From Halichondria panicea (Eukaryota; Porifera; Demospongiae; Suberitida; Halichondriidae), in NCBI RefSeq assembly GCF_963675165.1, contig NC_087382.1, positions 6,434,315 through 6,498,314 on the forward strand: 64,000 bases of DNA, in the 5' to 3' direction. A program made the translations under genes and the position numbers. The notes under the pieces are model-generated. The model did no database searches, had not been told where the DNA came from, and was given only the letters and a program-made list of their open reading frames with translations. This document shows positions 1 to 64,000 of this stretch, piece after piece; within the stretch, counting starts at the first letter, position 1; the number at the start of each line of letters is the position of its first letter.

Positions 1-693
1 TATTGGAGGTGGCGTGAGTGGTAGCCTACTCATCATCATCGCCATAGTGGCTATCTTGGTGATAGTGCCTGCTCTGATTGTCTACAAGCGTCGAAAAGGA
101 AAGGATGATTTGTAAGTTAATGATTATGTAGTCTTAAATATGGCCTCTAATATGGTTGCCATGCACTATAGCCTCATTCCCATCCCGACTTTTTCCTATT
201 GCCACATGCATCCTGGTTAATTTCACTGTTGCATGCACACAAAAACAGCCGCCCACAACGATTTAACAACGACCCTGAACGTGTAGATGATAATAGTTAC
301 GAGCCGGTGGTTGCCAAGTTGAACCCAGCATATAATCACATTCAAGCCGAGGGAAATGTTATGACAGTCGAGAATCCATTGTATGGAGAAGATTTACACG
401 GTTACGAGAATGTCACTGAGTATAGTCAACACGATCTTGACGATGATGGGTACGATCCCATTGACAATGTTAAAGAAGATTATGGAGACAAGAAAAACTA
501 TGGCCGCCCCATTGATAACATTAAACAGTACTATGATGAGGTGGTTGACAGCTCTGAAGAGGATTTTGATGATCCCATGGAAAATAATGATCATGTTAGT
601 GTTATTGACAGTGAAGGTTACGATGTGATTGCTCGTCGTGATTACGAGAACAGCAACCCAGTTTATGCTGATGACATTACACTAATTAACTAA
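1..693 (+). CDS. single-pass membrane receptor, 3' end (TM helix and tyrosine-rich cytoplasmic tail), partial
   Basis: Two exons are visible, 1-111 and 249-693, joined through GTAAGT at 112 and an AG at 247-248; the phase-2 join keeps frame. The first exon encodes a Gly-rich linker, a hydrophobic helix of about 23 residues and a KRRKGK stop-transfer, so this is a type I-like transmembrane protein whose ectodomain lies left of the window. The roughly 150-residue tail is acidic and carries three NPxY motifs (NPAY, NPLY, NPVY) and several Yxx-hydrophobic motifs (YEPV, YENV, YDPI, YDEV, YDVI). NPxY motifs bind PTB domains or endocytic adaptors, and phosphorylated Yxx-hydrophobic motifs bind SH2 domains. 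No kinase or phosphatase domain is present in the visible part. Signalling or adhesion receptor is inference; the family cannot be named without the ectodomain. Confidence 0.8.
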
Positions 694-1501
694 ATACATC
701 ACTGTGCAAGACCAGTTAGAACACACGCTTTATATATAGGTATGCTTGTTCGTGTACTAGATCTACTTAACATAGTATAAAAATTAATATACAAAACTGC
801 GTCACTTTCCCCCCTCCACCCAATTAAGAGATTTTTGTTTTGTATTTATACATATCGTATGGTTGTGTTTTTATAAATGTGTTAATTAATTAAGTTGAAT
901 TGCCTTGCCTGATGGCATCAACCCGCATGATTTAACTGACCTTCAAGTGAAGTGTGCTAATGTATACTGACTTACTGCATGTTCAAGGTTTTATGTGAAG
1001 CCACCCACCCATGCCAGCTACATATGATGTCATATCTATAGTACCCTATAGTTATAATCATGTGCAGATTTGCTGTTTCACTGCGCATATCATGCACGTG
1101 CTGTTCCACAGTATATTGTGCACACAGATGTGCATGAGAGAATTAACTATAATAGTGTAGAGATGATCGATACATGCATCTCTCAGCATTTAGCATTAAT
1201 CATGATGAATAATAATTGCTAAAATTTAATGCTAAATCAAAAGGTATAATGCTCGTGGTTTTCACTGATTAAGCATCTACCGCGAACATGTATACCCACG
1301 AATTTAATATCACATGCATGCACTGCAGATCGAAAGGCTGCTATTCCGCAAACTGTCATTCCACGAAAGTTTATACCCTTGAAATATACCCGCTATGATA
1401 GTCAAATTGATAAACACAGACTTGCATACATAAAATTACACTTGTAAACAATTAACTTATAGTGGCAGCGGCTGGTAAAAATAGTTGGTAAAAGTGACTG
1501 A
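694..1501. other. intergenic spacer between two convergent genes
   Basis: AT-rich spacer holding the 3' UTR of the receptor gene. A diverged copy of the TIR element seen at 5210-5418 and 54059-54267 lies at about 1240-1405; it shares the internal blocks for the 'cgcgaacatgtatacc' region and ends in the 'gaaatatacccgctat' end block. No coding sequence seen. Confidence 0.5.
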
Positions 1502-3599
1502 CTACACTAGGTGCTCCTTAGAAGATTTTCTTGGAAGGCACACCTTTGACGGACTGCTAATAGGAGGGGTGGATACACGCCCACTATTAGAGAACATTTC
1601 ACCATCAGAGTCATGTTCTAGATTGTTCAAACTTTCTTGGGATTGACGCCATTTTGCAAGCTTCTGCTGCAGACCAGGCCAAGCACGATTCACTTCCTTT
1701 TCACTGCAAAAAAATCAGTGTACACTGAACCCTGATGCATAATTTATAGCAACTAGAATAGTCACTAATAACCGTCGCATAATTGGAAGAGCGCTTCAAT
1801 TCGAGTATAAAAAGCCTGCAGTTGAGCATGCGCTGAAAATAAAGATACGCTTATAGTCTAGTAAGCGCTAATAATCCAGTTTCTACGGTAGTATGCCATG
1901 CACCTCTTAAGTCACTATCAGCTTACTGGGTACGATCTCAAGCAATAAGGCAACAAAGTTATAATAATAATAACTATCCCTCAACTGTTTTAGTTATTAA
2001 TTTTATAGACCATCACCTTTCATGTTGTGGATTGTTGATGTCAAAGAGTAAAATGTTTCCTTTGGACAGTGTCCTCATGATGGACTCCCCTAGACTCCAA
2101 TCACCAAGGTCATTCTCAAGGTGACCAGTGCTTTGACTGAAAGTGAATAGATAATTATTATTACTTACAAACCGCAAAGAGAATGGAACTGAGCTAGATG
2201 TTTATCTAACCGTTATAAAAGCGAAAACAATGGTATCTACAATCAGTGTAATTAGTAAGTTTAGTATTTATTGCTGCACTAATCTAGAGACAACTGTGTT
2301 AGAGTAATCAATTTCGTCGACTTACTGCCTCCTCATGTGGTTGTCGTTGATTCTGAGTGAGGAGAGAGCACTCATTGAGTTGGAGCGCTGAAATAAAGGG
2401 TCAGATTCGTACGGTTCAAGGTGCTCAATGATTCTCTCCCTCAGCTGCTCCATCTTAAGTGACTCGTCCACTCGAGAGGGCTGGGAGTTGCGTCTACCTC
2501 TGGAGATGGGAACATAGCTCATATATTGATATTGACACATTGAATCAACATCAGCAGCAGAAAATTACTTTGTGATCGTGATAATTAAGATGCATGGGTA
2601 TACGTGTGGGTAAGTTAAGGCATAGGCATTATATTTCAGCTGAACCTCAACCCCTAAAAGAACTCTCTTTAGCTACATCGATAAGGCCATGATCTTTAAA
2701 CAGTGGTTTAAAGAACACTTACATGTTGACAGTGGTCAAGTGGTCGTCACTGTCCTCAACTTGTGTGGTGCTGGAGCTGATATTAGAATTCACTCTGCCG
2801 TATTGTAGGGTACAAAGGTGATCAAAATCTCCCCTAGGCAACAATCTGTCATAATCGTTTTCATGTTTACCACCGTCTGCCAAGTTGATTGGCCCATCAT
2901 CAACAAACTGAATGATGACCATTGATTCACGCGACGCCGTGGATTGACGAAAGTGATTCTGGCCCCTGCTGTGGTTCCTCGTGAATGGTGGGGGGCTGGT
3001 GGGGAAAATATTCTCTGTAGAAGATAGTGTGTGTGTGTGTGTGTGTGTGTGTGTACATGTGTGTGTGATGGGGAAACACAAAATATCACAGGCCGACATT
3101 CGCATTCTTTAACATGCATGTCTCTATGTTAAATTTTATTGTCCACTCACGTACCATACATTCCAGACTCTCTAGCTAGTGTCTCCAATTTCTCCTTTGA
3201 AATGAGGTGAAGTCCGGACATCTTCTTTTTATGTCTTTCCAGAGTGTCCGATTTTACTTGCAGCCTTAGAACAGGTCGGTTCATAGAACTTCGCTTCCTC
3301 TGAGTAAGAGGCTGTCCATGTCCTATAATTATGTTGCATAATTAATTTTGAGTTACAAATGCTGCATGGGAGACAAGTCATTGGTACAACAGCAAGTTGC
3401 TTTTAGGCTCTCCTATGTGTCCATGCATTTTCTATGCATGAGTTTCTTGCTCAGATCACACGAATGAATAGTATACGATAGTATCTAAGTTTCTTATAGT
3501 TATATTTTCAACTCACCTAATCGTGACCTTTGTCTCCTTCTTTCCACAGTCTGTCTGAACGAGCGATAAAGGTTAACCGCAAAAAAGGAGTTTCTGTTG
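1502..3599 (-). CDS. unrecognised gene, 3' part (six exons), basic and Ser-rich protein
   Basis: Reading down the minus strand, six exons join in frame: 3517-3599 (an alternative acceptor gives 3593), 3155-3322, 2723-3014, 2326-2499, 2017-2136 and 1502-1703, with GT/AG borders and phase-compatible joins throughout. The roughly 345 residues start with a strongly basic stretch (ERRRQRSR), then a basic segment with KKKMSG, a long polar low-complexity region with Ser/Thr and acidic patches (PTSPPPF, EDSDDH), a charged helical segment (MEQLRERIIEHL) and a C-terminus ending KEHLV. There is no signal peptide, membrane helix or catalytic motif in this part. It looks like a largely disordered cytoplasmic or regulatory tail. 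The 5' end was not found; a possible first coding exon is listed at 4703-4756, but it does not join in phase directly. No family recognised. Confidence 0.65.
3029..3061. repeat. (GT)n microsatellite next to a 3' splice site
   Basis: About ten GT units. On the minus strand this is a CA repeat ending just upstream of the acceptor at 3015, so it forms part of the polypyrimidine/acceptor region of the unrecognised gene. Confidence 0.85.
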
Positions 3600-4702
3600 C
3601 TAAAAGTGTATGCATGGGGAGGGAAATGAGCTGAACACTGTTTATTGTCATCCTATACACTACAGCTATACCATTCTCAATAGATCGGTAGATTGTCACA
3701 TTTGGTTTCGCATTAATGTTGTAAATATGACATACACAAAATTAAGTTATACTTATTGTCCACTACATCAGAATGTATGATAGTAAACCTCGATCCAAGG
3801 ATGAGCGAAGCCCTGAGGCCAAGGATGGTTTACTGAACAGAAAAAGGAACACGTACTATACAATGCAACAATTAATATATCCCATGCAATTTGTTGTGCT
3901 AGGAGTACCCACTGTGTTTAGTCTAGAGCAGTTGTTTAGAAGGTGTGGGAGGGGGCTGTACAGAGCATGCAGCCAGGCAATAGTGGGCATCTTGTCAACA
4001 ACTGTGTGAGAGCCATAACTACCAGTGGCTTCTATGGCATCAACACAGCCTCCAAATGAAAACAGTAACTAGCTGTTAAACACAGCCATGTTTAAACTTT
4101 GCATGAAGAAGCTGAACAAAGACTTATAATTTCAGTATAAGCATTGCAGTAAGCATTGCAATGCCATATGCATATTCTCTGACATTGACTTCGAAGTTAA
4201 CAACGGAGCCTATAAACAGTATAATTATACATGCTCCGTTGCATCTCAAGCGAACTAATATCATACATGCTTTTAATTAATGTGTATATAATTATCAACA
4301 TTCACTCTATTATAATTATTGCACTCGGAAACCAATCCAGCCCACTCAATCTTTAAGTTATTGATTGTGTCACAGTATAATTTATCTGTATAATAATTGA
4401 TAATGATGTGGCGTGTGTGGTATATCAACAACAAATATGGTTCAATCAACAGCTTCCATTTGTTTACAACATGGTGCAAATAGTTACACAACAACAGTCC
4501 ATGTTGACACTGTGGAAGCTAGTGTCATAAACACATTAAAGGATGATTTCAGCTTAAAAGTGGATGAGCTGCATGCACGAAGTTAATCTAAGGCACCAAG
4601 CACCACCCGAAATTAGTTAATGTGTTAAAAAATTGACTCTGGACTGTTAGCTAAAACAGCAATAATATTATTGTAGGATTGGCACTACTTTTAAGAACTT
4701 AC

Positions 4703-4756
4703 AGTGGTCACGCATTTCCGGAACCCACATCTGATCACAACTTTTGAATAATCCAT
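4703..4756 (-). CDS. possible 18-codon first coding exon
   Basis: ATG at 4756 (minus) opens 18 codons (MDYSKVVIRC...) and ends exactly at a consensus GTAAGT donor. It could start the unrecognised gene downstream at 3599, but it ends in phase 0 while the next recognised exon needs phase 2, so at least one further exon would be required. Weak support. Confidence 0.2.
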
Positions 4757-5098
4757 TGTTTGATCACTTAAAATATCTATTGTCTCCGTGTGGGTCATTT
4801 ACCAAGGTGTGTGCGCTGGCACTTTATTGAACTTGTATTACAAGGACACAATTCAATTTCCACAGGGTGTGTTTGTACATAATGGCTACCAACACTCTGC
4901 AAACAAGGGTTGGACACACCACAACATAAAAATATGTTTGGGTGGAACCCTTAAAAATCCTTTCATCAATAATTGATAATATAACGGGCCCGAGGAGCAC
5001 TTTTCAACAAAAGAAAACATGTACTAATTGGTGAACAAAGGTTTATTGTTGATACTTTTCACATTGACATATTTGTATTATTCCTGTGCAATATATAC

Positions 5099-5179
5099 TA
5101 GCCTCGGTCCCAGGCCGATTCTTCTTTAATGGAATGAAGTTGGTGACCTAACTAGACAACTCGGCTGGGAACGAGGCTA
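5099..5179. repeat. short hairpin MITE, TAGCCTCG...CGAGGCTA family
   Basis: The ends are inverted copies: TAGCCTCGGTCCCAGGCC at the left and its near-complement at the right, spanning 81 bp. Related copies lie at 20162-20225, 23869-23927, 33795-33836, 49713-49775 and about 62907-62946. Confidence 0.75.
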
Positions 5180-5209
5180 GTGCAATACTAACAACAGAAA
5201 GAACGAGTA

Positions 5210-5418
5210 TACCGTATATTTCGAAGGTATAAACTTTCGCAGATGAATGAATGACCGTTAGAAAGGTTTTTGCGTGTTTTCGCGGAATAGCAGCCTTTTT
5301 GCAGCATGCATGCATGCGATATTAAATTCGTAGGTATAAATGTTGTCAGTACATGCTTGATCAGCGAAAACTGCGAACATTTACACCCTCGAAATAATTA
5401 TACCCGCTATATACGGTA
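5210..5418. repeat. about 209-bp TIR element (TACCGTATA family)
   Basis: Starts TACCGTATATTTCGAAGGTA and ends with the inverse (TACCCGCTATATACGGTA). It shares internal blocks (aactttcgcaga, gaatagca, cctttttgc) with 54059-54267 and the diverged copy at 1240-1405. TA at both ends fits a TA target duplication. Confidence 0.7.
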
Positions 5419-6384
5419 TAGTATACACACTGTTACAGTATAGAAAGTTACACATTTTCCTTACCAATTTAGAGCTGGCATGCATAATTATATGCTCCAT
5501 TGAAAAGTCACTATGAAAAATCACTATTCACTATGAATAGCTACTAGCTATAAGGAGTAATACAAGTCATGTATAAACTATCACTACTAGATTTTCATAC
5601 GTTTCTGATCCTGTGTGTCCACTCGACTGACTGATCCTGGAGCCCATTGTCAGCTTGACAAAATAATTATCAACACAAAGCTTTTAGGATGTACTATTAA
5701 CTGATGCTATAGCTCTAGCTCTAACATGAAATTCATATATCAACAGTAGATCTATACTCTGCAATGCACATGCTGAAGCCATACATTAGCACTGTCAAGG
5801 GCTTTTGTTGGCAAAATGCTGGCACAAGAATGTCAGCACAACAGGAAGTTTAGGCTGTTAAAGATGTCAGAGGTGTTTAAATCAATTACACACATCCAGT
5901 AACTAGAATTAAAATTAAATGTAGCCTCCAGACCGAGCTGCAAAATAAACATAGTCTACGTTTTCCTCACTTGAAATGTGAGGCACAATCTAGAGGCCAA
6001 CTGTACATCAATTTTAAGGCACCTCACATAGATCTTGCATTTTGTCTTGTGATACATCATTGTATGATACATTCATTGTCGGAGCAGGAGTGCACTCCTG
6101 GTACGAGCCAAAGAGCAGGGTCGACCTTTATATGTTATAAGTTATAAGCGATTCCCCCATTGTACTGGTCATTGGAACTGCAGCAAGTCTGCATGGGAAT
6201 GAAGTAAGATAACATAGGTAGAGCTCTGGCTAGAGCATGCAGCTTACACATTTTTCATTTTTGTCACAAATCTGGACACAAAAATAAGTAGCAGCTTGAT
6301 TTGCACTAAGAGTATTAACGATTCTTTCCTATACACTCATACTGGTTGTCAGGTTCGAGCCACACCCCCATAAACAAAATCAAG

Positions 6385-9300
6385 ATGGCTCTGTTTGGGT
6401 TTGTCAGAAGGTCATCTACTCTTCTTGGACGCTGTCTCCCCTCAAGACTCCCTATTTCTCATGTGAGGGCGCTCAGCTTTGTCCCTGTAGACGACCTGAT
6501 CAGTGGCTTGACAGAGGAACAGATACAAGTAAGTATCAAACGTGCATTCGAGCCTCATTTTGAGGTACAGTTGTATATATCTACCAATACGTACATGTAC
6601 ATAATTATGTACATAAATATTATATCCATTCATTTTCTAGTTCCGAGACACCATTCGCAAGTTCTGTGATGCAGAGTTAGCTCCGCATGCCGACCGGATT
6701 GACCAGGAGAACGGGTTTGACCAGTTCAGGGAGTTTTGGCGGAAGCTGGGAGATCTGGGCATGCTCGGAATCACTGCACCAGGTACACAGTAGAGTTAGT
6801 GTTTGGGGACAAATATTTGGGATATAGCTATGCTGGCACAGCTTATTGACAATGATATTCTATGATGTAAATTTTAGCTGATGTTGCACGGTCATTGGAG
6901 GAGACTGAAGGCAACATTTATGTGACTCTCTGATGATGTACATGTATGTGTTGACCTCTATTCATAGTAGGTAGAAATCACTAGTCAAATTACTCTGTGC
7001 TCTGCTTTTAATTTTGCCTCTGCCCCGCCCCCTCCCTCTACTCACCCCCATAGAGCAGTACGGGGGCTCGGGTCTCGGCTACTTGGAGAACATATTAGCA
7101 ATAGAGGAGGTTACCCGAGCCAGCGGGGCCATTGGACTCAGTTACGGTGATCACTCCAATCTCTGCATCAACCAGATTGTGAGAAACGGCAACGAAGAGC
7201 AAAAAACCAAGTACTTGCCTAAGGTGGGGCCCGTTTTTTAAGCTAGACGATTGTTTAAGTCTGGTCTTTTATTTTTCAAGTTTGTCTTGTCTGTGTGTAC
7301 TCCATGCTAATTAACCAATTTTCTGTCTTGCCAGGAACGTCTTTTTGTTAGCGTTCTGTGAACAATGTACAATAACATGTTTATGTAGTACCTGCTCACA
7401 GTTAATTTACATGTAGCATCTAAGTACACTGATTCTGTACAATTCCAGACAATAGGTTGTTGACACTGCATGGTCAGTGTAGCTCTTATTGGGGTGAGCG
7501 ATGTTAGTCTCTACCTAGTCATCAACATTGCAATTCTGTCTGTCTGTCTGTGTTTGGTAGACCGTACGCCACGATTCTTTTTTGGGCACCGTGATTCTTA
7601 CCTACAGTCAGTGCACATAATATACTTAAGGTTTCTCCTAGTTAGAGAAATTAGTTTTTGGGCATCGTGAAATCTTCAGTAAGTCTGTATAGTTTTAGAG
7701 TTTTTGGGAATCCTGACCTTTACCTATCAGTCAGTGCTTATAGATTTTAGTTTCTGGGCATCGTGATCTTTACCTATCGGTCAGTGCGCATATAATCATT
7801 TATTTTAGTTTTTGGGTATCGTGATCCTTACCTATCAGTCAGTGCGCGTGTATATGTAGTCATAGATAGTAAACGATGTACTGAAACATGAACCAACGCA
7901 ATGAAGGAAAGCTTTCTTATTTTTTATAGAGCTAATAATTATGTATTAGATCTATATCTTCCTTCATTAATTTTTATGCTAAAATTACGGGGTGTTAGCG
8001 CCCTCTAAACACATAGTCAAATCCGATTGGTACTGCCCACATTCGGGCAAGGGCCACAGAATCAGTGCAATAGTGACCAGACGTTCCCTCTAGGAAAACG
8101 ACGCGCTCGTGTTCCATGCACAACCACTTAATCATTAATTTAACAACAAAAATGTTACAGTACAACCTTGATTATCCGGACACATTGGTTCCAGAGGCAG
8201 GCCGGATAACTGAATATGCCGGATAGTAGAATAGATAAACCACGCCTTGATCCAGCCACTTTATTAATAAACAGCAGTGCCAACATGGTTGTCTGCGCAT
8301 GCGCAGAAGACAAGCAGGCCTGTTTCCGTAGTAACAGCTGCAACGCGCATGCACATTTAAGGGACGCGCCCATTTTCTGATTATTAAAAAGAAAATTGCC
8401 AAGCCGATAATTGAGGTTCTGGATAATCGAGGTTCTACTGTATACACAAGTCGCTCGCTTGCTCCAAACATGCTCTGCATGCTCCTAGTGAATATAGTGA
8501 ATATCAGCGGGTCCAGGGGAGTTTCAGTGGTTTCAAATGAAACCCCCTTTTAAGAGATCAACAACTTAGTCAACTAAACATCACATACCTGAAAAGCACA
8601 AGAATAGAGCGCAATCAGTTTCTAGATAAATTATGATCTTTCCCTGCTGACTGCTAGCTAGCTATAGCTAGCAACGCTAAGGTTAGCCAAAAATGTATTA
8701 TTTTTACACACTCAGCAGGGTTTCATACAGGATTTTTAGCCAGGGGGGGAAATGACGACGGCTCAGGGCTCCCACCCCTCTGTATGAAACCCTGCTCAGC
8801 AATTTCCTCCTTAGCCATAATTCTTGCCACTGTGCGTGGGTTTAAAAAATGTGTTTACTTTAAGCCGCTTTTCCTATTTCCTGGATCCGCTACTGAATAA
8901 CTGAATATCTATACCTTGTGACTAACGTGGCTGACCGCTTCCCATGTGTTGTTTCTGATGTTATAGATAGCGATCTTTACCCATTTAATCATTTCACATA
9001 CCGTATAGCGGGTAATTTTTCGTGGGGTAAAAAGTTCGTTCAACTCGAAAACGGTTGTTTTCATGAGTAAAAATTTCATTGCCTGCACTGCATTCATACA
9101 TTCCGGTAAGCCACGCCTACGTTAACATTTTGTGGAGGTCAGCTTGCCCACGAAAATAACGAATATTTTTTTACCCCACGAAAATTACTCGCTATACGGT
9201 ACACTGATTGGTCAAAGCTACCGTTCATTGAATCAGCAATTTGGTGGGAGTTATTAAATCATTATTATTAGTACAATGTACATCACGCAAAAATTGTTTA

Positions 9301-9605
9301 TTTGACAATGGTAATTAATTATTATTATTTAGTTCTGTCTTACATTGGGAGGGAACCTGGGTATCCATGGTTGCTGTAACTGATACTACTTTGAAACTCA
9401 TTCCAATTGAATTATCTGGTATCATGGCATCTGGGTGGCATATAGATCATCAAAGGATTGAGAATGCTTACAATCTGAAAGGAGTTTCGTTGGATAGCCC
9501 CCTCATCAAAACGTTTTGCATACTCAGCATTGTTACATGTTCGTTTTAACATTACACCACAACCTCCTCACATGTTCTTTTATCTACCCCCTGCACATCT
9601 TCATA

Positions 9606-9656
<51 letters not shown>

Positions 9657-12600
9657 ACAGCTGATCAGTGGGGAGTGGGTGGGTGCCTTGGCAATGAGTG
9701 AGCACTCGTCTGGCTCTGACGTAGTCTCCATGAAACTGAGGGCAGAGAAGGACGGCGATGGCTACTTACTAAATGGCAGCAAGTTCTGGATCACCAACGG
9801 GCCTGAGTCCGATTTAGTTATTGTGTATGCCAAGACAGAACCTGAAGCCAATGAGAAGGGTATCACTGCTTTCCTTGTGGAGAAGGTTCATTCTAATGTA
9901 CACTAGCTGGCCTGGGGGGGGGGGGGGGGGAGAAGTGCACACGTTCTTTTCTCCTTTTGGTTAAATTTAGATTCCCTAAAGCCATACTGGGTTCAATTAT
10001 CATTGTTCGGATTGCCTAAATGCTTGAGTGTAAGGGTGCAATTATCGACATTTCTTGTCGTCACGTTTCTTTTGAATGTGCACATACACGGATTAGTTTA
10101 AAAGTTCAAAGTGTTGATTGTAATTTTTCGGCTAAACTTGACCACGTAATTCTTCTACTGCATGGTTGGGTTGCTACGCTCGTGTAGTTGTAATTATATT
10201 TCATAAGGAAGACTTTGCAATTTTCATACATGTACATGAAAACCCTGATGTTAACGAAGTCTTTCCTTGAAATGAATACATGTAAGTACTGTACACTGTC
10301 ACAAATCAATAAGACGTATATACGTTGTGTAAACACTGCACGGTGTCGCACAAGTAGTCTGCCTCTCGTGCGTTGCAAAACAGTGTAATGCGATATATTA
10401 AGGAGTGAAAACAAGACCGTCTTCGGTGACAGAAATTGTACATGCATTTTAAGCAATTTTTCCAGGTGTCCTATTAATCGCTGTGATACGAAATGTAATA
10501 CTGTACGTATTTCAATCTGCCATTGAAGTAAATATCTTAGCAACACGATGAAATCACTTTGAAGTGCAGGTGTTCACAATAATATTGATCCAACTAGTAC
10601 GAGTGGTAGAGAATAAATTGCTTTGATGAGCCAATTTTCCCGTAACTAGAGTGCCAAAATATACCATATATTTTTTACTAATAATCATTTTGGTGTTTTG
10701 ATATTGCTATGACAACCCTCACAGGCGTGGGAAGGGTTCACAACGGGCCCGAAACTGGACAAGTTGGGCATGAGGGGTTCCAGCACCAGCGAGCTGATCT
10801 TCGACAATGTTCGGGTACCAGGTTCGTAGAGAGGAATGTGTAGTAGCAGTGTACGTGTACATACATGACTGTACGGTATAATGTACGGCAGAAATTTGAC
10901 TATGTGTGAAGTAATCAGCCAGCTGATACGATGATACGCCATATTACTGTCAGTGAGAAGAATAATTCTGAGAATCGAAATACAGTATTCGGTCACTGCC
11001 CACATATATAAATAATTATGTACATATCAAGTGATTATAGACAGACACATGTGTGGTTGCATGCATTCTCTTTCTGTAGACAACATGCATGTACATGTAC
11101 GTAAAGTATCAAGCAAATTTTTTAATGGCTTAATGGCTTAATTGGAAATCTATTTGGTGTTTTCTTGTTGTAGCAGTTTGGAAATTACACGATTCGTATA
11201 ATACGTAATCTCCGCTCAACACTATTAAGTAATTATAGAGTTGTTGCATGCATCCTCTTTCTGTAGATAACATGGATGTACGTAAGGTATCGAGCAATTT
11301 TTTTATGGCTTAATGGCTTAATTGGAAATTAATTGGTGTTTTCAGTATCTCAAAAACAAAATTTGTCTTAATTACACGAATCATGTAATATTTGCAATCT
11401 CCGTTCAACACGCCCATACCCACACGAAGCGTGCGTAACCCATAACACTGCCTCCCTGTTTGTCGCCTAGCAACATTGGATTAATCACTTGTACTAGTTG
11501 CCAAATGTGTAACTAGCTTCTTGACACAACGTGTAGTAACGGGTATGTATTTGTCATTGTGGCTTGATGCTAGTTGCAGTGACGTGTACAATAGTAGTCT
11601 AAGAATGTAATGTACTTGCTCCCACAGACTCAGCTTCAGTTACAAGTAATGCCTAGCTACCTACCAACTTTCTACCCACTCAGTAATGACCTCAATAATT
11701 ATATCTAATAATACGGTAGCAATACGGGCGTGCCATCTGTCAACTCAGTATTAGTACAAATGAACGTTTTCAGTGAATGAAGCCTCAATAGAGAGAGCCG
11801 TGTAAAACACACTGCAGGAAACACCTCTTACAAACAACAATGCTTCCACCCACAGTTTATACAAATAATAGGTTTATGAGGGACAATGATGACATGAGTT
11901 TAACTCCCACAGTGTCCTTTATTTGAAGCCCACATAGGACCGGGTATTAAGTATTATGTGCATGACTGTACATTTAGACCAATCTTGAAAAATGTGTCAA
12001 CATCCTAAATGAAACACATGCACCCACTTACTACACATACACCCCAGCTAAGAACGTACTTGGTGAGGTGAACAGAGGAGTGTACGTGCTCATGAGTGGG
12101 TTGGACTTTGAGAGGCTGATTCTAGCGGCTGGCCCCGTGGGGATCATGCAGGCGTGTGTGGACACTGCATTCCCTTACCTTCATCAGAGGGAACAGTTCG
12201 GCGAAAAAATTGGACACTTTCAGGTAAGTGGTTTTCGGGGGTATAGGTACATGTAACTTACATCCACATATATGTGTTGGACTCTGTAATGATCGATGTA
12301 CACTGTACATGTTAAACCTTTGTTGACCTTTATGTAGTGGTTAATTTGCACACAACTATTTTGCATGCTTAAAAATATTTAGGTATTTGTAAATTAATTC
12401 TTGAAGAGTTAATTCTTACACTCTGCGTAGTGGCACCTGGAATGAGATTGCATGACCCAAACATCTGGTGTTTATTGTTCTTGTGTCATTATTATAGGGA
12501 GTAGTCCGTTAACAATTACGTAAAATGTGGGTCGGTATATGTGTGGAAACAATCGTGCCTCCTCTGTTTTGTTTGCTACAAGTCGATCCCATAATTGTAA

Positions 12601-15600
12601 CTCCCCTGTACGGAGGCAGAATACCTTAAGGTGACATATTTTCACAGGTAGATTTGTTTGCGATTTCACTTGTTTAGCTGGTATTAAATTCTGCTAATTC
12701 TTGCTCAAGTTGTGACATTTCTAATTACTCGCAAGTGGTTTTAATGAGATTCATTGTAATTTCCAATTATCTGAGTATAAATTTTACGATTTTACCCTCA
12801 TTCGCAGAAATAGCAGAAATTAATACTCACGAAAATAATATGTTACCTTAAGGTAGGTGCAAGTCATACATACCTTTTTATTTAGACACAACCATGTGTG
12901 AAAGATCGATTAGGGAGTTTCTTGATCTGATTAGTCATCCCACTGCCTACCAAATGTGTATCATGCATGGATAAAATTGTTAAACTAATCTGTAACGATT
13001 TGATGTATTTTGTATGGTATACCTTAAGGTGACATATTTTCGCATGTATTATCATTTCTGCTATTTCTGTGAATGAGAGCAAAATCGCAAAAATTAGTAC
13101 TCGCAAATATTTGGCCGCCCTCTTGTTCAGATCGACATTTCGCAAAAAATTATACCAGCAAAATGTACAAAACTGTAAAAACGCAAACAAATTCTACCTG
13201 TGAAAATAATGTCACCTTAAGGTAATCGTATGACTTGCTATCTGTTGATAAATGAATCCATGCAAGCTCATCTGTTTTAGTGCGTACGTATGCATAGCTC
13301 TCGTTACAAGCTGATCGATATGCATGTAATATTTAAGTATGTACATGTAGATGAACATGTACCACAATTGAGCCGTTTCCATTATTTCTTGTCACTGTGT
13401 GCATGTACCAGTCTCATATCCCTGCATGGTTCCTTCGATTGTGAGCGAACTGCAAATTGTAGCACTAACAAAGTGATACATGTACTTGAACAATAGTATG
13501 GCCAGACAGAATGGTGAAAACGTAGGTAGGTGAATGTACGTACATTAGGAAAAGCTGGTTTGCCCTGGCTAGATAGTTGCCAGCACATTCAACGCTGCTA
13601 TTGACTTTAGTTCCATAGTATGTGTATGTTCTTGTGTGTTAAAAAGGAAGCTACGGCAGTGGAGTGTTGTAAACAGAATTCCTCGACAACTGGGCTGGTG
13701 CAATAAGAAATTAGATCACTGATGTGTTGAGATTACTCCTCCATTGTGTATTGTACGCCAGTCCTCCGCCCAGAAACCAGAACATGCAAGGCCCTGTAGT
13801 GCATTAGCAACAGAAAAATTTTCCCGAAAAAACTACAAAGCGGAAAATTTATCAACAAAGTGTTATTGCAAACCAGCTTTTCCTAATGCACTTGTTCTGA
13901 TAATTATGAAAAATGTATGTTTGTAGTTATCGAGTGCATGCATGCACAATGTGCTTATTGATCCCTATAATTATGTAATTGATCCCTATATGCACCGGGC
14001 CCTTATTGAACAGAAGGTCACATCTCCACTATAATACATTTGGAATAAACCTCGAGTGCATGTATGCACAATGTACTTATTGATCCCCATTTGCACCCTT
14101 CTGCTGTAACATCTCCACTATATACGTGTAGATCGATATTACCTCCTGTCTTGAATGACAGTAAGAGCCCATTAATGAATGTTGACTCTATGGAACTCTG
14201 TGCAGTTGATGCAAGGCAAGATGGCAGACATGTACACACGTCTCTCAGCTTGTCGCTCCTACGTTTACTCTGTGGCCAGAGCATGTGACAGGGGACACGC
14301 CGACCCCTCCAAAGACTGTGCAGGTGAGTGGGTGTAGTGGGAGTGAGAATTATGTGTCAGGCAATTTCTTTTCAGTCCTACGTACAAGGTACATGTAGGT
14401 ATATCAATCAACATAAGGCCAACTCAATGGCTAATACGTACGTACGTGTACATACAATCATGTAACATATATGAGTCTGTTGTCATATTCGATGTCAGTA
14501 TAGCCACGTATGAAAGATCCCACATGCTTTGTTGCAATACTTTTGATTTGGTTACACGGTCACTGTTGTAGGTGTGATCCTGTATACTGCTGAGGCTGCC
14601 ACTCAAGTAGCCCTTGACGCAATTCAATGTCTCGGTGAGTGCATACTCTATATGTAGAAGGTTTAGTATGCATGATTATGCAGCACATTCTCACATTCTG
14701 GGTCCGTGTGTATTTCATGTGGGTGTATAGAGACTTGTAATTACATGGGAACTGTCCAATAGGACAATTGCCAGAATGTGTAGGGATCATTCAATTTTGT
14801 CATTGATCGCTAGGTGTTTTCTCATGCTGCAGTTTTGTGTGTTTATTGGATTATTGTTTGTGCTGGTGTTAATCTCTCAATTGCCTTGAGGGCGAATGTG
14901 TGTGCATTGTGTAACTATGGTGCTCATACCTCTGTTAATTTTCTCACTCCGTGGCGAGTGGCTTGTGAAGTATGCTTTGTTCAAAGTTGTTTGACTGCAA
15001 TTTATGGTGTAATAGCCAGCACAATTGCATCTGCATGTACTCTTACAAAAGTTTTAATTTAATTGTGGTTGTCTTTACTAATTCTACCCTATGTTGGATA
15101 AACATTGGTATTTGATGTCATGTGGTATGTTTTACTTTGATCTAGATACTTAGCATCACTCTGATAATTATTCCATAGCGCGTGTGTCTCACACAAGCAG
15201 ACAAAGCAACGTCGCCCAATTGTAGTATCTGTTTCGTTAAGTGAATTGACCTCTCATTTGCTTTGTAGATAATTAATTGAGCTTGTGTTACATAATAATG
15301 CTTTCTTGGCAAGTGTCTGGGATAGTTGGTTTGCCCTGAGGGCATGTTGTATCTGCGGACCCAACTATGGGTAGGTGGGCATGCTGATACTCTCGGACTG
15401 GTATTACAGTTAGTCTTACATTGGGAGACAGATTTGGTTTGAAGGTCTTGCGGAGGTTGGCCCCATAGCAGCTGTAATCAACTGTGTATATGTAAACAAC
15501 TAACATCTGGTTTGTGAATGAGGTGTCTACATGTACATACTTATATATCCATGTAATTTGTTTTGTCCGTCACGTAATTATAATTCATCTTTTATGCAAC

Positions 15601-17982
15601 TACAAGATGATACCATACATGTACAATATTTGTACTAATAAGCTGCTATACCGCCAAAGCACGTCTCAGCCCATCCTGCGTATACTGTTGTTATGGTCAA
15701 GCAACAGGGTGTTTACAGTTGCTATAGCCCTACGTAGAAGTCTTCAACGGATATACATGTACGTTCGTAGACAATCTATTGAAACGATAAAGTTTAAAAT
15801 TAACTGCTCCCCAAAACAAGTCTTACATAACTGTCTCATGGTCAAGCAATGAGGGTGGGGTGTTTACAGTCACTTCCCTTAAAGTAAGGGATTTAATAGT
15901 TATCTGTAGACAATATGAAACTGTAACACCGTAACTCCAAGGACCATCCTAAGTCTCTTTGCCTCTTATAATAAGTATTACGTATAGTATTGTCTGAGGT
16001 AAGTGTGTCTATATGTTCTGAATACTGTGGCAGTAGGATTTGGGGACTTTTTAAGATCATTTGTAGTGAAGAACAAGGATACACAAATGGGTCTCTAATT
16101 CAACCCTGCCAATTTCCTTTCATCACAACAAAATTCAAAGTACAACAATTGTCTCAAACCTAGATCATGTGTACTGTAATGTTTGTCATACGTACGTACT
16201 CATGTCTATATATAGTGTGTACATTTTCTTGCATCCTCATCCCCCTTCTAATTAACAACCTTTGGGTGTGCCTGACAATTGTCTGCCGTACCGTCTAATT
16301 ATGATGATTGACTGATTTAGGAGAATGATGTTTGAGCTATATGTAACGTGTTGTGCTTGCTATACGTGTGATTGTTGTGTCTATAATTTCGGGCTGATGT
16401 GATTTTTAATTTATGAAGGGAAACAATCGTAGACAGATTTATCTACTGCATATAAACACTGTAAGTGCATGGCAGTGCCTCTGTATTTGTGTGTTATGAA
16501 ACATTCACTTAGTTCAGGTACAAACATGTTGCCAATCGCTCTTGCACAGTCTTTACAGTATATTCATGACTCCATCTACATGTACGTAGTAGTACATATA
16601 TGGTACATGTAATTATTTTACAATAGAACCTCCGTTTATCCGGAACCTCCATTATCTATCTGGCTTGGCGATTTTCTCCAGAAAAGGGGCGTGTCCCTTA
16701 AATGCGCATGCGCATTGCAGCTGTTACCATGGAGACATGTCTGCTTATCTTTTGCACATGCGCAGACAACCATGTGACACTGCTGTTTATGGGTGGATAA
16801 AGGCGTAGTTTATTTATTCGATTATCCGTCATGTTCAGTTATGCGGCCTGCCTCTGGAATGTTGTCCAGATAATCGAGGTTCTACTGTTAATGTATATTC
16901 CTGAATTTGCTTTTGTCTGCTTCTAGGAGGAGGCTCATTTTGATTGTGCAAGGTATATGTATGTAAAGTACCAATTACTCTGTTGGCAGTAGATACTAGC
17001 TGTGTACGTTCAGATTGTTATTATGTTTTTGTTGGCATGTCGGCAGTTTTCTTTCATTCTTGCTGAACACGTGTTGCAAAACATGAAAACATGCGTAGGC
17101 ACCCAGAGATCTTGTTACCTCTTCTGTTTGCTTCAATTAATTATTCATAATTGTTCTCCCTGACAACTAGTGATAGTGCATATACTGTTAACCTGACAAG
17201 CTTGTTTGGCAGCCACACATGTTTGGTGTGTAATCAATCGCTGGCAGATGCACATTTTATTGCTAATCCGCGGTACTTAGTACATGTAGAATTGCTCGAG
17301 ATAACTGACGTCTAAAACGAACTGCTCGTAGTCACAGTAATATCATTTTAGCAGACGATATGTTACACCGGTATAGTGTATAATTAAGGTACATTCATCT
17401 ACATTCATCTCCACAACAGTACGGTATTGTGTTCTGATACTGGCTATAACTTCTTCTTTTAGACATTCCAATTCGAGATTGTTATAATTTGAATGTTGTA
17501 GTTATAACCAATACCCAGATTGAATGTGCTAGAGTTAATATTGTTGACAGACTGATTTCTGAACAACCTAGCTGAGCTAGTACCATTCTGTGATGATAGA
17601 AACATGACGAGGAGGTACATTGTTTTCCTCTCTTGGTTCTTTTGTCTGTGTGTGTGTGTGTGTGTGGAAATCCAGTTCGTGGGTTTCTAACAGGTCATAC
17701 ATGTATATGCACGTGTGATCTTGTAACTAAGTTATTTGTCCTGTTAGTGGTATAAGGACTGGCACTAATTAGCATACAGTGAGTCAGGCCTTCTGGGTTG
17801 TTTGAGGTACTTGCGTGAGTTCTTTATCCACACTTACCAATGCAGGGGGGAACGGATACATAAACGAATACCCCACGGGAAGGTTCCTAAGAGACGCTAA
17901 GCTCTACGAGATTGGTGCAGGTACGAGTGAGATTAGAAGGATTGTGCTCGGGAGAGCATTCAACAAGATGTTTAAACACTAG
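6385..17982 (+). CDS. IVD: isovaleryl-CoA dehydrogenase, mitochondrial (complete, 9 exons)
   Basis: FAD enzyme of leucine catabolism in the mitochondrial matrix. It oxidises isovaleryl-CoA to 3-methylcrotonyl-CoA and passes electrons to ETF. Exons: 6385-6528, 6641-6782, 7054-7223, 9661-9885, 10725-10821, 12048-12223, 14206-14323, 14572-14634, 17846-17982. Every junction is GT-AG and phase-consistent, giving 423 aa, the length of the human enzyme. Residues 1-30 are rich in Arg and Ser with no acidic residue (a mitochondrial presequence). Then come the acyl-CoA dehydrogenase N domain ([20 protein letters not shown]), the FAD-binding middle block ([27 protein letters not shown]), [13 protein letters not shown] with the Glu in the helix position used as catalytic base by IVD, and the C-terminal [16 protein letters not shown] and [12 protein letters not shown] blocks. 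The IVD-type Glu position separates it from medium/short-chain paralogues. Start chosen at the ATG opening the presequence. Likely poly(A) signal at 18124. Confidence 0.95.
7565..7855 (+). repeat. imperfect tandem repeat in IVD intron 3
   Basis: About five diverged units of 50-65 bp built around 'tttttgggcatcgtgat', 'cttacctatcagtcagtg' and a short AT spacer. The best-matched units lie at 7700-7855. Confidence 0.7.
8156..8442. mobile_element. pogo/Tigger-like non-autonomous DNA transposon
   Basis: A 287-bp element with TIRs: left 'acagtacaaccttgattatc', right the inverse ending 'ggttctactgta'. TA-flanked ends and the 'GAACCTCGATTATCCGG' signature are typical of pogo/Tigger-derived MITEs. Internal blocks (TGCGCATGCGCA, ACGCGCCCATTTTCTG) are shared with 16619-16890. 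Confidence 0.75.
8999..9201. repeat. 203-bp TIR element, TACCGTATAGCGGG family
   Basis: Left end TACCGTATAGCGGGTAATTT, right end its inverse (AAAATTACTCGCTATACGGTA). Both arms carry 'CGTGGGGTAAAA' or its complement. A left-end fragment lies at 61187. TA-type ends. Confidence 0.75.
9606..9656 (+). repeat. (CA)n microsatellite abutting the IVD exon 4 acceptor
   Basis: About 25 CA units run almost directly into the CACAG acceptor of IVD exon 4, leaving no ordinary T-rich tract. Length changes here would alter a splice site. Confidence 0.9.
11050..11412 (+). repeat. diverged tandem duplication, about 170-bp unit, in IVD intron 5
   Basis: About 11050-11222 and about 11240-11412 match block by block: 'tctttctgtaga', 'atggcttaatggcttaattg', 'ggtgttttc', 'aattacacga' and 'aatctccg(c/t)tcaaca' occur in the same order. 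Confidence 0.75.
12622..12855. repeat. TIR MITE, TACCTTAAGGTGACAT family, copy 1
   Basis: Left end TACCTTAAGGTGACATATTT, right end the inverse (TGTTACCTTAAGGTA). AT-rich body with 'cgattttaccctcattcgca'. Lies in IVD intron 6. Confidence 0.8.
13020..13224. repeat. TIR MITE, TACCTTAAGGTGACAT family, copy 2
   Basis: Same ends as copy 1 and a similar body in the opposite orientation, 165 bp away in the same IVD intron. Right end 'aatgtcaccttaaggta'. Confidence 0.8.
13930..14122 (+). repeat. local duplication upstream of IVD exon 7
   Basis: 'gcacaatgtgcttattgatc...cacatctccacta' at 13930-14035 recurs in slightly altered form at 14052-14122, within 90 bp of the exon 7 acceptor. Confidence 0.6.
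16619..16890. mobile_element. pogo/Tigger-like MITE, copy 2, in IVD intron 8
   Basis: 272 bp. TIR left 'acaatagaacctccgtttat', right 'taatcgaggttctactgtta'. Shares the GCGCATGCGCATTGCAG-type internal block with 8156-8442, with the two body halves in inverse relation. Confidence 0.75.
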
Positions 17983-18786
17983 CTGAATTAAATGTTTTTA
18001 ATTGTGTAATTGTGTCCAAAAAGTTTACAGCTTTAGGACAGTGATTGTGTAATTTTGTAACCCACACTTTATAATTTGTTCGTGGTGATGCTAATAATTA
18101 TTTGCAAGATATTTAGTGTATTTAATAAATAATATTGTGCGTACTTTACCTATCCCATTATCATGCATGTGATGCTGGTGTTAAATTAATAGGCTATAAT
18201 TATAGGCCTCCAAATATTTATTTATTTCCCGTGCAAAATTAAATTAAATAGTAGACGTTTGTTCTTTAGTCAAAAATTCCTAGACTGTATTGGACCCAGC
18301 GCATACACTCTGTATGCAAACAAGGAAAGCAACTTAAGCCACAAAAATTTAAAATTTTCCGGTTTTAGATTTCTATACTGTATACAGCTGATAAACACGG
18401 TATTGTGTAATACACGCATACATAATTACTTTGTAACCTGTGTATCAAAGTAATATGATAGATAGCATCTCTTAAATTCTATATTCAGTTGAGTGTAAAC
18501 CCTACCCCTCTGCGAAATCCAGGAATGGGAAGAATTGCTGTGATCTTAAATCAAGTTATGACAGATTATTCGTTTTACTGCATGCCAACGTCTGTACACA
18601 CTAATTTATTTGTTAACAACACATGATTGGCATATCATGTGTCTCCTGGGGAGAGGAATCAAATAACTGTTGTGGTCACAGCTTTGCTATAAATTTAGCC
18701 AGAATGCCAGTAATAGTCACTCGATTCAAGATCTTCATTCATCTCAAGGCAAAAAGTATACCAATATACATCCACTCGTTGCAAGT
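17983..18786. other. intergenic region: IVD 3' UTR and upstream region of the cystine-knot gene
   Basis: AATAAA at 18124-18129, 142 bp past the IVD stop, is a plausible poly(A) signal. The rest is AT-rich without recognisable repeats. The reading frame stays open upstream of the ATG at 18787 back to 18670, but that stretch looks like 5' UTR. Confidence 0.5.
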
Positions 18787-20505
18787 ATGAAGAGAACTCA
18801 TTCTTCGCATATCATCGCTGCTGTATTATTTGCAAGTACGTTTGACATGCAGTGTAATAAAATTATAGATTGCAGTCATTGCATGGATGCATGCCTAGCT
18901 TCTATTATTCAACAACTAACTATAGGATATACTTTGAACAGTCTATTCACTCTATTTTCTTACATAGCTATCTCCAGCGTATATGTTGAGACGAAGTTCT
19001 GTGAAGTAGCGTGCACTAGAGTTTCGGAATTGAAAAACGTTGGCTTTGGTGAGTTCCAATTTCTTGTTTTGCATTATTGTGTGTTGCATTATTGACAAGC
19101 TGTTGCTCATGGTTTGTAGTAATGATTTTGTCTCTATGTGGTTGCCATTATTGATATAGTTTTTGACATTAATGTTGGTTTTGAATACTGTTTGCAGACA
19201 ATTCCAAGGTACCGATGTTTATAGACAAAGGAAAATGTCAATCGAACTATACAGTAGAAGAAGGCTGTGAGATACCTCCTGCACAAGATTGCGACCGTGT
19301 ATGCCAACCTCGTGCACTCGAGATACAGCGATACCACAACAGAGACGGACCACAGATAGAAATAGCAATCAAATCTTGCTACAGACCAAACCATAGTTGT
19401 CTCAATAAGTGTGAGCTGAAACGGTCCTTTGTGCACTTGTTCTCTGGATCAAAATATCACCAGCGAGTTGATGTGGGGAGATGTGTTGGACCTTGTCAGG
19501 AGACAGGTTAGTAATTAATTGCTTGTACGTATGCCATAATAGCTAGCTATAATGACTGTGTCACTCGAAACTGTGCAGAGTGACATCCCATTATATCAAT
19601 TTTTCCACTGCAGATCCTCGGATACAGTGTGTATCAACAAGAAATGTCACTGAAGCATTTGAAGGACCAAATGGTACGTATGTTTACTGGTGTACAGTCT
19701 GTCATCATGTTTAAATCTTAACTTGTACAATCTCTTACCAAGATAGTGAACGAATGCGCGACATGCATAATAACAATTATCATTCTTGCAGGCTTTGTAA
19801 CACTAGACATTGTCAAAGAGTGTTCTTGTGGCAACACTAACTGCTATCGAAGCGACTACTTTGAGTCATACACGACAAACAACGCAAGTAATCCAGAAAA
19901 GGTTTGTTTAGATGCTAGAGAAATGAAAACACCCTGCCATGCAATATCAGCCATGCACTTTGTCTTCTGTCAGACCTGCATGTTTCGTTGGTGATTAAAA
20001 CTTTTTTGTGAATTAAACATCATAATTATAATTCACACGTACAGGTGTTGAATGTGGGACGATGTGTTGGATCTTGTCCTGGAATTACTTTGCCGGCCCA
20101 ATGCTTTCCGTGAGTTTGCATACCATAATAGTCTTTTGTTCAAACAGTTACCACCTCTACCTAGCCTCGATTTCAGGCCCCCTGAGAAACTTTTTTCCCT
20201 TCCCTGCGGCCTGGAATTGAGGCTTGTGTCTTGGCTATTAGGTTTTATACCATGCATGCATTTACGTGCATGTGAGAATGTTTTTATGGGCAGTCAATTT
20301 CCTTTGCAATATGTTTTTTCACCAGAGACATGTGTAAATAACTCGTTTCTATTCATGCAGGGACCCTGACAATTGTGTCTGGGAACTTCAGCCAAGACCA
20401 TCCCACTGTGTGTCTACTAGTAGTACAAAGGAGGTGTTTACTGATGCGAAGGGTATACAAATAAAAGTTCCTCTTATCAAAACTTGCGGCTGTGGTTCAG
20501 GATAG
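18787..20505 (+). CDS. secreted protein with tandem cystine-knot modules (complete, 7 exons)
   Basis: Exons 18787-18835, 18968-19048, 19198-19506, 19614-19673, 19792-19901, 20045-20109 and 20361-20505 join in phase to 272 aa. Residues about 1-24 form a signal peptide (HIIAAVLFATISSVY). Two modules follow the six-cysteine knot spacing C...C-x-G-x-C...C...C-x-C. Module 2 has VDVGRCVGPC, CVSTRNVTEAF and KECSCGNTNC. Module 3 has VLNVGRCVGSC, HCVSTSSTKEVF and KTCGCG. An N-terminal module (KGKC, CQPRALEI, IAIKSC) looks like a degenerate third copy lacking C-x-G-x-C. Such knots occur in bursicon, glycoprotein hormones, gremlin-type antagonists and TGF-beta-like ligands. The tandem arrangement in one chain is unusual and I recognise no orthologue. 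The knot assignment rests on cysteine spacing, and a ligand or antagonist role is inference. A hairpin MITE sits in the last intron. Confidence 0.8.
20162..20225. repeat. hairpin MITE in the last intron of the cystine-knot gene
   Basis: TAGCCTCGATTTCAGGCC at the left and GGCCTGGAATTGAGGCT at the right, 64 bp. Same family as 5099-5179. Confidence 0.75.
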
Positions 20506-21063
20506 ACCGTATAGCAATGGCATATATAAACCCAATTCTATTATTATATCACTCACTCATCTCCTATATATATCATAAATATTTTCATCATCGGCAAGAG
20601 AGGTCATCAAATTATCTGCTCATTGACGATTCCCGAACAAGAGAGAGAATTTCTCTTGCACATTTCATAATAATTGTTTGTACATGATTGTGATACTGTT
20701 ATTGAAACGATTAACGCTACATCTAAGTGTGTTTGTTATAAGCTGCATGACCAGCACTGAATGGCGAGAGGCATTAGCACAGCACAGCTTGCACCACTCG
20801 TTGAAACAATCAACGCTACGTCTTATAAGTGTGTTTGTTATAAGCTGCATGACCAGCACAAGCATGCAGTTGCATGGTAACATACATTTTGAATAAGACC
20901 CCAGACTACAGTATAATTAAGTGAGTGTGGCTTGATAATTAATTATAGCTACAATTTACAGGTATGCATGTAGAATAAACAATAAGCGCATGCAGCCATT
21001 TTGGCTGTTTTCAAGGTGAAGTAGATGAAGTATTATTATGATTATAGTATTATGCAGCCAGTT
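20506..21063. other. spacer between convergent cystine-knot gene and CHCHD1; holds a local duplication
   Basis: A block built on 'gtgtgtttgttataagctgc' plus 'atgaccagcac' occurs at about 20700-20757 and again at about 20800-20862, a tandem duplication of roughly 100 bp period. No gene seen. Confidence 0.6.
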
Positions 21064-24000
21064 CTACTGAGCCCATACGAAATGCCTCAGTTGTTTGTTC
21101 ACTTCTTCAGTTGGCCACCTATACCCAGTAGTCACTCTGGACTCGGCTGGCTCTTGGCCCTACAGGAAGGGGGAAGGGTGGTACGTGGTAGGAACAAGTG
21201 ATGATGCGTATGATGCGTGTACATGTGAATTAAGGTTAATATAGTATCACTTGTAACTAGGGAGGCCACCATGCAGCATGCAGTCGCCAGGGTTAGAAGA
21301 TTAGGGTACCATTTAGCCCATGAACTCCCCCACTGGCTATATAATGAAAGCACCGCAGGTGCTGATGCCTCTGGAGATGCCAAAGTTACAAAGCTGCTTT
21401 TATACACATGATGAACATTTTTGCATAATAATTATATAGATCTATGATTTTTGCAATAGCTAGCTGCATGCACACTCAAAGAGTGGGTACTGATTGACCA
21501 TGATTGTTGTGAAACGATCGATGCCAAAAGTTCAAGTCTAAAATTAATGGCAGAACTCAGAGCTAGAGCCTTGCAGCTCTTTTCTCACTCTTGCAGCTAC
21601 CAATAGCTAGCGTTCTAGTGCAGAGCTAACTACTAAGTAGAGTAGCAACACTCGGTAAACAAGTTTGGCTACGTGCTCTTCTGAAAAGGCTGCAATGCAT
21701 AATGGCATTCCAAGTAAGCAAAACTAGGCAAAACTCGAGAACGAAGCGCAAATCCACGAATTAAAATCCAAGTAAACATAACTAAAAGCCTATAGAAACT
21801 CTACTTGCACTTGATTCATCCTTGAGCAGCTGTAGCAGTCTACACAGACACAGACACACAAACACACTACCGTATACCTCGCTTGCGCATGCGCACCGAG
21901 GCATAATTATATGCTTATGCAAATGATTGACCATATAAGGAGGCCTGCTATTCAGAAATAATTATTATCTTTGCATGAGGTCATAATTTATAGATTATTT
22001 ATTATACGCACGAATCTTTCATACTTCACATGCAGCATAATTTACACATCACGTCATGTGTAAGCCTGAGGAAGGAGCCCAGATCCCCACACTATATATA
22101 TATATATATATATGTACCCAGGAACGGATCTGATGCAGAAGGAAAGGAAAGGAAAAACACGCACCCTTTTGCGTAATTTCCGGTTGCACGTGAGTGATTT
22201 TGGTGTGGTTTGCAGTAAAACGTCTATTTTCTACTGCTCATAGTCTGCACTGCAGTGCTAGTCATTGTTAGTCAAGCTTTTAAAAGACAAAACTGTATTA
22301 GGTCTACAGCTACTCATCAAGTCTAGGAGTACTTCAGTCTTCAACCAGATAACTGATTAAATTCTCCAAAGTCAGGGGGGTGCTTGAGGACCCTCTGCTA
22401 TATCTTCTAGATCCGCCCCTGATGAACTATAGTAAGCTTGGGTTTTCATCACCGGTGCCTAAGAGTACATGGCAGCTTTAAACCAAAAAACTATGGGTTG
22501 ACTCACTGCTTTCTCCACACACTCCAAAAACCTCTTGATCTCACTAGTGCAGGACACATCGTCAAATGTATTGACCTTCCAACAGCTCATCACTGCAGTC
22601 ATCTCGGACATGCACGTGGGACCTGCAAGCACGGGGAGAGGAGAACTGATGAGTTGCAACAATAATTGAGCGAACCAAGTTCAGTAATAGGTAATCTGCA
22701 TGGTTACAATGAATTAATGGTTCTGTATTTTTAGTTATTAGATTAGATGATACAACATCTAGACCTAGTGAATCGATGCGCCAGCAACTGATTCCAGGTA
22801 ACTGATGCATGCACCCAGCAAACCAGTGATTTCAGGTAATCGGTGCTCCTCCAGTCATGGGCCTCATGGCAGATTAGTCTAGTCACATGACAAAGTTATT
22901 GCAAGACAAGCCACGGCCATGTGGCAGTTGCACGGTTCTACCCTACAACAATGTCCTTCACAGAAGACCAAGCAAAAACGCTGCAGGAAGGGATTTCTGT
23001 GTAAGTAGTAGTTAGTTAAGTATCATGTCAACACGTACCTGACCACCTTGGCAATGGGTCACGTGACTGCAAAGCTGCAAGCATTGCGACATCACTAGCC
23101 ACTGCCGGTGCAGGTGTGCATCGATTTACAGGATCACAGTACTGTACTGGTAATCAATTGCAGGCCCATCCATTTCCTAGAATCACTGATTGCTGAATCA
23201 ATTTCCTGGAATCACTGATTGCTAGTACATGATTTCCTAGAATTACTGATTGCTAGTATATGATTTCCTGGAATCACTGATTGCTGAAAGTCTGGTCCTT
23301 GATACTGATACTCTATTTTTGACCCAGGTGGCGTTCCATATTCATTGACTATAGCTATCAGTATAATTATGGGTCAGACAATTGTTCAGTAGTGCGATGG
23401 AAGTCGAAGATGCAGGATGATGCATGGTCTTGATGTCTCAAACAAGCTTTTTTATAAGCGCCAGAAAAAATAAATTACAGTAACGGTAGGCGCTTCTTTT
23501 AGGGCCTCAATGATGCTGATGCTGACGTGGCCGGGGCGATGTAATTAGATCAATTACAGATTACGGTACTCAAGACCAATCAATTAGTGATGTCGTAAGT
23601 GTCATTATTATTTTATTGGCCAGACAGAAGTGACCTCTGCATGGAATTGTAATTATAAAAATGTCACCGAGATCTGGGTACTAGCAAAAGTGCCTTGTGT
23701 CAACAGAAAATAATTATAAGCACCGTAAGACCTCGATTTAAAGCGACACTTTTTAATAAGTACGAAGCCAGAGGTCGTTTCTTTTGGAGGTTGAAAAATT
23801 ATATTAAAGTCCTGGTGTCGCATATTTAGAGGGTCGCATCTAATTGGAGGTAACTTTACAGAGTCTACTTGCCTCGATTTCAGGCCGCTTAAAAACACTG
23901 ATTTTCCAGTGGCTACAATCGAGGCTAGGGAGTGGCTACATTTAGAACACGACATTAAAAAAAATGTCAACGCAGCTGTCGCTACTTTTAGAGGTCAAAA

Positions 24001-24179
24001 AATTGCGGCCTGGGTGTCGCATATTTGGAGGGTCGCCTTAAATCGAGGTCTTACGGTACGGTATGCTGCAACTCACTTGATGAAGACTTTCTTGACATTC
24101 TGACACTGCTCTTCAATTTCATGGCTCGCATCATGCCATGAAAACGCCTCTTACAGAGAGACACACTTCCTCGCACCAT
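21064..24179 (-). CDS. CHCHD1: CHCHD1 / mitochondrial small-subunit ribosomal protein mS37 (3 exons)
   Basis: Minus-strand exons 24077-24179, 22507-22622 and 21064-21159 give 104 aa (human CHCHD1 is 118). Exon 2 carries the twin CX9C CHCH fold (TCMSEMTAVMSCWK and SCTSEIKRFLECVEKA), the CHCHD1 signature including the CW after the second Cys. Exon 3 supplies a tail with NKQLRHF resembling the family's C-terminal NKLLQRF. Exon 1 is a basic N-terminus (MVRGSVSLCKRRFHGMMR) fitting an rRNA-binding or mitochondrial segment. It was chosen because it has an ATG, a consensus GTGAGT donor and the right phase, and is the least certain part. CHCHD1 is a structural component of the mitoribosome, imported by the Mia40 disulfide relay. 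Introns hold several MITEs. Divergently paired with UBXN8. Confidence 0.85.
21344..21909. repeat. dispersed ~0.5-kb family (ATGCCTCGGTG ends), copy 1
   Basis: Starts 'atgaaagcaccgcaggtgct' and ends 'gcgcatgcgcaccgaggcat'. Short terminal inverted ends (GCCTCGGTG / CACCGAGGC). Internal blocks include 'cttttctcactcttgcagct', 'agctagcgttctagtgcaga' and 'aaaggctgcaa'. Further copies at 27052, 35515, 39552, 40853, 49848 and 56548. Lies in CHCHD1 intron 2. Confidence 0.8.
22092..22114. repeat. (TA)n microsatellite
   Basis: Eleven TA units inside CHCHD1 intron 2. Confidence 0.85.
23165..23288 (+). repeat. tandem minisatellite, 4 units of about 30-40 bp
   Basis: The unit core 'atttcctggaatcactgatt' followed by 'gct' and a variable tail is repeated four times in CHCHD1 intron 1. 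Confidence 0.85.
23722..24057. repeat. 336-bp TIR element (ACCGTAAGACCTCGATTTAA ends) with a nested MITE
   Basis: Left end ACCGTAAGACCTCGATTTAA, right end the inverse (TTAAATCGAGGTCTTACGGT). Subterminal 'gtgtcgcatatttggagggt' blocks occur on both sides. It ends 19 bp from CHCHD1 exon 1 and is interrupted by the insertion at 23869-23927. Confidence 0.8.
23869..23927. repeat. hairpin MITE nested inside the 23722-24057 element
   Basis: Ends TGCCTCGATTTCAGGCCGC and CAATCGAGGCTA identify the TAGCCTCG family. Its position inside a larger TIR element dates it as the later insertion. Confidence 0.7.
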
Positions 24180-24429
24180 CCTAGATCTTCAGAAATAATT
24201 ATGCTATATAGCAGCATGTAAGAGACTTTTAGTAAAATCGGTATGGGTCGTGCTTGCACAAGCCATACGACGATACGTACCTTGTACACGTACACACTCA
24301 GCTACCAAAATTTGTCACCAACCATTCTGCTACCATTGTCCAGAGCCATTTATATTGGTACATACATGGTACACATGGTAGACAGCTGTGTAGCTGTATC
24401 CTTAACTCCTTTACGTTAGACCAGAGATC
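24180..24429. promoter_or_regulatory. candidate bidirectional promoter, CHCHD1 / UBXN8
   Basis: Only 250 bp separate the two start codons on opposite strands, so both 5' UTRs and promoters must share this interval. No TATA box or other named site was identified with confidence. Inferred from geometry only. Confidence 0.45.
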
Positions 24430-27400
24430 ATGTCTCCAAAAAGACGGAGTGAGACCATATGTGACTCAACCCTGTTGACCATGGCTGTGGTTGTTCCTGT
24501 AGCTGTTTCCCTGTTTCTGTATCGCCGGGAACCGAAGAAACTCTTCCAGATACTGTTTGGTGTGTTTGTATCCTTTATGGTTTTTGTCATGCTCAAACAC
24601 CTTTGGAAGATTGTGTATTCTCGTTGGAAGAGCAAAGCCAAAGAGGAGGATGTCAATCCAGGTTTGTCGCACTATTAATAAATGGCCTGCCCGCACCGTA
24701 TTAATCAGTACCACTGCAAGAGAATTTTTATTTTTCTCCTAAGTAAATTCTAGCTACATGTACGTATAATGTTTTAATATTGCTGACGCTTAGCGCTTAG
24801 GTAAATAAATTATAGCGCGGCCTTTAATCGAGGTTGTATATACAATTGATCTATGATAGCCTCATGGAAACAGCTACTAGTACTCTACGTTCTATTGCTA
24901 AGCACCAAACTAGAATTATTGCTTTTTCTCGTTCTATTTGTGTGCCTGGAAAATCATAATAAATTTTTGAGACTATAGTTAGAATAAAGATGGTAGTACA
25001 GCACTACTTACTATTAATGTTTAATAATTATGTATAATCACGTGAAACCAAGAGTACATGAATGTACTCTTGGTGAAACATAAAGCCCTAGTTGCTGTCG
25101 TTATTCAATTACAATAGAACAATTATAGTATGGCGTTTCACATAATTATAGTATATAATAATTACCCGAGGCGCGCGTGGGTGGTCACGGGTATAGTAAT
25201 CTGTTGGTTTGTTTGTTTGTTTGTTTGTCACGAGTATATCTACTCACCTGGATGCCATAGCGCTGCGTTTGCAGCATAGATAGCCTTCACACAACAATAT
25301 TTTGCTTTAAATAGTGGCAGATTTCGATGTTAAAGCTTCAAAAGCTAAGAAAAGCTTGAACTTGCACGTGGCAGCTAGCAAACTGCACGCGGCCTTTATT
25401 CGAGGCACCCTACGTATTTACAACTGAGTTGATCTCGTTACAAGAACAATGGAAAAGGGTCACTACAATAGAATTGTGACTGGTTTGTTGTCCCTGGCCC
25501 TGTTAGCTGACTCTGGGATCCATGCAGGAGTCATACTTCTCTGAGACTCCAGGCTTCTTTGTTGTGATCCTAGTCCACAGTGCATATTATCTATGTGCCA
25601 CTGAAACCCTGTTCTCAAATGTTTCAGCATGCCTCCAGTCTGGTTTAGTTTTATTGTTCCTGAGTTTCTGTGCTAGGACAGTTAAGTCATACATGATAAC
25701 ATCACTACATGCACTGTATATTATATCATTCTTCTCGTTTCTTTGTAATCATGTCACCAGCCGAGGGTTTGCACTTTAGTGCTCTAGTTATAGTAGCCGT
25801 TCCACGATTGAGACTACATGTATAATGGATTGATTTTACACAGTACGTGTAGCCTCGATTTCAGGCTGTGTTTTTTATATAATTGTATAAACCTAAGCGC
25901 CAGCAAAAAATAATGCCATAAATTACTTGGCCCTCAATTTGGAGTACAATCTCGAATTGGTGCTTCTATAATTTAGGGTAGCGCTGTAATTATTGAAATT
26001 TTATTCTTCATACCATACTTGTTCAAATTAATTATGTGCCATTTCGCCCATAAAAATTATAGCACCATTATTTATCAGTTTTGCGTACAGTGGTCTTGCA
26101 TGCAAACATACATGTAAGTACGATAATTATGTATTTTAGTAGAAAACATGTCAGTCCTAGGAAATAGCATTAGCAGGCTATAGGGAGTTACAAGTAACTC
26201 TGCTTTGCTGACGTTAGGAAGTAGGATAATGTCACAACGACGAAACCACAAATAGTTTGGACATGCTCCATTTGCAGTATTTTCGGACACCCCAGTATAT
26301 AATTATTATTGGCGCTCCTCACCTATTGTGCTCAGGTGTCGTCCATTCACCGTCTTATGACCAGGCGAGGAAAGAAGCAGTGAGCAAGGCTCAGGAGAAA
26401 CAAGACGAGAGGGTATGGACACAGTTTTGCATGCATTTAGAAACTGTACTGCATTCTCTAAGGACACAGCTACTTTGTCCACTATACTGTAATTATAACA
26501 CGTTGTCAAAGTTACAAGGGTGTAATAAAAGTCCTCCGTGTTATATTACACGGTCGCGTAGCCTTGAGGCATGATTTGGTAAGGGGTCATCGTGATACTG
26601 TAAAACACATAATTAAAAGCATGAGAGTCCTCGTGTAATTCACATGCAGTGTACTCAATTGACAGACTGGTCTATAATTTATATTCGCTGCACACTATTT
26701 TGTATGCAACCACATGCATGCAGGCTGATGATTATGAGCGTCAGATTGCAGGTCCAAGAAGAGAACAGAAACTTAGGGAATTGGACGACAAAATGAAATC
26801 AATTCGTGGACTAAAAGATGAGGGTACACCTCTCGGAGGATCGACCAGGTCCTCACGATTACTGCAGCAGTCACATGATAGTCAAGATGAGAGTGACGAG
26901 GAAGATGAGAGTGGGGGGTGGGTGACCATTAACCTCAGACTGCCTGATGGGTCTGCAAAGAGAAAGTTCAGAACAAGTCAGAAAGTCAAGGTGAGAATGT
27001 ACGTACAATACTTCTTGTTTTGTGAATCGATCTGTTAGGGTTCATTTTAATATGAAAGCACTGTGGGTGCTGATGCCTCGGTGGATGTATCAAAGCTGTG
27101 TATACATAACATAAAACTAACTATTGTATCATAATTATTGTTCTTACGGTAATTTTGCTGCATGCAGGCTATAAATCTGTAAACACAGGGAAACTCAGGA
27201 AATGATTTGATGCTAAAAAGGTTGCCAAAAGTATGGTTACTGTATCAGTAGAGCTTGTATATAGCTCTCTTCTCACTCTTGCAGCTACTAGTGCAGAGTT
27301 AACTGTGTGTACTAAGTAGAGTACAGTAGCAACACTCCATGGACAAAGCTTGTTTTGCTATATTATACGCACGCACTCCTGAAAAAGCTGTAATGGCATT

Positions 27401-28458
27401 CCAAAACTAGGCATACATAACTCAATAATGAAGCATTAATTTAACAGTCACAACATCAAGCTAGCAATCCGTGCCATACCAAATGGCCGGTATATCAAGG
27501 TACCCGTACTTTAGAGAGCGAAATAACGAGAGTCTACTGATGTACCTTGCTTGCGCATGCGCACCGAGGCATAATCATAATTCATACCTCTAAAATGCCT
27601 CACAATTAAAGCATAAGGATTGGAAATGGTAGCAGATCACGTCCTCAACGGTACATGCATAGACTTGATGCTTGTAGTTTGATCTCAATCCGTGTTTCGC
27701 TTTTTAATTGTGTGGCTGGTAGCGTTTAACTCAGTTATAAGAGACGACTATTCAGGCATGCAGGTATTGTTTACAGATAGTATTTACCAGTGCCTCTCGT
27801 GCTTGCATTAGGGCTGCATGCCCCAAAAATTTGCCTATTAGAATTTCTCAATTTTTCTTCCTATTATTCCCAGATATATTATTCTCATTGAAAAGACAAC
27901 ATGAACATAAACCTGAATTGCCGCCATATAAAACTAAACAACTGACATATGTTTACTGCACTTACATGATATTATTGACCTCTATGACCTTTTCAACCTC
28001 TAATTTTTTTAGCCTCACCTAATATTCTCAAAATTATGTAGAATAATTGGGACAGCCCTAGCTTGCATGCATGCATGGATATTGCCATTAGCTCAGCTAG
28101 TAGACTAGTGCAAGTTACTTTTGTGCATAAATAATGTACGTACAAGAGAAAAGGATTGGAAACAAGGCTACCTCGAGGTGCAGTCCGTGTTTTCCCCGCG
28201 GTTTAATCGAGGCTGTGTTAAAAGTATAAAATTACATGAAATCAAGATGCAGCTGCAAGAGGCATTGCCATTGGGGTGCATTATTGATTTTTTCTTGTAT
28301 AGTCCCTGTACAGCTGGCTGGCTGGTCTCGGCTACTCTCACGAGGACTACCAGCTCACCATCCTTCTGCCTCGGTGCCCCCTCACTGACAGAGGGAAAAC
28401 TTTGACCCAAGTCGGACTTGTCTCTGATACTACACTAGCTGTAGATGAACGAGACTAA
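24430..28458 (+). CDS. UBXN8: UBX domain-containing protein 8 (4 exons, complete)
   Basis: Exons 24430-24661, 26336-26412, 26724-26990 and 28303-28458 join in phase to 243 aa (human UBXN8/REP8 is 270). Residues about 13-55 contain two hydrophobic stretches, the ER-membrane anchor of the family. A charged coiled region follows (ARKEAVSKAQEKQDER, YERQIAGPRREQKLRELDDK); its EQKLRELDD block matches the human HQEMKLRKLEE block. The C-terminal UBX domain starts at WVTINLRLPDGS, continues RKFRTSQKVKSLYSWLAGLGY and LTILLPRCPL, and ends DTTLAVDERD. UBX domains bind the p97/VCP N-domain; UBXN8 tethers p97 to the ER for ERAD. The canonical FPR turn is here LPR. Start chosen as the first ATG before the anchor. 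An ATTAAA at 28484 may serve polyadenylation. Confidence 0.88.
27052..27574. repeat. dispersed ~0.5-kb family, copy 2, in UBXN8 intron 3
   Basis: Starts 'atgaaagcactgtgggtgct', ends 'ttgcgcatgcgcaccgaggc'. More diverged from the consensus than the copies at 39552 and 56548. Confidence 0.75.
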
Positions 28459-28791
28459 TTGTTTTTCTATTGCAAATTCTTCTATTAAACTTTTATTGTT
28501 ACAGTATCAGAATTATCGTTGTAATAATACTCATCAACTGCAACGTACACGTACCGCATAATTATAATGTACAATAGTTATAAACCTCGCAACATACGTA
28601 AAAAGGGTAGGGTATTGTAAACCGTTGCATTAATGGCTTTTGGCCTTTTTGGCTGATGAAGAAGATTGAAATAACAGTTTTCTATATCTACATGTATGTG
28701 CAATACATGCGTACATAAGTGTAAAGGTTTATGGCGGGGCTGTTTCTGCACGCTTATTTAAATTTTATGAGTATATACACAGCTGGGACTA

Positions 28792-29036
28792 GGCCCTGAT
28801 AAAAGTTTTTCATCATTCTTGAAAATGTGCATGCCTATTTATTCTCATAAAAAATCCAAAAATGTGATAGACAAAAGTGAGACGTAGACATAAACCAGCA
28901 CACTGACACAAAACATTATTATATCAGTGTTAACTGATCCATAATATTCACATTCAGCCGTTTATAATGTAATGTTCTTTACCAAAAATAAACATTGTAA
29001 GTTGCCTAATTATTCCGAGCATAATTTATCAGGGCT
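28792..29036. repeat. TIR element with GCCCTGATAAA ends
   Basis: Left 'aggccctgataaaagttttt', right the inverse 'taatttatcagggctt'. A left-half copy with 'cattcttgaaaaatgtgcct' lies at about 53662-53740. Confidence 0.65.
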
Positions 29037-29169
29037 TGGTCTGAAGCTTATTACTGTATCTGTCCCTCTGGAAGTACATGCACATGTATGAACAAACAAA
29101 ACTCTTCATATTCAGCGTACGTCCAGACTTGTAATTAATTGCACCAGCGCATACTAGTCAACATTAATT

Positions 29170-29175
29170 TTTATT
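29170..29175 (-). terminator. candidate UPF1 poly(A) signal
   Basis: TTTATT on the plus strand reads AATAAA on the minus strand, about 330 bp past the UPF1 stop. Confidence 0.4.
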
Positions 29176-29505
29176 CTTGTGACTGAGGTTTCAATTCTTT
29201 ACTACATAAACATTGTAACTAGAGGCTGTCCGTGCATAATCACCTGAGGTTCAGAGGAAGAGTTGAGGAATATAACCTTTGACGCTACAACGTAATTATC
29301 ATTATGACCATAATTTTGTCAACATCAATTGAGCACATCCAACCACTAACTAGGACTGGTACCATAATTGCAAAAAAATAATATGTATACCTACAGTAGC
29401 TCTACGTATAGTTTCTCATGTTCTGCATGGTAACCAACCAATATCCATTCACATCCGACTAAAATGTCATAATGACAGAAGTGTCCCTTATAAGCGCGTT
29501 GCCAC

Positions 29506-40677
<11,172 letters not shown>

Positions 40678-40852
40678 ACTGAGAGTTTAAGGCAATGAGG
40701 AATTGGTGATTGCCATCATGAACAAGAAATTATGATGTAAAATTAATGTACAACATTATTTTGTGCGATAGAGCATACACGTAAATAATCTTAGGTTTTT
40801 AACTAGCAAAATATTTTTATTAACTGACTAGTAATACGGTATACAATGTACA

Positions 40853-41442
40853 ATGAAAGCACCATGGGTGCTGATGCATCGGTGGAAGCATTTGTACAAT
40901 TGCATGCAACATTACTGTAACAGCACAGACTATAATATAATGAAAACACTGCGGGTGCTGATGCCGAGGTGGAGATGCCAAAGCTAATAGCTTATTATAA
41001 TTATCATGATGAACATTTTTGCTGCATTCAAACTCAAAGAGTGGGTAATGATCGATCATGAAAACGATCGATGCCAAAGTTCAAAGCTGCATCAGTAGAG
41101 CCTTGCAGCTCTCTTCTCACTCTTGCAGCTACCAATTAATAGCTAGCGTTCTAGTGCAGAGCTAACTACTAAGTAGAGTAGCACACTCGGTGAACAAGTT
41201 TTGCTACGCACTCTTCTAAAAAGGCTGCAATGGTATTCCAAGTAAGCAAAACTAGGCATAACTCGAGAACAAAGCATTATTTTGCAAGTCCACGAATTGA
41301 AATCCAAGAAAACATGACTAGAAGCTATATAAACTCTTACTTGCACTTCATTGATCATTGAGCAGCTGTAGCAGTCTACACAGAGACAGACACACTACCA
41401 TATACCTCACTTGCGCATGCGCATGCGCACCGAGGCATAATT
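40853..41442. repeat. dispersed ~0.5-kb family, copy 5, with a duplicated left end
   Basis: Two left ends, at 40853 (atgaaagcaccatgggtgct) and 40940 (atgaaaacactgcgggtgct), lead into a single body ending 'gcgcatgcgcaccgaggcat'. Either one copy inserted into another or a local duplication. Confidence 0.75.
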
Positions 41443-41446
41443 ACTA

Positions 41447-41610
41447 TAATCTAGGAATCTGGCAGCAAATGTAACTCAAGAACAAAGCATTATTTTGACA
41501 AGAAAATGTTACTAGAAGCTCTTACTTGCACTACATTTGATCAGTAGGCTACACACGCCACACACACACTACCATATACCTTGCTTGCGCATGCGCACCG
41601 AGGCATAATT
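41447..41610. repeat. 3' fragment of the dispersed family
   Basis: Only the right part is present ('aactcaagaacaaagcatta' through 'tgcgcaccgaggcataatt'), directly after copy 5. Confidence 0.7.
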
Positions 41611-41655
41611 AGTAATTACAAATGTGAATTAAGTGCTACCATAATTAAAGCGCAG

Positions 41656-42069
41656 GTTTGGAATGAACACAATTTTCGAGGTCCTAAAGTAAGTGCCAAC
41701 CGCATTGCTGCAATTATTTTTTCTGGTGATTATAGAAAAAAAGGCATGTCTGTGATGCCAAGGCAATTAATACGACACCAACATCATTGGTCAACAGCCG
41801 TAGGATATATAGCAGCATAACCTACAGTCCTTAGGGCATGTACGTATTGCAATGTGTCATACAAGATACAAGCTCTTTTATTTGTCCAGAAAGTAAGCAA
41901 ACAGAATGAAGCCATTCTCGACAGTAACAAGCGGTACTACAACTACAAAGCACAGCTCTCCAACAATAATTATGAGTATGCCTTGAGAGGGGTAAATAGG
42001 CGTGGTCAGCATACTTTCTTGACGAGGAACTTGCAAAGGACGTTGAATGAACAGCGCTTGGATCAATGA
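41656..42069 (+). CDS. putative orphan gene fragment: two possible exons
   Basis: A 33-nt exon (41656-41688) ending at GTAAGT could join in phase 0 to 41890-42069, which follows a CAG and runs 59 codons to a TGA. The encoded piece is polar, rich in Asn, Tyr and Arg (RYYNYKAQLSNNNYEYALRG, RNLQRTLNEQRLDQ) and looks coding rather than random, with no repeat identity seen. No start exon was found between here and the repeats upstream, and no family is recognised. It could be the end of a small gene or a decayed one. Confidence 0.3.
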
Positions 42070-42654
42070 AGCTCCAGTGTATATATTATATCTGAAGGAG
42101 ACAATGTGTTGCCGAACTAGTTCTTTAACAAGTGCAAATCCACCGTGGATTGACTGTTGCTATGGGGGGAGGTCTTCAGATATACCACACCTACGAGGAG
42201 CATATGCACTCCATATTTGAGCTACTCTATTTCTCAGTAGGCCTATGACAGGGACAAAACAAACTTAAAACTACAATGATCATTACCAGATGTAGCTTCT
42301 CCTTGTAGGTACGGCCGTATGATACGGTGTGGTATGTCCTATATACTTATAATTATGGTGCTATACTATAAAATATCCCTGGCACTTTCAACCGCACGCT
42401 TTCATGACATATCGAAGTATGAAAGATTTATCTAGTATAGACTAGTCTAAATAGTACTAGATCTACTATAACAATAAGGTAGCCCTACCTAACCAATCAT
42501 ATGAACCTGTCCTTAGCTCACCTTAGCTGTAAAAGTTGTTTCTAGTCTCCTACAATGTCACAAAAGTAAGTACCCAGAGCGGTGTTGAATGAAACTGCTG
42601 AGTTAGCAACCATCACGTGTACAGCTCAGAGGATACGACACAGTCACATGACCA

Positions 42655-43040
42655 GCAAAAGGGATGGCCTGTGGGCTCTACGTTGTACATGAACATTCCA
42701 AGACTGAACCTTTGATCATTTATAATTATAGTCTATGGTTCTCTGGTTTTACATAGGATTGGGCAGTGGGTTTACCTGTGTTTAGCACATAATTATTTTG
42801 ACTCATGAGTCATGTTCAAATTGCTCTATGCAGGGAAAGGCCGGTTGATGTCTCCAGCAAAAGGGATGGTTGTACATGAATAATTTATCATTCCAAGACT
42901 GCACCTTGGATCATTAGGTTTTACCAAAGATTATAGTCTATGGTTTTACATAGGATTGGGCAGTGGGTTTGCCTGTGTTTAGCACATAATTATTTTGACT
43001 CATGAGTCATGTTCATGCAGGGAAAGGCCGGTTGATGTCT
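42655..43040 (+). repeat. tandem duplication, about 190-bp unit
   Basis: About 42655-42855 and 42857-43040 share 'agcaaaagggatgg', 'ttacataggattgggcagtg', 'agcacataattattttgact' and 'gggaaaggccggttgatgtc' in the same order, with small indels. Confidence 0.85.
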
Positions 43041-43114
43041 CATGTAAGATAAGAGTTTATACAGAGCGGTCCCACCATAAAATATACATGCAGTGATTTA
43101 CATTGACAGTTTAA

Positions 43115-43440
43115 TTGCCAGTGATACCAGTGTTCATAGCCAGTAATGCCAGTGTTTGCAGTGATGCCAGTGTTTGCAGTGATGCCAGTCGGTTTCCAGT
43201 GATGCCAGTGTTCGCAGTGATGCCATGCAGTGTTCGCAGTGATACCAGTGTTTCCAGTGATTACAGTGATACCAGTGTTGCCTGTGATGCCAGTGTTTCC
43301 AGTGATGCCAGTGTTTCCAGTGATGATGCCAGTGTTTCCAGTGAAGCCAGTGTTTCCAGTGATTAGAGTGTTCACAGTGATACCATTGATGCCATATTGA
43401 TGCCAGTGTTCACAGTGATGCCAGTGTTTCCAGCCTGCCT
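43115..43440 (+). repeat. 18-bp minisatellite, unit GATGCCAGTGTTTCCAGT
   Basis: About 17 units, variants with gat-acc and gtt-cgc. On the minus strand it reads as a repeating GNTGIT peptide, giving a 165-codon spurious ORF. Confidence 0.9.
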
Positions 43441-43479
43441 CTGGAACGGTGTCTGGATAATCGAGGTTCGACGGTATAG
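43434..43479. mobile_element. right end of a pogo/Tigger-like MITE
   Basis: 'gcctgcctctggaacggtgt' followed by 'ctggataatcgaggttcgac' matches the ends of 8156-8442 and 16619-16890. The left end is missing; the minisatellite lies where the body should be. Confidence 0.65.
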
Positions 43480-43979
43480 CCTCAAAGTGCCAATTTAATA
43501 ATTTAACCATGCACCCATGAATCAGTCCGACATGCATGCCCGAATTCCTACAAGTTCAGTGCATTGATGTTATTGCGGTCGCAGGAGCATATGAGCTTCT
43601 ACTGACTCACTATCATCTAACCATTATTTCTTTGTTTGTAACGTGCTAAGTGCTCTGTACATGTGCGGCTGATTACGCGTCTGGCAGTATATGGCATAAT
43701 TTGTACATAGCAGGACGATACAGAATCCGCATAGTATTAAATACTCTCCATCTCCTCATGTGCTCCGGATCCTGGGTCTTCTTCTTCTTTGTAGCCTCCT
43801 TGTTATGAGAGTAGCCCAATTGGGCGAAGAAAGAAATAATTTTTGTGTAACGATGTTAGTAAGGGGGTGGAGCATCTTGCAGAAGTGCATTTCTGCGCGG
43901 TGAGAGAGTTACAATTTAATAAGAAGTGCGGTGGTGATTCATCTTCATTTTTGCATTATGCATGTTGCATTGCCAGAGG

Positions 43980-46900
43980 AAATATTCGGGTTAGTACGGT
44001 ATCTGAATTGGGATGCATCTAGCTCAAGGCCGTCACAACCCACTAGAAGCCTGACTCTGAAGTTTGAGGGGGAGCGGTTCATCAGACAGCAAGACCACAG
44101 CAGCGAGGTAGGTGGGGGGAGGGATGAGATTGGGAGATTTGAGCATGAGTCTGTTATATTGATGTATTGGGTTACGAGCATACTTGAAGGACTCTTTCAT
44201 TTTCCCGTTAGAGATCATGGACGAAAGTGACGGATAGCAATTAACGAGTTGTGACAAGTGTGGACCAAGTTTTTTGTAGGCCAGAGGGGGAGTCATTGAG
44301 TAGCCTTTCCAACATAACCCTCTTTGGGAGATCTTCAGATGTCATGCAGGCCATCGAGTTTATGAAGCAGAGCTGTCTACCGCAAAGAGATCCCCAATGA
44401 GCCTATAAGACTAGTGAGGGCGAGCGAGGGGCATCTGGTTGGGAGACCCTGAATTGTGCGTTTCTATGAGTTCTCTCCAACATGTTGAGGTCACTTTTGG
44501 TCAGGGACCAAAGCTCTGACCCATAGAGCATAATTGGAAGGCAGAGTGTGGAGTACAGCTTGTGGGATGTGATGGGATGGAGACAGCCGAACCTTGCACC
44601 CACCGAGTTAAGGGCGAAGAAAGCACTTCTACCAGCAGAACAGCGTCCAGAGATTCTGAGTGAGCCAGAGGTGGACACTAACCGTGTGATGCCCAGGTGT
44701 CTATCTATCAACCTCTTGGACAGTTTCTGAGCAAACAGAGAAGGAACGTAATTGTCGACCAGTGGAACGGGATCTAGATGTTTCTCCAAATACCATGACT
44801 GCAGACTTCGAGGAGTTGATTTCGTAGCGTCAAGCACCCGCATAATTATTGTGAGAAGATATCTAGAAGCTTCTGCAGGCTTTCTGAAGAGCCAGCAATG
44901 AGAGCGAGGTTGTCAGCGTACATTGGGGAGGGACAGTGGACGGAACCAGCCATAATTATAGCGCCAAGACCGCATTAATGTAGTTGGGCAAGCAGATCAT
45001 CTACAAACACCGAGTAGAGAAGCGGGGAGAGGATCGCACCTTGGCGTACTCCTTGGGAGACTGGGAAGGTTCTTGAGCGAGAACCATTGAGAAGAAAGCA
45101 GCGAGAGTACCAGTGAACCAGGATGTGCCAGATTCTGGGGTGGATATATATACCCTTTTGGTGAAGTTTGACAAATAGGCCTTCGTGCCATACCGTGTCG
45201 AAGGCCTTTTTAACGTACAGAAAGGCCCACGAAAGCCTTTTTTCCGCTATCTCGGAGAGACTGGACTGCTTCTTGGAATGTAAGGCTGTATGGATTGTGC
45301 TGTAGCCTGGACGGAAGCCTCCTTGGAGAGGGCTGAGAGAAATGCCATGGGACAGTATCTTCTCCAGAATTAGTTTCTCAAATAGTTTTCCAACATTGGA
45401 CAGGAGTGAAATACCTCTGTAATTCGAGGGGTTCTTAAGGTCTTTATCTGCACCTTTTGGGATAGCGTAAGCAGCTCAGAGATGTGACAGGAATTAAGCA
45501 AGCATGGCGTTAAAGATCCTCCTCAACTGGAGCTGCACTGTTGGGCCAAAGAAGGATAAGTGTTCCGTCTCAATGCCATCAGGACCTGGGGCTTTCTCAC
45601 GTTTGAGAGAATTGATAGCATTAGCAATGTCGGATTGGGTGAGAATGACATCTCCACCCTGGGTGGATTCTAGAAGGTCTGTTATTCACACTTTGCAGGT
45701 TGTCAGATCAGAGTCAAATAGTGTGCTATGACTGGGGGTGCTAAGTGATTTGAAGTAGTTAGCCCAGCCCTCTAAGAGGGTGTCACCTATGGGAGATTGT
45801 TAAATACAATGGTGCTAGTGGGAGCTGACTTGGAGGGGGCGTAAAAACGTTTGATTTTTCTGAAATGGCACTTCTTGACTGCTTTGAGGGGATTTGACTG
45901 GGCCAGCGGTTTACCGGCAAAGGTGAAACGCTGATTTCGACTCTGAATGGGCAGATTTAAGGACGATAGACCATCCTGGGATAATATGTTTTTTGTATTT
46001 CTTCAAGGGAAGTCCCTTTAGCGCTGTCTTGTACATTAGGCATACCAGACTACGGATAGAGGTATCAATTTGAGAGGTGCATCCACGTGTAGGCGGGAGT
46101 GATCAAGTACTGACAGATATCTCTAGAGGAGCCGTATATCTCTCTTCTATTTCAGAACTAGATAATTTTGACCAATTTACCCGGGCAGCAGAGTTGTGGC
46201 TGGCCATGAGAGGAGGTGCTACATGTATCAAGGGTGACTTGGATGTTAGCCGAGATTGGGAGATGGTTAGAGGTGTTCATGGGACATTCATCTAGAACTT
46301 TTGCAGAGGTGAAAACATCTAGGAAGCGGAAGTGACAGAGAATATGGTCAATGGTCGATTGGCTGTTGTGAGCCTCACTGACATATGTGTGGTAATGAGA
46401 TGAGGAACGAAGGTACAGGTGTACAGAGGTGTAATTCCACCTTGTAAGGTACTGACAAAGAATCCTGCCCAGTTCGTTTGGTTCTCCAAAAATGCCAGGG
46501 TCTGCGTTGATGTCACCCAGTATGATAACTTCGCTTTCAAAGCCTAGCAAGTTAATCAAAGTCAATGTAGTCAAGGCACTCTCTAAATTGTCGGTGCAGC
46601 CCGATCTTGAGGGGAGATAGACTCCTAGAAAGCAGACTGGGGAGGGAAGGGTTCTTAATTGCAACCCGACAACACGGTGAGAGAGTGATGTGTCTAGTTT
46701 CCGTTCTGAAGTGATTTCCTGAAGAAAACGGCCACACCACGTACCGCCCTGGCCTCTTAAGAAGCTAGATCGGCACAAGACTGGGTCCTCTGTGAGTGGG
46801 GGTGGACGAAGAGAAGCACAAGAAGTTGTCTGATAAGGAGGAGAGATGAAGCCAGTGTTCAGAAATTGCGAATAGATCGTGTGACATAAGTAGTGTACGC

Positions 46901-48064
46901 AGATAATCTATAATTATTTGATTTTCGTCTCTAATATTTAGGCAGCCGAAATTTAGAATTGAGGTAACTTGATTACTTGGAGTGGAGTGCGTATTGTGGG
47001 GTTGGTTTAGTCTACCCCCTCCAGCTCCGCGTTGAGGGGAGCAGGGGAGACGGATGGATCTCTGACCTCTAAAAAAGGATTATTGGAAGGTGTTATCTTG
47101 GAGGGTGTTAGTATTAGTCATAGGTCTGTTATCTGAAGTCACAGGGGTATCACTCTGGGAGGGGGCTCAGTGGAAGAAGCGCGGCCTGCAGAATCGATCT
47201 GAGTGGGGGGATTTCCTAAAGGGGGCCCCAGATCAGAGAGCTTGGAGAGAAGTCTCCAGTGTGGTGGGCAGGAGAGGGAATCACATTTCTCATCAATTAG
47301 AGAGAGAGACTCCTGTGGCGCCAGTATGGTGAGCCACCATTTCCTTTTCCATGCACTATTCATTTTGACGCTCTTCTTTATAGTGACCGACAGTCCAGCA
47401 TCAGCGGGGAGTAGAGAGAGCACTGTGTTTTCGACAAAGTCAGTCGGGCATGAGAACTTTAATTGTTCCCCATATAATCCTGAAGGGAGAGGGACGTCTT
47501 AACTGTGAATAAACTCTAATTGTTGCCTAACACCAGCACTAGTACTGGGGGGCTTGACGGAGCGAGGCAGCTGATTCTTGGGGGCAACGATCTTTTTTAA
47601 GGCTGAGAGTTCCTGTACAAGCCTATTTATTAGATTCCTCCAACGAAGTGACATATATTGGAAATCTTGATTGAGAGCTTATCTATTGCTGATATGAGCA
47701 ATGATATTTGAGCATTGATATTGATAGAAGGGGTGTCGGGAGAGCAGACATGGCAGCAGAGGTAGCATCTGCCTCAGAGAGACCAATACATTGAGAGTGG
47801 GACCATTTCAGACAGACATCGCACTCCACCATTAGATTCCCGTCATCTTCAGTGGAGCCACATGCAGCTGCAGTTTATCATCTGCTGTTGATCGAGTTTC
47901 AAGAGAAGGTGGGTCTGAAGAAGGGGTCTTCTCTTAGGTTTTCCTTTGGTACGTGTTCCCGCAGAGGGTTAATTTGGCCTGTTTGGCCTTAACAGTCGTC
48001 CCACCTTGGGGTTGGGGTTGAGAGATGGATGTGTTTCGATTGGATTTCCTTGTTCTAGATTCCA
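43980..48064 (-). mobile_element. degenerate CR1/L2-like LINE retrotransposon (ORF1 PHD, endonuclease, reverse transcriptase)
   Basis: Read on the minus strand. An ATG at 48064 opens a basic ORF1 start (MESRTRKSNRNTS). At about 47770-47870 a PHD-type zinc finger reads ACGSTEDDGN...CDVCLKWSHSQCIGL. An APE-type endonuclease lies at about 46160-46950 (VIILGDINADPG, STIDHIL, SNHLPIS). The reverse transcriptase at about 44400-45300 has palm motif A (KKAFDTVWHEGL), then QGVRQGAILSPLLYSVFVDDL with the catalytic DD, and the C-terminal ILRTIQGLPTRCPSLAL block. Frameshifts and stops break ORF1 and ORF2 into several frames, so it is inactive. The domain order APE-RT and PHD-bearing ORF1 point to the CR1/L2/jockey group. 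Ends are approximate and no target-site duplication was identified. Confidence 0.88.
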
Positions 48065-48534
48065 TGACAATCGCAACAAGCGCGTGTAATAACGACGAGC
48101 CAACAAATTAATAATAACAAATTGAACGATTTATTTGACCGATCCCGACAAAGCAGTACCAAAAACAATGCCAACCGCCGAACGGTATCTCAGCCGAATC
48201 ACGAATATCCCACAAATCACTGGGTCATGTGATAACATCCAGCTAGCATGCACTTGTAGTATAATTCATGCACACATACATGTCGGACCTCCTTTGCCCA
48301 TGAATGGTTAAAACTGTCTCTGATATTTTTACCAAAGGAAGTTGTATGCTTGCATTGTGTTGACAGAGATACAGACCAAGATACTGCACCACAGTTTGTG
48401 TAATTGGCGAAAATTACTAGCATGACCATACAGGAAACAGCTTTGGAATACCTATATACAACTGCTTCAATCTCTCTTCTATCCTAGAATAGGTTTACTA
48501 TACTGCATCTAGCTCATCAACTATAACACAAGCA

Positions 48535-49101
48535 ATGGCTGCAGCTTACAAGAACAGTCCTAAGTGGGTAAAGCGAATGGAGGAATTCTTTGTGCAGTCA
48601 GACCTCAACAAAGACGGCTACTTGTCTATCCAGGATTTCGATATGTGGAGTGATAATCTTGAAAGAGAAGTGAAAGCTGAACCAGCCCTTCTGAAGAAAG
48701 CACGAAACGCTACTCGAGATTTTTGGGAAAGTACTGGCCTAAAGCAAGGTGTGCTGCTTTCTAAAGAGCAGTTTGTCGAGAAGGTAGCAGAAGTAGCAGT
48801 TGCTGAAAAAACTAACTTTGATGAAGGGAAGGAGTCTCTCTTCTTTGCTATGATGGAGACTGTGTTTGATGCGGTTGACACTAATCGTGACGGCTTCCTA
48901 CAGATGAGCGAGTACGCGACAATGAATAAGGCAGGCAACTTCGATGATGGCACTGCTAAGATCCTGTTTGATATCATTGACAAAAACCATGATGGAAAGC
49001 TCTCTAGGAAGGAGTTACTGGAATACAACATCAAGTTCTGGTTCGCTCCTGATGATCCTGAAGCCGCTGGCTTGTACGGGGCCAAGTTTGAACAAAACTA
49101 A
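48535..49101 (+). CDS. photoprotein-like EF-hand calcium-binding protein, paralogue 1 (intronless)
   Basis: 188 aa in one exon. Three canonical EF loops: [12 protein letters not shown] (residues about 23-34), DTNRDGFLQMSE (about 115-126) and [12 protein letters not shown] (about 149-160). The second EF-hand position is degenerate, the EF1/EF3/EF4 pattern of aequorin-type photoproteins and sarcoplasmic calcium-binding proteins. The opening [13 protein letters not shown] and the end [16 protein letters not shown] resemble aequorin's NPKWIGRHKHMF and FWYTMDPACEKLYGG. The His before that FW block in aequorin is Asn here, and there is no C-terminal Pro, both needed for coelenterazine light emission, so calcium binding or buffering is likelier than luminescence. 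About 25 substitutions and one indel separate it from the copy at 60454; the 17 bases before the ATG are nearly identical. Confidence 0.9.
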   Translation: MAAAYKNSPKWVKRMEEFFVQSDLNKDGYLSIQDFDMWSDNLEREVKAEPALLKKARNATRDFWESTGLKQGVLLSKEQFVEKVAEVAVAEKTNFDEGKESLFFAMMETVFDAVDTNRDGFLQMSEYATMNKAGNFDDGTAKILFDIIDKNHDGKLSRKELLEYNIKFWFAPDDPEAAGLYGAKFEQN

Positions 49102-49712
49102 CGAGCTGCAGTACGTGAAGAATTATGTTCATAATTATGTCCATTGGTCAGTACGTGTATATAGGAGATCCTGCATGTTTTATACATGTAGAAGCTCTGT
49201 ATATAGCTTATATTACTGGAGCATTGCATTATCGACCGTTTCAAAGTATTTTGTTGCCTTTTGACCTCTGAGATCAAAGGAAATGCAGTGCCAGTATAAT
49301 TATGGCATAATGTAGGGCAAGTAGATATACTACACCTAAGAGGAGGATATGCACCTATAAAAATTATATCCTCTGCTACTGTATCATCTATGGCAAAAAA
49401 CGGACGGACAGGAAACGACACCCACATTTTATGTCCAGTACGGTATAGAGGTCGTTTGTAACCACAACTTTGCAAACAAAAACAAATTGTTATAATAGCG
49501 GGAAATCATTTAGGTGAAAACGAGGGTGATCGTAAAAAAAAAAGTATTATTATGCGGTATACAGTAACATCATTATAATTCTGAATTAATGTTGTTACAA
49601 TAATGTTCACCTTAGCTGTCAAGAGTTCCATATAAGATACCCTAAGTTCGAAACAGCGTGTGTACATGTACTTCTGTAAAACTATAAAACCACGCATATA
49701 ATTATTATACCA

Positions 49713-49775
49713 TAGCCTCGAATCCAGGCCGATTAAACAAACACGTATTTTTAATCGGCCTGGATTCGAGACTAT
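49713..49775. repeat. near-perfect hairpin MITE, TAGCCTCG family
   Basis: Arms of about 24 bp (tagcctcgaatccaggccga and its complement) around a short loop. The youngest-looking copy of the family in the window. Confidence 0.85.
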
Positions 49776-49847
49776 AATGTTACCACTGATGTTGCCAGAG
49801 GTGGTGTTTTTCACCACTAGTAAGCGATGACCTACAATTTGTTTCTG

Positions 49848-50275
49848 TGCGCTGATGTCTCATTTATATCATGATAAACATTAATTTTTTGCATAAATTT
49901 TGCTGCATGCAGAATCACAGAGAAACTCAAAGAGTGCATGGGTAATCGACCATGATTGTTGTTAAAACGATCGTTGCCAAACGTCCAAGTGCAAAATTAA
50001 TGGCTGCATCAGAATTAAGAGCCTTGCAGCTCTCTTCTCACTCTTTCAGCTACCAATAGCTAGCGTTCTAGTGCAGAGCTAGCCTAAGTAGAGTAGCAAC
50101 ACTCTATGGACAAGTTTTTCTACGCACTCTTCTGAAAAGGCTGCAATGGCATTCCAAGAAGCAAAACTAGCATAACTCGAAAACATGGCTAAAAGCCTCT
50201 AGAAACTCTTACTCTTCGTTGATCCTTGAGCATGCAGCTTACACACATGCACACACAAACACCGAGGCATAATTA
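49848..50275. repeat. dispersed ~0.5-kb family, copy 6 (left-truncated or diverged)
   Basis: Contains 'tcactctttcagctaccaat', 'agctagcgttctagtgcaga', 'aaaggctgcaatggcattcc' and the right end 'aacaccgaggcataatta'. Confidence 0.75.
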
Positions 50276-50983
50276 TGATCAGCAACCACATGCATATACA
50301 TACCTAGGTTGCCATAAATTATGGACGCAATAATTATTATATTTGTGATTATTTATCTATCCCCTTATTGCCCAGTGAGTGGGCAGATCAAAGCAATCCA
50401 GTGCTCTGTATATATATGGTATGTTGCATCACTATACCATAGCAACCATATATTGCACTGCATTATATGGCATAATTAATGCACTGGGATTATAATTATG
50501 CACTTGCACTGTGTGTAAATGCAGTAGATTATGTGGGGAAGGAAGAAATCACAAATTAAGCACTGGTGCTGGGCAATAACTAGCACTTACCTAGTGTGCA
50601 ACGTTGACTGTCTGTTATGGACCGGCACGATGTTCGTTTTTAATTGTATAATTATATACTCATGCCCCTTTAGTAAAGGCTAGATACTGTACATAATTAT
50701 AGGATTGACAGTGTGTTTTCAAACAAATTTTGACTCGATTGTGTTCAGACTGCTCTCTCTCGCTGCAGAGAAAGGCAAAACAGATTGAGGGAATAATTAA
50801 TGTGTATATATAATTATATGCATGTGCACATGCATGCAGATCGAGCTATATAATTACATATACAGCAGTTGACTTACGATTTTTGTGCTCGCTTGTATAA
50901 TTCCATGCATGCCTTTTTACTTCATGCGCACTGGCCAATCAGCAATCTCAACGTTTTTAAAAATTAGTAAAGTGCATCATCTT

Positions 50984-51296
50984 TAGTTGGGCGGAGCCCG
51001 ATCGTCCCTGACGGGAGGTAGGGTTTCAAGCCTATGTCAGGATTTGTCTTTGCTGCAATTATAGTTGCAGCCCAATCAGATTGCAGCATTTCTACTGTGG
51101 TCTGTCACGTCCGGTTGCGCAACCTCAATTTAAGCAAGATAAAATGGTTAACACCCACTTCAGAATAATAATATTCATAGAATAAAATGATTATTCATAG
51201 CTGCTTATCAGCGTGTTACATAATTCAGCAAGACAAATCCTGACATAGGCTTGAAACCCGACCTCCCGCCAGGGACGGTCGGGCTCCGCCCAACTA
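50984..51296. mobile_element. MULE-like non-autonomous transposon with 9-bp target-site duplication
   Basis: 313 bp. Long TIRs of about 65 bp start TAGTTGGGCGGAGCCCGA and continue through 'ggtttcaagcctatgtcagg' with only a few mismatches. CATCATCTT flanks both sides (50975-50983 and 51297-51305), a perfect 9-bp duplication. Long TIRs plus a 9-bp duplication are the Mutator-like pattern. No ORF inside. Confidence 0.85.
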
Positions 51297-51727
51297 CATC
51301 ATCTTCTCTTCAGGGGAGGCTAGTAAAAAAACACGCAAATTTATTATAAGCACTTTATTGCCATTTTATGTTATTAGTCATGAATCAGCCGCCTAGGAGA
51401 GTCTCTCCCCTAGGAAAATCAGCCACCCTTCCTAGGAAAGGCAGCTGGTTCATGAAACTGCATATATAAGCAAGCTGCCAACACAGAATTTATTATGAAC
51501 AATATAACAATACAAATTACCTTAAAGGGTTAACCACTCAGGCCTGACAATGCCCTATACAGCTCTACCTAGCCCTCCCAGCACACAATGGGCCCCCCGT
51601 GACCTATACCCTAAGGGGAACACACTAGCGTGAAAACTGGGTAGATCTAGTTATTTGAACAAAATTAGAGCATAAAACGGAAAAATCGGAAAAATCATAC
51701 ACTACATGTAGAAATGGTTTACAAAGG

Positions 51728-54700
51728 TTAGTTAGCAAAAATTTCTCCCATGGGAATCCAAATGTTTTTCACTTCAGTGGCATGGTACAGGAACTCCTCT
51801 CCCTGTAGTGTAAGGGATAAACTAACAGTAAGGACATAATTATTACATTGTCATAAACTGGAAACCACTCCCTTTCTGACCAGAGGAGGTACGACAGGTG
51901 CGGCGCAGCTCAAGCAATTAGCCTTAATTATCTGCCCATGCCCCTCCCAGTAATCAGAGGCTAATTGTCAGGGGCTAATTTGAGCTGCACCGCGCATGTA
52001 GAACCTAAAGAGACTGGTAAGGTACAGAGGGAGGAGGCGAGACATGTGTCATAAGTCACATGACAATGGGATGTGTGGCATACAATGTTTACATTAGGCT
52101 TTTGACCTTTAACATTTCCTTAGATTTCAGTGTAGCTATAGTGCCTGTGGTAGATCTACTGTTGCTCTCTAGCAAGTTCACACCACTTTCTAGTAATCTC
52201 GAACATTGTAAACTAGTATGGAAGACGGCAACTAACCTGAGTTAACCCCCCTAGACTGCTCTTCAAAGTACCATATTTACTTGATTAAACGCCCATTTCG
52301 TTTAAACGCCCATGGTAAAAGCTCTGTCTTTGTAAACTCCCATCTTAAATAATCGCCCATGTATGGGCGTGGCACTGTGGGTGGAGCTGAATTAGCACGT
52401 GGAACCAGTTGCAAGCATGGCGTATAGAATGATAGATCTTTTTATGATGGCAGAGAGAGAGAGAGATACCAACACAGAGGTAGAAACACCACTCCTATGA
52501 CTTAAGATTTAAGCTGAGACAGCAGCCAAAAAGAGATTAATAACTGCTGCTGTGCAAGAGACATAACAATAACGCCCATTTCGAATAAGCGCCCATCTCG
52601 TTTAAACACCCCCTTCACAGACTTCGATATGAAATAAACGCCTAATCAAGTAAATACGGTACCCTATTTATAGTGAAACCACTAGGTTTGATGGTGAATT
52701 TCAAGCTATTGAGCCGGGATCCCACTAAGTTAGTACCATCCTTAAGAGAAAATGACCATGGCTGTTTTGGCTGCTTGAAGATCCGCACTTTCATGCACAA
52801 ATCCTTGTCTAAATCTTTGCGGTTATACCTGGATTTTTAATTACTGAGGCGCACGTGACGTGTGTCCTACCTCCTCTGGGTAAGGTACTTATCAAAGAGC
52901 GGTAGAACAAACCATAAAATTAAGTAATGCATGGGTGGAAAACATTTAGACTCGATTACAAGCCGCCATATAATTATGTGTTGTAATCAAGGCTAGCAAT
53001 AATTAAGCGCATGGGCAGTGAATGTAACGCTTATCAAGGACTTGTTTGTGTCTGTGCGTGAAGAATCTCATGCACAAAACAACTATTTGATAAGTAGCCT
53101 ACCAGCCCCTTTTCGAAAGCAAAAAAGGGAGTGGTTTCTAGTATAGTATGGTTAGTAAAATCATAGATAAAGGAAGAGGGGAATTGGAAACGAAAGCACC
53201 TTTGAAGTACAATCCGTGTTTCCGCGCGGTTTAATCGAGGCTGTGTTCTTATACAAAGAATAGTAACAAGAAGTACAGTAGTGTCTGTGAGGACGAGAAG
53301 CGTTGTTAGAGGTGCTGTATTGATGGCTTATCTAGAGGACCTTTGGTCAAGTCAGGGTAAAACCCCAAAGACCAAAATTACTGTTTTGTGTCTAGGGTGT
53401 GATCCGGAGGGAGCCTTTTCTGCAAGCCAATCTTAATCTAGCTAAAGTATATCGCCAGTCCATGACTAATAAGTAGGAATGGAGATGTAGTGCTAATAAA
53501 ACTTTCCTGCTGCATTTACGCTAACACTATGGATGTTAAAAGTACATAATTACCGACAAAAACAGCTCTAAGAGGCGGCTTACCTCAAAATTTCCCCAAA
53601 TAACAGCACAAGGCACTGGTAAAGACTGTTTATAAACAATACCTGCCTGAATGGTCGTTAGGCCCTGATAAATTATACTTTTTTTCACCCATTCTTGAAA
53701 AATGTGCCTATTATTCTCATAAAAATTTGATTATTCCCAAAAGCACAGTTACACAAGACATAATTATTATCATGATTCTCCATGGAGCATCTATTTAATC
53801 AATCACGCACAAACCCTCCCTCACCTGTCCTTGCTCTGAGCTGGACCAGTCTCTTGAGAGGCCATAGTTGACCCAGGTCCTCTTCACATTGCCAACGGAC
53901 TCCCTCTCCACAAACAGACTGCCTTCAGCAGAACCAAAGTACCTGCACAAACAACAAAGCCAATACTAAAAGATACATGTACGTAACAGCTGAAACAATT
54001 AAGGTTGCAATGACGCTCCTAACATACTTGTACTAGTGACCAGCACATAACTATAATTATACCGTATAGCAGGTATATTTTGTAAACTTTCGCAGAAATA
54101 TGCCTTTAGAAAGGTTTTCGAAATCAAATTTTTTCGGGAATAGCAACCTTTTTGCCTTGCATGCATGCAATATTAAATGTATAATTAATGTTTGCGGTAT
54201 GTGCTTATAATTATAACCAGCGAAAACCACGAACATTAATATCCTCGAAATAATTATATCCGCCTGAAGAAATGTATGTATTAGACAAGAGTTATAATCG
54301 TGCAAGTTTCTATTCTACATGGCTTCGATTTTACTGTAACGTATTCTACCGAGGTTACTAATTGCGTGCTACAATACAAATTCTAAAAGTCATACACAGA
54401 GCTATATAAGCTAGCTAGCTTAGAGACCAGCACAGCTATTTTCTTTCTGATATATATTTACTAGATCCAGGTCGCACTTTCTCTCAGAGATAGGCCTGTT
54501 TGCGCATGCGCCCCCTAATCCCCAGAAAATGGGATTTCGGATAGTATCGTATGCTCCTGTAGTAAAACAATGACGTCACAATGAACAAAGTGGACTGAAG
54601 AAATGAAATAGAAGTTTGTTTCTAGCCCATCTGATAGCATTCTGAATAGCCTGCTATGCTAACAAAAGACTCACAGCCTGCAACAATGTGGATGACAATC

Positions 54701-57700
54701 ACTATATGGTACACATCTCTATATAATACTAACCTAAACCTTTGTGAAAGAAGTCTTCATAATTATTATAGACTAGTCACGACCTTTAACTCAGTGTTCA
54801 CACCTTACCAATAGACCCATTGCGGTGGGTGTGGTTCTGACGTCACGTTTTGATAACCGCAGTTTACAGGTAAAAATCGTGATTTTTTGTATATTGTGGA
54901 AATCCTAGTAGTAGTGATAAAAACAAGAACTTCTACTGACTCCCCAAGTCAAGGAGACAAAGAATTAGAGCTGAGCAGCCTGAGACATGGAGAATGGCTT
55001 GTGTATTTTCTTCAGTTTACTGTTCCTGTAACTTTTTCATAGAATGTTCAATTCAGTTCATACTTGCACACACATGTCACAAATCATATAGCCAAATGTA
55101 ACCAACACACATACAAACTTGAAAATAACTCTATCTCATTGCAATTGTGCACATTTCCACTAGTACACAGTCATATTTTCACTCCTTGTTTCAGCCACAT
55201 TTTGAAGGATCTAGCCCAATAATGATATCTAGCTTGTTCAGGTACTTCTTTTTGCCACCTTGGTCTTGTTTTGAAGATAAATAACCTTCTACAAAGGGTA
55301 TCTTTTTGGTGCTAAATACTAGCCAAATCGCATTGTACGTAAAAGTCTGCTACTGGTACCTCAAAATGGCTGACATTCCAATGACACAATTATTGATTAC
55401 ATCACTGCTATGTACATGTACATGTAGGTTATAACATCAAATGCTTACTCCCCAAACATCGTCCTGGTCTACCGCTACATCTTTCACATTCTACATGTGC
55501 ATGTCGATTAAAAAACTGGACGTACCACATGGCTTCAATGTCCTGATGCTCTGTGAGATACTTGGCCAGGTGATCCCTCTGCCCCGTCACAATGTTCACC
55601 ACACCCCCAGGAAGGTCGGAGGTGTCAAACACCTACAGTGTACCATTGCAAAGAAAATTAGCATCTAAGAATAGCTTGGAAAAAGGTACTGATAATTATG
55701 TGTAAACTCTTCCAATCATTATAATTATACGTAGCAACTGGTTCTGCAACCGCAATATGCAATCACGTAATTCAACAGCATTTAGTTAGCTGACCCATTA
55801 TCAAATAAAGTCTCACCTGATAGAGGTCAGTGGCCGAGAGTGGGTACTTTTCACTTGGTATGATGATGATGGTGTTGCCCCTGACAACAGCCGGAGAAAA
55901 CAGGGAGACAAAGGATAACAGTGGGTAGTCATCTGGACAAGCTATGCCAACCACACCTACTGGTTCGTTGATACGCACTGTGCAGCCATACAAGGTGGTC
56001 TCCTGAAAAGTGATGTAGTTTGAATATAATTTATACAGCGACAAACATAATAATTATAATGTACATGCACGCATACATGTATTGTACTTAACAATAAACT
56101 GCTCAGGCAAATACTACACCGCAATACAAAAAGAACAGAGATCTCACCGACCTGCACAGTGCCTCCATACTTGTCAGCATAGGCTCCCCAATAAAACAGT
56201 CGTTGGATAGAAAGGTCTACTTCTTTCTTTGCTTCCTCTATGCTCTTACCCGTCATGGCAGATATCTTCTGAGCAAATTCCCCATGGCGGAGCTCCAGGT
56301 TTTCGGCTATGTAGTAGACTATCTGGGCACGATTGTGAGCAGCTCGTTTGCCCCATCTGTATAAGGTTGAAAATATTTATGTAAACAATAACGACTTACT
56401 GTATGGTATTAGTACAGTGTTTTGCAAGCATCAAAGACAGGAGACCCTCGCTAATTTGGACAAAATAGCAAAACAAACAAAAGGGGCAGTCAGTAGAATG
56501 GACTACTGCGCATGCGCACTGTAACTTGCTTTGTTGAATCAATGCCTGATGCCTCGGTGGAGATGCCAAAGCTACATAACATAAAGCTACTAATACTTTT
56601 ATACACGTACATGATGAACATTATTTTTTTCCATTTGCTGCATGCAAACTAAAAGAGTGGGTACTGATCGACTATGATTGTTGTTAAAAACGATCGATGC
56701 CAAAGTTCAAGTCTAAAATTAATGGCTGCCATCAGCAGAGCCTTGCAACTCTATTCTCACTCTTGCAGCTACCAATAGCTAGCGTTCTAGTGTAGAGCTA
56801 AGTAGAGTAGCAACACTTGGTAAACAAGTTTGGCTACGTGATCTTCTGAAAAGGCTGCAATGGCATTCCAAGTAAGCAAAACTAGGCATAACTCGAGAAC
56901 AAAGCTTTATTTTGTAAATCCACGAATGAAAACATGACTAGAAGCCTATAGAAACTCTTACTTGCACTTCATTGATCCTTGAGCAGCTGTAGCAGTCTAC
57001 ACACACAGACAAACACACTACCGTATACCTCGCTTGCGCATGCGCACCGAGGCATAATAATTAGGGATGGCCACTGCAAAGAAAACGAAGAGAGCTCACA
57101 AGACTCACTATGTTATAGATAGTACATGGGCATGAGGTATCTATGTGTTATAGTGTCCCATATCACGAGGGCTTTGCCCGAGGGATGAGGGACACTATAA
57201 CCATAGATACCGAATGCACATGTGCTAACTGATTTAGATCCAACTTTTCATTGGCTGCCTCAGGCAAGAAGTGTATCTATAAAAGCAGCAAGCCTTAGCA
57301 ACAGCTTTATTTTTGAAAATGTCTTGTTCTGACAAGCTAGTCTAGATGATTTCTGCTAAAAAACCCTTTGCATTGGCCTTGCTTCAACATTGGAATGGAC
57401 AAACTAGTGACTCCACCTTGTGCAGGAAGCGCTCTGCAACAAATGAGCCCAGCCTCCTCTTTATCTGCACTCAAGCCCCACCCCAGCTCAAGCTTCTCAG
57501 TAAACTGTTCTGATATGTACGGCTAGCTAGCAAGGAACAGCTTGCAGCAATGCTACAGTGCACTATTGTTCCCAAAAAGACACAGGAGTCTACTGCAATT
57601 TGAAACATGGCTGCAGGATAGAAACAGAAGTCAGGAGGACAAAGTTGACAAATGCTACAAGTTGAAGACATGCTTTCATGCTTGTGACAATGGACCTAGA

Positions 57701-60700
57701 ACTGTTAAATTCATTGGCTCTTAGTGTTCCTCGACAAGAAAAGATACTGGTGAACCCTACCATCAACCCAGCAAACGCTATAGAAACTGGTAGTGAAAAA
57801 ACTGAACAGCCATAGCTAATTATCATGCAGCTACAGCTTTATTATCATTTCTGTACATTCAAAAATAGTACTTGTACTTTATACCCTCAAGCTTATAATT
57901 CCCTGGGAAACTATGAGATTATGGCTCATAATTCCCTGCTAAACACACACAAGTGGGATCTAAAATTATTGGAGAGAGAAAGTTGCGAGTATTCTAGCTA
58001 GCAGCTTCCCTTCTGGCCACAGTAATACCTCATAATATGCATGTACACATACAATTAAGTGTTTGTTAATGATATTTATAATCACGTACAGGGTTTCGAC
58101 GGCAGGAGAGGGGCATGCAACTCAGCATCTACCCGACGTACTCATCGAAATTCAAATGATATATTCATGGAGTATCGGATATGGTATAAATAGATTAGCC
58201 TCCTTCGCAGCCTCTCCTTTTCCTGTTCTTTGTCATAGTTTAATAAGATAAAATATGGGACTAATTGGAGGAACAAAGAAAGAAAGAAAGAAGGAAGAGA
58301 CAAAGAAAAAGGAGAGCCTGCCTTGCTAAGTCACGTGACGGTAGACAAGTGAAAATGAACGTGGGCAATCACTAGCTGGGCGGAGCCTGACAGAGCAAAA
58401 AGCTACAGCATGCCTACGCATTGCAAACTCTAACATAAAAGCTGTTAGCATCATAGATAGTAAGCCAAAATCAAGCGTGGAGACATCGTAGACGAGGGCT
58501 TACCTAGTAAAGACTAAAGACTAAAGATCTAGATCTATATCTAAATTTGTTCCTAGTTCAGAACAGACCCACTTGACTAGTAGATATAATTATTACAGCA
58601 GTATAGTTTACTCTACTCTAGTCTTTCATACTTCATCTACTGACTAAAGGTCTCACGAAGGCTGACTCTACTGTACTGTACTGTTCATAACAGATTATGT
58701 TCCTGGTAAATGCGCTCCAAGTACTGTGTGGGAGGACAGTTATTGAGGTTTTCTCTCGCCCACACTCGTTAAAATTTGTCTACGTCAGTAGGGGATCACC
58801 CGACTTAGCAAGGCAGGCTCTCCTTCTTTTTTGTCGCTTCCTTCTTTCTTCCTCCAATTTTCTCTTCTGTGACAAAGAACAGAAAGGAGGCTATAAATTA
58901 CGAAGGAGGCTATAAATAGATAAGAGTCAGAGAAGGTACGACATAGGTTGACCTTTTGTTAATCGGTCGCTAATGAGTTACTCCCGTATTGCATTCCTGC
59001 GGCATGACAAGTGTCCACGCCCACATCTTTTTGTGTTGACTCAGCAGGTATTTTATGCACTGTCAGCGCTATTTTACTGTTCTTTGTCTTCTGGAGTTTC
59101 TCCAAGAGGCATCAATCTTAGTATCATTAGGAATCTACTGTAAGTGTTACATTAAGACAGGAGCCATAGAAAGCGCAACAAATGTTTATACTGTAAGTTT
59201 ATAGCTCATTTCTTCAACTATGAATATGCTATTCATTTTTTTATGTCACAGGATATAGCTAGGCATTATTTATAACTACTGTGGAGTACTGCGATAGTTG
59301 GTAGTCTTTTAGCTAGCTACGAAAGTAAGTTTTGGTGTTGTGCTTAACCCCGTCGCGAACAGACATGCCCAACTCTCCTCTGTGTTCAGAAAACACAAGA
59401 ATTCAGAATCGCATAACATGAACAATTCATAATAGCATAATTGGCGATTTCTCAATAATTATTGTCTCTCTAGCTCTGTACAGCATTTTGGCTATCTGAT
59501 CGAGGGTCGAAGTCAATCACGTAGGCGATGTTGCTCTAAAAATAGACATCTATAAATATCATTTGAATTTCGATGATATCGAGTTGCATGCCTTCTTTTC
59601 TACATAAACGCCCTTGGTTTCATCTATAATTAAAAGTTGGGCACGCATAAGCACACCACCAAATTTGTTAACCACACTCTGCTAGTGCATCACAGTAGAT
59701 CTAGTTACATAATTATTGTATATTACAGACAGTACTAATGTGATGATGTCATTATCCTCCAACTTTGGGGGGAAAGCTGAACATTTTGAGGGGGAAGTTT
59801 CATCCCTGCCCCCCTCCCACACTAGATGAAACCCTGACTTATGATATGTTAATCCGTGTATTTGGATGGGGTCTGGTCCCGCTTTATTTGGATTAGCGAG
59901 ATTCTACTGTATATGCGAAGTTTGCGAGTGCTAATGGTATACATCGCAAACACCTATAAGGCACTTGTACACATGACATCACAATCACTACAAGCTCGCA
60001 AAATCATGGATCAGCATGCAGATGCACTTGATAAAAGATATAGTTATATAGCATGCTGTTCCTTTGATTTTAAGTGACAAATGCAATTGTTGCAAGATCA
60101 AAGAAACCACAATGTAACATTATACATTAGTGAAGCATTGGAGTGCAGTCAGCAACCACAACATCAGTGACAAATTATTAATGCAATTGTTGCAAGATCA
60201 AAGAACCATAATGTAACATTATACATTAGTGAAGCATTGGAGTAGCGCACTGCCGTCAGCAACATAACAAATCAGTTGATCGCATGATCGCTCCATAATA
60301 ATCATTACAGCATAGAATATTAATTCGCTACATATAGAGCCGTACAGGAAGTGAGCCTTATCCTCAGAAAACCTGTGTTAGCCTTAACTTGTCACTGTAG
60401 AGAATATAGTTATCAGCAAGGTTTGCTCAACTGTATCAACTACAACACAAGCAATGGCTGCAGCTTACAAGAACAGTCCCAAGTGGGTAAAGCGAATGGA
60501 AGAATTATTTGGGCAGTCAGACTTCAACAAAGACGGCTACTTGTCTATCCAGGATTTCGATATGTGGAGTGACAATCTTGAAAAAGAAGTGAAAGCTGAA
60601 CCAGCCCTTCTGAAGAAAGTACGAAAAACGACTCAAGATTTTTGGGAAACAGTAGGCCTAAAGCAAGGTGTGCTGCTTTCTAGAGAGAAGTTTGTCGAGA

Positions 60701-63700
60701 ATATGGCAGAAGTAGCAGTCACTGAAAAAGCTAGCTTTGATGAAGGGAAGGAGTCTTCTCTTTTTTTCATTATGATGGAGACTGTGTTTGATGCAATCGA
60801 CACTAATCGTGACGGCTACCTACAAATGAGCGAGTACGCGGCAATGAATAAGGCAAGCAACTTCGATGATGGCACTGCTAAGATCCTGTTCGATATCATC
60901 GACAAGAACCATGATGGAAAGCTTTCTAGGAAAGAGTTAATGGAATACAACATCAAGTTCTGGTTCACTCCTGATGATCCTGAAGCCGCTGGCTTGTTCG
61001 GGGCCAAGTTTGAACAAAACTAACGAGCTACGGTCAAGAAATACAGTACATGTATTTTTTTAGAACCAAGCAGTCATATATCATGTCTATTGGTCAGTGT
61101 AGGAGAACTTATCTTAGAAAATTATGTAGTGCAAGTACAAATAAATGTATCGCAATATTACATGTACGCTTCATAAATTCTATTACCGTATAGCGGGAAA
61201 GTTTCGTGGGGTAAAAAATTAGAGAAGCAAACCCAACCAAATTTACTACCAAGTTGCCAACTTTTCTTATTTCCCCATAACTGAGCATGTACCGGGGCCT
61301 AGGCTAAGGGAGTGACAAGACTAGACTAACAGAAGTAATACGAAGTAAGCATTGAGCACTATAAATTCATTTTGGCATGTCACAACTGTCAATAGCATCC
61401 GCCTTCCTATTCACTACATGTAAACCCCAACACATGCGTATATACACTGCATGGCATGATTACGGAGAATTGTGGATTCTAACCCGAGGCTTACCCTGGT
61501 GCTGCCTTGTGAGCTGCTTCCACTGCTTCTCGAATATCCTTCCTGTTCCCCTCAGAGACTTGACCAATCACATCACCAGATTGTCCAATAACAGGGCGGC
61601 AATATGTAGCATCTGGTCGTTTTTGAGCACCTCCAATGTACATCTTCACAGTGTGGTCAATGCTGAGAGGAATAATCATGTACCATTCCGTTGAGACAGT
61701 GTACTAAAAATTCACTATGACTAAATAGTCTATTCATGGCTTGAAACACACAGAAATTGCACCTCAGATAATTATTTCGTAAAGTTTTTTTCCAGGGAAC
61801 GACCCCTGAATTAAACGTTCCCCCTCCCAGCTAAAAATCCTGTATGAAATCTTGTGTGATATAATGTTATGAAAGGAAATCAAAAAGCATTGCAACAACC
61901 TTCTGGAAAGTGTGGTGTGGGTGAACACAAGCAGTCTGGTCTGAGGCATGCATGCTACACCATGAAGTACTGTAACTCACACAGTAATTATGTTTTATGC
62001 ATGCATGTACATGTACAACTGTACATGTACCTTGGAGCTTGTGCTCCATCTATCTCCATGGTAGTGGGGTAGATTTGGAGTTGGTTTTGAGCAGGGTTCA
62101 AAGGTCTAGGTGCGACATTAGCCCCAAAGTCTTTCAGTTTGTCCTGGTCAACTACTGGGCGTGGTCTTTCCATCCAGGATGGCTTCACATACTCCATCAA
62201 ACCCTGGGAGGCACAATTGATTGTTACGAGATTCGTCTCATAATCAGAATACACTGTAGCTACATGACATGTACATACAGACTGTAAACAGGAATCAGTG
62301 GATCATGACTGCGATAATTCACTTTTTTGTACACACATAATAATTATTTGTACATGATACATGTAGGTGCATGTACTGTGTGCAGATGGCTACACTGTAC
62401 ACTAGGAGGACACATAAAATTTAATCACACATTCTACTGCAAATGAGGCGTGGTGAATGTGCATGTACACATAATTCAATCATGCATGCACAGGACACAA
62501 CACATTTACACATACATGTACACCTGTACACGAAACAATTATAAGCCCAGCATACACACACCAGTGCAAATGGGTGCTCTGCGTGTGCCACACAACTAAC
62601 CTCCTTTCCCCCGTCTCTCCCATAGCCACTCTCCCTGTACCCTCCGAACCCGGCTGCAGCGTCAAACTGATTGTGACAGTTAATCCAGCACGCTCCCGCC
62701 TTAAGACTGATGGCCACCTCCAAACCCAGAGAGACGTTCTCCGTCCAGACACTGGCTCCCAGACCAAAAACAGTGTTGTTGGCCAATGCTATGGCCTCTT
62801 TGGCCGTGCGAAAGGTAAGCACAGTCAGCACAGGACCGAAGATCTGCACACAGTGAGGGGTTGGTGAATATAGAATAGCATGAGCGGAGCATGTGCACGA
62901 AAATAAACAGGCCCTAGCTCTTCTCAGGGGCCTGGAATCGACGCTATATGCACATCGATCAAGTGCATGTAGCAACCAAAGACATGCACATTACGTAAAT
63001 TAACATACAGTTGCAAATACATATACAACTCATGTACAGATAACCACCATTCCTACCTCCTCCTGTACGCAGATAGAGACGGGCTGAACCTTGGTGATGA
63101 GGGTGGGTGGATAGAAGTTTCCCCCAGTTGGCATGCATGCACACGCCTGGTACACATCTGCACCCTCGGCCTTCGCTTGCTGGACGTATTTGTCAATGGA
63201 CTTGAGTTGACTTGGGTCCACGATCGGACCCATGTCTATGCTCTGTGTGTGAGTGTGTGTGGGGGAGGGGGGGGTTGAAGTTACACATAATAATTACGGT
63301 GCAATTGATTAATTAGTACTGGAGCCTTATCCAATGGAGTGAGGGAATAGCCTCCCACACCACTGAAAACTTTACATGTACACCTACAGCAACCTAGATA
63401 ATAACACACCATCGTCTTGTACATGTATGTATTCGACTTGACAGTATGTAGTAAAGAACCTTACATGTACCTTGTCTAGAGAGTCCCCCAACCGCAGTTT
63501 GGCCATCCTGTTCTTGATCTTGCTCACTAGTCGGTCAGCAATGTTCTCCTGCACTATCAGTCGACTGCCAGCACTGCACACCTGAATACAGGGAAGTGCT
63601 TTAAATGAGTTACCGTGATTTGGCAGGGTTGGTGACTACTAGAGTTCACAAGTTCACATGATGTTCTCTAGACAGATCGATTGTAAAGTACAAACATAAT

Positions 63701-64000
63701 TATTTATAGCCACCGTAATTACATGAACATGTTCAGTATCTGTTAAAGGCAAACCAATAGTGCATGGTTTAATCGAACCTAGGTTGGGATTTTAAACTGG
63801 GTGTACATAATGATAAAGGGTTCAAAATACTCTGCATGTATATGCATATAATCAGCATAACTTATAAATATACCTGTCCTTGATTGAAGTAAATGGCGTT
63901 AACCACACCCTCCACTGTGCTGTCCAGGTCGGCAGAGTCAAACACCACAAAGGGAGATTTCCCTCCCAGCTCTAGCGAGATCTTTTTACCTGTGCCAGCT
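51728..64000 (-). CDS. ALDH16A1: aldehyde dehydrogenase family 16 member A1, 5' end outside window (11 exons seen)
   Basis: Minus-strand exons: 63874-64000 (runs off the window), 63471-63581, 63057-63242, 62601-62843, 62031-62203, 61495-61662, 56152-56356, 55817-56002, 55526-55632, 53825-53942, 51728-51802. All joins are in phase; 566 aa are visible (human is 802). First ALDH domain: [14 protein letters not shown] with the general-base Glu, then [13 protein letters not shown] with a Cys at the catalytic position, [11 protein letters not shown], and the C-terminal [14 protein letters not shown]. After a linker comes the second, shorter ALDH-like domain typical of ALDH16 ([56 protein letters not shown]). 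Vertebrate ALDH16A1 has lost the catalytic Cys; this protein keeps Glu and Cys, so it may be active. The second domain shows no catalytic Cys. The 5.1-kb intron 56357-61494 hosts an EF-hand gene on the other strand. Confidence 0.93.
51895..51998. repeat. short palindromic element in the last ALDH16A1 intron
   Basis: 'tgcggcgcagctcaa...ttagcc' at the left is the inverse of 'ggctaatttgagctgcaccgcgca' at the right. Confidence 0.6.
52269..52662. repeat. about 394-bp TIR element, TACCATATTTACTTGATTAA ends
   Basis: Left 'accatatttacttgattaaa' with 'cgcccatttcgtttaaacgc'; right end the inverse 'cctaatcaagtaaatacggt'. Internal purine run (ga)n near 52450. Lies in the last ALDH16A1 intron. Confidence 0.8.
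54059..54267. repeat. TIR element, TACCGTATA family, copy 2
   Basis: Starts 'taccgtatagcaggtatatt', shares 'aactttcgcaga', 'gaatagcaacctttttgcc' and 'ctcgaaataattata' with 5210-5418. Right end eroded ('tatatccgcc'). Confidence 0.7.
56548..57060. repeat. dispersed ~0.5-kb family, copy 7
   Basis: Starts at 'tgatgcctcggtggagatgc' and ends 'gcgcatgcgcaccgaggcat'. Nearly full length; lies in the ALDH16A1 intron that hosts EF-hand gene 2. Confidence 0.8.
57136..57211. repeat. 76-bp imperfect palindrome
   Basis: 'ggtatctatgtgttatagtg' + 'tccc' at the left is the near inverse of 'gggacactataaccatagat' + 'acc' at the right; the loop includes 'gagggctttgcccgaggg'. A small MITE or foldback. Confidence 0.75.
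58112..59592. repeat. composite foldback (two nested pairs of inverted arms)
   Basis: Outer arms: 58112-58172 ('gcatgcaactc', 'atcgaaattcaaatgatat') against 59553-59592. Inner arms: 58176-58345 ('tataaatagattagcctcct', 'tgttctttgtcatag', 'gagcctgccttgctaagtc') against 58778-58920. No coding sequence seen between them. Confidence 0.7.
60076..60270 (+). repeat. tandem duplication upstream of EF-hand gene 2
   Basis: 'aatgcaattgttgcaagatc' + 'aaag' through 'ttatacattagtgaagcatt' + 'ggagt' occurs at about 60080-60150 and about 60180-60245, followed in each case by a 'cagtcagcaa'-like tail. Ends about 180 bp before the start codon. Confidence 0.85.
60454..61023 (+). CDS. photoprotein-like EF-hand calcium-binding protein, paralogue 2 (intronless, nested in ALDH16A1 intron)
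   Basis: 189 aa, one exon. Same plan as the 48535 copy: EF loops [24 protein letters not shown] and [12 protein letters not shown], degenerate second EF position, end [20 protein letters not shown]. One extra Ser at about residue 102 and roughly 25 substitutions, concentrated in residues 55-95 between EF1 and EF3; the calcium loops are nearly unchanged, suggesting purifying selection on binding. It lacks the aequorin His and the C-terminal Pro, as does paralogue 1. It lies on the opposite strand within ALDH16A1 intron 56357-61494. The 5' flank 'acacaagca' before ATG and the 3' 'attggtcagt' segment are shared with paralogue 1, so the duplication included UTRs. Poly(A) signal at 61140. Confidence 0.9.
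   Translation: MAAAYKNSPKWVKRMEELFGQSDFNKDGYLSIQDFDMWSDNLEKEVKAEPALLKKVRKTTQDFWETVGLKQGVLLSREKFVENMAEVAVTEKASFDEGKESSLFFIMMETVFDAIDTNRDGYLQMSEYAAMNKASNFDDGTAKILFDIIDKNHDGKLSRKELMEYNIKFWFTPDDPEAAGLFGAKFEQN
61140..61145 (+). terminator. candidate poly(A) signal of EF-hand gene 2
   Basis: AATAAA about 117 bp past the stop codon, in the right orientation and distance. Confidence 0.55.
61187..61216. repeat. left-end fragment of the TACCGTATAGCGGG element
   Basis: 'taccgtatagcgggaaagtt' followed by 'tcgtggggtaaaaaatta' matches the left TIR of 8999-9201; no right end was found. Confidence 0.6.

Follow-up and report, generated by a model that had tools for sequence, protein, structure and literature searches.

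The window studied here, by which we mean the whole 64-kb stretch of DNA that was analysed, contains at 18787-20505 on the plus strand a gene of seven exons and six GT-AG introns, encoding a protein of 272 amino acids with 22 cysteine residues. Two parts of the protein, named modules 2 and 3, carry six cysteine residues each at comparable positions (C1 to C6). The ATG lies at 18787 and the stop codon at 20503-20505. Exon 1 (18787-18835) holds the start codon and a basic/hydrophobic leader, and exon 2 (18968-19048) the remaining leader together with the first cysteine pair, C28/C32. Exon 3 (19198-19506) encodes the N-terminal cysteine-rich stretch from C57 to C111 and then C1-C3 of module 2 (C115, C139 and C143), followed in exon 4 (19614-19673) by C4 of the same module (C152) and its CVST strand. 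Exon 5 (19792-19901) brings C5xC6 of module 2 (C177/C179), a linker of four residues and C1 of module 3 (C184). The CxGxC of module 3 (C210/C214) is found in exon 6 (20045-20109), and its C4 (C241), the predicted finger-2 hairpin, C5xC6 (C267/C269) and the stop codon are in exon 7 (20361-20505). All seven exons lie on the plus strand.

A gene at 18787-20505 had been claimed in an earlier sequence-only reading of this DNA, and the exon chain, the open frame and the GT-AG splice sites bear it out, with the correction that its seven exons give six junctions and not the seven that were announced. The spliced exons had no in-frame internal stop codon, against 12 and 18 stops in the other two frames; GC content was 0.436 in the exons versus 0.364 in the introns, and the splice sites of the six introns were consensus-like. 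A TATAAA sequence is present at 18688, upstream of the ATG, and between the last in-frame stop, before 18667, and position 18787 no earlier in-frame ATG was found. Splicing of intron 1 (18836-18967) is the least secure part of the gene model, because its 132 bases are in frame and free of stops; if retained, this intron would add 44 residues, including four cysteine residues, close to the leader. Judged by these sequence features, it is credible that the exon chain is one gene. The hydrophobic leader suggests that the protein is secreted, and the four N-glycosylation sequons, at residues 60, 108, 157 and 197, fit an extracellular protein.

Elsewhere in the window, exons of an acyl-CoA dehydrogenase were identified at 9550-9903 and 17806-17982 (plus strand) by matches to Acyl-CoA_dh_M and Acyl-CoA_dh_1, and their frame stops at 17982, about 800 bases upstream of the gene described above. 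Remains of a non-LTR-type retrotransposon lie on the minus strand at 44978-45475 and 46161-46907, with a reverse transcriptase match, an endonuclease match slightly below the cut-off and a locally raised GC skew. Two single-frame EF-hand proteins are encoded about 12 kb apart at 48493-49098 and 60388-61020 (plus strand); the two genes are very similar by eye and apparently form a duplicated pair. Rfam gave no match within the 64-kb window. In the host genome, a peptidase C1 homologue (L054) was also noted, in which CGSSW, with serine replacing the usual cysteine, stands in place of the CGSCW of its near relatives (14 of the 77 genome matches to peptidase C1 were examined).

Modules 2 and 3 resemble each other beyond their cysteine residues. 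Their alignment scored 79, compared with a maximum of 65 for 1000 cysteine-fixed shuffles of module 3, and the score was reached by none of 1000 full and none of 1000 cysteine-fixed shuffles. The signature runs VDVGRCVGPC, CVST, EAF and KECSCG in module 2 and LNVGRCVGSC, CVST, EVF and KTCGCG in module 3, so the repeated signatures on which the earlier reading was founded are both present and are not due to chance. Both modules, without overlapping, have the C..CxGxC..C..CxC spacing of growth-factor cystine knots: module 2 (residues 115-179) reads C115-x23-C139-V-G-P-C143-x8-C152-x24-C177-S-C179, and module 3 (residues 184-269) reads C184-x25-C210-V-G-S-C214-x26-C241-x25-C267-G-C269, with an additional cysteine pair at C223/C230. 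When residues 25-272 were shuffled 100,000 times, one match to the knot pattern was obtained in 1530 shuffles and two matches in none, for a pattern that was set after the protein had been inspected and whose first match starts at C104, module 2 C1 being taken as C115. The six-cysteine spacing claimed for two modules is thus matched. C6 of module 2 and C1 of module 3 are separated by four residues, and the C3-C4 gap of module 2 has only 8. The introns inside the modules fall after residues 146.3, 166.3, 203.0 and 224.7, and since their positions and phases are unlike in the two modules, the duplication is no recent exon copy.

A degenerate third module had also been proposed ahead of these two, and here the pairwise and spacing tests failed. 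The score of the N-terminal region (C28-C111) against module 2 was attained by 93 of 1000 full and 142 of 1000 cysteine-fixed shuffles, and that against module 3 by 202 and 229 of 1000 respectively; its cysteine spacing recurred in 12,015 of 200,000 random cysteine placements. The sole contrary result was the score on the CTCK profile, 11.3 bits, which was reached by 2/500 and 1/500 shuffles and was the top of 12 module-profile scores. The alignment behind it covers 33 columns and does not include CxGxC. The TGF-beta profiles, three in number, gave the region scores that 194 to 309 of 500 shuffles equalled, and one profile of four (CTCK) favours an N-terminal module. Given the short aligned piece and the absent CxGxC, nothing is built on the CTCK score. 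The shuffle and spacing results thus support two modules and do not establish a third.

Folds were predicted from single-exon pieces, each without an alignment. In the exon 7 piece (mean pLDDT 67.8), two strands, residues 242-252 and 258-268, form a predicted hairpin between C241 and C267; pLDDT averaged by block was 81 and 80 across residues 246-265 and 56-61 towards either end. In module 3 this predicted hairpin would stand where the second finger of a knot belongs. The exon 3 piece gave hairpins between C79 and C104 and between C115 and C139, which are suggestive only because 98 of its 102 residues were below pLDDT 50. A Foldseek search with the lone exon 7 hairpin had 0 of 234 matches at E≤0.001.

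The protein was compared with known families and with its own genome. A profile check against the CTCK, bursicon, noggin and TGF-beta families, which the sequence-only reading had suggested, matched no Pfam family. In Pfam scans at E≤10, where HMMER filters remove most matches above about E 0.1, modules 2 and 3 had no match at all, weak unrelated matches were all that the full-length protein and its N-terminal region gave, and PF00019 (TGF-beta) was not matched. Nor did the protein match PF00007 and PF03045 (Cys_knot and DAN) in the Pfam scans, and no noggin, NGF, PDGF, Spaetzle or IL-17 profile was among the results for the whole Pfam library. NCBIfam returned a single weak unrelated match, and neither the sequence nor the profile of the two modules had a match in the PDB. 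The host genome comprises 131 Mb in 39 contigs, and an exon-by-exon search of it, by which diverged paralogues would be missed, revealed no second copy of the gene. The only weak protein match elsewhere in the genome (C9:3158372, E 0.34) does not have the knot pattern and was discarded. The pattern GTNGGNMGNTGYGTNGGN had 19 matches in the host genome versus 18 for the reversed control, two of the 19 being inside the gene; of the 17 outside it, five were read by eye and none continued into a knot module. No relatives were found among the viral and prokaryote contigs scanned. The statement that the protein has no recognised orthologue therefore stands across Pfam, NCBIfam, the PDB, the host genome and these contigs, and holds for those searched only. 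Tandem growth-factor-type modules outside any recognised family are in turn backed by the spacing, the duplication, one hairpin prediction and the absent family matches.

Ordinary knot families are present in the host genome. The TGF_beta profile had 13 matches, all above the cut-off. Three Cys_knot matches above the cut-off were CTCK-type, and the same three passed the DAN cut-off, two more DAN matches staying below it; the Cys_knot/DAN matches sit on contigs C9, C10 and C11, and none is at the gene described here. In the sample of 11 of the 13 TGF-beta knots, from which two partial ones were left out, the fourth knot cysteine is part of a CC pair in every case, and one member of this pair is the interchain cysteine. 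The residue before C4 is Q151 in module 2 (QC) and H240 in module 3 (HC), and CC is thus found in neither. C1 to C6 lie in one frame in 10 of the 11 host TGF-beta knots, L031 lacking the first five model positions; L031 and the two partial matches may be split by introns. The three host CTCK knots are in one frame as far as the model reaches, and their genes carry extra cysteines that are missing from module 2. On contig C11, three near-alike CTCK-type knot genes (L021-L023) lie within about 51 kb (C11:607415-658258), and a Ser/Thr/Pro-rich stretch precedes each knot. By eye, we take the three host CTCK genes to be of the sponge cystine-knot hormone kind described in PMC4079206.

We built profiles of the host TGF-beta knots (11 sequences), of these plus six PDB ligands, of the PDB ligands alone and of CTCK knots, the last being small (8 sequences, 5 of them without finger 1). 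With hhalign, the module 2+3 profile matched the host TGF-beta profile with a score of 32.7 and a probability of 82 over 21 columns. This local match was reached by none of 100 and none of 200 column shuffles, whether the cysteines or both cysteines and glycines were kept fixed, and the score of the global alignment by 0/100 cysteine-fixed and 1/100 Cys+Gly-fixed shuffles. The resemblance is limited to 15-21 columns round CxGxC. Taken singly, module 3 had a probability of 74 and module 2 of 7 against the host profile. With the six PDB ligands added the probability was 33 (reached by 0/200 cysteine-fixed and 3/200 Cys+Gly-fixed shuffles), and with the PDB ligands alone it was 3.7, compared with 8.5 for a reversed host profile used as control. 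The CTCK profile gave a probability of 4.7 with modules 2+3, and its scores were reached by 2/100 and 3/100 shuffles locally and by 3/100 and 3/100 globally.

The single-module HMM scores were judged in the same way. On the host TGF-beta profile, modules 2 and 3 were equalled by 4/500 and 0/500 cysteine-fixed shuffles and by 67/500 and 9/500 Cys+Gly-fixed shuffles respectively. The corresponding counts on the host+PDB profile were 12/500 and 2/500 (cysteine-fixed) and 102/500 and 32/500 (Cys+Gly-fixed), and those on the PDB-only profile 117/500 and 298/500 and then 338/500 and 461/500. On the CTCK profile, module 3 scored 7.3 bits, which 12/500 cysteine-fixed shuffles reached, and Cys+Gly-fixed shuffles equalled module 2 in 191/500 and module 3 in 35/500. 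The profile comparisons therefore suggest a lean towards TGF-beta, not membership.

Taken together, we favour, with a probability of about 0.55, an orphan secreted single chain of an early-branching animal, probably a sponge, made up of an N-terminal cysteine-rich region and two growth-factor-type cystine-knot modules, serving as a ligand or an antagonist. The gene anatomy, the spacing and the duplication are seen directly at the locus; the knot fold and its disulfide pairing we infer. Points from the sequence and from structure prediction that would speak for tandem knots are the open frame, the double spacing match, the duplication, the hairpins, the match to the host profile and the even cysteine count. 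We counted against them the lack of a library family, the short TGF-beta match, the weak HMM scores of single modules, the 8-residue C3-C4 segment of module 2 and the uneven splitting of the modules by introns while host knots are mostly in one frame. One knot module would have arisen from the other by an old internal duplication. The 22 cysteine residues, an even count, could all find partners in the same chain, 2 x 6 of them in the knots and 10 elsewhere, and since there is also no extra cysteine beside C4, a monomeric chain is most likely. The two knots of the chain would sit side by side, four residues apart. The chain may bind an extracellular partner of knot-ligand pathways; it could be an antagonist that traps a ligand or blocks a receptor, or else a signalling dimer whose halves are already joined. 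That it acts in TGF-beta-type signalling, as antagonist rather than agonist, is doubtful and is put forward as a proposal only. It is decidedly improbable that the protein is a TGF-beta-derived single-chain two-knot tandem without interchain cysteine, wrist helix and prodomain, that is, a pseudo-dimer or antagonist that was an early-animal innovation beside ordinary TGF-beta ligands.

Cysteine-rich repeats are common among secreted proteins, and the product might belong to the extracellular matrix, to defence or to some other class of secreted proteins rich in cysteine; its modules would then be no growth-factor knots, and their spacing would be convergent. The absence of any library profile at the cut-off and the empty Foldseek result for the hairpin agree with this explanation. 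We regard it as somewhat unlikely in view of the spacing test, in which no shuffle held two matches, and of the hairpins predicted for C4-C5 of module 3 and, with very low confidence, for C1-C2 of module 2. A narrower form of the favoured reading is an unlikely one, in which the protein is a divergent TGF-beta offshoot and a Lefty-like monomeric antagonist of TGF-beta signalling that lacks a prodomain, a wrist helix and an interchain cysteine. It would account for hhalign scores to the host TGF-beta knots above most controls, for QC and HC in place of the CC of all 11 host knots and for the 8 residues between C3 and C4 of module 2, which leave no room for a wrist helix; an engineered TGF-beta monomer, moreover, is a dominant negative by a title cited in PMC11845725. 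However, the region of similarity is short, there is little or no similarity to the PDB ligands, the single-module scores are weak and Pfam TGF_beta was not matched.

We consider it very unlikely that the modules form a tandem of the CTCK, bursicon or glycoprotein-hormone type that would act on an LGR-type receptor as an already linked heterodimer, in the manner of the single-gene honeybee bursicon. Two-knot bursicon (PMC3510462) would be a precedent, cystine-knot hormones and LGRs are reported from sponges (PMC4079206), and the CTCK scores of module 3 and the N-terminal region were reached by few cysteine-fixed shuffles (12/500 and 2/500), but the module 2+3 profile is nearer to TGF-beta, 191/500 and 35/500 Cys+Gly-fixed shuffles equalled modules 2 and 3 on the CTCK profile and module 2 is without the extra cysteines found in the CTCK genes of the host. 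It is extremely improbable that this is not one gene but a pseudogene or a set of exons joined in error: the gene model comes from the DNA sequence, and retention of intron 1 would keep the frame open, but six GT-AG junctions, an open frame and repeated modules that cross the junctions argue for a single gene.

Knot ligands signal as dimers, TGF-beta ligands have a wrist helix between C3 and C4, and Lefty, without the interchain cysteine, blocks signalling as a monomer. If the favoured reading is true, a two-knot chain without a spare cysteine would reveal the way in which knot-ligand dimers were assembled or inhibited in early animals. The protein is like the TGF-beta superfamily (PF00019) in its C2xGxC3, its C5xC6 near the C-terminus and its local profile similarity to host members, and its finger 2 opens with C4-V-x-T, which is CVPT in some TGF-beta members. 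Unlike them, it has two modules per chain, no CC at C4, a very short C3-C4 in module 2 and no Pfam match; no prodomain was seen, and module 2 is preceded by the leader and an 87-residue cysteine-rich stretch that had no Pfam match above the cut-off. An engineered monomer of TGF-beta was employed in PMC11845725, and the title of its source paper describes it as dominant negative. With CTCK proteins and cystine-knot hormones (bursicon, gremlin, norrin and sponge CKH) the protein shares the six-cysteine knot spacing and, probably, secretion, whereas module 2 does not have the host CTCK extra cysteines and the two-module profile is less similar to CTCK than to TGF-beta. According to a 2014 paper (PMC4079206), cystine-knot hormones occur in three sponges, and sponges possess both such hormones and LGRs. 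Our literature search found no paper on tandem or double cystine knots under such wordings. The sequence-only reading had held that known ligands usually have one knot per chain, a rule to which honeybee bursicon, with two knots in one chain according to PMC3510462, is a known exception. The present protein likewise has two modules of knot spacing in one chain, but the knots of honeybee bursicon correspond to two known subunits.
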